DNA from: Nonomuraea harbinensis
GTDB taxonomy: Bacteria > Actinomycetota > Actinomycetes > Streptosporangiales > Streptosporangiaceae
Reading direction: 5' to 3'
DNA: 64,000 bases
Assembly (NCBI RefSeq): GCF_019396385.1
Contig: NZ_JAHKRN010000008.1
Location: 1 to 64,000, forward strand
Below the pieces are notes generated by a model. That model saw nothing but the letters and a program-made list of their open reading frames with translations. It was not told the origin of the DNA and ran no database searches. Below are positions 1 to 64,000 of the stretch, piece by piece; position 1 is the first letter of the stretch; each line of letters begins with the position of its first letter. A program made the translations under genes and the position numbers.

Positions 1-1
1 T

Positions 2-805
2 CAGCCGCTTCCTCTCCCGACCGCGGCCGCCGCCGGAGCGACGCTCCTCCCCGCGGCACAGGCCGTCGCCGGCACCGGCCAGGTGGCCGGCACCGCCGTC
101 GTCGTGCACGAGAAGCCGATTCTCTGCAAGCACCGCAAGTGCGGGCACCGCTACAGGTGCCACAGCTGCGGCCACCGTCGCGGCTGCCACAACTGCGGGC
201 ACCGCCACCACGACGGCAACTGGTTCTTCAAGAACAAGGGTCACCACCACCACCGCGACCTCGACGATGACGTCGACGACGACGAGTTCGAGCACAAGGG
301 CCGCCACCACGACGACGGGTTCAAGCACAAGGACCGCGACGGCGGCTGGGGCAAGCGCAAGGGCGACGACGAGCGCGGCGAGTGGGACGGGCGCAAGGGC
401 TACCAGGACCGCGGTGACTGGAAACAGTACAACGAGGACCGCGGCGAGTGGGACAAGTACAAGGGCGACCGCGCCGAGTGGGACAAGTACAAGGGCGACC
501 ACAGCCGCGGCGAGTGGGACACGTACAACGGCGTCCAGGACCACGGTGACTGGGGCAAGTACAAGGGCGACCACGGCGAGTGGCAGAAGTACAACGGCGA
601 CCGCGGCGAGTGGGAGAAGTACGGCGACGGCGACCGCGCCCGCGGCGACTGGGGCAAGTACAAGGCTCCGCACAAGGAGAAGTGGGGTCACGGCTACTAC
701 GCCAAGAAGCACCACCACCACAACAACAAGTGGTGGGTGTGGCCGTTCGTCGAGAACGGCAGCGAGCCGTGGTGGCGCACCGACCAGAAGAAGAAGACCG
801 TCTGA
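2..805 (+). CDS. Secreted His/Cys-rich protein with tandem Trp-Lys-Tyr decapeptide repeats (5' end outside window)
   Basis: The frame is open to the window edge and begins in the tail of a signal peptide (LLPAAQA, then VAGTG), so the true start lies upstream. After the presumed cleavage site comes a six-cysteine segment with CHSC and CHNC pairs, each followed by GH, resembling a small metal-binding knuckle. It is followed by His- and Asp-rich stretches, then nine imperfect repeats built on D-R/H-G-E/D-W-x-K-Y-K/N-G, and a basic, His- and Trp-rich C-terminus. There are no membrane segments after the signal. I do not recognise a family. The composition suggests an extracellular metal- or polyanion-binding, wall-associated or aggregating protein, which is inference only. 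Codon usage is normal for the window. A strong hairpin terminator lies about 125 bases downstream. Confidence 0.75.
   Translation, partial: QPLPLPTAAAAGATLLPAAQAVAGTGQVAGTAVVVHEKPILCKHRKCGHRYRCHSCGHRRGCHNCGHRHHDGNWFFKNKGHHHHRDLDDDVDDDEFEHKGRHHDDGFKHKDRDGGWGKRKGDDERGEWDGRKGYQDRGDWKQYNEDRGEWDKYKGDRAEWDKYKGDHSRGEWDTYNGVQDHGDWGKYKGDHGEWQKYNGDRGEWEKYGDGDRARGDWGKYKAPHKEKWGHGYYAKKHHHHNNKWWVWPFVENGSEPWWRTDQKKKTV
368..664 (+). repeat. Nine in-frame ~30-bp repeats encoding a W-x-K-Y decapeptide
   Basis: Coding repeats inside the first gene with a basic period of 30 bases, two units expanded to about 36-42. The invariant core is G-E/D-W followed by K-Y. Third-position variation between copies is limited, so the array looks fairly recent or is being homogenised. 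Confidence 0.8.
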
Positions 806-930
806 AAAAACCGCTGGGGCCCGTCGCCCGTAGCGGAGGGGAATGAACCCGCCGCTCGTTTTCCGGCCCGGCCGCAGGCCGTGGCGAAAATCCGGCAGGC
901 GGATTCCCTTCGGTGATTCATCGTGCGGAC

Positions 931-966
931 GAAATGCCGCACCCGTTTCGACGGGTGCGGCATTTC
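931..966. terminator. Perfect 15-bp hairpin terminator
   Basis: Arms GAAATGCCGCACCCG and CGGGTGCGGCATTTC are exact complements around a six-base loop. It lies between the first gene and the methyltransferase-like gene. There is no long T tract, as is usual in this kind of genome. Confidence 0.75.
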
Positions 967-979
967 GCGTTCCCCGGGG

Positions 980-1015
980 TTGACGGGCCGATCCGAAGAA
1001 GTCATCATGTGATGA
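980..1015 (+). promoter_or_regulatory. Putative promoter with an operator-like palindrome over the -10
   Basis: TTGACG at 980-985, a 17-base spacer and CATCAT at 1003-1008 make a plausible sigma-70-type promoter for the gene starting at 1031. The -10 sits inside TCATCA-TG-TGATGA (1002-1015), an inverted repeat with six-base arms that could be a repressor site. Both readings are by eye. Confidence 0.4.
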
Positions 1016-1030
1016 AATAAGGGGTGGGCC

Positions 1031-1537
1031 ATGCGCAGGACATCAGCCGCGATCGGCAGTGCGATCTTCTTCCTCGCCGCCCCGGGCGTCGTCGCGGGCC
1101 TGGGCCCCTGGTGGGTCTCCGGCTGGGAGCCGCGCTCGCCCCTGCCCGGCGCCTGGATGATCCCCCTCAGGGTGGCGGGCGTGCTGCTGCTCCTGGCCGG
1201 GGCGGCCGTCGTCGTGGACGCGTTCGTCCGGTTCGTCGCCGAGGGCTCCGGCACGCCGGCCCCGATCGCGGCGCCCGGGCGGCTGGTCGTCGGCGGCCTC
1301 TACCGCCACGTGCGCAACCCGATGTACGTGGGCGTCCTGGCGGCGATCCTGGGGCAGGCGCTGCTGTTCGGCGACGCCGGGCTGCTGGTGTACGCGGCGG
1401 TGGCCGGGGCGGCGATGGGCGCTTTCGCGCACTGGTACGAGGAGCCGCGCCTGCTCGGCAGGTTCGGCGCCGACTACGAGCGATACCGCCGCGCGGTGCC
1501 CGGGTGGTGGCCGCGCGTCCGGCCGTACCACCCCTGA
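1031..1537 (+). CDS. Isoprenylcysteine carboxyl methyltransferase-family membrane protein
   Basis: 168 residues with hydrophobic segments at about 8-25, 43-66 and 97-130. The diagnostic motif GLYRHVRNPMYVG is at residues 89-101, and the C-terminus carries the family pattern EEP..L..FG..Y..Y....P (residues 137-160), which forms the SAM-binding part in ICMT/PEMT-type enzymes. Bacterial members of this family methylate unknown small molecules or lipids; the substrate cannot be read from sequence. The start ATG is preceded by AAGGGG. It is monocistronic, behind its own promoter, and convergent with the next gene. Confidence 0.8.
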   Translation: MRRTSAAIGSAIFFLAAPGVVAGLGPWWVSGWEPRSPLPGAWMIPLRVAGVLLLLAGAAVVVDAFVRFVAEGSGTPAPIAAPGRLVVGGLYRHVRNPMYVGVLAAILGQALLFGDAGLLVYAAVAGAAMGAFAHWYEEPRLLGRFGADYERYRRAVPGWWPRVRPYHP

Positions 1538-1543
1538 CGCCGG

Positions 1544-1816
1544 TCACTCCAGCGGGTGCCCCAGGCGCAGGATGCGCCGGTCGCCGCTCACGGTCACCTC
1601 GCTGACGGTCCACATGCGCTCGTCGACGACGGTGCCGTCCATGGTCATGTAACCCCCGACGACCAGCAACGGGCGGCCGCCGATGAAGAAGAGCTCGGCC
1701 CGCGCCTCGGTCTCGTCGCCGAACCCCAGGATGAAGTCGTCGTAGTCCAGAGGGGCGTCGAGGATCATGCCCGGCGCCAGGTGGGGGCGGGAAGTCTGGA
1801 ACAGGTGCACGTTCAC
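1544..1816 (-). CDS. Hypothetical 90-residue protein
   Basis: The gene ends 6 bases from the convergent methyltransferase gene. It starts at GTG 1816 (a second GTG at 1810 is possible) without a clear ribosome-binding site. The composition is that of a small soluble beta-rich protein: LFFIGGRPLLVVGGYMTMDG in the middle, no cysteines, no membrane segment, acidic. I do not recognise a family. The balanced amino-acid content, unlike the Arg/Pro-rich translation expected from an antisense frame, is the main reason to believe it. Confidence 0.5.
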   Translation of the reverse strand: MNVHLFQTSRPHLAPGMILDAPLDYDDFILGFGDETEARAELFFIGGRPLLVVGGYMTMDGTVVDERMWTVSEVTVSGDRRILRLGHPLE

Positions 1817-1914
1817 GGGGGTCAGCTACCCGGATTCCTGATGATCGTGCACGCTATGGCGCTGATGTGCGTGGATGCGATGAAATGTCTCCATCCCGAA
1901 AGGTTGGAGTATCT

Positions 1915-2889
1915 GTGCCCCTGTTCGATCTGCCGCTTGAGCGACTCCGCGACTACCGCCCCGACCGTGACGAACCCGCCGACTTCGACGCGTTCTGGGC
2001 CCGCACGCTCGCCGAGGCCCGCGAGTTCGCGCTGGACGCGGAGTTCACCCCGTACGAGCTGCCGTTCGCCCACGTGGACGCGTTCGACGTCTCGTTCGCC
2101 GGGTGGGGCGGGCACCGGATCAACGGCTGGTTCCTCATCCCGCGCGGCGCCGGGGCCCCGCTGCCGTGCGTGATGCACTACATCGGCTACAGCGGCGGGC
2201 GCGGCTTCCCGCACGACCACCTGATGTGGCCGGCGGCCGGGTACGCGGTGTTCGTGATGGAGACCCGCGGCCACGGCGGCGCCAGCGTGCAGTCGCCCGG
2301 CTCCACCGGCGACCCGCACGGCGCGGCGGGCCCGCAGGCTCCCGGCATGATGACCCGCGGGATCATGGACCCGGACGACTACTACTACCGCCGGGTGTTC
2401 GCCGACGCGGTCAGGGCCGTCGACGCGGCGGCGGCCCACCCGTCCGTGGACGCGGGCCGGATCGTGGTGTCAGGCGGCAGCCAGGGCGGCGGCATCGCGC
2501 AGGCCACCGCCGCGCTGCACCCGTCGGTGGCGGCGGCGCTCGTGGACGTGCCGTTCCTGACGCACTTCCGCCGGGCCGTCGAGATCACCGACCGCGACCC
2601 GTACCAGGAGCTGGTCCGGTTCCTCGCCACCCGGCGCGAGGCCGCCGACCAGGTGTTCCGGACGCTCTCGTACTTCGACGGGGTCAACTTCGCGGCTCGG
2701 GGCACGGTGCCGGCGCTGTATTCGGTGGCGCTGATGGACTTCGTCTGCCCGCCGTCGACGGTCTTCGCCGCCTACAACCACTGGCAGGGGCCGAAGGAGA
2801 TCACGGTGTGGCCGTGGAACGGCCACGAGGGCGGGAGCGGCTACCAGCGCGAGGAGCAGCGCCGCCACCTGGCCGCGCTGTTCGCCTGA
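1915..2889 (+). CDS. CE7 carbohydrate esterase (acetyl xylan esterase / cephalosporin-C deacetylase family)
   Basis: 324 residues, the usual CE7 length, with the typical opening PLFDLPLERLRDYRP. The nucleophile is Ser189 in GGSQGG, the acid is Asp275 in ALMDF and the base is His304 in WNGHEGG. The family RGQ element appears as RGH (residues 118-120). CE7 enzymes remove acetyl groups from xylo-oligosaccharides and related small acetylated compounds in the cytoplasm. I chose GTG 1915 because GGAG sits five bases upstream and the family motif begins there; an ATG at 1867 would add 16 unlikely residues. Convergent with the next gene across a bidirectional hairpin. Confidence 0.85.
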   Translation: MPLFDLPLERLRDYRPDRDEPADFDAFWARTLAEAREFALDAEFTPYELPFAHVDAFDVSFAGWGGHRINGWFLIPRGAGAPLPCVMHYIGYSGGRGFPHDHLMWPAAGYAVFVMETRGHGGASVQSPGSTGDPHGAAGPQAPGMMTRGIMDPDDYYYRRVFADAVRAVDAAAAHPSVDAGRIVVSGGSQGGGIAQATAALHPSVAAALVDVPFLTHFRRAVEITDRDPYQELVRFLATRREAADQVFRTLSYFDGVNFAARGTVPALYSVALMDFVCPPSTVFAAYNHWQGPKEITVWPWNGHEGGSGYQREEQRRHLAALFA

Positions 2890-2897
2890 CCCCGCCT

Positions 2898-2947
2898 GGC
2901 ACGCCGCCGATCCGGCACGTGGACCGTGCCGGACCCGGCGGCGTGCC
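2898..2947. terminator. Double-stem bidirectional terminator
   Basis: An outer 12-bp stem (2898-2909 with 2936-2947, GGCACGCCGCCG) encloses a 9-bp inner stem (2911-2919 with 2925-2933, TCCGGCACG). It separates the convergent esterase and HesB-like genes. Confidence 0.75.
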
Positions 2948-2958
2948 GAGCTGCGGTG

Positions 2959-3246
2959 TCAGCCGGCGCGCTCGGTCACCAGGAAGGACACCGCCCCCTG
3001 GTCGTCGGCGCCGGCGTCGAGTGACTTGTCGTCCAGCACCGTCGCGGCCACCGGGTCGAGGTAGACGCGGGCGCCCTCCGACTCCACGACCGCGTCAGCC
3101 GGCTCGGGAGCCGTGGCCAGGGACAGGGTCAGCGAGCTGGCGTCGTCATCGCTGGAGGCGATGCGGATGCCGCCCTGCGCCGGCTCGGGCGCGCCCGCCG
3201 TGAGATTGCGGATCGCCTGGGCTGCATTAGCTGTCAGGGTGAGCAC
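2959..3246 (-). CDS. HesB/IscA-fold protein lacking cluster-ligand cysteines
   Basis: 95 residues beginning LTLTANAAQAIRNL, with GGIRI at residues 25-29 and ARVYLDPVAATVLDDKSLD after the mid-point, the order seen in A-type Fe-S carrier (HesB/IscA) domains. The three cysteines that bind the cluster in IscA are all absent; the protein has no cysteine at all. It therefore cannot be a classical Fe-S carrier. Actinomycete genomes often hold such short paralogues of unknown role. The GTG start at 3246 is preceded by AGGAGGAG. It is divergent from the DUF4142 lipoprotein. Confidence 0.65.
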   Translation of the reverse strand: MLTLTANAAQAIRNLTAGAPEPAQGGIRIASSDDDASSLTLSLATAPEPADAVVESEGARVYLDPVAATVLDDKSLDAGADDQGAVSFLVTERAG

Positions 3247-3428
3247 TACGGCTCCTCCTCGGATTCGACGTACATGAGTCGCCTGCCATTCCCCGGTCTG
3301 TCCGGGTCCTAACCTTTGTGGCCGGGACTTTTACCGGCGAACCGGCGTGGCGTGGCGGGCCGGGCCCGCCGGGCGCGCTTGGATGACTCTCCGTCAACGC
3401 ACCATCACAGATCGTCGGGGGATTCAGC

Positions 3429-4049
3429 ATGTCCGTTCCGCGCCCGTACCTCGCCCTGCTCCTGGCCGCCGTGACCGCCGTCACCGGCTGCAACAGCGGC
3501 CCCAGCACGTCCGCGGGGCTCGCCACGCCCGCCTCGCCCACCGCGGCCTCGCCGGGGACGGCCTCTCCCGCTCAGCCCTCCGACCAGGACCGGATCTGGC
3601 TCCGGGAGATCCACCAGGGCAACATGGCCGAGATCCAGGCGGGGGACCTGGCCCAGCACAAGAGCACCTCCGAGGCGGTCCAGAGGCTGGGCACGATGCT
3701 GGTCGAAGACCACACCAAGCTCGATCAGGAGGTCGTGAAGACCGCCGAGCAGCTCGGCGTCAGCCTGCCCAAGAACACCTCGGGCGAGCAGAAGAAGGTC
3801 ATCGCCGGGCTCCGCGACGCCTCGCGCGCCGACTTCAACCAGGAGTTCCTGATCGCCATGCGCAAGGCGCACGAGAAGGCCATCACCGCCACGCAGACCG
3901 AGATCCAGAGCGGCACGTCGCCCCAGGTGAAGCAGCTGGCGGAGAAGGCGCTCCCGGCGCTGGAGATGCATCTCGACGAGATCGGCAAGATCCCCGGCGG
4001 GGAGGCGCCGGCGCCGGACAGCGGTGCCCCGGCCCCGGAGAACTCCTGA
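3429..4049 (+). CDS. DUF4142 lipoprotein
   Basis: 206 residues. A short signal sequence ends in VTG-Cys21, so the protein should be lipidated and surface-anchored. A Ser/Thr/Pro/Ala linker (to about residue 50) is followed by a four-helix DUF4142 domain (about 55-185) with its typical D-x-x-W-L-x-E-I-H-Q-G-N-x-A-E-I start, and a Pro/Ala-rich tail. DUF4142 is a ferritin-like helical bundle of unknown biochemical function, often found in stress-related contexts. GGGGGA lies just upstream of the ATG. The following gene, also stress-type, is on the same strand. Confidence 0.85.
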   Translation: MSVPRPYLALLLAAVTAVTGCNSGPSTSAGLATPASPTAASPGTASPAQPSDQDRIWLREIHQGNMAEIQAGDLAQHKSTSEAVQRLGTMLVEDHTKLDQEVVKTAEQLGVSLPKNTSGEQKKVIAGLRDASRADFNQEFLIAMRKAHEKAITATQTEIQSGTSPQVKQLAEKALPALEMHLDEIGKIPGGEAPAPDSGAPAPENS

Positions 4050-4183
4050 GGCGTCAACCCCGAATTACGCAAAACATCCCGGGTGAGCGTGCGTTTGTGC
4101 AGGTATGGGGGTATTTGCCCGTCTTGAGCCACCTGTCGGTCCGGCGAAGCGGCCGTCAGAACGAACAATTCGGGGGAATCGTC

Positions 4184-5038
4184 GTGGCTATGCAGACAGA
4201 GATCCGGAGCCTTTTCGACTGCGATGTCATCGACTCCGATGGTCAGCGGGTCGGCAGGGTCGGCCAGGTCTACCTCAGCGACCGCACGGGGGACCCGGAG
4301 TGGGTCACGGTGCGCACCGGGATGTTCGGCATGAAGCAGAACTTCGTGCCGCTGACCGGTTCGCGCCGGTCCGGCAACGAACTGCGCGTCCCGTTCGTCA
4401 AGGAGATCATCAAGGGCGCGCCCAGCATCGACGTGGACGAACACCTGACCCTGGAGGAGGAGGCCGGGCTCTACCGCTACTACGGCATGCAGCCGTCCAC
4501 CATCCCCAGCCAGCGCAAGCCCGAGGGCACGACCGGAACGACCACCGGAAAGACCGGAACGTCCGGAACGACCGCCGGGATGACCGGAAAGGTCACCGGG
4601 CCCGCGCCCGAGCGGCGCGGCGCGCGGGGGACCGAGCGGGACGTCGACATGACCCGCTCCGAGGAGACGATGCACGTCGGCAAGGAGACGAGGGAGGCCG
4701 GCCACGTCCGGCTGCGCAAGTACGTGGACAGCGAGAACGTCCAGGAGAGCATCCCGCTGGAGCACGACGAGGTCGTGATCGAGCGCGAGCCGATCTCCGG
4801 CGGCCAGCCCCTGGAGGGGCGCGAGCTGGAGGAGGACGAGGAGTCCATCACCCTGTACGAGGAGCGCCCGGTCGTCGGCAAGGAGACCCGGCCCGTCGAG
4901 CGCGTGCGCCTGCACAAGGAGAGAGTCCGCAAGGACGAGACGGTGCAGGGGGAGGTCCGCAAGGAGCGCTTCGAGGTCGACCGGGACGGCACGACCATCG
5001 ACGAGCGCGACGAGCGCGACGACCGACGAGGGCGCTGA
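4184..5038 (+). CDS. PRC-barrel / DUF2382 (YsnF-type) stress protein
   Basis: 284 residues. The N-terminal PRC-barrel (about 3-85) reads TEIRSLFDCDVIDSDGQRVG...; a low-complexity Gly/Thr/Lys linker (about 105-140) follows. The C-terminal DUF2382 domain (about 155-275) has duplicated V-x-K-E-T-R and V-R-L-x-K elements and very high Glu/Arg content. Proteins of this architecture are general-stress proteins of unknown mechanism. GTG 4184 is chosen because GGGGGA is spaced six bases upstream; ATG 4190 is the alternative. The open frame extends far upstream but that part is not protein-like. It ends at a strong hairpin. Confidence 0.85.
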   Translation: MAMQTEIRSLFDCDVIDSDGQRVGRVGQVYLSDRTGDPEWVTVRTGMFGMKQNFVPLTGSRRSGNELRVPFVKEIIKGAPSIDVDEHLTLEEEAGLYRYYGMQPSTIPSQRKPEGTTGTTTGKTGTSGTTAGMTGKVTGPAPERRGARGTERDVDMTRSEETMHVGKETREAGHVRLRKYVDSENVQESIPLEHDEVVIEREPISGGQPLEGRELEEDEESITLYEERPVVGKETRPVERVRLHKERVRKDETVQGEVRKERFEVDRDGTTIDERDERDDRRGR

Positions 5039-5062
5039 CGCCCTCTTTCGCGCGGTTCTCAG

Positions 5063-5088
5063 GCGAGGGCGCACGGTCGCGCCCTCGC
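5063..5088 (+). terminator. 10-bp hairpin terminator
   Basis: GCGAGGGCGC and GCGCCCTCGC pair around a six-base loop, followed by TTTC, 25 bases after the PRC-barrel gene stop. Confidence 0.7.
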
Positions 5089-5582
5089 TTTCAGATGATG
5101 AAAGAACTCACATAGCGCAAAGAAACCCCCGAATTCGGGCGCGCCTGATCCCGCTTGCGGGCTGTCACGACCCGTTACTCCGTGGTTGCTCTCTTACCCT
5201 CCCGCAGGGTAGCCGCGCCTGACCTTCGGGTTACATGGCGGACGGCTCGCCCGTGGCCCCCTTCCGCGGCCGAGATCCCCTTTCCGAGCACTACCGGAAC
5301 GGTTTCGGGCGGTCTTCCACGCCGGCTGACCGGCGCGCCTGAAGGTTCCTGCGAGCCGCCCTGTGACCCACGGGGGCATTCCAACGCATTCGTTAAGTAG
5401 CAGTTGACAGCTTGACGGTAAATGGCAGGATCAGGGCGTGAACAAGTAGTTCAGGGTTTACAGAGCACTTCGCGGATGTCCTGAAAGGGGAGGTGACCAG
5501 CGAGATGAGCGTTACCCCCGACGGCGCCGCACCGACGTCACGGCCGACCGCGACCCAGAACCCGTTCGGTAGGAGCCCCGCC
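5089..5582 (+). promoter_or_regulatory. ~490-base leader/intergenic region with a promoter for the flavin-oxidase set
   Basis: No convincing gene lies in this stretch. It holds a perfect 12-base palindrome CCCGAATTCGGG (5128-5139), several small hairpins (for example ACCCT/AGGGT near 5200) and a good promoter: TTGACA at 5404-5409, a 16-base spacer and CAGGAT at 5426-5431. That promoter leaves an untranslated leader of roughly 145 bases before the preferred start at 5583. I could not match it to a known riboswitch. Confidence 0.4.
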
Positions 5583-5792
5583 ATGCACGTCCACCCCGAT
5601 TACCGCCACCCCTACGACGGAGACCGGCAGCCGCCCAAGCCGCGTCTGGCCGTCTACGACCACCTGGAAGAGATCGCCGCACCCGAGCCGATCGAGCCTG
5701 ACACCCAGGTCACCGAGCGGCTGTGGCAGATCCGGGAGATATCGAACAGGGCCATCGGCTCCATCGACGACCTGCTCAAGCGCACCGCCTGA
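5583..5792 (+). CDS. Small 69-residue protein leading the oxidase/exporter set
   Basis: Starts MHVHPDYRHPYDGD and ends in a helical segment (TERLWQIREISNRAIGSIDD). There is no cysteine, signal sequence or membrane helix. ATG 5583 has an ideal AGGAG seven bases upstream. In-frame starts at 5505 and 5493 would add a Thr/Pro/Ala-rich extension and have poorer spacing. It lies 78 bases before the VAO-type oxidase on the same strand, downstream of the only clear promoter. I do not recognise a family. It could be a precursor peptide, a partner or regulator of the flavoenzymes, or unrelated. Confidence 0.6.
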   Translation: MHVHPDYRHPYDGDRQPPKPRLAVYDHLEEIAAPEPIEPDTQVTERLWQIREISNRAIGSIDDLLKRTA

Positions 5793-5870
5793 TCGCGAAC
5801 CAATGAGGGGGGAGACCCGGCGAAGCGGCCGGCGACCCGCGGGGAATGTCTCGGCTCACCAAGGAGTGTC

Positions 5871-7271
5871 ATGCAAGGTCACACGCGACTGGCGTCAGCA
5901 GTACGCGACGTCGGAGCACACCGCGCGCGGATGATCGCGGGCGTCGCGCGGCCCCAGAACGTCGACGAGGTACGCGCCGTGGTGCGGCGGGCAGCCGTCG
6001 AGGGGCGTCGTCTATATCCGCTGAGCACCGGGCGCAACTGGGGCATGGGCTCCGGCGTGCCGGCCAAGGACGAGAACGTGGTCGTCGACCTCAGCGCCAT
6101 GAACCGCATCCGCAGCCTGGACCTGGAGAACGGCTTCGCCGTCATCGAGCCCGGAGTGACCCAGCGCCAGCTCGCCGAGGAGCTGCGCGACACCGACTGG
6201 ATGCTCAACGTCACCTCCTCGTGCGCCGACACCTCCGTGGTCGGCAACGCGCTGGAGCGCGGCGACGGCTCGATCCGCTCCCGCGTGCACGACCTCGCCG
6301 GGCTAGAGGCCGTGCTCGCCGACGGCAGCCTCGTCAGCACCGGCGGGCTGGACCACTGGGGCCGCTACCGCGGCGCCGTCGCCGGCCCCGACCTGACCGG
6401 CGCCTTCGTCCAGCACAACCTCGGCATCATCACCGCGGGCGTCATCGCGCTGGTGCCCCGCCCGCAGGCCATCGGGCTGGTGCACGCCCGCATCCCGCGC
6501 GACCAGGCCGGCCGGGCCGTGGGCGCGGTGGGTTCGTTCCTGCGCAACGGCAACCCCGCCGACGGGCTGCTGCGGGTGCGCGAGCTGTCGCTGACGCCCA
6601 GCCGGGGCGGCTGGATGCTCCCGGACGGGGTGGACCCCGAACTGCTCACCATCGTCGGCCCGCTGCTCGGCAGCGGGGAGACCGTCCGCCTGGCCGAGGA
6701 CCTGCTGCGCAAGCACCTGCTGGAGGTCGAGGGCGCCGAAGGGCTCCGCGTCCTGGACGCCGCGGCGGTGAGCCCCGACGACCCCCTCTACCCGCGGGCG
6801 CTCATGGCCCAGGGCATCCCCAACTGCCTGAGCGTGCACAACGCGCTCGGCGTCACCTCCTGCGACGACGTCGACGCCGGTCAGATCGGCTTCCTCGTGC
6901 TGCTGCCCAAGCTCCCGATGGACGAGATCTCCACCGAGAACCTCCTGACCGTGCTCCGCGCGGCCGTCGAGTGCAACGGCACCGCGGCGATGATGGAGTG
7001 GAACATGGTCAGCAGGAACCTCGCCAACGGCGTCATCCAGATCTTCTTCGACCGGGGCGTGGCGGACGCGCCGGCCCGCGCCCACCGCCTGCGCCAGGAC
7101 GCCAACGGCCTGCTGCGCGGCTACGGCTGCCCCATCTACCGCTCCGACATCGACAACGCCGCCGCCGACGTCTACGCCCAGTCCTCGACGGCGACCCTGT
7201 CCATGCTCTACCGGCTCAAGGGCGCGCTGGACCCGTACGGACTGGTCTCGCCGGGACGCTACAGCGCCTGA
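5871..7271 (+). CDS. VAO/PCMH-type FAD-binding oxidase (4-cresol dehydrogenase / vanillyl-alcohol oxidase-like)
   Basis: 466 residues with AAGGAG before the ATG. The FAD-binding half spans about residues 22-200. It includes PLSTGRNWGMGSGVP (50-64), close to the S-x-G-R-N-x-G-Y-G motif of the phenol-oxidising VAO subfamily, VVDLSAMNRI (71-80) and TSVVGNALERG (121-131). The C-terminal half is a substrate cap domain ending in LDPYGLVSPGRYSA, also typical of this subfamily. Such enzymes oxidise para-substituted phenols, alcohols or amines at the N5 of FAD. Substrate and covalent attachment cannot be assigned by eye. It is followed by a 26-bp palindrome and an exporter gene, which suggests modification and export of one compound. 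Confidence 0.8.
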   Translation: MQGHTRLASAVRDVGAHRARMIAGVARPQNVDEVRAVVRRAAVEGRRLYPLSTGRNWGMGSGVPAKDENVVVDLSAMNRIRSLDLENGFAVIEPGVTQRQLAEELRDTDWMLNVTSSCADTSVVGNALERGDGSIRSRVHDLAGLEAVLADGSLVSTGGLDHWGRYRGAVAGPDLTGAFVQHNLGIITAGVIALVPRPQAIGLVHARIPRDQAGRAVGAVGSFLRNGNPADGLLRVRELSLTPSRGGWMLPDGVDPELLTIVGPLLGSGETVRLAEDLLRKHLLEVEGAEGLRVLDAAAVSPDDPLYPRALMAQGIPNCLSVHNALGVTSCDDVDAGQIGFLVLLPKLPMDEISTENLLTVLRAAVECNGTAAMMEWNMVSRNLANGVIQIFFDRGVADAPARAHRLRQDANGLLRGYGCPIYRSDIDNAAADVYAQSSTATLSMLYRLKGALDPYGLVSPGRYSA

Positions 7272-7296
7272 CGGCGGCGGGGACGGGAAGGCACGA

Positions 7297-7322
7297 CCGC
7301 CGCCCGGCGCGCCGGGCGGCGG
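7297..7322. promoter_or_regulatory. Perfect 26-base palindrome between oxidase and exporter genes
   Basis: CCGCCGCCCGGCG followed by its exact reverse complement. As RNA it makes a very stable stem between the stop of the oxidase and the start of the exporter. It could be a partial terminator, an RNA-stability element that uncouples the two expression levels, or a dyad bound by a regulator. Confidence 0.55.
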
Positions 7323-7356
7323 GAACGACATCCGGGCTCTCATGGAGGTGGCCACG

Positions 7357-9018
7357 TTGCGTCAGTCGCCAGTCGTCGATACGGGCTCATACCCGGTCAC
7401 GCGAAAGCCCGCACGCGGGCGCGGCACGCTGCTGCGGCTGGTAGGCGCCGGCGTCATGTTCACCGTCATGGCCGACACCACGGCCACCACGCTCGCCGTC
7501 GGCCTGATGCAGCACGGCGACGCCGGGAACGCCCTGCCGCTGAACGACCTGCTCTGGCTGACCAGCGCCGCGTTCGTGCCGATCGCGGCCCTGCTGGCCA
7601 CCGCGGGACGCTGGGCCGACCTGTTCGGCCGCCGCCGCGTGCTGATCATCGGGCTCGTGGTGTTCGTCCTCGGCGGGCTCGCCACGCTCACCGTGCCCGA
7701 CTGGCCGATGGTCCTCGCGGCCAGGGCCGTGCAGGGGGTCGGCGCCGCCGCCATGATCCCGGCCAGCCTCGCCGTGCTCCTCGGCGAGCTGCCCGAGCAC
7801 CAGCGGCGCGGCGCCATCGCGCTGTGGAGCTCCGCGTCCGGCGTCGGCTGCCTGCTCATGCAGGCGGGCGGCGGCTGGCTGGCGGAGGGGTTCGGCTGGC
7901 GCGCGCTGTTCGCGCCGGTCGTCGTGGTCGGCATGCTCCTGCTGCTCGCCGCCACCTGGCTGCCGCCCGGCCTGCCCGCCGGCCGGAGCGGCGCCCGGAC
8001 GCGGCCCGACATGCTCGGCGCGGTCCTGCTGGCCGCCTCGATCGGGGCCATCGTCCTGGCCATCTCCAAGGCGACCTCGTGGGGCGTGGTGTGCGCCTAC
8101 CTGGCCGCCGGCGCGCTCGTCCTGCTGGTCCTGTCGCTCCTGCGGTCCCGCCGGCACCGGGTGCCCGCCGTCGACCTGACGCTCTGGCGGCGGCCCGGCT
8201 TCGCCTGGGGCTGGCTCGCGACCTGGGGATTCGGCGTGCTGTCGTACGGCCTGCTCGCGCTGCAGCCGCTCTACCTCCTGCACCTGGGCTTCCCCATGCT
8301 GGAGGTCGCGCTGTGGCTGACGCCCACCTCCGTCGCCGTGGCGGTGACCGCGTGGCTGGGCGGCAAGGTTGTGCGCAAGCTGGGCCCGTACGGGCTCATC
8401 TACGTCGGCGCCACCGCGTGCGGCGGCTCCTGTGTCGTGGCGCTGGCGCAGAGCGGTCCCACGCTGTGGGGGCTCGCGGCGAGCGTCGGCGTGGGCGTCG
8501 GGGTGGGGGCGCTCGCGCCCGGCACCTCCATGGCCACCACCCTGGCCGCCCAGCCGCACCAGTACGCCTCCGCGGTGGGCGCGGCCGTCATGTCCCGCAT
8601 GGTCGGCGGCGCCGTCGGCGTGGCCACCGTGTCGGTCGTCATCGGCCACCCCTTCATGGTGGGCCCCATGGGCGGTCTGGCCAGCGCGCTGGCGGTGTGC
8701 GTGGCCGTCTCCGTGCTGGTCGGCACGCTCGCCCTGATCAAGATGCTGCGGATGCCGCACGCCACCGGCGAGGTCATGGTCCTGGTGCCCCGCAAGATGC
8801 TGCTGGAGCTGCGCATGCAGCTGGCCACGGTCGCCGCCGAAGCCGACGCGCTGCTGCCCCCGCAGCCCGCCGCCGACCCCGGCCACCCCGCGGTCCCGGC
8901 GGTACCGCCCCAGCTGGGGCGGGGCCAGGCCCACGCCATGAGGCCCGGCTCGCAACCCCGCGTGCACGGGGGCACGCGTCTCGCAAGAACACCAGAAGGG
9001 CTCTCATCATGGCAATGA
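7357..9018 (+). CDS. MFS drug/metabolite exporter, DHA2 (14-helix) type
   Basis: 553 residues from TTG 7357. The gene contains about 14 hydrophobic segments, the loop 2-3 motif GRWADLFGRRRVLIIG and the motif-C-like helix ASSASG (around residues 155-180). These are signs of the DHA2 family of proton-coupled efflux pumps for antibiotics and dyes. A cytoplasmic tail of about 80 residues follows the last helix. I prefer TTG 7357 because GGAGG (7345-7349) sits seven bases upstream, whereas ATG 7342 has no ribosome-binding site. It lies between two flavoenzymes and overlaps the start of the second, so it probably exports their product or substrate. Confidence 0.85.
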   Translation: MRQSPVVDTGSYPVTRKPARGRGTLLRLVGAGVMFTVMADTTATTLAVGLMQHGDAGNALPLNDLLWLTSAAFVPIAALLATAGRWADLFGRRRVLIIGLVVFVLGGLATLTVPDWPMVLAARAVQGVGAAAMIPASLAVLLGELPEHQRRGAIALWSSASGVGCLLMQAGGGWLAEGFGWRALFAPVVVVGMLLLLAATWLPPGLPAGRSGARTRPDMLGAVLLAASIGAIVLAISKATSWGVVCAYLAAGALVLLVLSLLRSRRHRVPAVDLTLWRRPGFAWGWLATWGFGVLSYGLLALQPLYLLHLGFPMLEVALWLTPTSVAVAVTAWLGGKVVRKLGPYGLIYVGATACGGSCVVALAQSGPTLWGLAASVGVGVGVGALAPGTSMATTLAAQPHQYASAVGAAVMSRMVGGAVGVATVSVVIGHPFMVGPMGGLASALAVCVAVSVLVGTLALIKMLRMPHATGEVMVLVPRKMLLELRMQLATVAAEADALLPPQPAADPGHPAVPAVPPQLGRGQAHAMRPGSQPRVHGGTRLARTPEGLSSWQ

Positions 9019-10139
9019 CGACATCCTGCGACGTAGCGATCGTCGGCGCCGGTCTCGGCGGCTGCTTCCTGGCCCTGTTACTGGGCCGCAGCGGCCGGAG
9101 CGTCGTCGTCGTGGAGCAGGGCACGGCCATCCCGGCCGCCGGCGCCGACTTCGTCAAACGCCCCGGCATGGCGGTCCTGGCCCGGCACGGGCTGGGGAGC
9201 CTGGTGGAACGGCACTCGCTCAAACGCGACATCGTCCGCTACTACCACGACGGCGAGCCGATCCAGGAATGCCGTTACCCCGACGGCTTCCTCATCCGCC
9301 CCTACCGCGAGCTGGTCGAGGTCATCTACTCGTCCTGCGCGATGGAGGGCGTCGAGTTCTGGTTCGACTCGCGGATCGAGAGCCTGGAGCGCGACGGCGA
9401 CCAGGTGGCCCGGCTGGTCCTGGCCGACGGCCGCGAGCTGCGGCCCGGCGTGGTCATCGCCGCCGACGGCACCCGCTCGATGGTGCGCCAGGAGCTCGGC
9501 ATCACCAAGGAGACCACCTCCTACCCGCACATGCTGCGGGTGGCCACGGTGCCGCTGACCGCCAGCGTCGCCCGGCTCAACCGGCTCTACTTCAACTCCG
9601 CGGGCTGGTTCAGCTACCTCTATCCGGTCAACGAGGAGCAGGCTCGCGTGTTCGTCGGCCTGCCGCTGGAAGACGACGACGAGGTGTTCGGGCACGGCCT
9701 GCTCGTGGACGCGCTCAAGGAGTTCGTCACCGAGAACGACGACGCCTACGACGTCCTCGGCCCCGCGCACTGGCAGAAGATCCCGGTGGCGGCGATGCGC
9801 GTGCCGGTGTACCACAAGGGCAACGCCGCCCTGCTCGGCTCGGCCGCGTTCGCCTGCCACCCGATGACCGGCATGGGCATGAGCTACACCATGCACGACG
9901 CCGAGATCCTCGCCGGGATCATCTGCGCCGCCGAGGGAGACCCGGCGCTGCTGGAGAAGGGGCTGGAGACCGGGTACGAGCCGCGCAGGCACGCGCACGG
10001 CGAGCTGATCGACTACGGTGACGCGCTGTCAGGGACGTTCCACGACAAGGCGGCCTACCTGGACGTGTTCCGCGAGGACCTGCACGTGTTCGGCGACACC
10101 GAGCCGATCGGCGACGGGTACGTCAGGGTGCTGCGCTGA
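9009..10139 (+). CDS. FAD-dependent monooxygenase (group A-like) with atypical second FAD motif
   Basis: 376 residues. GAGLGG in the N-terminal Rossmann strand (residues 13-18), AADGTRSMVR (151-160) and a C-terminal GMGMSYTMHDAE stretch (288-299) place it with aromatic hydroxylases and epoxidases. The usual G-D-A-A-H contact to the FAD ribityl chain reads GSAAFACHP (277-285), so the Asp is Ser. ATG 9009 or 9015 are both possible; the latter overlaps the exporter stop as ATGA, a sign of translational coupling. It is the last gene of the set and its 3' end overlaps the convergent serine-hydrolase gene by 17 bases. Confidence 0.8.
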   Translation: MAMTTSCDVAIVGAGLGGCFLALLLGRSGRSVVVVEQGTAIPAAGADFVKRPGMAVLARHGLGSLVERHSLKRDIVRYYHDGEPIQECRYPDGFLIRPYRELVEVIYSSCAMEGVEFWFDSRIESLERDGDQVARLVLADGRELRPGVVIAADGTRSMVRQELGITKETTSYPHMLRVATVPLTASVARLNRLYFNSAGWFSYLYPVNEEQARVFVGLPLEDDDEVFGHGLLVDALKEFVTENDDAYDVLGPAHWQKIPVAAMRVPVYHKGNAALLGSAAFACHPMTGMGMSYTMHDAEILAGIICAAEGDPALLEKGLETGYEPRRHAHGELIDYGDALSGTFHDKAAYLDVFREDLHVFGDTEPIGDGYVRVLR

Positions 10140-11217
10140 GCACCGCCGAGCCGATCCGGTCCACGGTGGCGAAGTCGCCGATGCGGTTCTTCAGGATCCC
10201 GACGGCCAGCCCGGTCCGGGTGTCGGCGAAGGCCACCGTGCCGCCGCTGCCCGGCATGCCGAACACGGTGGGCGCGGCGAGCCCCGGGGTGAGCCCGATC
10301 GCGTAGCCCAGCCCCCACGCGGCCTCGACGCCGGTGACCTCGTCGAGGCCGCGCACCGCGGGCGCCGACAGCTCGCGCAGCCGCGCCGGCGGCACCAGTT
10401 CGCCCGTCAGCAGCGCGTCGTAGACGCGCGCCACCGCACGGGCGGTCATCGTGCCGCCGGCCGGGATCTCGGCCGTGAGCACGTCGCGCCGGTTGCTGAA
10501 CCCGGCGTCCGGCATGGCCGCCATCGGCGCCGCCGTGTAGCCGCCGACCACCCGGAAGAACGGGATCCCGTTCCGCAGCGACGGCGGCGGCGTCACCGGC
10601 GGGGCGACCTCCTCGATCCGCGCCAGCCGGCCCAGCTCCGCCTCCGGCACGGCGAAGAACAGCTCGCCCGAGACGCCGAGCGGCCCGGCGACCTCCTCCT
10701 CCAGCACCTGCGAGATCCGCTTGCCCGTGGCCCTGCGCACCACCTCGCCCAGCAGGTAGCCGAAGGTCTGCGGGTGGTAGCCGCACCGGGTGCCCGGCTC
10801 CCACCACGGCTCGGCGTCCGCGATCGCCGCGCACATCAGGTCCCAGTCGCACAGGTCCTCCGGCGTGGTCGCCTCGGGCACACCGGGCACGCCGGCCTGG
10901 TGGGAGAGGGCGTGGCGGATCGTCGCCCGCTCCTTGCCGCGTGCGCCGAACTCCGGCCACAGCTCGGCGATCGGGGTGTCGTACGAGAACGCCTTCCGCT
11001 CGGCCAGCACGTGCACCACGGCCGCGGTGACGCCCTTGCCGGTCGAGGTCGCGTACACGGGGGTGCTTGACGTGAACGGCCGCCCGGTCGCCGCGTCCGC
11101 CACCCCGGCCACCACGTCCGCCAGCAGCTCTCCCCGCCGGTAGACGGCCACCTGCAGCCCGCGCTCCGCGCCCGACGCCACCAGCTCGTCGGCGATGTCC
11201 TGCACGATCTTCTGCAT
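10123..11217 (-). CDS. Beta-lactamase-family serine hydrolase (class C / esterase type)
   Basis: 364 residues without a signal peptide, so cytoplasmic. The nucleophile motif S-x-x-K is STGK (58-61). The second motif, normally Y-x-N, reads YHP at 147-149, and a GSGG sequence replaces the third motif near the C-terminus. This pattern fits EstB-like esterases or aminopeptidases of the fold rather than a true beta-lactamase. ATG 11217 is chosen because AAGGTGA is spaced five bases before it; the open frame continues upstream but lacks family features. Confidence 0.75.
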   Translation of the reverse strand: MQKIVQDIADELVASGAERGLQVAVYRRGELLADVVAGVADAATGRPFTSSTPVYATSTGKGVTAAVVHVLAERKAFSYDTPIAELWPEFGARGKERATIRHALSHQAGVPGVPEATTPEDLCDWDLMCAAIADAEPWWEPGTRCGYHPQTFGYLLGEVVRRATGKRISQVLEEEVAGPLGVSGELFFAVPEAELGRLARIEEVAPPVTPPPSLRNGIPFFRVVGGYTAAPMAAMPDAGFSNRRDVLTAEIPAGGTMTARAVARVYDALLTGELVPPARLRELSAPAVRGLDEVTGVEAAWGLGYAIGLTPGLAAPTVFGMPGSGGTVAFADTRTGLAVGILKNRIGDFATVDRIGSAVLSAAP

Positions 11218-11299
11218 GTCTGTCACCTTAACGCTGGTATGACCGCCCTGGTGGCAGGAAGTCATCGGCGGGCCGGCCCCCGCCACGGAGGACGCGGCG

Positions 11300-11632
11300 T
11301 CATGGCGTCGTGAGCCCGGGCTTCGCGCCGTCCTGACGCGGTGGGCGGCCCGCCGCGGTGACCACCAGCTCCGCCCGCCCGGCCACCTCCGCCACCTCGA
11401 ACCCGGCCGCGCCGAGGATCGTGCGTAACGCGAGCCGGACGGCCGTGCGGATGGTGTCGTGACGGGAGGGGTCACCGGACGGGACGCTCCAGCGCACCAC
11501 CACGCCGCGCTCCGGGTCGCACCACACGCTGAGCCCGCCGTCGCTCGGCTTGCGGGACGGCGCCACGGCGAATCCGGCGTCTCTGAGCTCCTGGCACACC
11601 AGGCGCTCCAGCTCGGGATCCGCCACGTTCAT
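11300..11632 (-). CDS. Hypothetical 110-residue protein
   Basis: Begins MNVADPELERLVCQELRDAG and continues with an alternating beta/alpha pattern, including SVWCDPERGVVVRW and TAVRLALRTILGAAGFEVAEVAG. There is no signal or membrane helix. It is divergent from the nucleotidyltransferase gene by about 70 bases. The family is unknown to me. The protein-like composition and the conserved-looking start support it; the ribosome-binding site is weak. Confidence 0.55.
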   Translation of the reverse strand: MNVADPELERLVCQELRDAGFAVAPSRKPSDGGLSVWCDPERGVVVRWSVPSGDPSRHDTIRTAVRLALRTILGAAGFEVAEVAGRAELVVTAAGRPPRQDGAKPGLTTP

Positions 11633-11701
11633 GACAACTCGCTGCCCATGACCGCCCGCCGCGAACCTACCCTCAGGTGCGAGCGCCGTACCTCCCGTAC
11701 G

Positions 11702-12718
11702 ATGGCGGGCGTGCGCGTGGGGGAAGCCGTGGACACGGCCCGACGGTGGGTGCGCGACGAGGGCGCCCGCCTGCCCGGCTTCGGCGGCGCGTTCCTGACC
11801 GGCTCGGCGCTGTGGGCGCCGCCCGGCTCCGCGCTGCCGCCGCACTCCGACGTGGACGTGATGGTGGTGCTCGACGAGCCCGCCGGGCACGGACGCAAGA
11901 TCCGGTACGGGGGAGCGCTCCTGGACGTGTCGTTCCTGCCCGCCACCCGGGTGGAGTCGGCCGAGGCCGTGCTGCGCGACTACCACCTGGCCGGCGCCTT
12001 CCACCGGCCCGGCGTGCTGGCCGACCCCACCGGGCGGCTGTCGGACCTGGGCCGTGAGGTGTCCCGCCGGTTCGCCGGGCGGCGCTGGGTGCTGGCCCGC
12101 TGTGACCACGCCCTGGAGACGGTCCGCGCCCGGCTGGCCGGCGCCGGCTCGCCGGGGCCCCTGCCCGACCAGGTGAACGCGTGGCTGTTCGGCACCGGGG
12201 TGACGGCGCACGTCCTGCTGGTCGCCGGGCTGCGCAACCCGACCGTCCGCCGCCGGTACGCGGCCACCCGCGAGCTGCTCGCCGGCCGCGGCCTCGGCGA
12301 CCGCCACGAGCACCTCCTCGACCTGCTCGGCTGCGCCGCCATGACCCCGGGCCGGGTCCGGCGCCATCTGGACGGGCTGGAGCGGCTCTTCGACACGGCC
12401 GCGCGGGTGGACGCCCCCGGCTACCGCTTCGACTCCGACATCACCGCCGCCGCCCGGCCGATCGCCGTCGGCGGCAGCCGCGCCCTCATCGACGCCGGCC
12501 TGCACCGGGAGGCGGTCTTCTGGCTGGCGGCCACCTACGCGCGCTGTCTGCTCAAGCTCGCCGCGGCCGGTCGGCCGGCCCCCGAGGACTCCCTCCTCGA
12601 ACTCCTCTCCGACCTGGGCGCGGACACCCCCGCCGCCCGCCAGGCCCGCGCCGCCACCGTCCTGGCGGCCCTCCCGTCCCTCCGGCGCACGGCGGGACAC
12701 CTGGCCCCGCCCGCCTGA
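11702..12718 (+). CDS. Nucleotidyltransferase-fold protein (aminoglycoside adenylyltransferase-like)
   Basis: 338 residues. The minimal nucleotidyltransferase signature is at the N-terminus: GS at 34-35, then SDVDVMVVLD with Asp50 and Asp52 as metal ligands. A third acidic position is likely in LLDVSFLP. The rest is helical (about 100-330) and resembles the substrate-binding bundles of small-molecule adenylyltransferases. The target could be an antibiotic, a tRNA-like RNA or a protein; no neighbour settles this. The start ATG has no strong ribosome-binding site; GTG 11711 is an alternative. Confidence 0.7.
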   Translation: MAGVRVGEAVDTARRWVRDEGARLPGFGGAFLTGSALWAPPGSALPPHSDVDVMVVLDEPAGHGRKIRYGGALLDVSFLPATRVESAEAVLRDYHLAGAFHRPGVLADPTGRLSDLGREVSRRFAGRRWVLARCDHALETVRARLAGAGSPGPLPDQVNAWLFGTGVTAHVLLVAGLRNPTVRRRYAATRELLAGRGLGDRHEHLLDLLGCAAMTPGRVRRHLDGLERLFDTAARVDAPGYRFDSDITAAARPIAVGGSRALIDAGLHREAVFWLAATYARCLLKLAAAGRPAPEDSLLELLSDLGADTPAARQARAATVLAALPSLRRTAGHLAPPA

Positions 12719-12748
12719 CCACGCGCGTACTCCCCGCGGCTCCCTGGG

Positions 12749-13606
12749 TCAGGCGGTGACCGCGTGGAGGGCGCCGGGCTGGCGGCCGGTCAGGTGGTCC
12801 AGGGACGCGGCCGTGGTCTCGTCGGCGGGAAGGTAGACGACGAGCCGCTGGTCGGCGTCCGCCAGGTCGAGGGACTCCACGACCAGCCGGAGCTCGCCCG
12901 CGCCCGGATGGGCCAGCCGCTCGCGGTAAGGGGTCGCGGGCGGCGCCGGCGGGGCGTGGAGCAGCTCGGTGAACCCCGCACCGGCCGTGATCGTCAGCTC
13001 CTCGACGAGGTGTCCGGCCCGCGCGTCACCCATGGCGGCGGCCAGCCGCAGGGCGGTGGCCCGACCGGCGGCCACCGCGCCCCACTCGGGGAAGGCGGCC
13101 CGCGCGCGGGGGTCGGTGAACACGTAGCGGGCCAGGTTGGGCTGATCGTCGTCGAGGACGCCCAGCGCCGCCACCATCAGGGCGTAGCCGGCGGTGTGCG
13201 CCAGCACGTCGTCCAGCCGGTTGAGCAGGACGGCCGGGGCCGGCTCCAGCCGGTCGAGCAGCGCACGGAGCGTGGGCCGCACCGTGCGCGCGGGCGAGGA
13301 CGCGGCGGCGGAGCAGAGCAGCGCGTCGCCGCCGGCCATCTTGGCCAGGTGGCGCAGGTGCAGCCGCTGCTCGAAGCTCAGCCCGAGCACGTCGGCGAGC
13401 GCCCCCAGCACCTGGGCGGACGGGTTGCGGTCGCGGCCCTGCTCCAGCCGGGTCAGGTACTCGACGCTGATGCCCGCCAGCGTCGCCAGCTCGGCCCGGC
13501 GCAGCCCGGGGGTGCGGCGCCGCGGCCCCTCCGGCAGGCCGACGTCGCCCGGTCTGACCGCTTCCCGGAGGCCGCGCAGGTAGGCGGCCAGCTCGTTCCC
13601 GCTCAC
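12749..13606 (-). CDS. MmyB-type XRE-family transcriptional regulator
   Basis: 285 residues from GTG 13606. The helix-turn-helix is at about residues 34-78 (TPGLRRAELATLAGISVEYL, then a second helix with NPSAQVLGALADVLGL). The C-terminal ligand-binding domain (about 105-270, MmyB-like) is found in many actinomycete regulators and binds small or fatty ligands. It is divergently placed 135 bases from the aldo/keto reductase and is most likely its repressor, the common arrangement for this family. Confidence 0.85.
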   Translation of the reverse strand: MSGNELAAYLRGLREAVRPGDVGLPEGPRRRTPGLRRAELATLAGISVEYLTRLEQGRDRNPSAQVLGALADVLGLSFEQRLHLRHLAKMAGGDALLCSAAASSPARTVRPTLRALLDRLEPAPAVLLNRLDDVLAHTAGYALMVAALGVLDDDQPNLARYVFTDPRARAAFPEWGAVAAGRATALRLAAAMGDARAGHLVEELTITAGAGFTELLHAPPAPPATPYRERLAHPGAGELRLVVESLDLADADQRLVVYLPADETTAASLDHLTGRQPGALHAVTA

Positions 13607-13741
13607 GCAGGGCAGTCTAGGCGGGACGGCGCCCGCGCATCGTGGCCCTGTCAGGGCCAGTCTCCGCCCGGTCTCCCTCCCCGGACGGCGGCCCCGCCAT
13701 GGTGGACCCCGTACGGAATGACGAGTGAAGGGAAGACGGCC

Positions 13742-14734
13742 ATGAGGTACCGGTTGCTCGGGCGTACCGGGTTGAGGGTGTCGGAGCTGTTCCTCGGCGC
13801 CATGACGTGGCGGGCGGTGACGCCCGGGGTGCGCGCGATGATGGACCTGTACGAGGACGCGGGCGGCAACGTCGTCGACACGGCCTCCGCCTACGGCGAG
13901 TCGGAGAGCGTGGTCGGCGAGGTGCTGGAAGGGCGGCGGGACCGGTTCGTGGTGGCGACCAAGTACACCCTGACCCGCGACGCCGGCGACCTCAACGCGG
14001 CGGGCAACCACCGCAAGAACCTCGTGCTCTCCCTGGAGCAGAGCCTGCGGCGGCTGCGCACCGACTATGTGGACCTGCTCTGGGTGCACATCTGGGACCG
14101 GCACACGCCGCTGGAGGAGACGATGCGGGCCCTCGACGACGTGGTCCGAGCGGGCAAAGTACTCTATGTCGGGATATCGGATGCGCCGGCGTGGGTGGTG
14201 AGCCGGGCCAACACGCTGGCGGAGTGGCGCGGATGGACGCCGTTCGCGGGCCTCCAGGTGCCCTACAGCCTGCTGTGGCGCGACGTCGAGCGCGAGCTGC
14301 TGCCGATGGCGGAGGAGTCGGGGCTGACGGTGGCCGCCTGGGCGACGCTCGCCCAAGGCGTGCTGTCGGGCAAGTACACCGCCGGCCCCGCTCCCGAGAC
14401 CCCCACCAGGATCGAGCCCGGGGCGGTGACGGAACGCGAGCACGCGGCGGCCAGAGCCGTCATGGACGTGGCCGACGACCTGGGCGTCACGCCGTCGCAG
14501 GTGGCGATCGCCTGGACCCGGGCCCGCTCGCGCGTGGTGCACCCCATCGTCGGCGCGAGCACCCCCGGCCAGCTCACCGACAACCTCGCCGCGGCGGACG
14601 TCACCCTCCCCGAGGAGGCCATGGACCGCCTCGCCCGGGCGGCGCCCTTCACCCGCGGCTTCCCCGCCGACTTCATCGCCGAGGCCGGCGCGGTCTTCGG
14701 CACCCGGATCGACCGCCTCGACGGCCGCCCCTGA
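13742..14734 (+). CDS. Aldo/keto reductase
   Basis: 330 residues, full length for the family. The catalytic tetrad is visible as Asp46 (VVDTASAYG), Tyr51, Lys74 (ATKY) and His116 (LWVHIWD). The C-terminal NADPH site follows the family pattern (PIVGASTPGQLTDNLAA). It reduces aldehydes or ketones with NADPH in the cytoplasm. GAAGGGAAG precedes the ATG. It is divergent from an MmyB regulator, which suggests substrate-induced detoxification of carbonyl compounds. Confidence 0.9.
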   Translation: MRYRLLGRTGLRVSELFLGAMTWRAVTPGVRAMMDLYEDAGGNVVDTASAYGESESVVGEVLEGRRDRFVVATKYTLTRDAGDLNAAGNHRKNLVLSLEQSLRRLRTDYVDLLWVHIWDRHTPLEETMRALDDVVRAGKVLYVGISDAPAWVVSRANTLAEWRGWTPFAGLQVPYSLLWRDVERELLPMAEESGLTVAAWATLAQGVLSGKYTAGPAPETPTRIEPGAVTEREHAAARAVMDVADDLGVTPSQVAIAWTRARSRVVHPIVGASTPGQLTDNLAAADVTLPEEAMDRLARAAPFTRGFPADFIAEAGAVFGTRIDRLDGRP

Positions 14735-14741
14735 CACCGGA

Positions 14742-15341
14742 TCAGGGGAGGACCTGGAGACCCAGGGCGGTGACGATGATCGTGGCCTGGTGGGGGTCGA
14801 CGGTCGCGTCGCGCAGGGTGACCGCCGACGGGTCGAGCGTGCTCAGGTCGCTGCCGCGCAGGTCGCACGAGGTCAGGTCGGCCCGGCGCAGCGTGGCGCC
14901 GCTGAGGTCGCAGCGGCGCAGGGTGGCGCCCGTCAGGTCGGCCCCCGACAGGTCGGCCTCGCGCAGGCGGACCCCGTCGAAGGTGCTGCCCCGCAGGTCG
15001 GCGCCCGCCAGCGAGGTGAACGACCAGTCGCCGCCGTCGACCTTGAGCAGCCCGTAGGTGCAGCCCGAGAACGTGCTGCCCGTCAGCTTGCAGCCGTTGA
15101 ACGTGGCGTCGAAGAACGAGCAGCTCCCGAACGTGCACGCGACGAAGGCGGCGTCGGCGTGGACCGACACGTTGAAGCGGACGTTGCTGAACGTGCACTC
15201 CTCGAAGGTCGTGCCGACGTCGGCCATCTCCATCATGTCGAGGTCGACGAACCGCACCCGCCGGAAGGTCTCGCCGTCGAGGTCGCGGTCGTCCCACTCG
15301 TCGGGGCCGATCGTGGCGTCGGCCGTCACGCGTGTCGTCAT
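14742..15341 (-). CDS. Pentapeptide-repeat protein
   Basis: 199 residues, almost entirely A/S/T-D/N/C-L/F-x-x repeats (for example ADLSGADLTGATLRRCDLSG), predicted to fold as a right-handed quadrilateral beta-helix. Proteins of this length and fold (MfpA/Qnr-like) mimic DNA and protect DNA gyrase, but many pentapeptide proteins have other roles. The overlap of its ATG with the stop of a 24-codon leader ORF (ATGA) suggests that its translation depends on that leader. It ends 8 bases from the convergent aldo/keto reductase. Confidence 0.85.
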   Translation of the reverse strand: MTTRVTADATIGPDEWDDRDLDGETFRRVRFVDLDMMEMADVGTTFEECTFSNVRFNVSVHADAAFVACTFGSCSFFDATFNGCKLTGSTFSGCTYGLLKVDGGDWSFTSLAGADLRGSTFDGVRLREADLSGADLTGATLRRCDLSGATLRRADLTSCDLRGSDLSTLDPSAVTLRDATVDPHQATIIVTALGLQVLP

Positions 15342-15412
15342 CGCGCGACCGCCTCCACCCGCTCGCCGGCGACGACCACGCGGTCGCCGCCGGCGTTGTC
15401 CGTGAACTCCAC
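15338..15412 (-). CDS. 24-codon leader ORF upstream of the pentapeptide-repeat gene
   Basis: GTG 15412 has a perfect AAGGAGG (15422-15428) nine bases upstream. The peptide reads VEFTDNAGGDRVVV, then AGERVEAVAR, and its TGA overlaps the next ATG as ATGA. The combination of an ideal ribosome-binding site and a coupled stop is unlikely by chance. It may be an attenuating leader peptide that makes pentapeptide-protein synthesis respond to ribosome stalling, or a short independent protein. Confidence 0.5.
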   Translation of the reverse strand: MEFTDNAGGDRVVVAGERVEAVAR

Positions 15413-15490
15413 CGTCAGCCGCCTCCTTCGATGATCGGAGGCAAACCTCCCACACCCCACCGACAGAAACGGAAGAGCGCGCGCCGCCGG

Positions 15491-16651
15491 TCAGGCGCGC
15501 TTGGCGATGGCTTCGAAGAGAGGCTGGACGAGCTTGGCCGCTAGCGGGCCGAAGGCGGCCAGGATCAGGACGTACGCGGCCGCCAGCGGACCCAGGTCGG
15601 GGTGGGCGCCGGCCGCCACCGCGAGACCCGCGATGACGATGTTGAACTCGCCGCGCGGCACCAGGGCGATGCCCGCCCGGGCCTGACCCGCTTTGGAGAT
15701 GCCGGCCCGCCTGGCCGCGTACATGCCCGTCGCCAGCTTGGTGAGCATGCTGACCAGCGCCAGCGCGGCGGCGATCGCCGCCACCGGGAGGATTTTCGTC
15801 GGGTCGGTCTGCAGGCCGAAGAAGACGAAGAACACCGCCGCGAACAGGTCGCGCAGCGGCGCGAGCAGCGCCTGCGCGTCGTGCGCGAGCTGGCCGGACA
15901 GGGCGATCCCGACGAGGAAGGCGCCGACCGCCGCCGACACCTGGAGCTGCTGGGCGATGCCGGCCACCAGCAGCGCCAGGCCGACGACCTTCAGCAGCAG
16001 CACCTCGTTGTTGGGGCTGGAGACGAACGCCTCGATCCACTTGCCGAACCGCAGCGCGATCAGCAGCACCACGGTCACCGTGGCCAGCGCGATGCCCACC
16101 GCGATCGCCCCGCTGAGCAGGCTGAGCCCGGCCAGGGTGGCGGTCAGGATCGGCAGGTAGACGGCCATCGTGAGGTCTTCGAACACCAGCAGCGACAGCA
16201 CGGTCGGTGTCTCGCGGTTGCCGATCCAGCCCAGGTCGCTCAGCACCTTGGCGGTGATGCCGGAGGAGGTCGCGTACGTGACGCCGGCCATCGCCAGGGC
16301 GGCCACCGGCCCCCAGCCGAGCAGCAGCGCCAGGATCGCGCCGGGCGCGGCGTTGAGCACGAGGTCGACGATGCCGGCGCGGGCGTTGCCCTTGAGGCTG
16401 GAGACCAGCTCGTCGGCGTTGTACTCCAGGCCGAGCGTCAGCAGCAGGAGGACGACGCCGATCTCCGCGCCGATGGAGATGAACTCCTCGCTGGTGGCCA
16501 GAGGAAGGACGCCGCCGGTGCCGAAGGCGAGCCCGGCGATCAGGTAGAGGGGGATGGCGGAGATGCCGGCGCGCAGCGCCAGCGCTCCGAGCACGCCCAG
16601 GCCGAGGAGAACGGCCCCGAATTCGAGGAAGAGTATCGCTGTGTGATGCAC
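15491..16651 (-). CDS. khtU: CPA2-type K+/H+ antiporter subunit (KhtU-like)
   Basis: 386 residues with about 11-12 hydrophobic helices. The ion-binding region includes GVTYATSSGITAKVLSDLG and LVFEDLTMAVYLP, as in the Kef/Kht branch of monovalent cation:proton antiporters. In Bacillus subtilis, KhtU works with the regulatory protein KhtT, which binds c-di-AMP; here the same order, T then U, occurs with a 6-base gap. The role is K+ (or other cation) efflux in exchange for protons at high pH or high internal K+. The hairpin GCGCGC...GCGCGC around the stop codon may serve as terminator. Confidence 0.85.
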   Translation of the reverse strand: MHHTAILFLEFGAVLLGLGVLGALALRAGISAIPLYLIAGLAFGTGGVLPLATSEEFISIGAEIGVVLLLLTLGLEYNADELVSSLKGNARAGIVDLVLNAAPGAILALLLGWGPVAALAMAGVTYATSSGITAKVLSDLGWIGNRETPTVLSLLVFEDLTMAVYLPILTATLAGLSLLSGAIAVGIALATVTVVLLIALRFGKWIEAFVSSPNNEVLLLKVVGLALLVAGIAQQLQVSAAVGAFLVGIALSGQLAHDAQALLAPLRDLFAAVFFVFFGLQTDPTKILPVAAIAAALALVSMLTKLATGMYAARRAGISKAGQARAGIALVPRGEFNIVIAGLAVAAGAHPDLGPLAAAYVLILAAFGPLAAKLVQPLFEAIAKRA

Positions 16652-16657
16652 CCGGCC

Positions 16658-17140
16658 CTAGCCTTCAGCCAATATGTCGCCGACTTCGGCCGTGCTGTCC
16701 GCGCTGCCCACCACGACCACGATGTCGCCGGGAAGGAGCACGAAGTCGGGGCCGGGGCTGGCGTAGACCTGCCCATTGCGGACGATCGCGACGATCGACG
16801 CGTTCGTCCGGGTCCGCACGCGCGCGTCGCCCATCGGCCTGTTCACGTACGGGGAAGTGGCCGGGATCGGCAGCTGGAGGCTGACCAGGCCCTCGACCTC
16901 GGCGTGCGCCTGGTTGAGCCGCGCGACGATGCGCGGGGCGCCGAGCAGCTCGACGAGCGCGTCGGCCTCCTCGTCGTTGAGCTTGACTGCTTCGCAGGCC
17001 CGATCGGGGTCGTCCTTGCTGTAGATGACGAGATCACGCCGCCCCGTGCGGTGCGAGATCACCCCGATTCTTCGGCCTGAATGGGTGGTGAACTCATGGC
17101 GCAGCCCTATCCCCGGCAGCGCCGTCTGCTCGACCTCCAC
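16658..17140 (-). CDS. khtT: RCK_C-domain regulator of the K+/H+ antiporter (KhtT-like)
   Basis: 160 residues from GTG 17140. The N-terminal domain begins VEVEQTALPGIGLRHEF, the KhtT signature (ETxLPGIGxR). The C-terminal RCK_C domain (about 75-160) holds the ligand pocket that in KhtT-type proteins binds c-di-AMP. Upstream in-frame codons as far as 17260 exist but are not KhtT-like. It is first gene of a two-gene operon with khtU. A hyphenated inverted repeat (17204-17227) lies in the divergent promoter region. Confidence 0.85.
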   Translation of the reverse strand: MEVEQTALPGIGLRHEFTTHSGRRIGVISHRTGRRDLVIYSKDDPDRACEAVKLNDEEADALVELLGAPRIVARLNQAHAEVEGLVSLQLPIPATSPYVNRPMGDARVRTRTNASIVAIVRNGQVYASPGPDFVLLPGDIVVVVGSADSTAEVGDILAEG

Positions 17141-17203
17141 GGCTGTATCCCATCCATCTTGATCCGAAAACAACGGGAGAACATTACCAATCTCCACCCA
17201 TAG

Positions 17204-17227
17204 TGTCGGCACCGAGAGGAACCGACA
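17204..17227. promoter_or_regulatory. Inverted repeat TGTCGG-N12-CCGACA between khtT and the response-regulator gene
   Basis: Six-base perfect arms in the 150-base divergent intergenic region, 64 bases upstream of khtT and of the regulator start. It is a possible binding site for the adjacent LuxR-type regulator or for a khtTU regulator. The arms are short, so chance is not excluded. Confidence 0.3.
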
Positions 17228-17290
17228 TAGCAGGTGAACGGTAGTGTGCGGAGAAGACAATCGTCGGGAGCAGGTAAAAGGGGAGCTGCC

Positions 17291-17953
17291 GTGTCACCCT
17301 CGCAGGGGCCGCACCCGCCCGCCCCCGTGCGACTCCTGCTCGTGGAGGACCACGACATGGTGGCCGAGGCGATCGCGATGGCGCTCGACCACGACCCCGG
17401 CATCGAGGTGGTGGCCAGGTCCCGATCGGTGTCCGCAGCCGTGGCCGACGCCCGCGCCCACCTGCCCGACGTGGTGGTGCTCGACCGGCGGCTGCCGGAC
17501 GGCGACGGCATCACGGCCATCGGCCGCATCTCGCAGGCCGCCCCGGACGCCCGCGTGCTGGTTCTGACCGCGGAGGCGACGCCGGCGATCGCCGTGCGCG
17601 TGGTGGAGGCCGGCGGCGCGGGCCTGGTGGTGAAGTCGTCGGGGCTGCGCGAGCTCGAGTCGGCGGTGCTGGAGGTGGCCTCGGGCGGGGTGGCGTTCGG
17701 GCCGGGCCTGCTGCCCGCCGTGCTCGACCAGCTCGCCGGCCGCGGGCGGGCGGGCCGGGGCGCGCTGACCGGGCGGGAGCGTGAGACGCTCCACCTGCTC
17801 GCCGAGGGAGTGAGCACCGACCAGCTGAGTGAGCGGCTCGGCATCGCCCGCAACACCGCCCGCAACCACATCCAGCGGGTGCTGGAGAAGCTCGGGGCCC
17901 GGTCCAAGCTGGAGGCGGTGGCCATCGCCCGGCGTGAGGGACTGCTCGACTGA
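17291..17953 (+). CDS. NarL/LuxR-type response regulator
   Basis: 220 residues from GTG 17291, which has AAAAGGGGAG seven bases upstream. The receiver domain (about 12-128) has the acidic pair Glu19/Asp20, phosphoacceptor Asp65 (VVVLDRRLP) and Lys115. The LuxR-type DNA-binding domain (about 155-218) reads LTGRERETLHLLAEGVSTDQ followed by the recognition helix and DNA contacts NTARNHIQRVLEKL. The cognate kinase is probably the PAS histidine kinase two genes downstream. Its TGA overlaps the ATG of the next gene (TGATG). Confidence 0.9.
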   Translation: MSPSQGPHPPAPVRLLLVEDHDMVAEAIAMALDHDPGIEVVARSRSVSAAVADARAHLPDVVVLDRRLPDGDGITAIGRISQAAPDARVLVLTAEATPAIAVRVVEAGGAGLVVKSSGLRELESAVLEVASGGVAFGPGLLPAVLDQLAGRGRAGRGALTGRERETLHLLAEGVSTDQLSERLGIARNTARNHIQRVLEKLGARSKLEAVAIARREGLLD

Positions 17954-18453
17954 TGCACCTGCACCAGTCCCGTTCCGCACCAGCACCAGAAAGGTCGGCG
18001 CGGTTGCGTCTCGCGGCCGGGCTTCGGGTGGCCGAAAGTAGAACCATGGGCACGGGACTCGACTCGCACATGGTGGAGCACCACCTCGCGGAGGAGATGG
18101 GCAGCATCTCCGTCGCCCGGCAGGTCGCCCGTGACGCCCTGATAACGTGGGGTTATCGAGGACGCTTCGAGGACGTGCTGCTCGTCGTCTCCGAGATGGT
18201 CACCAACGCCCTCGTGCACGGCGCCGGCGCACCCGTGCTGCGCATCGCCGGCGGTCTCGGCCACATCCGCGTCGAGGTCGGCGACTCCAGCGACGCGTTG
18301 CCCAGGCCGCGGAGCCCGGGCCCGTCCGACGGCTGGGGGCTGCACGTCGTCGAAGAACTGAGCATCGCCTGGGGCACCTCGCTCCAGGAGGGCGGGAAGG
18401 TGGTCTGGTGTGACCTCGCGGCCCCTCTCACCGCTGTCACCACCGCCGATTGA
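17953..18453 (+). CDS. Anti-sigma-factor-type ATPase (RsbW-like HATPase)
   Basis: 166 residues if translation starts at the coupled ATG 17953; ATG 18049 would remove a basic extension of 32 residues. The N box is VVSEMVTNALVHG (78-90), the G1 box VGDSS (109-113) and the G2 box GWGLHVV (127-133). Stand-alone ATPases of this type phosphorylate anti-anti-sigma factors or bind sigma factors. It sits inside a two-component gene set, so partner-switching may be linked to the phosphorelay here. Confidence 0.8.
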   Translation: MHLHQSRSAPAPERSARLRLAAGLRVAESRTMGTGLDSHMVEHHLAEEMGSISVARQVARDALITWGYRGRFEDVLLVVSEMVTNALVHGAGAPVLRIAGGLGHIRVEVGDSSDALPRPRSPGPSDGWGLHVVEELSIAWGTSLQEGGKVVWCDLAAPLTAVTTAD

Positions 18454-18499
18454 GGGGGTGCGGGTCCCTCAGAGGGACACCGCCGTGCGAAGCTGCACT

Positions 18500-19546
18500 A
18501 TGCCCGAGCACGAGCACGTCGACCTTCAGCTCCTCCTGCAGAGCCTCGGCGACTACGCGATCTTCATGCTGGATCCGGGCGGCCGTGTCATGAGCTGGAA
18601 CTCCGGCGCCGAGCGCATCAAGGGCTATTCGGCCGACGAGGTCACCGGCCGTCACTTCTCGATCTTCTACCCGCCGGAGGACATCGCGGCGGGCAGACCC
18701 GCCCGCGGCCTGGAGACCGCCGCCGCCGAGGGCAGGTTCGAGGACGAGGGCTGGCGGGTGCGCAAGGACGGCACCCGGTTCTGGGCCAACGTGGTGATCA
18801 CGGCCCTGCGCGACGGCGAGGGCCGGCTGCGCGGGTTCGGCAAGGTGACCCGCGACATGAGCGAGCGGCGCAACGCCGAGCGCGCACTCGACGAGCGCGG
18901 CAGGCTCCTCGCCCATCTGGTGCAGGCCCAGGAGAAGGAGCGGCGGCGCATCGCCTGGGACGTGCACGACGACACCATCCAGTCGATGGTGGCCGTCGGC
19001 ATGCGCCTGCAACTGCTGGCCTCCCAGCTGCCGGGCGACCACGCCGAAGCCGTGCTGCGGCTCAACGACACCGTCAACGCCGCCGTCGGCCGCCTGCGCA
19101 ACCTCGCCTTCTTCCTGCACCCGCCGGGCCTCGACAGCGGCGGCCTGGTCGACACCCTGTCCGGTTACCTGGAGCAGGTCGTCTCGACCGCGGGCCTCAC
19201 CTACGACTTCGTCCCCGACCTCGACGAGGAGCCGCCGCCGGAGACCGCGATCACCGTGTTCCGGATCTGCCAGGAGGCCCTCACCAACGTGCGCAAGCAC
19301 GCCCACGCCTCCTCCGTGCGGGTCTCGCTCGCCTCCGCCGACCAGGGCGTGCACGTCAAGGTCGGCGACGACGGCGTCGGCTTCACCGATCCGGGCGACG
19401 GCTCCTCCCGGATGGGGCATTTCGGGCTGATCGAGATGCGCGAGCGAGCCGAGATCTCCGGCGGCTGGTGGCAGCTCCACAGCAGTCCCGGCGAGGGGTC
19501 CACGGTGGAGTTCTGGGTGCCCGCGGTGCGGCCGAGGCGGTCATGA
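18500..19546 (+). CDS. PAS-domain histidine kinase (HisKA_3 type)
   Basis: 348 residues from ATG 18500, with no transmembrane helix, so a cytoplasmic sensor. The PAS domain spans about 8-125 (core LLQSLGDYAIFMLDPGGRVM, and the PAC tail GFGKVTRDMSERR). The dimerisation and phosphoacceptor helix is ERRRIAWDVHDDTIQSM with His156. The ATPase domain is at about 245-345 with the N box ICQEALTNVRKHA and G1 box DDGVGF. The PAS ligand (heme, flavin, other) is not evident. The stop overlaps the next start as ATGA. A GTG at 18458 is a possible longer start. Confidence 0.9.
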   Translation: MPEHEHVDLQLLLQSLGDYAIFMLDPGGRVMSWNSGAERIKGYSADEVTGRHFSIFYPPEDIAAGRPARGLETAAAEGRFEDEGWRVRKDGTRFWANVVITALRDGEGRLRGFGKVTRDMSERRNAERALDERGRLLAHLVQAQEKERRRIAWDVHDDTIQSMVAVGMRLQLLASQLPGDHAEAVLRLNDTVNAAVGRLRNLAFFLHPPGLDSGGLVDTLSGYLEQVVSTAGLTYDFVPDLDEEPPPETAITVFRICQEALTNVRKHAHASSVRVSLASADQGVHVKVGDDGVGFTDPGDGSSRMGHFGLIEMRERAEISGGWWQLHSSPGEGSTVEFWVPAVRPRRS

Positions 19547-19926
19547 GCGCCGCGCCGGACCGGCTCACCGTCCTGATCGGCGACGACCAGCCGCTGATCC
19601 GCGAGGTGCTCACCGAGGTGCTGACGGCCGAGCCCGACCTGGACGTGGTCGCCGTGGCCGCCGACGCCCGGGAGGCGGTGCGGCTGGCGGTCCGCCACCT
19701 GCCCGCGGTCGCCATCCTCGACGTGCGGATGCCCGGCGGCGGGGCGTGGGCGGCGAGGGAGATCCGCCGGCTGTCGCCCGCCACCAGAGTGATGGCGTTC
19801 TCCGCCTACGGCGACTCCCACTCCGTCGACGAGATGCGCCGCGTCGGCGTCCGCGAGTACCTGCTCAAAGGGCTGCCCAACAGCGACATCGTGGCGGCCG
19901 TGCGGCGCACGGCCGCCACCTCCTGA
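19543..19926 (+). CDS. Receiver-only (stand-alone) response regulator
   Basis: 127 residues, one receiver domain and no output domain. Phosphoacceptor Asp60 (AILDVRMP), acidic Asp14/Asp15 and Lys109 (YLLKG). It overlaps the kinase gene by four bases (ATGA). Such proteins act as phosphate sinks, relay intermediates or protein-protein switches. With the LuxR-type regulator at the head of the operon, the kinase has two likely partners, allowing competition for phosphate. It ends 7 bases from the convergent acetate kinase gene. Confidence 0.9.
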   Translation: MSAAPDRLTVLIGDDQPLIREVLTEVLTAEPDLDVVAVAADAREAVRLAVRHLPAVAILDVRMPGGGAWAAREIRRLSPATRVMAFSAYGDSHSVDEMRRVGVREYLLKGLPNSDIVAAVRRTAATS

Positions 19927-19932
19927 CCTCCC

Positions 19933-21114
19933 TCAGATCAGCTCCAGCGCCTGACGGGCGATCTCCCACTCCTCGTCGGTGGGGATGACCAGGACCGCGA
20001 CCTCCGCCCCGGGCGGCGAGATCGCCCGCTCGCCGTCTCCCGCGGCCTCGTTGCGCGCCGGGTCCACCGCGACGCCGAACCTCTCCAGCCCGGCCAGCGA
20101 CGTGGCCCGCGTCGCCGCGTCGTTCTCGCCGACGCCGCCGGTGAACACGATCGCGTCCACCCGGCCCAGCACCGCGTAGTACGCGCCCACGTACTTGCGG
20201 ATGCGCCGGCAGTAGACGTCCAGCGCCAGCCGTGCCTCGCCGTCGCCGTCCGCCGCGCGCCGGCGCACCTCGCGCATGTCGCCGGTGCCGGCGAGCGCGA
20301 GCAGGCCGCCGTGGCGGCCGAGCGCCTCCTCCACGTCCTGCGTGTCGAACCCGGCCACCCGGCCCAGATACGCGCAGAGCGCCGGGTCGACGTCGCCCGA
20401 GCGGGTGCCCATCACCAGGCCCTCCAGCGGGGTCAGGCCCATGGAGGTGTCGACGCTGCGCCCGCCCTCGACCGCGGTGGCGCTGGCGCCGTTGCCCAGG
20501 TGCAGCACGATCAGGTTCACCCTGGCGGGGTCGCGGCCCAGGAACGCGGCCGCCCTGCGGGACACGTACGCGCACGAGGTGCCGTGGAAGCCGAACCGGC
20601 GCACGCCCAGCCGCTCGCGCCACTCGCGCGGCACCGCGTAGGTGTACGCCTCGGGCGGCAGCGACCGGTGGAAGGCCGTGTCGAACACCGCCACCTGCGG
20701 CACCCCGGGGAAGGCGGCCTGCGCCACCCGGATGCCGGTCACGTTCACCCGGTTGTGCAGCGGGGCCAGCGGCGCCAGCTCCTCGATGGCGGCCACCACC
20801 GGCTCGTCCACCAGCACCGCCGCGCCGAACCGGTCGCCGCCGTGCACCACCCGGTGGCCGACCGCCACCGGGTCCAGCTCCGGCCCCACCGTCCGGAACG
20901 CCTCCAGCACGGCTTCGAGGCCCTGCTCGTGGTCCGCGTAGACGCCCTTCCTCCGGTACGGGGGAGCGTCGCCTGCATGGTGGGTCAGCAGGCCCTCGCC
21001 CTCGTGGATCCGCTCGATGACGCCGCGCGCGGGGCGGGCTCCCGACTCGGCGTCGATCAGCTCGTACTTGATGGAGGAGGAGCCCGTGTTCAGGACGAGG
21101 ATGTGTGCGGCCAT
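19933..21114 (-). CDS. ackA: Acetate kinase
   Basis: 393 residues, full length. It contains the N-terminal signature [15 protein letters not shown], catalytic-region motifs GHRVVHGGD and [18 protein letters not shown], and the phosphate-loop-like HLGNGASA. It makes ATP and acetate from acetyl-phosphate. Its start overlaps the 3' end of the phosphoketolase gene by 25 bases, so the two are co-transcribed and co-translated. No phosphotransacetylase gene is nearby, so acetyl-phosphate here most likely comes straight from phosphoketolase. Confidence 0.95.
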
Positions 21115-23393
21115 GTCCACGAACTGATCTCGGGGGCGTCCTCGCCGTACATGCGGGTGTAGGCGCGGGCCTGCAGCCGGGCGTCGGACATGCGCTGGCG
21201 CAGGTGGGCGGCCTTCGAGCCGAGGCCGGGCACCCGGTCGATCACGTCCATCACCAGGTGGAAGCGGTCGATGTCGTTGAGCATGCACATGTCGAAGGGC
21301 GTGGTCGTGGTGCCTTCCTCCTTGTAGCCGCGCACGTGCAGGTTGTCGTGCCCGGTGCGCCGGTAGGTGAGCTGGTGGATCAGCGTCGGGTAGCCGTGGA
21401 AGTTGAAGATGATCGGCCGTTCGGTGGTGAACAGCGTGTCGAACTCGGAGTCCGGCATGCCGTGCGGGTGCTCCGACGGCGGCTGCAGCCGCATCAGGTC
21501 GACCACGTTGACGACCCGGACCTTCAGCTCCGGCATCTCCTCGCGCAGGATCGAGGCGGCGGCCAGCGTCTCCAGCGTCGGCACGTCGCCCGCGCAGGCC
21601 AGCACCACGTCCGGCTCGCTGCCGGCGTCCGTGGACGCCCACGGCAGGATGCCCAGGCCGCGCGTGCAGTGCGCGATGGCCTCGTCCATGCCGAACAGGT
21701 CCAGCACCGGCTGCTTGCCCGCCACGATCACGTTCACGTAGTCGCGCGAGCGCAGGCAGTGGTCCGTGACCGACAGCAGCGTGTTCGCGTCCGGCGGCAG
21801 GTACACCCGCACCACCGACGCCTTCTTGTTGACCACCACGTCCAGGAAGCCCGGGTCCTGGTGGCTGAAGCCGTTGTGGTCCTGCCGCCACACGTGCGAC
21901 GACAGCAGGTACGTCAGCGACGCGACCGGACGCCGCCACGGGATCTTCTGCGACGACTCCAGCCACTTGGCGTGCTGGTTGAACATCGCGTCGACGATGT
22001 GGATGAACGCCTCGTAGCAGTTGAACAGGCCGTGCCTGCCGGTCAGCAGGTAGCCCTCCAGCCAGCCCTGGCACAGGTGCTCGCTCAGCACCTCCATGAC
22101 CCGCCCGGCCGGTCCCAGGTGCTCGTCGGTGGGCAGCAGCCCGGCCTCCCACGTCCGGTCGGTCGCCTCGAAGACGGCGCTGAGCCGGTTCGAGGCGGTC
22201 TCGTCCGGGCCCATCAGCCGGAACGTGCGCGGGTTGCGCTCGATGACGTCGCGCAGCAGCCTGCCCATCACCCTGGTCGGCTCGGTCGACTGGGTGGCCG
22301 GGGCCTTGACCTCGACGGCGAGGGCGCGGAAGTCCGGCAGCCGCAGCGGCGTGAGCAGCTCGCCGCCGTTGGTGTGCGGGTTGGCGCTCATCCTGAGCTC
22401 GCCGCGCGGCACCGTGTCCAGGATGCCCTGAACCGGCCGGCCGCCGGAGTCGAACAGCTCGTCGGGCCGGTAGGAGCGCATCCACTCCTCCAGCATCGCC
22501 AGGTGCTCGGGGTTGTCGTGCACCGCCGACAGCGGCACCTGGTGGGCGCGCCAGGTGCCCTCCACCGGCAGCCCGTCGACCACCTTCGGGCCCGTCCAGC
22601 CCTTCGGCGTGCGCAGGATGATCATGGGCAGGCGCTTCTCGGCGCCCTCCCGGTACGCGGCGATCTGCTCGAACGCCTCGTCCAGGGTGCGCGCCATCTC
22701 CTCGTGGTCCGGGCCCACGAGGTGCGGGCGGTACCCGTACCCCTCCATGAGCTTGAGCAGCTCGTCCTCGGGGATGCGGGCGAGCACCGTCGGGTTGGCG
22801 ATCTTGTAGCCGTTCAGCGAGAGGATCGGCAGCACCACGCCGTCGCGCTCCCGGTTGAGGAACTTGTTGGAGTGCCAGCTCGCCGCCAGCGGGCCCGTCT
22901 CGGCCTCGCCGTCGCCGATGACGCACGCCACCACCAGGTCCGGGTTGTCGAAGGCGGCCCCGTACGCGTGCGCGAGCGCGTACCCCAGCTCGCCGCCCTC
23001 GTGGATGGAGCCGGGGGTCTCCGGCGCCACGTGGCTGGGGATCCCGCCGGGGAAGGAGAACTGCCGGAACAGGCGGCGCATGCCGTCCTCGTCCTGCGTG
23101 ACGTCGGGGTAGCGCTCGGTGTACGAGCCCTCCAGCCAGGAGTGCGCCACGGCGGCGGGGCCCCCGTGCCCGGGTCCGGCGATGTAGATCATGTCCTGGT
23201 CGCGCTCGCGGATGACGCGGTTCAGGTGGGCGAAGCAGAAGTTCAGCCCGGGGGTGGTGCCCCAGTGGCCGAGCAGGCGCGGCTTGACGTGCTCGCGCCG
23301 CAACGGCTCGGTGAGGAGTGGGTTGTCCAGCAGGTAGATCTGGCCCACCGACAGGTAGTTGGCCGCACGCCAATAGGCATCGATGTCGTCCAT
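21090..23393 (-). CDS. xfp: Xylulose-5-phosphate / fructose-6-phosphate phosphoketolase
   Basis: 767 residues, the normal size. It has the N-terminal [15 protein letters not shown], the thiamine-diphosphate motif [28 protein letters not shown] and the C-terminal [27 protein letters not shown]. It cleaves xylulose-5-phosphate or fructose-6-phosphate with phosphate to acetyl-phosphate plus glyceraldehyde-3-phosphate or erythrose-4-phosphate. With ackA it gives ATP without the lower glycolytic steps. The start is ATG 23393. It is divergent from the sugar-acid dehydratase by 96 bases, so the two transcripts share an intergenic control region. Confidence 0.95.
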
Positions 23394-23458
23394 GCTTCGA
23401 CAAGTGCCCCCGTTATGGCCATGGTGAACAAGGCACGTTCCGTAGACGATTGCTACCG

Positions 23459-23480
23459 TTAGCCATGATTCGATGGCTAA
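23459..23480. promoter_or_regulatory. Strong operator-like palindrome TTAGCCAT-N6-ATGGCTAA
   Basis: Eight-base perfect arms around GATTCG in the xfp/dehydratase divergent region. The right arm ends in the AAGG that forms the ribosome-binding site of the dehydratase (start 23490), so a bound protein would block that gene directly. It lies 66 bases from the xfp start. The spacing is typical for a dimeric GntR-, LacI- or TetR-family repressor, but no regulator gene is adjacent. Confidence 0.55.
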
Positions 23481-23489
23481 GGTGCCGTT

Positions 23490-25196
23490 ATGGTTTTGCG
23501 CAGCTCGCACTGGTACGCGGGCGATGACAGGAACTCGTACATCCACCGCGCGTGGATGCGCCGAGGACTGCCCCGGGACGCCTTCGACGGCGAACGGCCG
23601 CACATCGCGATCGCCAACACCGCCTCCGACCTGACCCCCTGCAACTCCCATCTCAACGAGGTCGCCGACAGCGTCAAACAGGGCATCTGGGCGGCCGGCG
23701 GCGTCCCCCTCAATCTGCCCGCGCTCTCCATCGGCGAGACCAACGTCCGGCCCACCGCCATGCTCTGGCGCAACCTCGCCGCCATGGCCACCGAGGAGAT
23801 GCTGCGCGCCAACCCGATCGACGGCGTGGTGCTGCTCGGCGGCTGCGACAAGACCATCCCGTCGCTGCTCATGGCCGCCGCCTCCGTCGACCTGCCCGCC
23901 GTCGTGCTGCCCGGCGGCCCCATGCTCACCGGCCGCTTCCGCGGCGTCCCGCTCGGGTGCGGCACCGACGTGTGGCGGCTCAGCGAGGAGGTACGCGCCG
24001 GGACGCTCTCCCGTGAGGCGTTCCTGGAGTCCGAGTCCTCCATGATCCGCAGCCGGGGCCACTGCAACACGATGGGCACCGCCTCCACCATGGCGTGCAT
24101 GGCCGAGGCGCTCGGCATGACCATCCCCGGCACCGCCGGCATCCCCGCCCCCGACAGCAGGCTGCTGGAACGCTCGCACGACACCGGCCGCCTGGCCGTC
24201 GAGCTGGTGCGCGAGGGCCGCCGCCCCAGCCACGTGATGACCCGCGCCTCGTTCCTCAACGCGATCGTCACCCTGGCCGCCGTCGGCGGCTCCACCAACG
24301 CCGTCGTCCACCTGCTCGCCATCGCCGGCCGGCTCGGCGTCGAGCTGAACCTCGACGACTTCGACCGCACCGGCTCCGGTGTGCCGCTCCTCGTCGACCT
24401 GCAGCCCGCCGGCCGGCACCTGATGGAGGACATGTTCAGGGCGGGCGGCCTGCGCGCCGTGCTGAACGAGGTCGCCGACCTGCTCGACCCGTCCGCGATC
24501 ACCGTCACCGGCGAGCCGCTCACCGGCTCCCTGGCCGGGGCCGAGATCTGGGACGAGACCGTGATCAGGAGGCGCGCTGAGCCGCTGCTGCCCGACGCCG
24601 GCATCGCCGTGCTGCGCGGCAACCTCGCCCCCGACGGCGCCGTCATCAAGCCCGCCGCCGCCTCGCCCGAACTCCTGCGCCACCGGGGCCGGGCCGTCGT
24701 GTTCGACAGCGTCGAGGACGTCTACGCCCGGCTCGACTCGCCCGACCTGGACGTGGACGAGACGTCGGTGCTCGTGCTGCGCGGCTGCGGTCCCCGCGGC
24801 TACCCCGGCATGCCCGAGGTGGGCAACCTGCCGCTGCCCGCCAAGCTGCTGGCCAAGGGGGTGCGCGACATGGTGCGCATCAGCGACGCCCGCATGAGCG
24901 GCACCGCCTACGGCACCGTCGTGCTGCACGCCGCGCCCGAGGCCGCCGCCGGCGGGCCGCTCGCCAGGGTGCGCACCGGCGACCCGATCGTGCTCGACGT
25001 GGCGGCCCGGCGGCTCGACGTGGACCTGCCGGAGGCCGAACTGGCCGCCCGGGAGCCGGTCATGACCGGCCACGCCCGGCCCGTACGCGGCTGGGAGCGG
25101 TTGTACGTGGACCACGTGCTCCAGGCCGACCGGGGCGTCGACCTGGACTTCCTCACCGGTTCGAGCGGCGACGGGGTGGGCCGCGAGTCCCACTGA
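23490..25196 (+). CDS. IlvD/Edd-family sugar-acid dehydratase (pentonate dehydratase-like)
   Basis: 568 residues. Three cysteines in family positions bind an Fe-S cluster: Cys51 (TPCNSH), Cys119 (GGCDKT) and Cys192 ([12 protein letters not shown]). The catalytic serine region is [13 protein letters not shown]. The 68- and 73-residue cysteine spacing is, from memory, like that of pentonate (L-arabinonate/D-xylonate) dehydratases, which carry a [2Fe-2S] cluster, rather than 6-phosphogluconate dehydratase. The reaction would be dehydration of an aldonic acid to a 2-keto-3-deoxy acid. Valine/isoleucine-pathway IlvD is a less likely alternative. It is divergent from the phosphoketolase and shares its operator region, which suggests a pentose-use context. 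Confidence 0.8.
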
Positions 25197-25217
25197 GCGG
25201 TTTCACCGGAAGCGCGG

Positions 25218-25246
25218 CGCCCGGAGTCTCTGGCCGACCCCGGGCG
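25218..25246. terminator. Weak hairpin between convergent genes
   Basis: CGCCCGG (25218-25224) and CCGGGCG (25240-25246) pair across 15 bases directly next to the GerW-like stop. It is the only secondary structure in the 50-base gap between the dehydratase and GerW genes. Confidence 0.35.
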
Positions 25247-25594
25247 TCAGTGACGGCGGCGACGGCGGCGCTTGAAGACGGCGCGCAGCGTCAGCAGGAG
25301 CACCACGGCGACGATCTGGCCGCCGGCCACGATGCGGTTGACGTCCACGGCCGGCTGCCAGCGCACCTCGCCGTCCTTGACCACGAACACCCCGGCGGGG
25401 GTGGCCGCCACGCCGTAGCCGACGCCGCTGCCGCTGCCGCTGTCGCCCTTCTTGTCCTCGCCCTGGCCCGTGCCGCCGCCACCGCCGTAGGCGATCCTGG
25501 CGACGGGGATGACGACCACGTCGCCGTGTTGCACGGGGTCGCCGAACACCCTCTTGACGTTCGCGGAGTCCCTGGACTTCTCCGCTATCTCCAT
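25247..25594 (-). CDS. GerW/YtfJ-family sporulation protein
   Basis: 115 residues: EIAEKSRDSANVKRVFGDPV, then VVVIPVARIAYGGGGGTG, a Gly/Ser/Lys-rich charged loop, GVAATPAGVFVVKDGEVRWQPA and a C-terminal hydrophobic segment followed by seven Arg/Lys residues. This is the order seen in YtfJ (GerW), which in Bacillus is linked to spore germination. Actinomycete members are uncharacterised and here the C-terminal helix suggests membrane anchoring with the Arg cluster inside. ATG 25594 is preferred because GAGGG is spaced ten bases upstream; ATG 25603 is the alternative. Confidence 0.8.
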   Translation of the reverse strand: MEIAEKSRDSANVKRVFGDPVQHGDVVVIPVARIAYGGGGGTGQGEDKKGDSGSGSGVGYGVAATPAGVFVVKDGEVRWQPAVDVNRIVAGGQIVAVVLLLTLRAVFKRRRRRRH

Positions 25595-25617
25595 GATGTC
25601 CATGCCCTCATGGTGGT

Positions 25618-27249
25618 TCACGACGGGCGGCCGCGCAGCTCGCGGTAGACGCGGACGAGCCGCTCGGTCGAGGGGTCGGGGAAGCCGGCCTGCGGCTCGT
25701 CGGAGGTGAGCGCGGGAGCCAGGTCGAGCGCCATCTTCTTGCCCAGCTCGACGCCCCACTGGTCGAAGGAGTCGATGCCCCAGATGGTGCCCTCGACGAA
25801 CACGACGTGCTCGTACAGGGCGACGAGCTGGCCGAGGGTCGACGGGGAGAGCTTCGGGACGAGGATGGTGGAGGTGGGCCGGTTGCCCGGCATGACCTTG
25901 TGCGGCACGACCGCGGCGGCGGTGCCCTCGGCGGCGATCTCCTCGGCCGTCTTGCCGAACGCGAGCGCCGAGGTCTGCGCGAACAGGTTGGCGGTGAGCA
26001 GGTCGTGCATGCCCTCGCGGTCCTCGTACGGCTCGGCGAAGCCGATGAAGTCGGCGGGCACCAGGTGGGTGCCCTGGTGGAGCAGCTGGTAGAAGGCGTG
26101 CTGACCGTTGGTGCCCGGCTCGCCCCAGAAGATGGCGCCGGTGTCGCAGGTGACGGGGGCGCCGTCGGCGCGCACCGACTTGCCGTTGGACTCCATGGTG
26201 AGCTGCTGGAGGTAGGCGGGGAAGCGGTGCAGGCGCTGGCTGTAGGGCAGCACGGCGCGGGTCTGGGCGCCGAAGAAGTCGGCGTACCACACCCCGAGCA
26301 GGCCCATCAGCACCGGCATGTTGGCCTCGAAAGGAGCGGTGCGGAAGTGCTGGTCGATGGCGTGGAAGCCGGCCAGCATCGCGCGGAACCTGGCCGGCCC
26401 GACGGCGATCATCAGGGACAGGCCGATGGCGCCGTCGTAGGAATAGCGGCCGCCGACCCAGTCCCAGAAGCCGAACATGTTGTCGGTGTCGATGCCGAAC
26501 TCGGCGACCTTGGCGGCGTTGGTGGAGACGGCCACGAAGTGTTTGGCGACGGCGTCCTCGCCCAGCGCGCCGACCAGCCACTGGCGGGCCACCCTGGCGT
26601 TGGTGAGGGTCTCGAGCGTGGTGAAGGTCTTGGAACTGACCACGAAGAGCGTGGTGGCGGGGTCGAGGCCGCGGAGGTTGCCGGTGATGTCGGCCGGGTC
26701 GATGTTGGAGACGAACCTGGCCTCGATGCCGGCGTCGGCGTAGTCGAGCAGCGCCTCGTAGGCCATCGCGGGGCCGAGGTCGGAGCCGCCGATGCCGATG
26801 TTGACCACGGTGGCGATGGGCCGCCCGGTGGCCCCCCGCCACTCCTGGGCGCGCACCCGGTCGGCGAAGGCGGTCATCTTGTCGAGCACGGCGTGCACGT
26901 CGCCGATGACGTCCTGGCCGTCGACCACGAGGGCGGTGTCGGCGGGGGCGCGCAGCGCGGTGTGGAGGACCGCGCGATCCTCGCTGACATTGATGTGCTC
27001 GCCGGTGAACATGGCCTCGATGCGCTCGCGAAGCCCGGCCCGCTCGGCCAGCCGCACCAGCAGCCCGATGGTCTCACTGGTGACGCGGTGCTTGGCGTAG
27101 TCGAGGTAGAGGTCGCCCGCCGTCAGCGTCATGCGGCCGGCCCGGCCGGGGTCGTCGGCGAACAGCTCGCGCAGGTGTATGCCCGCCAGCTCACCATGGT
27201 GCTTCTCCAGCGCCGCCCACTCCTGGCTCTGGGTGATGTCGCCGTTCAC
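25618..27249 (-). CDS. pgi: Glucose-6-phosphate isomerase
   Basis: 543 residues, full length. The family signatures are [17 protein letters not shown] and the C-terminal [14 protein letters not shown], and [18 protein letters not shown] is in the N-terminal half. It interconverts glucose-6-phosphate and fructose-6-phosphate in glycolysis and gluconeogenesis, and so can feed the phosphoketolase encoded 2 kb away. The start is GTG 27249 with GGAGG upstream. Two repeat clusters fill the 190 bases before it. Confidence 0.95.
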
Positions 27250-27319
27250 GTCGCCCTCCTCGCGGCCGTCACAAACCGATCACGCCATCGTCCCGTATCC
27301 GCATACCCGGAGGTTCCGA

Positions 27320-27370
27320 TTCCGCGCATGGCGGAGCGGACTCTTTGCCGGAGCCGGGTTCCGCGCATGG
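27320..27370. repeat. Two copies of TTCCGCGCATGG, 39 bases apart
   Basis: Exact 12-base direct repeat at 27320-27331 and 27359-27370 in the intergenic region upstream of pgi. It lies next to a second, tandem repeat. Confidence 0.6.
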
Positions 27371-27375
27371 ATCAG

Positions 27376-27450
27376 GAGACGGCTGGGCCGGGAGACGGCT
27401 GGATCAGCAGACGGCTGAGTCTAGGAGACGGCTGGATCTAGGAGACGGCG
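27376..27450. repeat. Five tandem copies of a 16-17-bp unit (GAGACGGCTGG...)
   Basis: Copies begin at 27376, 27392, 27408, 27425 and 27442; the core is GAGACGGCT (one copy has C first). The last copies cover the stop codon and final Val-Ala-Val-Ser codons of the VIT1 gene on the minus strand, so the gene end is made of repeat sequence. Confidence 0.65.
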
Positions 27451-28160
27451 ACGCCCAGCAGGTGGCCGATGCCGAAGGTCACCGCGGCGGCGCCGACGCC
27501 GAGCACGAGCTGGCGCAGGCCGCCCACCCACCACGGGCGGGCCGTGAGGTGCGCCACGACCGAGCCGAACCCGAACAGGGCGAGCACGCTCAGCACCACC
27601 GCCAGCGCCAGCCCCGACGCCCCGAAGAAGAACGGCACCAGCGGCACCAGCGCCCCGGCGGAGAACGCGCAGAACGACGAGACGGCCGCCAGCTTCGGCG
27701 AAGGCAGGTCGTCCGGATCCACCCCGAGCTCCTCGCGCACGTGCACCCGCAGAGCCTGCTCGGGATCGGCCGACAGCCCGGCCGCGACCTGTTCGGCCAG
27801 CTCCGGCTCCAGCCCGCGGGACCGGTAGAGCGCGGCCAGCTCGGCGCGCTCGCCCTCGGGGTTGCGGGCCAGCTCGCGCCGCTCCACGGCGATCTCGGCG
27901 CGCATCAGCTCCGTCTGGGACTTGACCGACGTGTACTCGCCGGCCGCCATCGAGCACGCACCCGCCACCAGCCCGGCGAACCCGGCGAGCACGGCGCCCC
28001 GCCCGGGACCCGAGGCCCCCACCACACCGGCGATCAGCGCGAAGTTGGAGACGAGCCCGTCCATCGCCCCGAACACCGCCGGCCGCAGCCACCCGCCGGT
28101 GACGTCACGGTGGCTGTGGTGCATCTCGGGGGAGTACGTCCGCTCCAGCTCGATGGTCAT
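27438..28160 (-). CDS. VIT1/CCC1-family iron/manganese transporter
   Basis: 240 residues. FGAMDGLVSNFALIAGVVGA (residues 30-49) is the first membrane helix with the family signature, followed by SMAAGEYTSVKSQTELMRAE and three C-terminal helices (from about 165). A large cytoplasmic Glu-rich region lies between helices 2 and 3, as in VIT1, where it binds metal. It exports or sequesters Fe2+/Mn2+ by proton exchange. GGAGGG is five bases before the ATG. An inverted repeat 29-47 bases upstream is a candidate metal-regulator site. The extreme C-terminus is encoded by a tandem repeat. Confidence 0.85.
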   Translation of the reverse strand: MTIELERTYSPEMHHSHRDVTGGWLRPAVFGAMDGLVSNFALIAGVVGASGPGRGAVLAGFAGLVAGACSMAAGEYTSVKSQTELMRAEIAVERRELARNPEGERAELAALYRSRGLEPELAEQVAAGLSADPEQALRVHVREELGVDPDDLPSPKLAAVSSFCAFSAGALVPLVPFFFGASGLALAVVLSVLALFGFGSVVAHLTARPWWVGGLRQLVLGVGAAAVTFGIGHLLGVAVS

Positions 28161-28188
28161 GAAATCCCTCCTATTGCTGCATGTCCAT

Positions 28189-28207
28189 CGACATTAGGTA
28201 AATGTCG
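28189..28207. promoter_or_regulatory. Inverted repeat CGACATT-AGGTA-AATGTCG upstream of the VIT1 gene
   Basis: Perfect seven-base arms around five bases, containing TTAGGTAAA. The TTAGGT core recalls half-sites of DtxR-family metalloregulators (IdeR/DtxR boxes start TTAGGTTAG). The position near the start fits a repressor of a metal transporter. Identity of the regulator is inference. Confidence 0.45.
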
Positions 28208-28326
28208 GAAAGATCCGCAACGAAGGAGAGGCTTGCCTGACCTGCGGTTCTGCACCGTATACGAACAGGTGGACGAGTGTTTTAGGCCCTGCTAGGTAAG
28301 GCGGGCCAGGGTGACGAACGACACTC

Positions 28327-28926
28327 TCAGGACGCCGGCTGGGCGACGGGCAGCGGGACCGCCGGGGTCGTCGTCCCGGTGTCCTGGATCAGGCGGGAGC
28401 AGTCGTCGATCGCCGCCGTCAGCAGGTCGCGCAGCATCGTGTCCGGGTCCTCGATGCAGGCCTGCACGATCCCGACCACGGCCAGTTGCACCGCGTTCGG
28501 GGCCGCGTACCTGCGGAAGCCCTTCTCCGTGATCTTGGCTGCCCGGCTGAACCTGCGTGCCTGGGCCGCCGCCTGCGGGACCTGGTCCATCGCCTCCTGG
28601 CTGCGCGGGCTCAGCCGTCCGGGCGGGACGCCGTTCAGCCGGGCCAGCATCTCCTCCGCCGCGAGCACCGAGACCGCGAGGGCGAGCTGGCGCTCGGCGG
28701 CGGCGACGGGCAGGGCGGTGGTCGCGCAGCGGAGCGCGATGTGGGCGTCGACCCGGAGGTCCGTGCTGGTCAGGCCGATGATGGACGGGACCAGGTGGAT
28801 GAGGCGGCTGCGGCTCTCGTCGGTGGTGTTGTCGTTGACGAGGCGGGCCAGCGCGGCCAGCAGTGGGTGTGTGCAGGCCGGGTGGTCGCTCCACCGTTCT
28901 CCGGCCAGATAGGACGCGAACTCCAT
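28327..28926 (-). CDS. Hypothetical 199-residue helical protein
   Basis: Starts MEFASYLAGERWSDHPACTH and is entirely alpha-helical by composition, with LAALARLVNDNT and PSIIGLTSTDLRVDAHIALR early, and RRFSRAAKITEKGFRRYAAP later. No signal or membrane segments. I have the impression of a conserved actinomycete family without known function. ATG 28926 is chosen as the first start with protein-like sequence; upstream frames to 29001 are less convincing. Divergent from the Clp_N-domain gene by 218 bases; that gap contains a small hairpin CTCCCG/CGGGAG and the -10-like TATGAT at 29115-29120 facing the Clp_N gene. Confidence 0.6.
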   Translation of the reverse strand: MEFASYLAGERWSDHPACTHPLLAALARLVNDNTTDESRSRLIHLVPSIIGLTSTDLRVDAHIALRCATTALPVAAAERQLALAVSVLAAEEMLARLNGVPPGRLSPRSQEAMDQVPQAAAQARRFSRAAKITEKGFRRYAAPNAVQLAVVGIVQACIEDPDTMLRDLLTAAIDDCSRLIQDTGTTTPAVPLPVAQPAS

Positions 28927-29144
28927 GAAGCAAGCACCACGCTTCGGGTTGCGATGCCTGCCACGGGACAGAACCGGCATGTGATCAAGGTGATTGTCCA
29001 CGGGTGCTCCACTTTGTGGTGTATCGCCGTCTTTCCAGTCTGCGCTGACATCTGCCCCAATGCCAGTGAATAAGACTCCCGGCCTTGTCGGGAGCGGTGG
29101 GGTTACATGGGGGTTATGATGGGGGCAGCCCTTGGGGAGGTGAC

Positions 29145-30077
29145 GTGCCGAAGATCAACGTGTATCTGCCGGACGACCTGGCGGAGGCGGTCAAGCAGGC
29201 GGGCGTGCCGGTCTCGTCCATCTGCCAGCGCGCCCTGGAGCAGGCCGTACGCCGCGTCACGGCCATCCGTGAGACGGCCCTGTCCGACGTCGATCTCGAC
29301 CGTCCGACCGGCGCCCTGACCCTGCTGACCCCGCGCACCCGCACCGTGCTCAAGCTCGCGGCGTCGCGCGCCGGGGCGGGCGGCGTCGAGACCGAGCACC
29401 TCCTGGCCGGCATGCTGGCGGAGGGCACCAACCTCGCCCTCCACGTCCTGCGCGCCATGGACATCGATCCCGGCCAGGTAACCCGCGACCTCGCTGGCCG
29501 GATGTCCGTGGGAGGTGGTACGTCTGCGGACGCTTCTACGGGCCCGGGAGGTGCGGAAGGCCCCGACTCTCCGGGCGGTCGTATGTCGTCCGGAGGTCTC
29601 GGAGCTGGACAGGATCCCGGCGGCGAGCCGGGACGAGCTGCGGGTTCTGAGCCCGAGCCGGGCAGCGGCCCGGTGCATGAACCCGGGGTGGGCGAGCCGG
29701 GTTCAGAGGTGCGCCGGTTCGGCGTGGGCGCGGCGAACGCTCTGGAAGCCGCGGTCAACGAGGCGACCTCGCTCGGGCACAACTACGTCGGATGCGAGCA
29801 CCTCCTCCTCGGGCTCGTCGCCGAACCCGACGGGATCGCCGGCCAGGTGCTGCGCGGGCTGGGCGCCGAGCACCGGCCGACCCGCCGCGCCGTCGTGGCG
29901 GCCCTCGCCGGCTACGTCCACCTGCGCGCCGAGTCCGCCGCGCAACCGTCCGGCCAGTCGCCCGGCGCATCGGACCTGGCGGCGCTCGTGGCCGTGGCCG
30001 TGCGGCAGCAACTCCAGCCCCTCGTCCAGCGGATCGCCCGGCTGGAGGAGCATCTCGGCCCGGCCTCCGGTGACTGA
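29145..30077 (+). CDS. Clp N-domain protein with N-terminal ribbon-helix-helix-like segment, no ATPase
   Basis: 310 residues from GTG 29145, GGAGG five bases upstream. Residues 1-38 (PKINVYLPDDLAEAVKQAGV...) look like a ribbon-helix-helix DNA-binding fold. Two Clp amino-terminal repeats follow: about 60-115 (TVLKLAASRAG..., EHLLAGML) and 205-270 (ALEAAVNEATSLGHNYVGCE, HLLLGLV), separated by a Gly/Pro/Glu-rich linker of about 80 residues. A helical C-terminus follows. ClpC/ClpA N domains bind adaptors and substrates; here no AAA+ module or ClpP-binding loop exists. It may be a regulator, an adaptor that competes for Clp substrates, or a DNA-bound sensor. Confidence 0.8.
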   Translation: MPKINVYLPDDLAEAVKQAGVPVSSICQRALEQAVRRVTAIRETALSDVDLDRPTGALTLLTPRTRTVLKLAASRAGAGGVETEHLLAGMLAEGTNLALHVLRAMDIDPGQVTRDLAGRMSVGGGTSADASTGPGGAEGPDSPGGRMSSGGLGAGQDPGGEPGRAAGSEPEPGSGPVHEPGVGEPGSEVRRFGVGAANALEAAVNEATSLGHNYVGCEHLLLGLVAEPDGIAGQVLRGLGAEHRPTRRAVVAALAGYVHLRAESAAQPSGQSPGASDLAALVAVAVRQQLQPLVQRIARLEEHLGPASGD

Positions 30078-30079
30078 CA

Positions 30080-30172
30080 ATGCGGATCACCCGAGTCCTG
30101 CGCGCCAGAGCGTTCCGCTACGCCGTCGTGGCCGTCGTCATGGTGGGCGTCGTCATCGCCGCCACCTGGTGA
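30080..30172 (+). CDS. Putative 30-residue single-helix membrane peptide
   Basis: Begins two bases after the Clp_N gene stop: a basic start (MRITRVLRARAFRY) followed by a hydrophobic helix (AVVAVVMVGVVIAATW). The ribosome-binding site GGTGA is weak, but the position, the positive-inside arrangement and immediate stop fit a small membrane protein co-expressed with the Clp_N-domain protein. Confidence 0.4.
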   Translation: MRITRVLRARAFRYAVVAVVMVGVVIAATW

Positions 30173-30190
30173 GGCGGTACCTTTCCCGCC

Positions 30191-30500
30191 GTTCCTGGCC
30201 GGGGCGTCGACCGCAACCGCGTCATGGCCGGGACACCGCCGGCGATTAGCGTCACGACCGGGATACCGCTGGCGACTGGCGACTCGGTTGGGGCACCTGA
30301 CGGTGACCGACGTCATGACCGGGATACCGACGGTGACCGGTGTTTGGCCGAGGCGTCGACGGCAGCCGACACCATAGCCGGGATACCGGCCGGGTGCTGA
30401 CGGGACTGGCTGTCTTGGCCGTGGTGGCGACGGTGGCCGGTGTCTTGGCCGGGATGCCGACGGTGGCTGGTTTTGTGACCGACGTCGCCGTCACAGTCTC
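30191..30500. repeat. Degenerate 30-bp minisatellite (~10 units)
   Basis: Units share GTC-A/T-TGGCCGGGATACCG followed by ACGGTGACCG. They begin at about 30191, 30221, 30251, 30281, 30312, 30342, 30371, 30412, 30442 and 30472, so the period is 30 bases with small slips. No reading frame through it looks like a real protein. It is not a CRISPR array: repeats touch without spacers. Confidence 0.7.
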
Positions 30501-30971
30501 GGCGGCATCACAGAGTCGGCCGGATCCCTCCTCTTGGCCGATGCGAGGCCGAGGAGGTCGAGTTCGCCGAGGTGCTTTACCCGAGCTGGGCGTCAGAGTT
30601 GGCAAAGGGGAGAGGCGGCGGCGAGGTACTGAGGCGTCACGGCAGATCAAGGGCGAAGCGGACGTCGCCGTACTGGCGGAGCCATCCAGCAGCGTCGGTG
30701 GCAGCGAGGTGGCCGGGTTGCTGTCTGGCCGGGTGGGCGACGGCGCGTGGTGGAAGAGGCATCCGGGCGTCGGCTTTCAGGGTGCCCTCCGAGGTGCAAG
30801 TGGCTGGCCGACGAGGAGATGGCCCTGCCCACGTACACCCTGATCAAGCGCCGGGCTCGGGGCCCCGGCGGGGGAGCGGTGGACAAGCGCTCGCCCAGAC
30901 GCGTCGCCAGCCTCCGGGGTCATCGAGGACGGCCCGGCGCTAGTCGTACGGGGACATGTCAGGATGCGCGC
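30501..30971. other. Gene-poor stretch between the minisatellite and the amidase gene
   Basis: About 470 bases where several frames are open but none has protein-like composition, ribosome-binding site or recognisable motif. I see no RNA gene or strong hairpin. Confidence 0.4.
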
Positions 30972-32042
30972 ATGGTGCGGAGCGCGGTGGGGCTGGCGGA
31001 GGGGTTACGGGCAGGCGAGACGACCGCCGTCGACGTCGTACGGGAGGCGATCGAGCGGGTGCGGTGGGCGGGGGAGCGGTTCGGGGGTGTGGCCGCCGTT
31101 GATGCCGGGTGGAGTTCGGCGGAGGCGGAGCGGGCTGATCGGCGGCTGCGGGCCGCCGGGGCGGTCGTGGTCGCGATCAGCAGTGCCATGGCCGACAACC
31201 CCCTGCACGGGAAGACCGGCAATCCGCGCGATCCGGGCAGGGCGCCCGGTGGGTCGTCGTCGGGGACGGCGGCGCTGGTGGCCGCCGGTGCCGTGCCGCT
31301 GGGGCTGGGCAGCGACTCGGGCGGGAGCGTACGGCTGCCCGCCGCCTGGTGCGGGGTGGCCGGGCTGAAGCCGACGTTCGGGCGGGTGCCGCTGACCGGT
31401 CACTTCCCGCGCTGCGGATCGCTGGAGGACGGCAGGACCGTCATCGGCCCGATCGCCGGCACCGTGGCCGACCTCGCCGCCACGCTGGAGGTGATCGCCG
31501 GGCCGGACGGGATGGACGGCGGGACGCCGCCGGTGCCGCTCGGCGATCCGGGAGCCGTGCGCGTCCCAGGGCTGCGGGTGGCGACCACGGCCGGGGCCGG
31601 CGGCCACGAGGCGACGGCGCGGGCGGTGCGGACGCTGGCCGAGGCGGGGGCGGCCGTCGCGGAGCGGCCGCTGCCCGACGTGCGGGAGGAGGCGCTGGAG
31701 CTGACCCGGCGCTACTGGGACCGGGCGGGGCTGAGCGGAGAGGAGAACGTGCGGGTGCTGTGGGACTGGGACCGGTTCCGCAGGCGGATGCTGGCCGCCA
31801 CCGCGCAGGCCGACGTCCTCGTCATCCCCGCCGCCGAGGAGCCGCCGCCGTGGCGGGAGTCCGAGACGGCCGACTACCTGTGGACGCTGCCCTGGAGCCT
31901 CACCGGCGCGCCGGTCGTGGTGGTGCCCTGCGGCGGCTCGGCCGTCCAGGTGGTCGGCCGTCCGTGGGAGGAACACGTCGTGCCGGCCGCCGCGGGCGGA
32001 GATCGAGCGCGCGGATGCCCCGGGATGAGGAGGGGAGCCTAA
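30972..32042 (+). CDS. Amidase-signature-family protein with the catalytic-lysine segment missing
   Basis: 356 residues. The Gly/Ser-rich signature is intact ([20 protein letters not shown], then [12 protein letters not shown], with the nucleophile in SGGS), and the helix before it reads [12 protein letters not shown]. Between an early helix ([11 protein letters not shown]) and that helix the usual block G-x-P-x-x-V-K-D, which carries the general-base lysine of the Ser-cisSer-Lys triad, is absent: only about 20 residues stand where about 60 are expected. The C-terminal substrate region is also short. It is probably a non-catalytic or altered member, or a decayed gene with an in-frame deletion. 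There is no frameshift or internal stop. Confidence 0.65.
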
Positions 32043-32132
32043 CCACGGGATGGCGTGCTACGTTGCCTGCTGATCCCCGGCGGCCGGATCCGCGTCGCCG
32101 TACCTGACTCCTTCTCCGCATGGGGGCAAACG

Positions 32133-34211
32133 GTGAGGTGGGCGTACTTCCTGCTGGTCGCGTCGGCGCTGTGGTGGATCGCGCCGCCCGCGCACGCCGC
32201 GCAAGAGGAGCCCCCGGTCGCGCTCATCGGCGTGCCCGGCCTGCTCTGGGAGGACGTCGACCCGCACGCGACCCCCAACCTGTGGCGGCTGGCCGGGGAG
32301 AGCGACCTGGGGTCGGTGTCGGTGAAGACCGTGGGCACCCTCGCCTGCCCGTTCGACGGCTGGCTGTCGGTGTCCGCCGGCGTCCGCTCCGCCGTCGGGC
32401 AGCGCTGCGGGCTGCCGCCCGAGCCGGAGCGCACGGGCGAGGGCGCCCGGGTGCCGGGCTTCGACGGGTTGCGCGCGAGGCGTGACGGCACGTACGCGGG
32501 CACGCTCGGCGCGGCCGTGCACGCCGCCGGCCACTGCACGACCGCCGTCGGCCCCGGTGCCGCGCTGGCGCTGGCCGACGCCGACGGCAAGGTGGACGTG
32601 TACGCGCCGGAGCCGGCCGCGCTGGCCGACTGGTCGCGCTGCCGGGTGCTGGCCGTGGACGTGGACGAGCTGATCAGCCCCTACCTGGCGGGCGGCCACC
32701 TGCCCGCGGTGCCCGACGCGCTCGGCCCGGAGCGGCGGCGCGAGGCCGTGCGGGCCGCCGACGCGGAGGTCGGCGCCGCGCTGGCGAAGCTGCCCGCCGG
32801 CGCCCAGGTGGTGCTCAGCGGCATCGGCGACCACGGGTCGGTGCCGCACCTGCGGGTGGCCATGTGGAAGCGGGCCGAGGCGTCCGGCGCGCTGCTCGGC
32901 ACCGCGTCGACCCGGCGCGGCGACATCGTCATCATCACCGACACCACGCCGACCGTGCTCACCGCCGCGGGCATCCCCGTCCCGCCGACCGTGATCGGCC
33001 TGCCCTGGCAGGCGGGGGAGCGGCTGCCGCTGGAGGAGGCCGTCGCGGAGCTGCGCAGGGCCGACATGATGGGCACCGGCATCCGCAACACCACCGGGCT
33101 GTTCTTCACCGGCTTCGCCGTCATCACGGTGTCGTTCTACGCGATCGCCTACTACGTGCTGTCACGCCGCAGGAACGCCGGCGCCGTCGGCGTGGTCGCG
33201 CTCGGCCTGGCGGCGGTGCCCGTCTCGACGTACGCGGTGAACGTGTTCCCCTGGGGGCACGGCCCGTACCCGATCGCGCTGGTCATCACCGGCGTGGTGG
33301 CGATCGCCTCGGCCATCACCGCCTTCGCCGTGCTCGGGCCGTGGCGGCGCGGCCCGCTGGGGCCGCCCGGCGTGGTGGCCGCGATCATCGGCATCGTCAT
33401 GGTGGCCGACCTGCTGACCGGCACCAACCTGCAGTTCAACAGCCTCATGGGCTACACCGCCGTGGTGGGCGGGCGCTACTACGGGCTGGCGAACATCCCG
33501 TTCGCGCTGCTGGCCACCTCCGTGCTGATGACCGCCGCGGTGGCCGCCGACCATCTGGTGCGGGCCGGGCGGCGGCGGGCCGCGGTGGCGCTGGTCTCCA
33601 CGCTGGGCGTGGCCGCGATGCTGCTGGCGGGCTGGCCGGGGATCGGCAGCGACTTCGGCGGCGTGATCGCGTTCGTGCCCGGCATCGCGGTCACCGCGCT
33701 GCTGGTGGCGGGCAAGCGGGTGTCGGTGCTGAAGTTCGTCGGGTTCTGCGCCCTGGGCGGGGTGACCGTGTCGGCGCTCGCGGTGCTCGACTACCTGCGG
33801 CCGGCGCCGTCGCAGACCCATCTGGGCAGGTTCGTCGGCATGGTGCTCGAAGGGACGTTCATGCCGATGATCCTCCGCAAGCTCGGGGCCATGCTCAACA
33901 CCATGCTCTCGCCCAACCTGATGCCGATCGTGATCACCGGCCTGGCGTTCCTGATCTTCGCGATCATGCGACCGGGCAAGATCAGCGCCGGGGTGGTGCC
34001 GCAGGCGTTCGAGCGCGCGCCCATGCTGAAGGCCGGGCTGATCGGGGCGCTGGTCAGCGGGGTGGTCGGGATGCTGGTGAACGACTCGGGCACCGCCGTG
34101 CTGTCGATGGTCGTGGCGGTGGCCGTGCCGCTGGTGCTGTACGCGGGGATCCACAGCGAGCCGCTGGCGGAGCCCGCGTCCGAGGAGGCCCCTGTCGCCG
34201 CCAAGATCTGA
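32133..34211 (+). CDS. Alkaline-phosphatase-fold / polytopic membrane protein
   Basis: 692 residues from GTG 32133 with GGGGG upstream. A signal-like helix (1-23, ending APPAHA) is followed by an extracellular domain (about 30-300) with features of the alkaline phosphatase/sulfatase fold: VALIGVPGLLWEDVDPHATP, ATPNLWRLAGE, VVLSGIGDHGS and an IVIITDTTPTVL motif near its end. The expected metal ligands are not all evident. At least ten membrane helices occupy about 315-680. Actinomycetes have unexplained membrane proteins of this plan; a cell-envelope role such as transfer of a phosphate-linked group is plausible. The next gene is also a phosphate-ester enzyme. Confidence 0.65.
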   Translation: MRWAYFLLVASALWWIAPPAHAAQEEPPVALIGVPGLLWEDVDPHATPNLWRLAGESDLGSVSVKTVGTLACPFDGWLSVSAGVRSAVGQRCGLPPEPERTGEGARVPGFDGLRARRDGTYAGTLGAAVHAAGHCTTAVGPGAALALADADGKVDVYAPEPAALADWSRCRVLAVDVDELISPYLAGGHLPAVPDALGPERRREAVRAADAEVGAALAKLPAGAQVVLSGIGDHGSVPHLRVAMWKRAEASGALLGTASTRRGDIVIITDTTPTVLTAAGIPVPPTVIGLPWQAGERLPLEEAVAELRRADMMGTGIRNTTGLFFTGFAVITVSFYAIAYYVLSRRRNAGAVGVVALGLAAVPVSTYAVNVFPWGHGPYPIALVITGVVAIASAITAFAVLGPWRRGPLGPPGVVAAIIGIVMVADLLTGTNLQFNSLMGYTAVVGGRYYGLANIPFALLATSVLMTAAVAADHLVRAGRRRAAVALVSTLGVAAMLLAGWPGIGSDFGGVIAFVPGIAVTALLVAGKRVSVLKFVGFCALGGVTVSALAVLDYLRPAPSQTHLGRFVGMVLEGTFMPMILRKLGAMLNTMLSPNLMPIVITGLAFLIFAIMRPGKISAGVVPQAFERAPMLKAGLIGALVSGVVGMLVNDSGTAVLSMVVAVAVPLVLYAGIHSEPLAEPASEEAPVAAKI

Positions 34212-34223
34212 AATTTTCTTTTA

Positions 34224-34252
34224 GTTCACCTCAAGGTCTTGAAAGTTATATG
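34224..34252 (+). promoter_or_regulatory. PHO-box-like direct repeat and promoter before the phosphodiester glycosidase gene
   Basis: The 38-base gap is strikingly AT-rich for this genome. Two adjacent 11-base units, GTTCACCTCAA (34224-34234) and GGTCTTGAAAG (34235-34245), resemble the PhoP direct-repeat unit of Streptomyces (G-T/G-T-C-A-C/T-C/T...); the second is weaker. TTCACC (34225-34230), 16 bases and TATATG (34247-34252) make a promoter. If so, transcription would start after ATG 34250 and the real start codon could be GTG 34274. Confidence 0.4.
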
Positions 34253-37200
34253 CACGGACGATTGCATTCGGTCGTGCAGACCCTCCGTTTACTCGCCGCG
34301 GCGACGCTCGTGCTCACCGCCGCCGCGCCCGCACAGGCCGATCCCGCACCCCCGATCGAGGACGCGCCGACGGCGTCGTCCTACCCGCCCCTCTCGACGC
34401 TGGTCGCCGCCCAGGCGACCGGCGACCGGCTCGACACCGCCAAGAAGACCAGGCCGGTGGCCCCGGGCATCACCCTCACCTCCTTCGACCGGCTGGACCC
34501 GCTCGGGTGGCTGCGCGCCGACGCGCTCACCGCCGACCTCGCCGGCGGGGCGAGCGCCGACTACGTGTACTCCGGCGAGGTGTCGAAGACCGAGCCGCTG
34601 TCCGGCCCCGCCCAGCGGTCGCGGGCGGTCGCCGCCGTCAACGGCGACTTCTTCGACATCAACAACTCGGGCGCCGCCCAGGGCATCGGCGTGCAGACCG
34701 GCGAACTCGTCCAGTCGCCGATGGCCGGCCACGACAACGCGGTCGCGATCAGCGGCGACGGCGTCGGCCGGGTCCTCAAGATGCACTTCGAGGGCACCGC
34801 CACCCCCGAGGGCGGCTCACCGGTCACGCTCACCCAGTTCAACCAGCGCATCCAGTCAGGCGGCGTCGGCCTGTTCACCCCGCTGTGGGGGTCCTACACC
34901 CGGGCCCGCGCCGTCGAGGGCGCCACCGCCGTCACCGAGGTGGAACTGAGGGACGGCGTGGTCGCCGCGGTCCGCGGGCAGGCCGGTGAGGGACCCATCC
35001 CGGCCGGGACCTCGATCCTGCTCGGCCGCGACGCCGGCGCCGCCGCCCTGGCCGGGCTCAAGGCAGGCGACAAGGTCGAGGTCGCGTACCGGCCGAAGGC
35101 CTCCGACGGCGGGGACGTCAAGGCCGCGGTCGGCGGGAACTGGGTGCTGGTCAAGGACGGCAAGGCGCAGAACTCCACCGACCAGTCGGCGCACCCGCGC
35201 ACCGCGGTCGGCTTCTCCGCCGACGGAAAGAAGATGTACCTGCTCGCCGTGGACGGCCGCCAGGCCGACAGCCGCGGGGTCACGCTCAACGAGCTGGCCG
35301 CGATGATGGTCGAGCTGGGCGCGGCCGACGCGCTCAACCTCGACGGCGGCGGCTCCTCCACCATGCTCGCCCGCGAGCCGGGCCAGGCCGCCCCGCAGGT
35401 CGAGAACAGCCCGTCCGACGGCGGCGAGCGGCACGTCCCCAACGGCCTGGCGCTTTACGCCCCCGAGGGCAGCGGCAAGCTCAAGGGCTTCTGGGTCGAG
35501 ACCGCTGTGGACCCCGGCCGGGCCCCCGGCGCGGCGCCCATCGGCGGCGGGCGCCCCGAGCGCGTCTTCCCCGGCCTCACGCGGCGGCTGACCGCCGCCG
35601 GATACGACGAGACGTACGGGCCCGCGTCCGGGGCGCCGATCTGGCGGAGCAAGCCCGCGGTCCACGGCGTCGTCAGGGACGGCAGGTTCCACGCCCTGGT
35701 GCCCGGCACCACGACCGTCACCGCCGCCCGGGGCAAGGCCACCGGCTCCCTGGAGCTGACCGTGCTCCAGCCGCTCCAGCGGCTCGGCGTCACCAGCGAC
35801 CGGGTCGGCCTGGCCGGCGCGGACGACACCGCGACCTTCGGCGTCGTCGGCTACGACCGCAACGGCAACACCGCTCCGATCGAGCCCGCCGACCTGTCGC
35901 TCGACTACGACCGCGCACTGCTCGACGTCACCGCGAACGAGCACGGATCCTTCACCGTCAAGGCCAGGAAGGACACCGGCTCCGCCCTGATCACCGCCAA
36001 GGTCGGCAAGATCAGCACCGCCCTGCCGGTGACCGTCGGTTTCGAGGACCAGCCGGTCGCCGACTTCGAGAACGCCGCCTCGTGGACGTTCGCCGCCGCG
36101 CGGGCCACCGGCTCGCTCTCGGCCGCGCCGGGCCAGAGCGGCGGCGGGCTCAAGCTCTCGTACGACTTCACCCAGTCGACGGCGACCCGCGCCGCCTACG
36201 CCAGCCCGCCCGAGCAGCTCGTGGTGGACGGGCAGCCGCAGGCGTTCGGGATGTGGATCCACTCCACCGGCAAGGGGGAGTGGCCCAGCCTCGAGTTCTA
36301 CGACGCGCTCGGGCAGTCGCAGATCCTGCGTGGCCCGTACATGACGTGGACCGGCTGGCGGTTCGTCGAGTTCGCGGTGCCGCCGGGCGTGAGCTACCCG
36401 CTCAAGCTGCGGCGCTTCTACATGGCCGAGACCAAGGCCACCGCCTCCTACACCAACGAGATCCTGATCGACGGGCTGGTCGCGAAGGTGCCGCCGTCCG
36501 TGGAGACGCCGGAGCCGGAGAAGGTCGCCGACCCGGTGGTCAAGCCGGACGTGGCCGACCGGCCGTGGCGGTTCGCGGTCATGTCGGACGCGCAGTTCGT
36601 CGCCCGGGACCCGGACAGCGACCTGGTCGCGGGCGCGCGCCGCACGCTCCGCGAGATCAAGGCGGCGAAGCCGGACTTCCTGTTCGTCAACGGTGACCTG
36701 GTGGACGAGGCCTCGCCGGAGGACTTCGCGCTGGCCAAGCGGATCCTCGACGAAGAACTCGGCGATGACCTGAAATATCACTACATCCCGGGTAACCACG
36801 AGGTGATGGGCGGCAGCATCGACAACTTCAAGGCCGTCTTCGGTGACACGTACACCACCTTCGACCACAAGGGCACCCGCTTCGTCACGCTCGACACCTC
36901 CCGCCTCAACCTGCGCGGCGGCGGCTTCGAGCAGATCGAGCTCCTCCGTACGGAGCTGGACCGCGCCGCGGACGACCGCTCGATCGGCTCGGTCGCGGTG
37001 CTGTTCCACGTGCCGCCGCGCGACCCCACCCCCGGCAAGGGCAGCCAGCTCGGCGACCGCAAGGAAGCCGCGCTGGTGGAGGGCTGGCTGGCCGACTTCC
37101 AGCGGGAGACCGGCAAGGGCGCGGCGTTCATCGGCGGGCACGTGGGCACCTTCCACGCCTCCCGGGTGGACGCGGTGCCCTACGTGATCAACGGCAACTC

Positions 37201-37660
37201 CGCCAAGAACCCGTCCACCCCGGCGGGCGACGGCGGCTTCACCGGCTGGTCCCTGTGGGGCGTCGACCCGGTCACCGGCAAGGAGGCCGAGCACGTCAGG
37301 CGCAACTGGTTCGCCGACGCCCCCGAGTGGATCGGCGCCGAGCTGCGCCCGCACGTCGACCGGCTCACGCTGACAGCCCCGGCCAGGGTCGAGACCGGCA
37401 CCCCGGCCACCGTCACCGCCACGGTCCGGCAGGACGGCCGTGACGTGCCCGTCGCCTACCCGGTGTCGGCGGCCTGGTCCGGCTCGCCCAACCTGCACGT
37501 GGGACCGCGGGCCAAGGCCAAGCCGTGGCACGTCGCCGTGCTCGACCCGGAGACCGGCACGCTCACCGCGCTGCGCAAGGGTCAGGTGACGGTCGCGGTC
37601 ACCGTCAACGGCGTCACCGAGCAGGCCGCCGTGGCGGTCGCCGCCAGGTCAGCCGCCTGA
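34250..37660 (+). CDS. Secreted phosphodiester glycosidase (NAGPA) / calcineurin-type phosphoesterase
   Basis: 1136 residues with a signal peptide (TLRLLAAATLVLTAAAPAQA). Residues about 90-400 are a NAGPA phosphodiester glycosidase domain (AVNGDFFDINNSG, ALNLDGGGSSTMLA). They are followed by Ig-like or bacterial adhesin modules (to about 610), a jelly-roll carbohydrate-binding-like domain (about 615-750) and a metallophosphoesterase domain (about 775-1020) with DAQF, NGDLVDE, IPGNHEVMG and GGHVGTFH as metal-binding motifs. A final Ig-like domain follows. Together these could cleave a phosphodiester-linked sugar and then the phosphate, for example from a teichoic acid or cell-wall polymer. The PHO-box-like upstream site suggests control by phosphate starvation. 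The start codon is uncertain (ATG 34250 or GTG 34274). Confidence 0.85.
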   Translation: MHGRLHSVVQTLRLLAAATLVLTAAAPAQADPAPPIEDAPTASSYPPLSTLVAAQATGDRLDTAKKTRPVAPGITLTSFDRLDPLGWLRADALTADLAGGASADYVYSGEVSKTEPLSGPAQRSRAVAAVNGDFFDINNSGAAQGIGVQTGELVQSPMAGHDNAVAISGDGVGRVLKMHFEGTATPEGGSPVTLTQFNQRIQSGGVGLFTPLWGSYTRARAVEGATAVTEVELRDGVVAAVRGQAGEGPIPAGTSILLGRDAGAAALAGLKAGDKVEVAYRPKASDGGDVKAAVGGNWVLVKDGKAQNSTDQSAHPRTAVGFSADGKKMYLLAVDGRQADSRGVTLNELAAMMVELGAADALNLDGGGSSTMLAREPGQAAPQVENSPSDGGERHVPNGLALYAPEGSGKLKGFWVETAVDPGRAPGAAPIGGGRPERVFPGLTRRLTAAGYDETYGPASGAPIWRSKPAVHGVVRDGRFHALVPGTTTVTAARGKATGSLELTVLQPLQRLGVTSDRVGLAGADDTATFGVVGYDRNGNTAPIEPADLSLDYDRALLDVTANEHGSFTVKARKDTGSALITAKVGKISTALPVTVGFEDQPVADFENAASWTFAAARATGSLSAAPGQSGGGLKLSYDFTQSTATRAAYASPPEQLVVDGQPQAFGMWIHSTGKGEWPSLEFYDALGQSQILRGPYMTWTGWRFVEFAVPPGVSYPLKLRRFYMAETKATASYTNEILIDGLVAKVPPSVETPEPEKVADPVVKPDVADRPWRFAVMSDAQFVARDPDSDLVAGARRTLREIKAAKPDFLFVNGDLVDEASPEDFALAKRILDEELGDDLKYHYIPGNHEVMGGSIDNFKAVFGDTYTTFDHKGTRFVTLDTSRLNLRGGGFEQIELLRTELDRAADDRSIGSVAVLFHVPPRDPTPGKGSQLGDRKEAALVEGWLADFQRETGKGAAFIGGHVGTFHASRVDAVPYVINGNSAKNPSTPAGDGGFTGWSLWGVDPVTGKEAEHVRRNWFADAPEWIGAELRPHVDRLTLTAPARVETGTPATVTATVRQDGRDVPVAYPVSAAWSGSPNLHVGPRAKAKPWHVAVLDPETGTLTALRKGQVTVAVTVNGVTEQAAVAVAARSAA

Positions 37661-37677
37661 TCGACCGCCTGATCCGC

Positions 37678-37708
37678 GGGGACGGGCGCGCAGGTCGTGC
37701 CCGTCCCC
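37678..37708 (+). terminator. 10-bp hairpin terminator
   Basis: GGGGACGGGC pairs with GCCCGTCCCC around an 11-base loop, 18 bases after the phosphodiester glycosidase stop. Confidence 0.65.
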
Positions 37709-37814
37709 ACGTTCATCGGCCCCGCACGCGGGCACGGTTCGGGTTGAGGCCGTTGTCCGCGAAGGGGAAGAACGTACGTGTCGCGCGTAGAGGTGAAGCC
37801 GGGCGGGGGCGCCG

Positions 37815-38963
37815 ATGGCCAGTGAACTCACCGTGCTGTCCGGGCTCCATCGGACGATCGAGGAACTGCCGCTGGTCGACCAGCACGCCCACGGGGTGAC
37901 GGGCCGCGACCTGTCGCGTGCCGCGTTCGAGGACCTGATCACCGAGGCCCACGGGCCGGCGCCCGACTGGATGACGCCGTTCGACTCGCAGCTGGGCCAC
38001 GCCATCCTGCGCCACTGCGCGCCCGTGCTCGGACTCGACGCGTTCATCTCGCCCGAGGAGTACCTGGCCCGCCGCGCCCGGCTGGGCGTCGTCTCGGTGA
38101 ACCGGCTGCTGCTCGGCGCCGCGGGCGCGGGCCACTACCTGATCGAGACCGGTTACCGCGCCGACGAGGTCGTCGGCCCTTCCGGCATGGCCGAGCTCGC
38201 CGCGGTCCCGGTCGACGAGGTGGTGCGGCTGGAGGCCGTGGCCGAGCAGGTCGCCGCCTCAGGCGTGTCCGCCGCGGGCTTCGCCGGCCGGTTCGCCGAG
38301 GCGCTGGGGGAGCGGATCCGCACCGCCCGCGCGCTGAAGAGCATCGTCGCCTACCGGCACGGGCTCGACCTCGACCCGGACCCGCCCTCGCCCGCCGAGG
38401 TGACCGAGGCCGCGGGCCGCTGGCTCGCCGCCGGCGGCCGCCTGGCGGACCCGGTGCTGCTGCGGCACCTCATCTGGACCGCGCTGGAGACCGGCCTGCC
38501 GCTGCAGTTCCACACCGGGATCGGCGACCCCGACCTGGACCTGCGCCGCGCCGACCCGCTGCTGCTGCGCGGGCTGATCGAGCGGACGCAGCCGGCCGGG
38601 GTGCCGCTGGTGCTGCTGCACTGCTACCCGTTCCACCGCCACGCCGGATACCTGGCGCACGCGTACCCGCACGTGTTCTTCGACCTGGGCCTGGCCGTCC
38701 ACCACACCGGTGCGGGCAGCGCCGCGGTGGTGGCCGAGAGCCTGGAGATCGCCCCGTTCGCCAAGATCATGTTCTCGTCCGACGGATGGGGCCCGGCCGA
38801 GCTGCACTTCCTCGGCGCGGAGCTGTGGCGGCGGGCCATGACGCGGGTGCTCGGCGGCTTCGTCACCGAGGGGGAGTGGTCGGCGGGCCAGGCCGTGCGG
38901 GTCGCCACCATGATCGGCGCCACCAACGCGCGCCGCCTCTACCGGCTCGGGGGCGCCGCGTGA
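37815..38963 (+). CDS. Amidohydrolase (Amidohydro_2 / FluG-type TIM barrel)
   Basis: 382 residues. LVDQHAHG (20-27) gives the metal-binding H-x-H, FHTGIGDPDLDL the next histidine region, LLHCYPFHRHAGYLAHAYPH the third, and FSSDGWG the catalytic aspartate. This is the order of the amidohydrolase-2 family, including the N-terminal domain of FluG/nodulin proteins. The stop overlaps the start of an M20 amidohydrolase gene as GTGA, so the two act together, probably in stepwise hydrolysis of one amide, perhaps a gamma-glutamyl or N-acyl compound. Confidence 0.8.
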   Translation: MASELTVLSGLHRTIEELPLVDQHAHGVTGRDLSRAAFEDLITEAHGPAPDWMTPFDSQLGHAILRHCAPVLGLDAFISPEEYLARRARLGVVSVNRLLLGAAGAGHYLIETGYRADEVVGPSGMAELAAVPVDEVVRLEAVAEQVAASGVSAAGFAGRFAEALGERIRTARALKSIVAYRHGLDLDPDPPSPAEVTEAAGRWLAAGGRLADPVLLRHLIWTALETGLPLQFHTGIGDPDLDLRRADPLLLRGLIERTQPAGVPLVLLHCYPFHRHAGYLAHAYPHVFFDLGLAVHHTGAGSAAVVAESLEIAPFAKIMFSSDGWGPAELHFLGAELWRRAMTRVLGGFVTEGEWSAGQAVRVATMIGATNARRLYRLGGAA

Positions 38964-40336
38964 CCTCCTATCCCCGCCCGGACGGCCACTCCGACCGGCG
39001 TACGGACCACCGTGCTGAGCTGCGATCCGATCAGCTCTCCGGCCGGCGCGCGGACGCCCGCGCCGACCTCGGCTCCGGCCACCGCGAGGTGCTGCTGCGG
39101 GAGGCGCTGCACGCCGAGCTGCCCGCCGCCGAGCGGCTGCGGCGCGAGCTGCACGCCGACCCCAGGGTGTCGGGCAAGGAGGCGCCCACGCTCAGACGGG
39201 TGCTGGACGCGCTGCCGGAAGGGCCGGTGGAGCACGTCGCCGGGACCGGCGCGCTGGTCAGGATCGGCGGCCCCGGCCCCGCCGTGGGCGTGCGCGGCGA
39301 ACTCGACGCGCTGCCCATCGTCGAGCGCACCGGCGTGCCCTGGGCGGCCGACAACGGCGCCATGCACGCCTGCGGCCACGACGTCCACCTGGCCGCCGTC
39401 GTGGCGCTGGCCCGCGCGGTCGCCAGGGTCACCGCCATCCTGGAGACGCACGAGAGCCGGCCCGAGGCCGGGTACGAGTCCGTGACCGCCCAGCAGCGGC
39501 CGGCCCCGCTCATGGTCGTGCTGCAGCCACGCGAGGAGAGTCACCCGTCGGGCGCCGCCGACATCGTCCGATCGGGAGCCCTGGCCCGCAACGACGTCTG
39601 CGCCATGATCGGCGCGCACGTGCAGCCCGTGCTGGACGCCGGGGTGACCGCCTGCACGCCGGGCGCGGTCAACGCCTCCGCCGACGAGTTCCGGGTGACG
39701 CTCAGGGGCGTGAGCGGGCACGCCGCCTACCCGCACCTGGCCCGCGACCCGATCGTCGCCATGGCGCAGGTGATCACCGGAGCCCAGCACCTGGTCAGCC
39801 GGACCGCCGACCCGATGGTGCCGACCGTGGTGACGTTCGGCACCGTGCACGCCGGCACCGCGCCGAACGCCATCCCCGCCGAGGCCGTCGCCCACGGCAC
39901 CCTGCGCACCCTGTCACAGCCGGCGCGCGAGACGCTGCACGCCCAGTTCGCCCAGCTCGTCGAGGACATGGCGCGCACCTACGGCTGTGAGGCCGACGTC
40001 CGGGTCCACCGGGGCGAGCCGGTCCTGGTCAACGACGCCGCGCTCGCCATGCGCACCGGCGCGCTGCTGCGCCAGAGCGGGCGGTCGGTCAGCGAGGAGC
40101 TGCGCTCGTGCGGCGGCGACGACTTCGCCCAGTACGGCGAGCTGATGCCGTCGCTGATGATGTTCGTCGGCGTCGACACGCGGGCCGGGCTGCACACCCC
40201 CGAGTTCCTGCCCGGCGACGCCACCGTGGGCGAGGTCGCCGAAAGCCTCCTGGCCGGCTATCTCGCCGCGTCCCCGTCGCCGAACGTCAACGGGAGGGGT
40301 GTCCGCCGGCATCCCCAGGAACGGGTGATCCCCTGA
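38960..40336 (+). CDS. M20D-type metallo-amidohydrolase (aminoacylase/hippurate hydrolase family)
   Basis: 458 residues from GTG 38960, overlapping the previous stop. The first 40 residues are charged and low-complexity. The M20 motifs then follow: GVRGELDALPIVERTGVPWA, MHACGHDVHLAAV (metal ligands), PREESHPSGA (catalytic Glu pair) and the dimerisation region GVSGHAAYPHLARDP, with a final HTPEFLPGD. It hydrolyses N-acyl or amino-acid amides. Translational coupling to the FluG-type amidohydrolase suggests a shared pathway. An insertion of about 20 residues (ETHESRPEAGYESVTAQQRP) lies between the metal motif and PREE. Confidence 0.8.
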   Translation: MTSYPRPDGHSDRRTDHRAELRSDQLSGRRADARADLGSGHREVLLREALHAELPAAERLRRELHADPRVSGKEAPTLRRVLDALPEGPVEHVAGTGALVRIGGPGPAVGVRGELDALPIVERTGVPWAADNGAMHACGHDVHLAAVVALARAVARVTAILETHESRPEAGYESVTAQQRPAPLMVVLQPREESHPSGAADIVRSGALARNDVCAMIGAHVQPVLDAGVTACTPGAVNASADEFRVTLRGVSGHAAYPHLARDPIVAMAQVITGAQHLVSRTADPMVPTVVTFGTVHAGTAPNAIPAEAVAHGTLRTLSQPARETLHAQFAQLVEDMARTYGCEADVRVHRGEPVLVNDAALAMRTGALLRQSGRSVSEELRSCGGDDFAQYGELMPSLMMFVGVDTRAGLHTPEFLPGDATVGEVAESLLAGYLAASPSPNVNGRGVRRHPQERVIP

Positions 40337-40341
40337 CGGGG

Positions 40342-40896
40342 TCAGGCGTTCCTGGCGACCCGGAACGTCAGGTGCGTCATGCCCGGCGTCGTCACCGTCC
40401 TGACCTCCTCCAGCTCGGCCGGCAGCGGGAGCTTCCCGAACAGCGGCAGCCCGTCGCCGAGCAGCACGTGCGCGACGTGCAGCCGCAGCTCGCCGACCAG
40501 CCCGGCGGCCAGCGCCTGCCGGCACACGTCCGCGCCGCCGACCACCCACACGTCCCGCTCCCCGGCCGCCGCCCGCGCGCGGGCGACCGCGTCCTCGATC
40601 CCGCCGGTGACGAACGTGAACGTCGCCGGCGGCTTGACCAGCGGCTCCCGCTCGGTGTGGGAGAGCACGAACACCGGGTGCGGGAACGGCGGCGCGTCAC
40701 CCCACGGCTCCAGGCCCGACCGGAACATGCCCATCCCCATCACGTACGCGCCCGGCTCGGCGGCGAACTCCGCCATGATCTCCGCGTCCTCCGCGCTCTC
40801 CGCGAAGATCCACCGGTGGAGCCGCTCCAGATCCTCGTCCGGCCCGGTGGCGAACCCGTCGACCGAGACCGTCATGTTCAGCACCACATCACTCAT
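40342..40896 (-). CDS. RibD C-terminal / dihydrofolate reductase-like protein
   Basis: 184 residues with the opening MSDVVLNMTVSVDGFATGPD, the NADPH motif VWVVGGADVCRQALAAGLVGELRLHVAHVLLGDG and a C-terminal HLTFRVAR. Stand-alone members of this family are NADPH-dependent reductases of unknown substrate, often confused with DHFR. It is convergent with the M20 gene (six-base gap) and divergent from the beta-galactosidase gene. Confidence 0.85.
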   Translation of the reverse strand: MSDVVLNMTVSVDGFATGPDEDLERLHRWIFAESAEDAEIMAEFAAEPGAYVMGMGMFRSGLEPWGDAPPFPHPVFVLSHTEREPLVKPPATFTFVTGGIEDAVARARAAAGERDVWVVGGADVCRQALAAGLVGELRLHVAHVLLGDGLPLFGKLPLPAELEEVRTVTTPGMTHLTFRVARNA

Positions 40897-40931
40897 ACCC
40901 TGTAGACCGCCGTCCCGCCGGAAACTCGTCG

Positions 40932-43995
<3,064 letters not shown>

Positions 43996-44179
43996 TGAGG
44001 GAGGTGCTCTGCCGTCGTGAAGGCGGATCATCCTCCAGGGCCGGATGCGATGAACGGCTTGGTCTCTTTGTCGACCATTCTTTCCAGGTACCAGAAAGGA
44101 GGAACCGGCGAGCCGTCGCCCTGCGGCTCGGGTCGGCTGCGAGCATCGTACGGACCCGGTCGAAAGGAAGCTCACCGAC

Positions 44180-44920
44180 ATGTCCACGGCGAAACCAGGA
44201 AGAGTGGCCTCGTCCGGGCCGGGAAGGCGTCGCCCGGCCGGGAGATCGGCGATGCTGGTCGCCGCGGGCACCCTGTCCGCGGCCCTCGTCGCCATCCTGT
44301 CCCCGTCGGCGAGCGCGGGCCCGGCCCCGGGTCCCACCCCGACTCCCACCCCGACTCCCACGCCCAGCCCTACGGAGAGTCCCACCGAGAGCCCCACGGA
44401 GAGCCCGACCCCGGCTACGCGGGTGAGGTGGGGCTTCGGGGACGTCGACGCGACGTGCGAATCCAGGGTCTTCTTCAAGATCCACCGGCTCTCGCCGCGG
44501 AACTTCTACATCCCACGCACCCGTTTCATCGACGGGCCGGGCGGCACGATGACGGTGAGTGTGACACGTGAGCACGAGGTGCTCGCCTTCCTCGAGACCG
44601 AGTCGGAGAAGCAGATCTCCCTCACCACCGGAGACGTGGTGCGCAACCTGCGCCGGCTGGGAATCCCGCACCTGGAGGAGCGCCACATGGTCTTCGCCGG
44701 CCACGAGTACACGCGGGAAGTCAGCAAGGGCATGTACGGCAACATGCGCTACCGCGTCTTCGGTTACCGCGTCGGCTGGTCGGCCTGGTCGGTGCTCGGC
44801 ACCTGCCGTCACCGTCTCATCGACCGCGGCATCGCCAACGTCCCCGCCAAGGTGGAGGGCTGGCGCTACTGGGAGACCAAGCACCCGAAGTACCACGGCC
44901 GCATCCTGTCCCTCAAGTAG
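44180..44920 (+). CDS. Secreted protein with Thr-Pro / Ser-Pro-Thr-Glu linker
   Basis: 246 residues. A long basic start precedes a hydrophobic helix (SAMLVAAGTLSAALVAILSP) ending ASAG, a signal peptide or anchor. A stretch of TP repeats and three SPTE repeats (about 50-80) forms an extended wall-crossing linker. The C-terminal domain (about 82-246) is beta-rich, with RVRWGFGDVDATCESRVFF, TMTVSVTREHEV and WYW-rich turns, and two cysteines that could form a disulphide. The domain is unknown to me. GAAAGGAAG precedes the ATG. An orphan AAAGGAGG at 44095-44102 has no start after it. Confidence 0.65.
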   Translation: MSTAKPGRVASSGPGRRRPAGRSAMLVAAGTLSAALVAILSPSASAGPAPGPTPTPTPTPTPSPTESPTESPTESPTPATRVRWGFGDVDATCESRVFFKIHRLSPRNFYIPRTRFIDGPGGTMTVSVTREHEVLAFLETESEKQISLTTGDVVRNLRRLGIPHLEERHMVFAGHEYTREVSKGMYGNMRYRVFGYRVGWSAWSVLGTCRHRLIDRGIANVPAKVEGWRYWETKHPKYHGRILSLK

Positions 44921-44922
44921 GG

Positions 44923-45414
44923 TCAGCGGCTCCACCCGGCGGAGTCGGTCACCGGTCTGAGCTCGGAGGCCGGAGGTTCGACGGGACGGCCCTCGTACTG
45001 GGTGGACAGGACGACGAACGAGGTGAGCTCGCCGTGCCCGCCGAGGCGTTCGAGCAGTCCTTCCAGATGGCGCATCGAGGCGGTGCGGATCTTGAGCATG
45101 GTGCACGAGTCGCCCGTCAGTTTGTGCACCTCGACGACCTCGGGATAGTCCCCCGCCGTGGTGGTCTTCAGCAGGCAGCGGCCCGGCGCGCAGCGCATCT
45201 GGACGAACGCGGTGAGCGGCAGCCCCGCCTTGGCCGGATCGATCCTGACCTGATATCCGGTGATTACTCCGGCCTCCTCCAGACGGCGCACCCGCTCGGC
45301 CACGGCGGGCGGCGACAGGTTGACGAGGCGGCCGAGCCGGTTGTACGAGAGGCGGCCGTCGCGCTGGAGTTCGGCGAGGATCCGCCAGTCCGTACGATCC
45401 AACTGTCTGTCCAT
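44923..45414 (-). CDS. Lrp/AsnC-family transcriptional regulator
   Basis: 163 residues. The helix-turn-helix is DWRILAELQRDGRLSYNRLGRLVNLSPPAVAERVRRLEEAGVI split over residues 8-51, and the RAM ligand-binding domain follows (about 65-145). It is divergent from an MFS transporter gene with 105 bases between them. Lrp-type proteins usually control an adjacent exporter or enzyme in response to an amino acid, so the transporter is the likely target. Confidence 0.9.
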   Translation of the reverse strand: MDRQLDRTDWRILAELQRDGRLSYNRLGRLVNLSPPAVAERVRRLEEAGVITGYQVRIDPAKAGLPLTAFVQMRCAPGRCLLKTTTAGDYPEVVEVHKLTGDSCTMLKIRTASMRHLEGLLERLGGHGELTSFVVLSTQYEGRPVEPPASELRPVTDSAGWSR

Positions 45415-45519
45415 TCGTCAACCTCTGACCGGATCATGCATCACGTTCGAGAAGCGTAACCGCCGCAGGGCCGTTCAGATCCCCTTCATTCTCAAAACCG
45501 ACATTCCTATCGTAAAGGG

Positions 45520-46701
45520 ATGATCAATAGACACCGGCGCAGCATAACCGCCCTGTTCACGGCGACCGCGCTCATGAACGCCGCGATGGCGGCGGCGAGC
45601 GCGGTCAGCACCCTCGTCGCCACGGACCGCCTCGGCCTCGCGTGGGCCGGCGTGCCCGTGACGGCGGGCATCGTCGGCACCGGCGCCGGCGCCCTCGCGC
45701 TGACCCGCGTGATGAACCGCGCCGGGCGGCGTGCCGGGTTCGTGCTCGGCTTCGCGGTGGCGACGGCGGGGGCCTGCCTCGCGCTCCTGGCCGTCGCCTC
45801 GTACGACATCGTCACGCTGACCCTGGGCATGCTCCTGCTGGGGGTGGGCAACGCCGGGGCCCAGCTGTCCCGCTACGCGGCGGCAGACCTGTATCCACCG
45901 GCGCGGCGCGGGTTCGCGATCGGGACCGTGGTCTGGGGCGGCACGCTCGGCGCGGTCGGCGGGCCGTTGCTGCTCGCACCGTCGAGCACGGTCGCGACCG
46001 GGCTGGGATGGATCGCCTTCACCGGCCCCTTCCTGCTGGCCGGTGTCGCCTGCGCCGCGGCCATGGCCGTCTCCGCCGCCCTGGCGGGATCCGGGGCACG
46101 CCCGGTCCCCGGGCGGGCACGGCTCAGCGACCTGGTGCACGGGCCCGCCGCGCGGTCGGCGTTCGCGGTGATGGCCGCGGCGCAGGTCGTGATGGTCGGC
46201 ATCATGACCGCGGCCCCGCCGGACATGCACCTGCACCACCACGGCCTGGATGCGGTCGGCGCCGCGCTGGCGGCGCACACCTTCGGCATGTTCGCGTTCT
46301 CGCCGCTCACCGGCCACCTGATCGACCGGTACGGCGCGCGGCCCGTGATGGCCGCCGGGCTGGCGATCATGGCGCTGTCCGTGGCCCTGGCCGCGGCCGG
46401 GCCCGGCCGCATGCCGATGCTGACGGCCGGCCTGTTCCTGCTCGGGTACGGCTGGAACCTCTGCTTCATCGGCGGCAGCGCCGGCCTCGCCACGGGGCTG
46501 CCGGAGGGGGCCGACCGGATGCGCGTGGAGGGCGCGGTCGACGCCGGACTCTGGGGCGCGGCCGCCGTGGCCGGCCTGGCCTCCACCATGGTCCTTTCCT
46601 CTGGTGGGTACACCGTCCTCGCGCCGGTCGCCATGGCCCTGCTCGTCCTGGCCGCGGTCACGCTCGCCCGTACCCGGCGCGCCGCCCCTGCGCGAAGGTG
46701 A
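45520..46701 (+). CDS. MFS transporter (12-helix)
   Basis: 393 residues with about 12 hydrophobic helices. The motif-A-like loop NRAGRRAGFVLG is at residues 64-75 and the second-half counterpart is DRYGARPVMAAG. Sugar or drug specificity cannot be told. AAAGGG touches the ATG with no spacing, so the ribosome-binding site is non-standard. Divergent from the Lrp-type regulator, which probably controls it. Confidence 0.8.
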   Translation: MINRHRRSITALFTATALMNAAMAAASAVSTLVATDRLGLAWAGVPVTAGIVGTGAGALALTRVMNRAGRRAGFVLGFAVATAGACLALLAVASYDIVTLTLGMLLLGVGNAGAQLSRYAAADLYPPARRGFAIGTVVWGGTLGAVGGPLLLAPSSTVATGLGWIAFTGPFLLAGVACAAAMAVSAALAGSGARPVPGRARLSDLVHGPAARSAFAVMAAAQVVMVGIMTAAPPDMHLHHHGLDAVGAALAAHTFGMFAFSPLTGHLIDRYGARPVMAAGLAIMALSVALAAAGPGRMPMLTAGLFLLGYGWNLCFIGGSAGLATGLPEGADRMRVEGAVDAGLWGAAAVAGLASTMVLSSGGYTVLAPVAMALLVLAAVTLARTRRAAPARR

Positions 46702-46787
46702 CCCTCTCGTGCGCGCACCGATGAGTTCCGGCTCGCTCGGCGGTCACAACCACGACGGTCAGGACGAACTCGGCAGAGGAGCAGGAC

Positions 46788-47075
46788 ATGGTCATCGTCG
46801 CGGGGCACATCGTGGTCGATCCGCACCGGCGCGAGCGTTATCTGGCGGATTGCGAGAGCGTCGTCGAGCTGGCCCGCCGCGCACCCGGCTGCCTCGACTT
46901 CGCCATCGGCGCGGACCTGGTGGACGCCGGCCGCGTCAACATTCTCGAGCGCTGGGAGTCGCGGGCGGCCGTCGAGGCGTTCCGCGGCAGCGGCCCCGAC
47001 GACACCCAGCAGGACGCGATACTCGCCGCCTCGGTGACCGAGTACGACGTCGCGGACCTGCGCTCGCTGACCTGA
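46788..47075 (+). CDS. Antibiotic biosynthesis monooxygenase (ABM)-domain protein
   Basis: 95 residues, one ferredoxin-like ABM domain: VIVAGHIVVDPHRRERYLAD, ARRAPGCLDFAIGAD, VNILERWESRAAVEAF. Such cofactor-free proteins oxidise quinone-like or reactive substrates, or sense them. GAGGAGCAGG lies before the ATG. It follows the MFS gene on the same strand by 86 bases and may share its transcript. Confidence 0.8.
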   Translation: MVIVAGHIVVDPHRRERYLADCESVVELARRAPGCLDFAIGADLVDAGRVNILERWESRAAVEAFRGSGPDDTQQDAILAASVTEYDVADLRSLT

Positions 47076-47090
47076 GCCGTCAGCCGGTCC

Positions 47091-47426
47091 TCAGTCGCCC
47101 GCGTAGCGTGCCGAGACGTCCTTCCGGATACCGATGATCATCGCGACGACCAGGAAGAACAGCGAGACGACCAGCCCCGTGGGAAACGGCCAGGCGAGCA
47201 CGCAGCCGAGGTACAACGCCATGGCTCCCACGAGCGTCCAGGTGAGAGCGCCGAACACGTCACCGGTCCCGCGCGCGCTCCCGTGGCGCAGCCGGCGGAC
47301 GCCGATGTAGCCGATCACCGGAAGGCAGGCGATCGCGCCGGCCCAGAGGACGTTGTTCCCCAGCGCGCAGGCGCTCGTCAGGAAACCGAGGGCGATCACC
47401 AGCCATAATCTGACGGACTCGAACAT
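47091..47426 (-). CDS. Hypothetical small membrane protein (4 helices)
   Basis: 111 residues: MFESVRLWLVIALGFLTSAC, then three further hydrophobic stretches (to about 100) and a short charged C-terminus (RKDVSARYAGD). GGAGGTGCC directly precedes ATG 47426. Family unknown. Convergent with the ABM gene, divergent from the kinase gene. Confidence 0.65.
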   Translation of the reverse strand: MFESVRLWLVIALGFLTSACALGNNVLWAGAIACLPVIGYIGVRRLRHGSARGTGDVFGALTWTLVGAMALYLGCVLAWPFPTGLVVSLFFLVVAMIIGIRKDVSARYAGD

Positions 47427-47529
47427 GGCACCTCCATGCCGCGGGGCCGACAGTGTGCCATGGAGCACCACCACGCCCAGATCATTAGGATCATTGCCGT
47501 TGCGATGACCCCGGCGATCGGGAGCCCCG

Positions 47530-48981
47530 ATGAGCGACCCCCGCGGCTTCGGCCCCCGGGCGATGGACGAGCCAGAGGTGATCGGCCCGTACCGCGTCGA
47601 AGGCCGGATGGGCGCCGGCGGCATGGGCGTGGTCTACGCGGGGGTGGCGGCGGACGGCGCCCGGGTGGCGGTCAAGGTCATCCATCCGGGGCTGGCCGCC
47701 GATCCGCAGTTCCATGCCCGTTTCGTGCGCGAGGTCGATCTCCTGTCCCGGGTGCGCGGGCGCTGCACGGTCTCGGTGCTGGCCGCCGACACCGCCACGA
47801 TGCCTCCCTGGCTGGCCACCGAGTTCGTGCCCGGCCCGACGCTCAGCACGCACGTGCAGGGCAACGGGCCGCTGCCGCCGGACGAGTTACTGTCGTTCGG
47901 CGCCGACATCGCCGAAGCGCTCACCGACATCCATCGAGCCGGCGTCGTGCACCGCGACCTCAAACCCGGGAACGTCATCCTCTCCGCCTCCGGCGCGAAG
48001 GTCCTGGACTTCGGCATCGCCCGCGCCCTCGACGAGAGCGGGCTCACGGGCACCGGCGCGCTGATCGGCACCCCCGGCTGGATCAGCCCGGAGCAGTACC
48101 GGGGCGACCAGGCGGACGCGGCCGCCGACGTCTTCGCCTGGGGCGCGCTGATGGTGTACGCCTCGACCGGGCGCCCGCCGTTCGGCACCGGCGCCCCCGA
48201 TGTCCTGGCCTACCGCGTCATGAGCGTCGACGCCGACCTGTCCGGCGTGCCGCCGCGCGTCCGCGACCTCGTACGGAGCGCGCTCGCCAAGGATCGGAAG
48301 GCGCGGCCGGCCACGCACGAGCTGCTCGCCCGGGTCACCGCGCTGAGGAGGGGCGCGACGACCCCCATGCCGGTGCCCGGCAGGCGCCCCGTGGTGCCGC
48401 TGTGGTCGGCCGTCGCCGTCGTGGCGGCGGTCTCGGCCGTCGGCGTGGCCTTCACGGTGAACGCGGCGGGGACGCCGGAGGCGCTGCGGAGCCCGGGCGT
48501 CTCTTCCTCGTCCACGCGGTCCGGAAGCCCGGAGCCGGGCGGGAGCGAAAGCCCGGAGCCGGATGAGAGCGAGAGCCCGGAGGAGACGGCGACGGCGGAC
48601 GAGACCGCCGAGGAGTCGCCCACTCCCAGCAGGACCCCCGTGAAGACGCCCACCGCGAGGAAGACGAGCCCGCGCCCCTCGGCCACCACCGCGCCGTGCC
48701 CGTCCAACAGCGCGATACTCCAGCAGGTCGCCGCGATGAACGGCGGCAGCCTGCCGCAGGACGCCGCGGTCGGGGGCAGGAAGTGCGCGGGCTCCTGGCT
48801 CGCGGCCGAGATCGAGTCCCCGAGTGTCGGCGGGATCTCCCTGATCGCGACGCGGAACAGAGCCCGGTTCGTCGACGCCGAGATCGGCAGCAACTTCTGC
48901 TCACTGTCGGACCGCCCGTCCCTCCTCGCCAGAGCGCCGGGCAGCATCAAGACCTTCCTCTGTCCCCAGGGCTTCAGCTGA
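47530..48981 (+). CDS. Ser/Thr protein kinase, Hanks type, with a four-cysteine extracellular domain
   Basis: 483 residues. The kinase domain (about 18-275) has GAGGMG (P-loop), Lys49 in AVKVIH, the catalytic loop HRDLKPGN with Asp143, DFG at 160-162 and the activation segment GTPGWISPEQY. A proline-rich juxtamembrane region, one helix (about 289-310) and a Ser/Pro/Glu/Thr-rich external linker (about 315-390) follow. The small external domain (about 392-483) has cysteines in APCPSN, RKCAGSW, NFCSL and LCPQG, suggesting two disulphides. No PASTA repeats. It senses an unknown external signal. GGGAG precedes the ATG. Confidence 0.9.
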   Translation: MSDPRGFGPRAMDEPEVIGPYRVEGRMGAGGMGVVYAGVAADGARVAVKVIHPGLAADPQFHARFVREVDLLSRVRGRCTVSVLAADTATMPPWLATEFVPGPTLSTHVQGNGPLPPDELLSFGADIAEALTDIHRAGVVHRDLKPGNVILSASGAKVLDFGIARALDESGLTGTGALIGTPGWISPEQYRGDQADAAADVFAWGALMVYASTGRPPFGTGAPDVLAYRVMSVDADLSGVPPRVRDLVRSALAKDRKARPATHELLARVTALRRGATTPMPVPGRRPVVPLWSAVAVVAAVSAVGVAFTVNAAGTPEALRSPGVSSSSTRSGSPEPGGSESPEPDESESPEETATADETAEESPTPSRTPVKTPTARKTSPRPSATTAPCPSNSAILQQVAAMNGGSLPQDAAVGGRKCAGSWLAAEIESPSVGGISLIATRNRARFVDAEIGSNFCSLSDRPSLLARAPGSIKTFLCPQGFS

Positions 48982-48987
48982 TGCCGC

Positions 48988-49023
48988 TGGTCGCCGGGAC
49001 CTCCGAAGAGGTCCCGGCGACCA
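48988..49023. terminator. Perfect 16-bp bidirectional terminator
   Basis: TGGTCGCCGGGACCTC and its exact complement around the loop CGAA, between the convergent kinase and EF-Tu-like genes. It is the strongest hairpin in the window. Confidence 0.85.
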
Positions 49024-49027
49024 CGGT

Positions 49028-50194
49028 TCAGTCCGTCACGGCGAGCACCGTGCCGGCGCCCACGGTCAGGCCGCCCTCGCGGATGGCGAAACCGAGGCCC
49101 GGCTCCAGGGCGACCGCCTTGCCGAGGGTGACCGGGACCTCGATCGTGTCCCCCGGCCGGGCCGGCGAGGTGAGCAGCAGCTCACCCGGCACGTCCGTCG
49201 TGCGCAGGTAGAACTGCGGCCGGTAGCCCGAGGCGATCGGCTTGCGCCGGCCGCCCTCCTCCGCCGTCAGCAGGTACACCCGGGCGGTGAACGCCCGGTG
49301 CGCCGCCTGGCTGCCCGGGGCCGCGAGCACCATGCCGCGCCTGACCTGGTGCCGCTGGACGCCGCGGAGCAGGAGGGCGGCGTTGTCGCCCGCCTCGCCG
49401 CGCTCCATCGTGCGGCCGAACGTCTCGACGCCGGTGACGACCGCGGACAGGTCGCCGCCCAGCCCGACGGCCGTGACCGGGTCGCCGACGCGGACGGCGC
49501 CGCGCTCGATGGCCCCGGTGACGACCGTGCCGCGGCCGGTGATGGACATGACGTTCTCCACGGGCATGAGGAACGGCGCGTCCACGTACCGGACCGGGAC
49601 CGGGATGTGGTCGTCGACCGTACGGAGCAGCTCGTCGATGGACGCCGTCCAGGCCGGGTCGCCCTCGAGCGCCCGCAGCCCGGAGACGCGCACCATCGGC
49701 GAGCCGGCGAAGCCGTGCTCGCCGAGCAGGTCCTGCAGCTCCAGCTCCACCAGGTCGGTGAGCTCCGGGTCGGCCCCGTCGGCCTTGTTGACCGCGACGA
49801 CCAGGTGCTCGACGCCCACCCGCCGGGCGAGCAGGACGTGCTCCCTGGTCTGCGGCATGATGCCGTCGCGCGCCGACACCACCAGGATGGCGCCGTCGAG
49901 CTGCGCCGCCCCCGTGATCATGTTCTTCACGTAGTCGGCGTGGCCCGGCATGTCCACGTGGGCGTAGTGCCGCGTGGCGGTCTCGTACTCGACGTGCGAG
50001 ATGTTGATCGTGATGCCCCTGGAGTGCTCCTCCGGGGTGCGGTCGATCCGCTCGAACGGCGTGTACGTGGCCTGGCCGCGCTCCGCCAGCACCTTCGTGA
50101 TGGCGGCGGTCAGCGTGGTCTTGCCGTGGTCGACGTGGCCCATCGTGCCGATGTTGAGGTGCGGCTTGTTCCGCACATAGGCCTGCTTGGCCAT
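49028..50194 (-). CDS. Elongation factor Tu paralogue (EF-Tu3-like)
   Basis: 388 residues, full EF-Tu length. The G motifs are GHVDHGKTT (G1), [12 protein letters not shown] (G2), DMPGHADYV (G3; the usual DCPG cysteine is Met), NKADGAD (G4) and SGLRAL (G5; usually SALKAL). Domain 2 and 3 motifs are present, but the C-terminus is [12 protein letters not shown]. Several substitutions in otherwise invariant stretches and a solitary position, without the str operon, mark it as a second, specialised EF-Tu. In Streptomyces such genes (tuf3) are expressed under stringent or antibiotic conditions. AAGGAAGGG precedes the ATG. Confidence 0.85.
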
Positions 50195-50287
50195 GATCCC
50201 TTCCTTGCGAACCTGGATGCGTGGTGACCCGTGCAGGGCCGTCGACCTCTCCCCGCCGGGTCACACTCCGGGACGAACGGGAAGAGG

Positions 50288-50374
50288 TCAGCGCTCCAGG
50301 CCGTCGCAGGCACGCTCGAACGCGCCCGCGCGGGCGGGCGTCGTCGGGAGCGCGTGCCGGATCATGATGACCAT
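50288..50374 (-). CDS. Possible 28-codon leader ORF upstream of the EF-Tu paralogue
   Basis: MVIMIRHALPTTPARAGAFE and eight more residues, then stop, 93 bases before the EF-Tu start on the same strand and downstream of the candidate promoter. The ribosome-binding site is weak (GAGAGCAG). It may be an upstream leader or chance. Confidence 0.25.
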   Translation of the reverse strand: MVIMIRHALPTTPARAGAFERACDGLER

Positions 50375-50402
50375 GGTGCTGCTCTCAGCGGCGATGGGCA
50401 AT

Positions 50403-50430
50403 CGAATATTCCCTTTGGTCCGTCGGACAA
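50403..50430 (-). promoter_or_regulatory. Candidate promoter for the EF-Tu paralogue
   Basis: On the minus strand TTGTCC (50430-50425), 16 bases, TATTCG (50408-50403). The AT-rich core GAATATTCC stands out in this 300-base divergent region. It implies a leader of about 200 bases before the EF-Tu start, which could hold an attenuator or a leader ORF. Confidence 0.3.
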
Positions 50431-50484
50431 GGCGCGGGCCCCGGTTCGTCCTGCAGACCGAAGAAGGCGTGACGGTGCTGGCCT

Positions 50485-50490
50485 AGCGTT
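50485..50490 (+). promoter_or_regulatory. -10 element TAGCGT for a leaderless S9 peptidase mRNA
   Basis: TAGCGT ends five bases before ATG 50496 and there is no ribosome-binding site, the arrangement of leaderless actinomycete transcripts. No good -35 is seen. Confidence 0.35.
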
Positions 50491-50495
50491 CGCTC

Positions 50496-52412
50496 ATGCC
50501 CCGCATCACGCTGGACGACCTGTTCCGCCTGGCCGTGCCGTCCGATCCGCAGCCGCGGCCGGACGGCGGCGCGGTCGCGTACACGCTCACCACGGCCCGG
50601 CGCGAGCCGGACGGGAACCACGACGAGATCTGGCTCGCCGCCCCCGGCGCGGAGCCCCGGCGGCTCGCCGAGGGGAGCTGCCCGCGCTGGTCGCCGGACG
50701 GGCGCACCCTGGCGTACCTGCGGCCCGTCGAGGGCCGGCCGCAGATCCACCTGCTGCCCATGGACGGCGGTGAGCCGCGCGTCCTCACCGCCGTGCCGCT
50801 CGGAGCGGGCGCGCCGGTGTGGTCGCCCGGCGGCGACAGGATCGCGTACGCGGGTCCGCACGGCGAGCTCGACCCGCACGCTCCCGTGGTGGCGGACCGG
50901 CTGGACTACAAGGCCGACGGCGCCGGGCTGCTGCGCGGGATCACCACACAGGTCTTCGTCGCCGAGGTGACGTCGGGGGAGACCGTCCGGCTCACCGAGG
51001 GCGGCTTCCACGCGGGGGAGCCTTCGTGGGCGCCGGACGGGGAGCGGCTGGCGTTCACCGCCGGGATGGAGCCCGACGGCGACCTGCGGCTGTCGAGCTC
51101 GGTGTACGCGGTCGAGGTGGGCGGGGGTGAGCCGAAACGGCTGACCGGTCCCGAGGTGATCGCCGCCGGCGTGTGGTGGCTCGGCGGGCGGCTGGTGGTG
51201 GCCGGGCCGGTCGAGCCGGTCGGGCACACGCGGCTCCACCTGGTGGAGGCGGACGGGGCGCGGGAGCTGGAGACCGGGCTGGACCGCAACGTCATGGTGG
51301 GCGCGCCCGGCTACCCCGGCGCCGCGCCCCGGCTCGCCGGCGGGCAGTTGCTGTTCGCGGCCCGCGACCGCGGCTGCACGCACCTCTACACCGTGCCCCT
51401 GACCGGAGGGACGGCGGTGAAGGTCGTCGGCGGCGACGCCGTGGTGGCCGGTGCGGGCACCGCAGCCGGGAAGCTCGCGTACGTCGCCGCGACGGCCCGC
51501 AGCGCTGGCGAGGTGTACCTGACGGATCTCCCGCCGGGCGGAACATCCGAGACATCGGGAGAGTCACCGCCGGACACCTCCGAGACCCCGGCGCCAGAGG
51601 GCGCGCTCACCTCGTACGCGCTCGCCGGCGTGGACCTGTTCACCCCCGTCCGCCGCACGTTCACCGCCGCCGACGGCACTCCCGTCGAGGGGTTCGTGCT
51701 GCGCGACGAGACGCTGGACGGGCCGGGGCCGCTGCTGCTCGACATCCACGGCGGCCCGCACAACGCCTGGGCGCCCGTCTTCGACGGCGCGCACCTCTAC
51801 CACCAGGTGCTCGCCGCACGCGGCTGGACCGTGCTCACCCTGAACCCGCGCGCCAGCGACGGGTACGGTGAAGCCTTCTACAAGGCGGCGGCCGGAGCCT
51901 GGGGGCTGGCCGACACCCAGGACTTCCTGGGCCCCCTCGACGACCTGGTGGCCGAGGGCGTCGCGGACCCGGAGCGGCTGGCCGTCACCGGCTACAGCTA
52001 CGGCGGCTACATGACCTGCTGGCTGTCCACGCGGACCGGGCGGTTCAAGGCCGCCATCCCCGGCGGTGCCGTGACTGACCTGGTCAGCATGGGTGGAACC
52101 TCCGATATGGGATATTTCCTGAAAATGTTTGAATGCGGGAGTGACGTCGTACCCCAGTCCCCGCTCACCCACGTGGACGACGTCACGACCCCCACCCTCC
52201 TGCTGCACGGCGACACCGACGACCGCTGCCCCGTGGGCCAGGCCGAGCAGTGGTTCGCGGCGCTGCGCGAGCGCGGCGTGCCCGTCCGGCTGGTGCGCTA
52301 TCCAGGCGCCTCCCACCTGTTCATCCTCAACGGACGCCCCTCACACCGGTTCGACTACAACGAGAGGATCATCGCGTGGCTGCAGCAATGGGTCACCGGC
52401 TCGCCGAGCTGA
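50496..52412 (+). CDS. S9-family prolyl oligopeptidase / acylaminoacyl-peptidase
   Basis: 638 residues. An N-terminal beta-propeller (about 10-385) contains repeated W-S-P-D/G-G and WAPDGERLAF blades. The alpha/beta-hydrolase domain (about 400-638) has Ser501 in GYSYGG, Asp575 in HGDTDDR and His607 in GASHLF. It has no signal peptide, so it cleaves short peptides in the cytoplasm. It heads the peptide-use island and overlaps the next gene by 37 bases. The Ser/Thr/Pro/Glu-rich insert near 350-370 is unusual for a propeller. Confidence 0.9.
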   Translation: MPRITLDDLFRLAVPSDPQPRPDGGAVAYTLTTARREPDGNHDEIWLAAPGAEPRRLAEGSCPRWSPDGRTLAYLRPVEGRPQIHLLPMDGGEPRVLTAVPLGAGAPVWSPGGDRIAYAGPHGELDPHAPVVADRLDYKADGAGLLRGITTQVFVAEVTSGETVRLTEGGFHAGEPSWAPDGERLAFTAGMEPDGDLRLSSSVYAVEVGGGEPKRLTGPEVIAAGVWWLGGRLVVAGPVEPVGHTRLHLVEADGARELETGLDRNVMVGAPGYPGAAPRLAGGQLLFAARDRGCTHLYTVPLTGGTAVKVVGGDAVVAGAGTAAGKLAYVAATARSAGEVYLTDLPPGGTSETSGESPPDTSETPAPEGALTSYALAGVDLFTPVRRTFTAADGTPVEGFVLRDETLDGPGPLLLDIHGGPHNAWAPVFDGAHLYHQVLAARGWTVLTLNPRASDGYGEAFYKAAAGAWGLADTQDFLGPLDDLVAEGVADPERLAVTGYSYGGYMTCWLSTRTGRFKAAIPGGAVTDLVSMGGTSDMGYFLKMFECGSDVVPQSPLTHVDDVTTPTLLLHGDTDDRCPVGQAEQWFAALRERGVPVRLVRYPGASHLFILNGRPSHRFDYNERIIAWLQQWVTGSPS

Positions 52413-53689
52413 TCGCCGAATACGAGGTGCCCGGCGCGGCCCTCGCCTACCTGCACCAGGGGGAGCTCCACGAGTTCGCCGCCGGGGTGCTCAACAAGGC
52501 GACGGGGGTCGAGAGCACCCCCGACTCGCTGTTCCAGATCGGCTCCGTCACCAAGGTGTGGACCGCCACCCTGCTCATGCAGGACATCGAGCAGGGCAGG
52601 CTCACCCTGGACACGCCCGTCGTCGACGTGCTGCCCGAGTTCAAGGTCGCCGACCCCGAGGTGACCAAGACCGTCACGATCCGCCACCTGCTCTCCCACA
52701 CCAGCGGCATCGACGGCGACCTGTTCCTGGACACCGGCCGCGGCGACGACTGCGTGGAGAAGTACGTGGCGGCCTGCGCCGACCTGGCCCAGAACCACCC
52801 GCTCGGCGTCACCCAGTCCTACTGCAACTCCGGCTTCATCGTCGCCGGGCGGGTGCTGGAGAAGCTGGCCGGCAAGCGCTGGGACGACGTGCTGCGCGAG
52901 CGGATCATCGAGCCGCTCGGCCTCACCCACACCGCCACCCTGGCCGAGGACGTGCTCCGCTTCCGCGCCGCGATGGGCCACATGGAGAACGGGGACCCCG
53001 CCCCGGTCTGGGGGCTCATGCGCTCCGCCGGACCCGCCGGGCTCATCTGCGCCCGCCCCGCCGACGTGGTCGCCTTCGCCCGCGCCCACCTCGAAGGCGG
53101 CCTGCTGGAGAACCCGGCCGCCATGTGGGAGCCGCAGATCGACATCCCCAACCCGCACACGCTCGGCAGGCAGTGGGGCATCGGCTGGATCCTCGACGAG
53201 TGGGACGGCCGGCAGGTCGTCTCCCACGGCGGCAACACCATCGGCCAGCACGCCATGCTCTGGATGCTGCCCGGCACCGGCACCATCGCCTGCGTCACCG
53301 TCAACGGCGGCCACAGCGGCGCGTTCACCCACCGGGTCGTCACCGAGCTGTTCGCCGAGCTCGACGGCGTCACCGTGCCCGCCAGGCTGGGCCCGCCCGA
53401 GCGGCCCGTCCAGGTCGACTCCGCCCGTTACGCCGGCGTCTACGAGCGCGCCGGGTCCCGCATCACGATCGGCGAGCGCGAGGGCGGGCTGCGGCTGCGC
53501 ATGGAGTCCACCGGCGAGCTGGCCGCGCTGGACGAGCCCGTCGAGCTGGACCTGCGGCCCGTCGACGAGGTCACCTTCGTCGGCCGCAGGGACGGCGACC
53601 CCGACTGGCTCTCGGCCGTGTTCTTCGAGCTGCCCGACGGCTCCCCGTACGTGCACCTGGGCGCCCGCGCCACGCCGCGGACGGGCTGA
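52376..53689 (+). CDS. Beta-lactamase-family serine hydrolase (D-aminopeptidase/esterase-like)
   Basis: 437 residues from GTG 52376 (GAGAGG eight bases upstream; ATG 52388 is an alternative). The penicillin-recognising motifs are S-x-x-K as SVTK (57-60), Y-x-N as YCN (149-151) and H-G-G in VVSHGGN, followed by a lipocalin-like C-terminal domain (about 340-430). No signal peptide. Family members include DD-peptidases, D-aminopeptidases and esterases. Its overlap with the S9 peptidase gene suggests joint peptide breakdown. Confidence 0.8.
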   Translation: MAAAMGHRLAELIAEYEVPGAALAYLHQGELHEFAAGVLNKATGVESTPDSLFQIGSVTKVWTATLLMQDIEQGRLTLDTPVVDVLPEFKVADPEVTKTVTIRHLLSHTSGIDGDLFLDTGRGDDCVEKYVAACADLAQNHPLGVTQSYCNSGFIVAGRVLEKLAGKRWDDVLRERIIEPLGLTHTATLAEDVLRFRAAMGHMENGDPAPVWGLMRSAGPAGLICARPADVVAFARAHLEGGLLENPAAMWEPQIDIPNPHTLGRQWGIGWILDEWDGRQVVSHGGNTIGQHAMLWMLPGTGTIACVTVNGGHSGAFTHRVVTELFAELDGVTVPARLGPPERPVQVDSARYAGVYERAGSRITIGEREGGLRLRMESTGELAALDEPVELDLRPVDEVTFVGRRDGDPDWLSAVFFELPDGSPYVHLGARATPRTG

Positions 53690-53694
53690 AAGGC

Positions 53695-54537
53695 GTGCGT
53701 GAGGTGTTCGAGGGCGCGGGCGCGCGGGGCTTCCTGCACGCCCGCGACGTCGACGGCGACCGCGAAACTTGCCTCGACGCGGACGAGCCCGTCGTCCTCG
53801 CGTCCGTGTTCAAGATCGCCGTGCTGCTGGAGTACGCCCTGCAGGCGGCGGCGGGCGAGCTGGCGCGGACCGAGCGGCTGACCGTCACCGCCGCCGACAA
53901 GGACGGCGGCATCGGCACCTCGGGCTGCGCCGACGACGTCTCGCTCACCCTGCGGGACCTCGCGCACTTCATGATGACGATGAGCGACAACGCCGCCACC
54001 GACGTGCTGCTGCGCCGGGTCGGCCTGGACCGGGTGCACGCCACGCTCGCCCGGCTCGGGCTGCGCCGCACCCGGCTCATCGGCGGCTGCGCCGAGCTGT
54101 TCGCCCAGGTCGAGGCCGAGCTCGGCACCGTCGAGCTCGACGGGATGCCGCGCGAGCTGATCGAGCCGCTGGCCGTGCGCGACCCTGCGCGGACCACGTC
54201 GGGAACGCCGCGCGAGATCACCACGCTGCTCGCCAGGATCTGGCGGGACGAGGCAGGCCCCGCGGAGGCGTGCGCCGAGGTCCGCGCGGTCATGGGCAGG
54301 CAGATCTGGCCGCACCGGCTCGCCTCCGGGTTCGGCGACGAGGTCCGGGTCTCCGGCAAGACCGGCACGCTGTGGGGGGTGCGCAACGAGGCCGGCGTCG
54401 TCGAGTACCCCGACGGCGGCCGCTACGCCGTCGCGGTGTTCCTGCGCACGGACAAGCTGGGCGGGCGCGACCCGGCCGCCGACGCGGTGATCGGGCGGGC
54501 CGCCCGGCTGGCGGTTGACCGGTTGCGCGGCCCATGA
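53695..54537 (+). CDS. Class A beta-lactamase-fold serine hydrolase
   Basis: 280 residues from GTG 53695; GTG 53704 is better spaced from GAAAGG and equally possible. S-x-x-K is SVFK (37-40), S-D-N is at 97-99 (MSDNAATD) and K-T-G is in VSGKTGTLWG. No clear omega-loop Glu (E-P-E-L-N) is present, and there is no signal peptide, which argues against antibiotic resistance and for a cytoplasmic peptidase or esterase. It starts six bases after the previous stop and overlaps the PucR gene by four bases. Confidence 0.8.
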   Translation: MREVFEGAGARGFLHARDVDGDRETCLDADEPVVLASVFKIAVLLEYALQAAAGELARTERLTVTAADKDGGIGTSGCADDVSLTLRDLAHFMMTMSDNAATDVLLRRVGLDRVHATLARLGLRRTRLIGGCAELFAQVEAELGTVELDGMPRELIEPLAVRDPARTTSGTPREITTLLARIWRDEAGPAEACAEVRAVMGRQIWPHRLASGFGDEVRVSGKTGTLWGVRNEAGVVEYPDGGRYAVAVFLRTDKLGGRDPAADAVIGRAARLAVDRLRGP

Positions 54538-56147
54538 CGGCCGCCCCCTATGGTGAGTGGATGACCACCCGCCCGCGCGCCAGCCTGGGGCGGATCCTGC
54601 AGGACCTGGGCAGCACCGTCCTCGACGTGGCCGCCGCGCCCGGCGACCTCGACGCCGAGGTCACCGGCGTGCACATCTACGACCCGCACGACGAGCCGAT
54701 GGTGGCGCCGGGCGGGATCGTGCTCGCCGTCGGGGTGCGCGGCGCCGACGGCGTCCGCGCCCTGCTGGAGCGGGCGCCGCGGGCGGCGGGCGTCGTCGTC
54801 AAACTGCCGGTCGAGGTGGACGAACGGGTCCGCGCCGCGGTGACCGGGACCGGAGTGGCCGTGCTCGGCCTCACCCGCGCCGCCTCCTGGTCGCAGGTCG
54901 CCGCGCTGCTGCGCTCGCTGCTGGCCGAAGGCGACCTGGACGGGCCGGAGGACGAGCCGCAGGGCGACCTGTTCTCCCTCGCCAACGCCGTCTGCGCGCT
55001 GCTCGACGCGCCCGTCACCATCGAGGACCGCTCCTCCCGCGTCCTGGCCTTCTCCGGCCGGCAGGACGAGGCCGACCCCGGACGCGTCGAGACCGTGCTC
55101 GGCCGCCAGGTGCCCGAGCGCTACCGGCGCATGCTCGACGAGCGCGGCGCGCTCAAGGAGCTCTACCAGAGCCGCGACCCCATCCACATCGAGCTGCCCG
55201 CCGACATGCTCGACCGGGCCGCCGTCGCCGTCCGCTCAGGCGACGAGATCCTCGGCTCGATCTGGGCCGCCGTGGGCGAGCCGCTCACCGAGCAGCGGCA
55301 GCGCGCCCTCGCCGACGCCGCCAAGATCGTGGCGCTGCGGCTGCTGCGCGACCGGGCGGGCGCCGACGCCCAGCGGCGGCTCCGCGCCGACCTGCTGTCC
55401 ACCGTCCTCGCCGGCGGGACGGGCGCCGCCGAGGCGGCGGGCCGGCTCGGCATCGCCACCCAGCGGCTGTGCGTGCTCGCCGCCCAGCTCACCGACCAGC
55501 AGGAAGGCGACCCCGCCCGCGGCGAGAGCGACCGCCAGCGCTTCTGCGACGCGCTCGCCCTGCACGTCGCCACCATCCACCCGAAGGCCGCAGCCGCGCT
55601 CGTCGGCTCCGTCGCGTACGCCGTGCTGCCGCTCACCGCGGGCCCGGAGGACGAGGAGGCCCGCGCGGTGCGCATCGCCCAGGACTTCCTGGCCCGGGTC
55701 GGCCCCCGCCACCCCGCCAACATCGGCGTCGGCCGGCTCGCCGGCACCCTCGCCCAGGCGTCCAGGTCCCGCGCCGACGCCGACCGGGCGCTGCGCGTCC
55801 TGCGCGCCCGGGGCACCTCCGGTCAGGCCGCCGGCTACACCGATGTCCACTTCGAGTCGCTGCTGCTGCAGGTCGCCGACGTGGCCGGCGCCGAGGAGCA
55901 GACCCCCACCGGCCCCTACCAGCGGCTGCTGGAGCACGACCGCGAGCACGGCAGCGAGCTGGCCGCCACCCTGCGGGCCTACCTCGACGCGTTCGGCGAC
56001 GTGAACGCCGCCTCGGCGCGCGTCCACGTGCACGCCAACACCTTCCGCTACCGGCTCAAGCGGCTCGTCGAGATCAGCGGCCTGGACCTGTCCGATCCCG
56101 AGGCCAGGCTCACGGTCATGCTGCAGATGCGGATCTTCGGGCCGTAG
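54534..56147 (+). CDS. PucR/CdaR-type transcriptional regulator
   Basis: 537 residues. N-terminal PucR-like sensory domain (about 15-135), a GAF-like middle (about 145-270), a GGDEF-like fold (about 280-400) and the C-terminal PucR HTH (about 475-535: LRAYLDAFGDVNAASARVHV, then NTFRYRLKRLVEISG). The usual role is activation of nearby catabolic genes in response to substrate. Starts at ATG 54534 (ATGA overlap); ATG 54561 is an alternative. It lies between the hydrolases and the importer that it probably controls. Confidence 0.85.
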   Translation: MTAAPYGEWMTTRPRASLGRILQDLGSTVLDVAAAPGDLDAEVTGVHIYDPHDEPMVAPGGIVLAVGVRGADGVRALLERAPRAAGVVVKLPVEVDERVRAAVTGTGVAVLGLTRAASWSQVAALLRSLLAEGDLDGPEDEPQGDLFSLANAVCALLDAPVTIEDRSSRVLAFSGRQDEADPGRVETVLGRQVPERYRRMLDERGALKELYQSRDPIHIELPADMLDRAAVAVRSGDEILGSIWAAVGEPLTEQRQRALADAAKIVALRLLRDRAGADAQRRLRADLLSTVLAGGTGAAEAAGRLGIATQRLCVLAAQLTDQQEGDPARGESDRQRFCDALALHVATIHPKAAAALVGSVAYAVLPLTAGPEDEEARAVRIAQDFLARVGPRHPANIGVGRLAGTLAQASRSRADADRALRVLRARGTSGQAAGYTDVHFESLLLQVADVAGAEEQTPTGPYQRLLEHDREHGSELAATLRAYLDAFGDVNAASARVHVHANTFRYRLKRLVEISGLDLSDPEARLTVMLQMRIFGP

Positions 56148-56242
56148 CACGACGGCGCGCGCGGATTTCGTGGGCGGGCACGAAGAACGAGCCGCCGCAA
56201 GCGGAAAAGGTGGGGCATCACCTCCCACCTCCCGGAGTTCCC

Positions 56243-57802
56243 ATGAAGAAAGCAGCAGGCGCCGCCGCGCTGGCCCTGTTGGCCACCGCATGTGGCGCGG
56301 GCACGCCCGAGGCGGCGCCCACGTCCACCGGCGGCACGTTCACGTACGCGATCCCGGCCGACCCCGGCGTGCTCGACCCCGCGACGGGCGTGCTGTCGGT
56401 CACCAACACCGTGCTCTCGATCGCGTACGACACGCTCGTGCGGGCCGGCGAGGACGGCGGCATCGTCCCCGGGCTGGCCGAGAAGTGGGACGTCAAGCCG
56501 GACGCCGTCACCTTCACCCTGCGCAAGGACGTCACCTGCTCCGACGGCTCCCCGGTCACCCCCGAGGACGTGGCGGGCACCATCAACCACATCGCCGACC
56601 CGGACACCAAGTCGCCCGTCTACGGCGTGTTCGTACCGGTGGGCATGAAGGCGGAGGCCGGCGACGGCACCGTCACGCTGTCCACGCCGGAGCCGTTCGG
56701 GTTCATCCTGGAGAGCGCCAGGGACATCTTCATCGTCTGCGGCAAGGGGGTGGAGGACCGCTCCCTGCTCGCCCGCGGCACCTCCGGCTCCGGCCCGTAC
56801 GTGCTGTCCGAGGCCGCGCCCGGCGACCACTACACGTTCAAGGTGCGCCGCGACTACGCGTGGGGGAGCAGCGGCACCGGCGCGGACCTGCCCGAGCAGG
56901 TCGTGCTCAAGGTCGTGCCCAACGAGCAGACCGCCGCCAACCTGCTCGTCGCCGGCACCCTCAACGGCGCCCAGTTCCTCGGCCCCGACCGCGCCCGCAT
57001 GGAGTCCACCCCCGGCATCGGGCAGATCGTCACCCCCGTCGGCAACGGCCAGTTCTTCTACCACCAGGGCGACGACCGGCCCGGCGCCGACCCCGCCGTC
57101 CGCAAGGCGCTCACCCAGGCGCTCAACCTGACCGAGCTGGGCGGCATCGCCTCCGGCGGCACCGGCCGGCCCGCCACCGGGCTCGTCGTCGAACCCCGCG
57201 CCTGCCCCGGCGACACCGTCACCGGCCACGTGCCCGCCTTCGACGAGGCCGCGGCCGCCGCCGCGCTCGACGCCGCCGGCTGGAAGCCCGGCCCCGAGGG
57301 CATCAGGGTCAAGGACGGCAAGCGGCTCAGCCTGCGCCTGCTCTACGCCACCACCCGGGGGCCGGGCGTGCAGGCCGCCGCCGAGTACATGGCCGCCGCC
57401 TGGAAGAAGGCCGGCGCCGAGGTGAAGCTCAACGGCGTGCTCGACACCAAGCTGTCGGAGTCGCTCAACGTCACCCAGGACTGGGACGCCGTCTGGCTGC
57501 CGATCACCGTCACGCTGCCGTCGCAGCTCGTCGGCTTCCTCTCCGGCCCGGCCGCGCCCAAGGGCGCCAACTTCGCCCACCTGGACAACGACCGCTACTC
57601 CGAGCTGGTGACCGAGGCCAACGGCACGCCCGGCGAGAAGGGCTGCGCGCTCTGGGGCCAGGCCGAGTCCGCTCTGTTCGAGAGCGCCGACCTGGTGCCC
57701 GTCGTGGGGAACACCACGCTCATCGCCACCAAGAACGCCGCCTTCCGGATGGCCGGCGGGCTGTTCGACCCGAGCTCGTTCCGGCTCACCCAGGGAGGCT
57801 GA
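56243..57802 (+). CDS. ABC transporter substrate-binding lipoprotein, family 5 (peptide/oligopeptide)
   Basis: 519 residues. The lipobox LATAC gives Cys17 as the acylated residue. The family-5 pattern is clear: FTYAIPADPGVLDPAT, LAEKWDVKPDAVTFTLRKDV, TPEDVAGTINHI, GTSGSGPYVL and LNLTELGGIAS. It captures peptides, nickel or related ligands outside the membrane for the permeases encoded next. GGAG lies before the ATG. The next gene follows without a gap. Confidence 0.9.
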   Translation: MKKAAGAAALALLATACGAGTPEAAPTSTGGTFTYAIPADPGVLDPATGVLSVTNTVLSIAYDTLVRAGEDGGIVPGLAEKWDVKPDAVTFTLRKDVTCSDGSPVTPEDVAGTINHIADPDTKSPVYGVFVPVGMKAEAGDGTVTLSTPEPFGFILESARDIFIVCGKGVEDRSLLARGTSGSGPYVLSEAAPGDHYTFKVRRDYAWGSSGTGADLPEQVVLKVVPNEQTAANLLVAGTLNGAQFLGPDRARMESTPGIGQIVTPVGNGQFFYHQGDDRPGADPAVRKALTQALNLTELGGIASGGTGRPATGLVVEPRACPGDTVTGHVPAFDEAAAAAALDAAGWKPGPEGIRVKDGKRLSLRLLYATTRGPGVQAAAEYMAAAWKKAGAEVKLNGVLDTKLSESLNVTQDWDAVWLPITVTLPSQLVGFLSGPAAPKGANFAHLDNDRYSELVTEANGTPGEKGCALWGQAESALFESADLVPVVGNTTLIATKNAAFRMAGGLFDPSSFRLTQGG

Positions 57803-58741
57803 GTGCGCCGTCCGCTCATCCGGCGGCTCGTCCGGTTCGCGGTGTCGCTCGCGGTGCTCGTGCTGGCCGCGTTCGCGATGATCCACCTGATCCCCGGAGA
57901 CCCCGTACGGGCCTCGCTCGGCCCGGCCGCCCCGGTCGAGCTGGTCGAGACCCGCCGGGCCGCGCTCGGCCTGGACCTGCCGCCGCACGAGCAGCTCGCC
58001 GCGTACGTGTCGGGGCTGGTGACCGGCGACATGGGCACCTCGTTCCTCACGGGGGAGCCGGTCACCGCCGTGATCGCCGCCCGGCTGCCCAACACGCTGG
58101 CGCTCGCCCTGCTCGCCACCGTCGTGGCGCTGCTCGCCGCCGTCCCGCTCGGCATGTGGGCCGCCGTACGGACCGAGAACGGCCGCAACCGGGGCACCGA
58201 GGCCACGTTCGGCTCCGTCACGAGCGCCGTGGTGGCCATCCCCGAGTTCCTGTACGCGATCGCGCTCGTGGCGGTGTTCGCCATCGGCCTGGGGCTGCTG
58301 CCGCCCGCCGGGAAGGCCGGGCCCGAGTCCTACCTGCTGCCCGTGCTCGCGCTGGCACTCGGGCCGGCCGCCATGATCGCCCGCATCGCCCGGGTCGAGA
58401 CGCTGCGCGTGCTCGGCACCGACTACGTCAGGCTGGCCAGGGCCAAGCGGCTGCCCGCCGCCCGGCTGCACCTGCGGCACGTGCTGCCCAACACGCTCAC
58501 CGCCACCCTCACCCTGGGCGGGCTGCTGCTCGGCTCGCTCATCGCCGGCAGCGTGCTGGTCGAGTACGTCTTCGCCTGGCCAGGGCTCGGAGGGAAGATC
58601 GTCGAAGCGATCACCCAGAAGGACTACCCGGTCGCCCAGGGCGTGATCCTCGTCTACGGCGCCATCGTCCTGCTCGTGAACCTCCTGGTCGACGTCGTGC
58701 TCGGCGTGCTCGACCCGACCTCCGCCATCAAGGAGTCGTGA
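57803..58741 (+). CDS. ABC transporter permease (DppB-type)
   Basis: 312 residues with six hydrophobic helices. The family motif IPGDPVRASLGPAAP is near the N-terminus, GDMGTSFLTGEPV is in the first periplasmic loop, and the cytoplasmic EAA loop is DYVRLARAKRLPAARLHLRHVLPNTL. GTG 57803 immediately follows the binding-protein stop. The TGA overlaps the next ATG (TGATG). Confidence 0.9.
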   Translation: MRRPLIRRLVRFAVSLAVLVLAAFAMIHLIPGDPVRASLGPAAPVELVETRRAALGLDLPPHEQLAAYVSGLVTGDMGTSFLTGEPVTAVIAARLPNTLALALLATVVALLAAVPLGMWAAVRTENGRNRGTEATFGSVTSAVVAIPEFLYAIALVAVFAIGLGLLPPAGKAGPESYLLPVLALALGPAAMIARIARVETLRVLGTDYVRLARAKRLPAARLHLRHVLPNTLTATLTLGGLLLGSLIAGSVLVEYVFAWPGLGGKIVEAITQKDYPVAQGVILVYGAIVLLVNLLVDVVLGVLDPTSAIKES

Positions 58742-60545
58742 TGCTCCGCACCCCCGCGGCCATCGCCGGCGCCGCCCTGGCCGCGCTCATGGTGGTGCTG
58801 GCCGTGATCGGGCCGCCCATCTGGGGGGACGCGGCCGAACTGGTCAACGCCGGCGCGATCCTGCAGGGCTCCTCGGCCGCGCACCCGCTCGGCACCGACA
58901 ACCTCGGCCGCGACCTGCTCGCCCGCGTCCTCGTCGCCGGCCGGTACTCGCTGCAGCTCGCGCTGGCCGCCGCGCTCATCGGCGCGAGCGCCGGCATCGT
59001 GCTCGGCGCGCTCCCGTCCGTGCTGCCCGCCCGCGCCGGACGGCTCGTCACCGGCGCCGTCAACGCGCTCGTCGCCTTCCCCGGCCTGCTGCTGGCCATG
59101 TTCACCGCGGTGGTCGCCGGGCTCGGCGCGCGCGGCGCGGTGCTCGGCATCGGCGCGGCCATCGCCCCCGGCTTCGCCCGGCTCACCCAGACGCTGGCCG
59201 CCTCCGTGTCCGGGGCCGACTACGTGGCCGCGGCCCGCATGCTGCGCGTGCCGCGCCACCGCATCCTCGCCCGGCACGTGCTGCCCAACATCGCCGAGCC
59301 GCTCATACTCAACCTCACCCAGGCGCTCGGCGGGGCGCTGCTCGGCCTGGCCGGGATGTCGTTCCTGGGTCTCGGCGTGCAGCCGCCGGACTACGACTGG
59401 GGCAGGCTGCTCTTCGACGGCTTCGGCCGCATCTACATCCACCCGGAGGTCGCGCTCGGCCCGGCCGCCGCCATCGCGCTCGCCGGCATCGGCTTCAACC
59501 TCCTCGGCGACGCCCTGGCCAGGCGGGCCGCCCGCACCCCCGTACGGACTCCGCGCTCCCGCCAGGAACGGCCGGCCGCCGCCGCGGACGCGGGGGAGAC
59601 CGAGCCCGGCGCCGTCCTCGACGTCGCCGGCCTCACCGTCACCTTCCCCAGCGGCGTCACCCCGGTGCGCGGCGTGTCGCTGAGCGTGCGGCCCGGCGAG
59701 ATCGTCGGGCTGGTCGGCGAGTCGGGCAGCGGCAAGTCGCTCACCGCCGCCGCCGTCGGCGGGCTCGTCCCGTACCCCGGGACCGTCAGCCACGAGCGGC
59801 TGCGGCTGTGCGGCGAGGACGTGGCGAACCTGAGCCGCAAGCAGCTCGGCACCTCCCTCGCCATGGTCTTCCAGGACCCGATGGCCTCGCTCAACCCCGC
59901 GCTCAAGATCGGCGGCCAGCTCGCCGAGGTCGCCGTCGTGCACCAGGGCGCCACCCGCGAGGACGCCCGGCGGCGCGCCGTCGACCGGCTCGGCCACGTC
60001 CATCTGCCGGAACCGGAGAAGCAGGCCGCGCGGCACCCGCACCAGCTCTCCGGCGGCATGCGCCAGCGCGCCGTCATCGCCATGGGCCTCATGGGCGACC
60101 CCAAGCTGATCATCGCCGACGAGCCCACCACCGCGCTCGACGTCACCGTCCAGCGCCAGATCCTCCGCCTGCTCCGCGAGGTCGTCGAGGAGAGCGGCGC
60201 GGGCGCGCTGTTCATCTCCCACGACATCGCCGTGGTCGGCGAGCTGTGCGACCGGGTGGTGGTCATGTACGCGGGCCGGGTCGTGGAGGAACTGCCCGTG
60301 GACCGCCTCGCCGACGGCGCCGCCCACCCGTACACCCGGGCGCTCATCTCGTCCCTGCCCGACATGGACACCGACCGGGCGCTCCCGCTGGCCAGCATCC
60401 CCGGCCGCCAGCCGGCGCCCGCCGAGGTGGGCGCCGGCTGTGCGTTCGCCCCCCGGTGCCCCCTCGCCACCGGCCGCTGCGCCACCGATCGGCCCGCGCT
60501 GGAGGCACACGGCCACGACCACCGGGTCGCCTGCTGGGAGGCTTC

Positions 60546-60549
<4 letters not shown>
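58741..60549 (+). CDS. Fused ABC permease-ATPase (DppC-DppD fusion)
   Basis: 602 residues. Residues 1-275 are a DppC permease (HPLGTDNLGRDLLARVL; EAA loop DYVAAARMLRVPRHRILARH; LGLGVQPPDYDWGRLL). A charged linker (about 262-292) joins an ATPase (about 293-602) with Walker A GESGSGKS (326-333), Q loop, LSGGM signature, Walker B LIIADEPTTALD and the cysteine-rich C-terminal CAFAPRCPLATGRC. Separate genes are usual; the frame is continuous with no stop. Overlaps the next gene as GTGA. Confidence 0.9.
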
Positions 60550-61232
<683 letters not shown>

Positions 61233-61291
61233 TCCCCCCGGGGGTTCGCCAAGGGCGTGCCGGTCACCTTTGACCGGGAGCCGGGGCCGGC

Positions 61292-61724
61292 TCAGCAGAA
61301 GACGCCCGTGATGACCAGGTGCTCGGGGTCACGGATCTTGTGAGCGCCCACGCCGCCGGGCCTCCCGGCACCGCCCGTCCAGGGGTACTGCACGGCGCCC
61401 CCGCCTACGGTTTTGTAGCCGACGGCTCGACAGGGGACCCAGACCGCGTCCCAGTCCTCGAACCATGGGGTGACTTGCCCGCGGGTGAGACGGCGCTGGT
61501 GCGAGTTGCCGCATGGCCCGTTGTTGCCGTCGCACCAGCTCTTGTACGCCACGACCGCCGTGCCGCTGAGATTGGTGACGCCGCCGCAGCCGGCGAGCGA
61601 CTGGGCGACGGTGGTGCAGACCGTGTCGTCGGCGTGCGCGCCGCTTGTCGTGATCAGGCCCGCTGAGAAGCGTGGCGGCCACCGCCGAAGAAATGACGGC
61701 CAGACGCGCGGTTGTGGAATGCAT
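61292..61724 (-). pseudogene. Small secreted cysteine-rich protein gene broken by a frameshift
   Basis: ATG 61724 begins a textbook signal peptide (MHSTTARLAVISSAVAATLL, then SG) that runs out of frame, while the mature part continues in another frame as LITTSGAHA, then DDTVCTTVAQSLAGCGGVTN. Removing one base from the G triplet at 61659-61661 joins them into a 143-residue protein with A-H-A/D cleavage, six cysteines and a Trp/Pro/Gly-rich tail ending HLVITGVFC. It is either a recent pseudogene or a sequencing error. The family is unknown. Confidence 0.6.
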
Positions 61725-61880
61725 GTGTCAAGCCCCGTTCGGAATACAGGATGCCTTTGTCGGCATCTCGCCTGGATCGTGGACGACAGCCTGACAATCG
61801 CGTCGGCCAACCCGCAACGCCTCCGCCCTCATATGGGACGTTCGGGACGGGAAAGCCTTTGTGACCTGCGAGAACATCCT

Positions 61881-61892
61881 CGTCCCGGGACG
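61881..61892. promoter_or_regulatory. 12-base palindrome CGTCCCGGGACG
   Basis: Perfect dyad in the 190-base divergent region between the frameshifted secreted-protein gene and the glycoside-hydrolase-like gene, 21 bases before ATG 61914. Operator or chance. Confidence 0.3.
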
Positions 61893-61913
61893 CGTTCACC
61901 GGGCCGATGTAGC

Positions 61914-63835
61914 ATGCGGGCACGACCTACGGGACGGCTGGGGGCAGCTGTGGCGGATGCGCCGCGCGCAAACGAATTAGGCCGTTTTCTCCGTCAACTG
62001 AAGGAGCAGAGCGGTCACAGTGACAAGACCGACCTGGCCCACTTGCATCGCCTGTGGATCCGAGCGACCACCCCCGCTGAGGAGAGCGCGGAATCGCAGG
62101 AATCCATCACCGTCCTGCTCCGGCCACCACGAGAGCGCGAGCCCGTCCGGCGCGCGGCGGCCGACGGGCGAGGCGTGGTCTGGACGAGCGCGGGGTTGGT
62201 CATCGCCTGCCTCCTGATCCTGACGGCCAGCGCGCCGGGGAACCCGACGGGGTCCCCGGCCGGCCTCCCGCGGATCACAGGTCCGAGCTGGGTGCGTCCG
62301 CCCGCCCCGGTGCCGGCCACGCTGTTCGGCGTCACCGTCAACAGCGCCACCGGGGCCATGCCGTCCTTCCGGATCGGCGCCGTGCGGCTGTGGGACAGCG
62401 CGACCCGCTGGTCGCAGATCCAGCCAAGGCGTGGTGAGTTCGACTGGTCGACGCTCGATCGCCATGTCGAGGGTGCGCAGCGGTCGAGGCTGCCGGTGCT
62501 GTTCGTCTTCGGTGGCACGCCTGGGTGGGCCAGTCCTACGGGCCCGCCGGCCCCCTACCCCGATGGTTCCCGCGCCGCGCCCCCGGACGACCTCGCCGAC
62601 TGGGAGTCGTTCGTCCGTGCCGTGGCCGGCCGCTATCGGGGCCGGATCGCGGCATACGAGCTGTGGGTGCTCGGCAACGATCACCGCTTCACAGCGGGGA
62701 CATCGGCACGCTGATCGAGATGACTCATCGCGCAGCACGGATCATCAGGAGAGCCGATCCCGAGGCCACCTTGGTGTGCCCCGGGATGGGGCGGCTGTGG
62801 AGCCGCGACGGCCGCGACGCCCTGCGCAGGTTCGCGCAGCTCGGCGGCTACGGCCACGGTGATGTGGCAAGCGTGAAGCTGCACCAGCGCATCGCGTCCG
62901 ATCCTCCCGAAACCATGCTGGAGCTGGCAGATCTCGCGGACCGGACCCTGCATGAAGCCGGGGTGCACCCACGGCTCTGGAGCACCGGGACCTCCTACAC
63001 ACTCCCCCTGGAGCGCCCGCTGGACGCCCTCACCGCGAGGGCCTACGCGGCTCGCTACTTCCTCGTCGGCCTCTACGCGCGCGGCTTGAACGTCGAACGC
63101 ATGTACTTCTACAACTGGGGCGGCACGAAGATCCCGATCGTCCTGCAGGCCGAGGGCGGCGTGCCGACCTCGGCCGCCCTGGCCGTCGAGCAGCTGCAAC
63201 GCTGGCTCGCTCACGCCTCCAGCCGATCGTGCGGTCATGGGGACGCCATCGGACTCCCCGCGAATGTCTGGCGGTGCGAGGTCACGGTCACCGGCGACGG
63301 CGGGACGCACGGGGCCGCGGTCATGTGGACGGTCGCGGGCACCGCCGAGATCCCGGCAAGCCGGGACACGACGACGCTGCGCCGACTCGACGGCACTTCC
63401 CACGCGGTGCGCCCAGGAGACACCATCACCGTCGGCCAGGAGCCGATCTTCGTCGAAGGCCAGAACCTCAGGCCATCGGTCTGCTGGGTCCGGTACGTGT
63501 GCGACGAGATCGGCGATCTCTCGATGAGATCGACTGCCAGGAGGAAGGTCTTACGGTCGTCCGGGTTGGTGCATGCGGGAGAACCACTCATTGACGGCGG
63601 CTCGCAACCGCTCCTGGATGTTCGTCCGCGTCACGTCCTTGGCCAGGGTTTCCGGTCCCCCCATCGCCGGGGAGGCGCGGAAGACCAGCACCACGTCCAC
63701 ATCCTGAGGGGCTTCGCGTCGCGTCCGGCTGGCAAAGGAACCCGTTTCCCCGCGAGCTCTCACCTCTATGGCAACCACGTTGCTTCGCCCGAGATCGTCG
63801 TTGCCGCGCAGAAGCTGGTCCACGCGCTGGTGTGA
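61914..63835 (+). pseudogene. Membrane-anchored glycoside-hydrolase-like (GH39-type TIM barrel) gene with a frameshift
   Basis: The N-terminal part (from ATG 61914 or GTG 61950) has an HTH-like helix (NELGRFLRQLKEQSGHS), one membrane helix (WTSAGLVIACLLILTASAPG) and a barrel start (LFGVTVNSATGAMPSFRIGA, FDWSTLDRHVEGAQ, AYELWVLGNDHRFT). At about 62691-62698 the frame ends in a stop, and the same protein resumes one frame over as SGDIGTLIEMTHRAARIIRR, then LVCPGMG and MYFYNWGGTKIPIVLQ. One missing base explains this. After about 63465 the sequence is no longer protein-like, and the open frame runs to 63835 over the opposite gene, so a second lesion near the 3' end is likely; one alternative frame stops at 63527. 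Confidence 0.6.
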
Positions 63836-64000
63836 CAGACCGAGCAGCGTCGCCGTCTCCCGGAGCGAGTATCCCTTCTCGGTCAAGGCACGAGCGGCGA
63901 TGGTGGATCGCTCCTGCCACAGATCCTGCGCGGCGTCCAACCACGCACGCGCGCCCTTGGCCTCGCACAGCAACTCGCCTACGTCTTCAGGCAGGGCATA
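63551..64000 (-). CDS. HTH-domain protein, 5' end outside window
   Basis: The frame is open from the window edge (YALPEDVGELLCEAKGARAW...), so the start lies beyond 64000. A helical region is followed by a sigma-70-region-4-like HTH (GYSLRETATLLGLSHQRVDQ), then a basic loop and a C-terminal domain with VDVVLVFRASPAM and TNIQERLRAAVNEWFSRMHQ. It may be the DNA-binding half of a small regulator or antitoxin. I do not recognise a specific family. Confidence 0.55.
   Translation of the reverse strand, partial: YALPEDVGELLCEAKGARAWLDAAQDLWQERSTIAARALTEKGYSLRETATLLGLSHQRVDQLLRGNDDLGRSNVVAIEVRARGETGSFASRTRREAPQDVDVVLVFRASPAMGGPETLAKDVTRTNIQERLRAAVNEWFSRMHQPGRP

Follow-up and report, generated by a model that had tools for sequence, protein, structure and literature searches.

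A small protein, two flavoenzymes and an exporter form a conserved cassette in Nonomuraea, a candidate locus for an aromatic compound made without PKS or NRPS

PqsL of Pseudomonas aeruginosa is described, in the cited passages of PMC7248105, as an amine hydroxylase (N-hydroxylase) with 2-aminobenzoylacetate as substrate, in which Gly45 replaces an arginine that binds the FAD pyrophosphate. It is the nearest solved relative (2x3n, E 1.4e-51, residues 6-358 aligned) of a flavin monooxygenase, FMO, encoded in the window, as the whole analysed stretch of 64,000 nucleotides from the soil actinobacterium Nonomuraea is called here. The same locus encodes an oxidase, VAO, that resembles the family of eugenol oxidase, vanillyl-alcohol oxidase and p-cresol methylhydroxylase (best 8bam, 24% identity, Foldseek E 1.2e-22). 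Together with the genes of a small protein, SP, and of an MFS exporter they make up four neighbouring same-strand genes in the order SP-VAO-MFS-FMO. A sequence-only reading of the window had described four such genes behind a TTGACA-16-CAGGAT promoter, with an ATGA junction, and all these elements are present:

5393..5410, + strand: promoter/operator repeat, first copy TTAAGTAGCAGTTGACAG, conserved and overlapping the -35 box (upstream alignments)
5404..5431, + strand: promoter TTGACA-16-CAGGAT, neither box varying among the five fam8-less loci (TTGACA at 5404-5409, CAGGAT at 5426-5431, 16 nt between)
5444..5463, + strand: second repeat copy AAGTAGTTCAGGGTTTACAG, degenerate, counterpart of the ATTAAGTGTCAATTTACG-like repeat
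5568..5575, + strand: probable ribosome-binding site of the SP gene, GGTAGGAG, kept in relatives
5583..5792, + strand: SP, 69-aa small protein (ORF; alignment A1)
5871..7271, + strand: VAO/PCMH-type FAD oxidase, 466 aa (PF01565, fold match, orthologues)
7342..9018, + strand: MFS exporter, DHA2-like, 558 aa (PF07690; TIGR00711 below cut-off)
9015..10139, + strand: FAD monooxygenase FMO, PqsL-like (PF01494; PqsL 2x3n match)

The start of FMO is the ATG inside the ATGA (9015), with an alternative ATG at 9009. This overlap is common to the window and its relatives L021, L022 and L023; L040 has GTGA at the MFS/FMO junction, and the remaining 16 loci have another junction. An alternative in-frame ATG at 5505 would extend SP to 95 aa; the 69-aa start is kept in 20 of 20 relatives, where GGTAGGAG or a close variant stands before the conserved Met. 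The earlier reading had noted the lack of PKS and NRPS genes, and a domain scan of eight further window genes showed none either. Pfam and NCBIfam scans revealed no peptidase or recognised RiPP enzyme among the cassette genes, and the cassette shows no quinolone genes.

FMO matches PF01494 (FAD_binding_3, E 2e-28). The GxGxxG motif is GAGLGG in all 20 sequences extending over it and the DG motif is ADG in 21 of 21. At the GD motif, by contrast with PqsL (LGDAIHNVHP), FMO reads LGSAAFACHP, without variation across all 21 sequences. Because of this GS in place of GD the activity of FMO is not certain, and the enzyme is named PqsL-like and not PqsL; against the NCBIfam equivalog PRK07045 it scores 225 bits, short of the cut-off of 397. 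At the position of PqsL Gly45, FMO likewise has a glycine.

VAO carries a PCMH-type FAD-binding domain (PF01565, E 4.9e-26, above the gathering score), and its orthologues are 65-93% identical. Over its full length, cap domain included, the predicted model, of moderate confidence (mean pLDDT 64.3), matches 4-phenol oxidases such as eugenol oxidase, with alignments of 474-534 columns and TMq of 0.58-0.68 among the 50 Foldseek matches listed. With 466 aa it is shorter than members of the 4-phenol-oxidising branch, of about 500-560 aa. Matches to D-lactate dehydrogenase (mLDHD) reach TM-scores similar to those of the phenol oxidases, and the fold therefore leaves the substrate unfixed. Where 9ffk reads RDLHHI the VAO family profile reads srhlangvi, with no His at the HH, whose His is presumably the FAD-linking residue of 9ffk; covalent FAD linkage in VAO is doubtful for that reason.

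The exporter belongs to PF07690 (MFS_1, E 3.7e-38). It is called DHA2-like on the strength of a TIGR00711 match (E 1.7e-30) whose 106.2 bits lie under the curated cut-off of 230.2. The 14 helices first attributed to it were a figure for which a simple hydropathy scan gave no clear count.

SP consists of an RHPY motif, a variable proline-rich linker and a C-terminal helix with the motif RLxxIRxxSxxAIGSIDDLL (alignment A1), which is near-invariant while the middle varies. No match was found in Pfam, NCBIfam or PDB. SP belongs to a family that had no label before, whose members also stand next to exporters in several other Nonomuraea enzyme clusters; the family, defined in this analysis, is recognised by RLxxIRxxSxxAIxxIDxxL with an N-terminal R-x-P-Y-like motif, and SP carries both (alignments A1, A4). 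Fifteen C-terminal columns hold an invariant residue, ten of them with varying codons. Over the last 25 codons, pairwise differences amount to 731 synonymous and 906 nonsynonymous, so that part of the block does vary. SP appears to be confined to Nonomuraea in the genomes searched. A search of 274 other genomes gave two weak hits, with E-values of 0.003 and 0.0088, which were dismissed, one lying within an ABC-transporter-like gene and the other over an opposite-strand aminotransferase-like gene.

The set had been proposed as a compact unit, and its conservation bears this out. All 20 loci fetched by VAO similarity hold SP-VAO-MFS-FMO in that order, which rules out chance neighbours. VAO occurs in 37 of 54 Nonomuraea genomes, and an SP match adjoins it, at most 100 nt upstream, in 37 of 37, the match being cut at a contig end in G003, G024 and G048; the 20 loci and the 54 genomes overlap, and their counts are not additive. 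The arrangement of one promoter before four genes is seen in the window but is not the general anatomy, of which the window has a reduced form. Among the 20 relatives, 16 have one more gene behind the promoter, fam8, for an unknown protein of about 300 aa, and in 17 a desaturase-like gene follows; both are missing from the window set. The predicted fam8 model (mean pLDDT 69.7) had no Foldseek match at E <= 0.001, and its VIA-align Z scores, at most 8.6 over mixed helical rows, support no fold assignment.

Two upstream alignments, of 5 and 16 type I loci, delimited the promoter elements. Neither TTGACAG nor GGCAGGAT varies between the window and its four nearest relatives (L021, L022, L023, L040), and the ATTAAGTGTCAATTTACG-like repeat is found in the 16 loci with fam8. 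A similar element precedes fam8 in paralogous clusters, and like tandem elements surround TTGACA in type I as in type II/III promoters. The pattern AASTGNSAGTTGACA, which the window's own element does not match exactly, also occurs beyond SP loci: from 11 stretches at AASTGNSAGTTGACA sites outside the SP loci then known, six were type II/III loci and five (L139, L140, L141, L143, L144) were not.

Paralogues of SP, mostly beside a homologous MFS, are found in other Nonomuraea clusters with different enzymes: Amdase, FMO and HemB; isochorismate synthase, DHB dehydrogenase and a TPP enzyme; or an FMN oxidase and a chorismate lyase-like protein. Type I loci have MFS two genes downstream of SP, and in the type II loci, L168, L171, L172 and L195-L198 SP lies directly downstream of MFS; the MFS of the seven loci named and of four type II loci is 37.7-45.9% identical to that of the window. 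L195, in the window's own genome, encodes isochorismate synthase, DHB dehydrogenase and an isochorismatase-domain protein, with no NRPS seen among the genes examined; L196-L198 have a DHB-type gene set by similarity to it, and L168 and L172 encode chorismate lyase-like proteins. VAO and type II/III loci exclude each other (0/11 against 36/36), figures that are not 47 independent events, each type being one clade in the midpoint-rooted locus tree. The window genome's own type III locus has decayed, with FMO gone and SP decayed. A tie of SP to FMO, to which this decay pointed, is weakened by L168, L171, L172 and L195-L198, where no FMO was found among the neighbouring genes identified; L173, with an SP match, a TPP enzyme, an Amdase-like protein and FMO together, is a counterexample. 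No single enzyme is common to all SP locus types.

We give an even chance to the reading that this operon makes and exports a phenolic or aromatic compound of low molecular weight without PKS or NRPS, with SP as an accessory. What the enzymes act on and produce, which way the product travels and what SP does are inferred as follows. The VAO-type enzyme would oxidise a para-substituted phenol, the PqsL-like FMO would hydroxylate an aromatic ring or an amine, and in most relatives the desaturase-like enzyme would add a third oxidation; the product would exit via MFS. SP, not itself a substrate, would have a flexible linker joining its R-x-P-Y-like motif to an amphipathic helix at the C-terminus, and would most likely tether or tune the exporter, or the exporter plus enzymes. 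Tailoring of a small aromatic or of the small protein had been suggested at the outset. The former fits, because genes for chorismate-derived aromatic acids occur in paralogous clusters with the same SP and MFS families. The latter finds no support: SP paralogues sit with enzyme sets that share no tailoring enzyme and their most conserved part is alike across cluster types, which argues against SP as a flavoenzyme substrate and for an accessory role. Against the operon reading stands the absence of a precursor-supplying gene from the window's four-gene set.

That absence, with two oxidases and a drug-type exporter, would suit inducible detoxification or resistance, in which VAO and FMO oxidise an external toxic phenolic, MFS expels it and the compound frees a repressor from the tandem element. 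The element on the promoter is indeed near-palindromic and conserved, and the best NCBIfam matches of MFS are efflux families, all below their cut-offs. Detoxification is nevertheless unlikely in our judgement, since genes committed to biosynthesis (for isochorismate synthase, DHB dehydrogenase and chorismate lyase-like proteins) lie in the sister clusters with the same SP and MFS families, and conservation across the genus would be unusual for resistance genes.

The other alternatives concern SP. Its near-invariant C-terminus, unlike a variable core, makes it very improbable that SP is a RiPP precursor whose Tyr or C-terminal residues VAO and FMO would oxidise before the mature piece is exported. 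The small gene at the head of an operon that also encodes two oxidases and an exporter, and the conserved Tyr of RHPY, would agree with such a precursor; paralogues with unrelated enzymes (Amdase, TPP, isochorismate synthase), the type III SPs shown, which lack the Tyr, and the want of a peptidase or RiPP enzyme in the cassette would not. Conserved leader, variable core and shared modifying enzyme are not found combined in SP. A role of SP, with fam8 where present, as regulator of the operon and not as partner of exporter or enzymes seems quite doubtful too. In its favour, fam8 comes first behind the conserved promoter in 16 of 20 loci, and fam8 adjoins an MFS in other genera, with no SP there by pattern search. 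Against it, neither SP nor fam8 matched a DNA-binding family above cut-off, a single SAM_SMF match (E 0.034) being sub-threshold; the SP gene is internal to the operon in type II and DHB-type loci; and the window's clade lacks fam8 while the promoter repeats persist, one of them degenerate.

With SP thus preferred as an accessory of a biosynthesis-and-export operon, a tentative extension is possible: SP may be a small, apparently disordered linker, an accessory of a new type, that pairs with the exporter and often with fam8 and is reused with at least four interchangeable enzyme payloads, "SP + MFS" serving as a modular dock through which orphan aromatic metabolites are exported and as a hook for genome mining. 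SP does not strictly go with the exporter, because 22 of 36 type III loci keep SP, by strict pattern, with no full MFS left, six of them with no MFS remnant detected. If the proposal is true, Nonomuraea has a whole family of orphan aromatic clusters, free of PKS and NRPS, in which SP, exporter and partly the promoter element are common and the enzymes differ. Since these enzymes are of ordinary flavin, TPP or chorismate types, detection rules that look for PKS, NRPS or RiPP signatures may overlook the clusters; an SP profile would find them directly. It also raises the question of why a small non-enzymatic protein stays while the payloads swap.

No characterised cluster of this make-up was known to the sequence-only reading, and none turned up in the open-licence papers searched, where the matches listed contained nothing on the cassette, on Nonomuraea VAO or chorismate lyase clusters or on PqsL with vanillyl alcohol oxidase; a gene cluster of arylmalonate decarboxylase with porphobilinogen synthase was not found there. 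RiPP clusters have a general anatomy like that of the cassette, with small gene, oxidases and exporter, and differ from it in that SP recurs with unrelated enzyme sets and keeps a near-constant C-terminus. The DhbACB/EntABC sets for 2,3-dihydroxybenzoate (catechol), names that we take to apply to the NCBIfam-matched genes of L195, have no counterparts in the window cassette itself; their isochorismate synthase, isochorismatase domain and DHB dehydrogenase are common to L195.

The sequence-only reading had set one promoter before four genes of a single strand, and both parts of that description were recovered: the promoter is exact in the sequence and all four genes lie on the plus strand of the window (5583-10139).

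5404-5431, plus strand: promoter TTGACA-16-CAGGAT
5583-5792, plus strand: open reading frame of the 69-residue small protein (SP)
5871-7271, plus strand: VAO-type oxidase gene (Pfam FAD_binding_4)
7342-9018, plus strand: MFS gene, putative exporter (Pfam MFS_1)
9015-10139, plus strand: FMO, PqsL-like FAD monooxygenase gene (Pfam FAD_binding_3)

A VAO search of named genome contigs, sensitive to close relatives only, gave 20 loci, of which 19 bear the label Nonomuraea and the other is from [Actinomadura] parvosata, and the order SP, VAO, MFS, FMO (type I) was found in all 20. VAO orthologues occur in 37 of 54 Nonomuraea genomes, a set overlapping with the genomes of those loci, and in 37/37 an SP match lies at most 100 nt upstream of VAO (three matches are cut at contig ends); the small gene is kept beside the oxidase in the VAO-bearing members of both collections. 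In one genome (G017:C1:4611407-4612805) the VAO gene is split across two frames with overlapping ends, a frameshift or sequencing error. In a 200-genome family sample full-length VAO orthologues were found in nine genomes and the first SP profile matched 10, all of the genus Nonomuraea, and in five other genomes the VAO match was confined to the FAD domain. The sequence-only reading knew of no characterised equivalent, and a literature search, covering open-licence papers only, likewise found no description matching the cassette. We consider the cassette real, conserved and apparently undescribed, its function being predicted.

Gene calling with a simple caller and BLAST grouping of the 20 loci revealed two additional genes. 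The product of one, fam8 (about 300 amino acids, no family assigned), is encoded between promoter and SP in 16/20 loci, and a desaturase-like gene (PF00487) follows FMO in 17/20. Both are absent from the window and L021, fam8 alone from L022, L023 and L040, and the desaturase-like gene from L033 and L039. The window has a reduced form of the cassette. At the position of the desaturase-like gene in most relatives, the window encodes a beta-lactamase-fold serine hydrolase (PF00144; minus strand, 10123-11217). Elsewhere in the window there are a phosphoketolase (XFP) gene (21090-23393, minus strand) close to a phosphoglucose isomerase gene (25618-27249), and a low-complexity repeat open reading frame of 240 amino acids (83-805), RGEWDKYKGD-like and rich in His, Asp and Lys.

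SP had zero matches in Pfam, NCBIfam and PDB searches. Its start codon at 5583 is conserved across orthologues, and twenty positions are invariant in an alignment of 21 sequences, including the initial Met, RHPY, a C-terminal block with AIGSIDDLL and a Thr adjoining the end, while the proline-rich middle varies in length. Among the last 25 columns 15 hold an invariant residue, the codon varying in 10 of them; pairwise differences over all 25 codons amount to 731 synonymous versus 906 nonsynonymous. Judged from its sequence, SP is a protein, and its family a new small-protein family with a predicted role.

SP-like proteins of the same build occur in twenty further loci of another cluster, shortened in L109, together with fam8, MFS, a GluTR-dimer fragment, an Amdase-like enzyme, an FAD monooxygenase, an Asp/Glu racemase-like protein and a HemB-like protein. 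Of 47 such loci in 47 genomes, 11 have the full set (type II: L092-L095, L103, L105, L134-L138), in which the HemB-like protein is a homologue of HemB (porphobilinogen synthase) and the GluTR dimerisation domain stands alone. The other 36 have a reduced set (type III) in which no HemB was found; 25 of them retain part of MFS, and in 11 it went undetected. L148 and L159, whose contigs stop short of where FMO and HemB would lie, were placed here because MFS is missing between fam8 and Amdase. VAO is present in 0/11 type II genomes and in 36/36 type III genomes. Among the seven remaining genomes, G009 has VAO and lay outside the type II/III examination, and neither VAO nor a type II/III locus was found in G001, G032, G034, G037, G038 and G040. 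As each type is one clade in the locus tree, the split relative to VAO is a single replacement or divergence event, not many. The C-terminal motif of SP decays in type III: against a profile built from type I and type II proteins, which by construction gives type II 50-54 bits, type III proteins score from -0.1 to 39.8 bits, below 15 in 10/36. The type III locus of the window's own genome (L117; G000:C45, about 4500-8900) keeps fam8 and the Amdase-like gene, with an MFS tail remnant and a decayed SP, and has lost FMO. In L175 a HemC-like gene lies near MFS and an Amdase-like fragment.

Further clusters were reached through other fam8 matches and a broad SP profile, which matched 48/53 Nonomuraea genomes and, weakly, 2 among 274 others. 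In L168, fam8, MFS and SP are accompanied by genes for an FMN oxidase and a chorismate lyase-like protein, and a terpene synthase-like gene (PF19086) on the opposite strand lies roughly 1.2 kb upstream from fam8. L171 and L172 combine fam8, MFS and SP with a TPP enzyme, L172 also having a chorismate lyase-like gene, and L173 carries MFS, an SP match, a TPP enzyme, an Amdase-like gene and FMO. In L195-L198 (L196-L198 by similarity) MFS, SP and a TPP enzyme occur with genes of the DHB pathway, and both the order and the completeness of the set vary. L195 (G000:C94:28500-44500) is a second SP cluster in the window's own genome, with the SP-like gene at L195:7785-7997, an isochorismate synthase (TIGR00543, 275.7 bits, above cut-off), an isochorismatase-domain protein, the TPP enzyme and a DHB dehydrogenase match of 290 bits, under the cut-off of 312. 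In the class sample fam8 reached E <= 1e-5 in 3/394 genomes, strongly only in Nonomuraea, and in the family sample E fell below 1e-10 in five genomes from other genera. Four of these (L125, L126, L128, L129) and a Nonomuraea locus (L130) have MFS near fam8, and a pattern search found no SP in the five loci; fam8 and SP are therefore separable.

The start region is flanked by two repeats, about TTAAGTGnCAGTTGACAG and ATTAAGTGTCAATTTACG in loci with fam8; in the window's clade the first copy is good and the second degenerate. AACTGTCAGTTGACA and TAACTGAGGCTTAACAG-like repeats precede fam8 in most paralogous loci, and an XRE/DUF5753 gene adjoins the paralogous locus in divergent orientation. A genus scan with AASTGNSAGTTGACA gave 81 sites in 44/53 genomes, and none with the reversed pattern; the sites are not confined to SP loci, five of 11 extra stretches lying elsewhere. 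We infer that these loci may share a regulator. The promoter-like pattern also occurs at another locus, shared by L140, L141 and L144 (gene groups c17-c22), with no SP found nearby.

What the data show is anatomy and conservation; probably, an aromatic precursor made elsewhere would be oxidised by VAO and FMO and, where present, by the desaturase-like enzyme, and the product would then be exported by MFS. SP itself had also been proposed as the molecule tailored; we rank this reading lowest, since a single small-protein family serves unrelated enzyme sets. SP would instead be an accessory linker whose likeliest partner is the exporter. It adjoins an intact MFS gene in type II loci, L168, L171, L172 and L195-L198, and in type I loci MFS is two genes away. 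In type III loci, which have no full MFS, a strict pattern still recognises SP in 22/36, and no MFS remnant was found in 6 of these 22.

The predicted VAO structure (mean pLDDT 64.3) matches eugenol oxidase and its relatives over the full chain, although D-lactate dehydrogenase gives similar TM-scores; by sequence profile phenol oxidases come ahead of D-lactate dehydrogenase (E 5e-36 versus 3.2e-21). The nearest solved relative of the window FMO is PqsL, for which PMC7248105 gives 2-aminobenzoylacetate as the substrate and Gly45 in place of an FAD-binding Arg. The window FMO has Gly at the same position, and GS replaces GD in 21/21 FMO sequences. By analogy with PqsL, the window FMO may depend on flavin reduced elsewhere.
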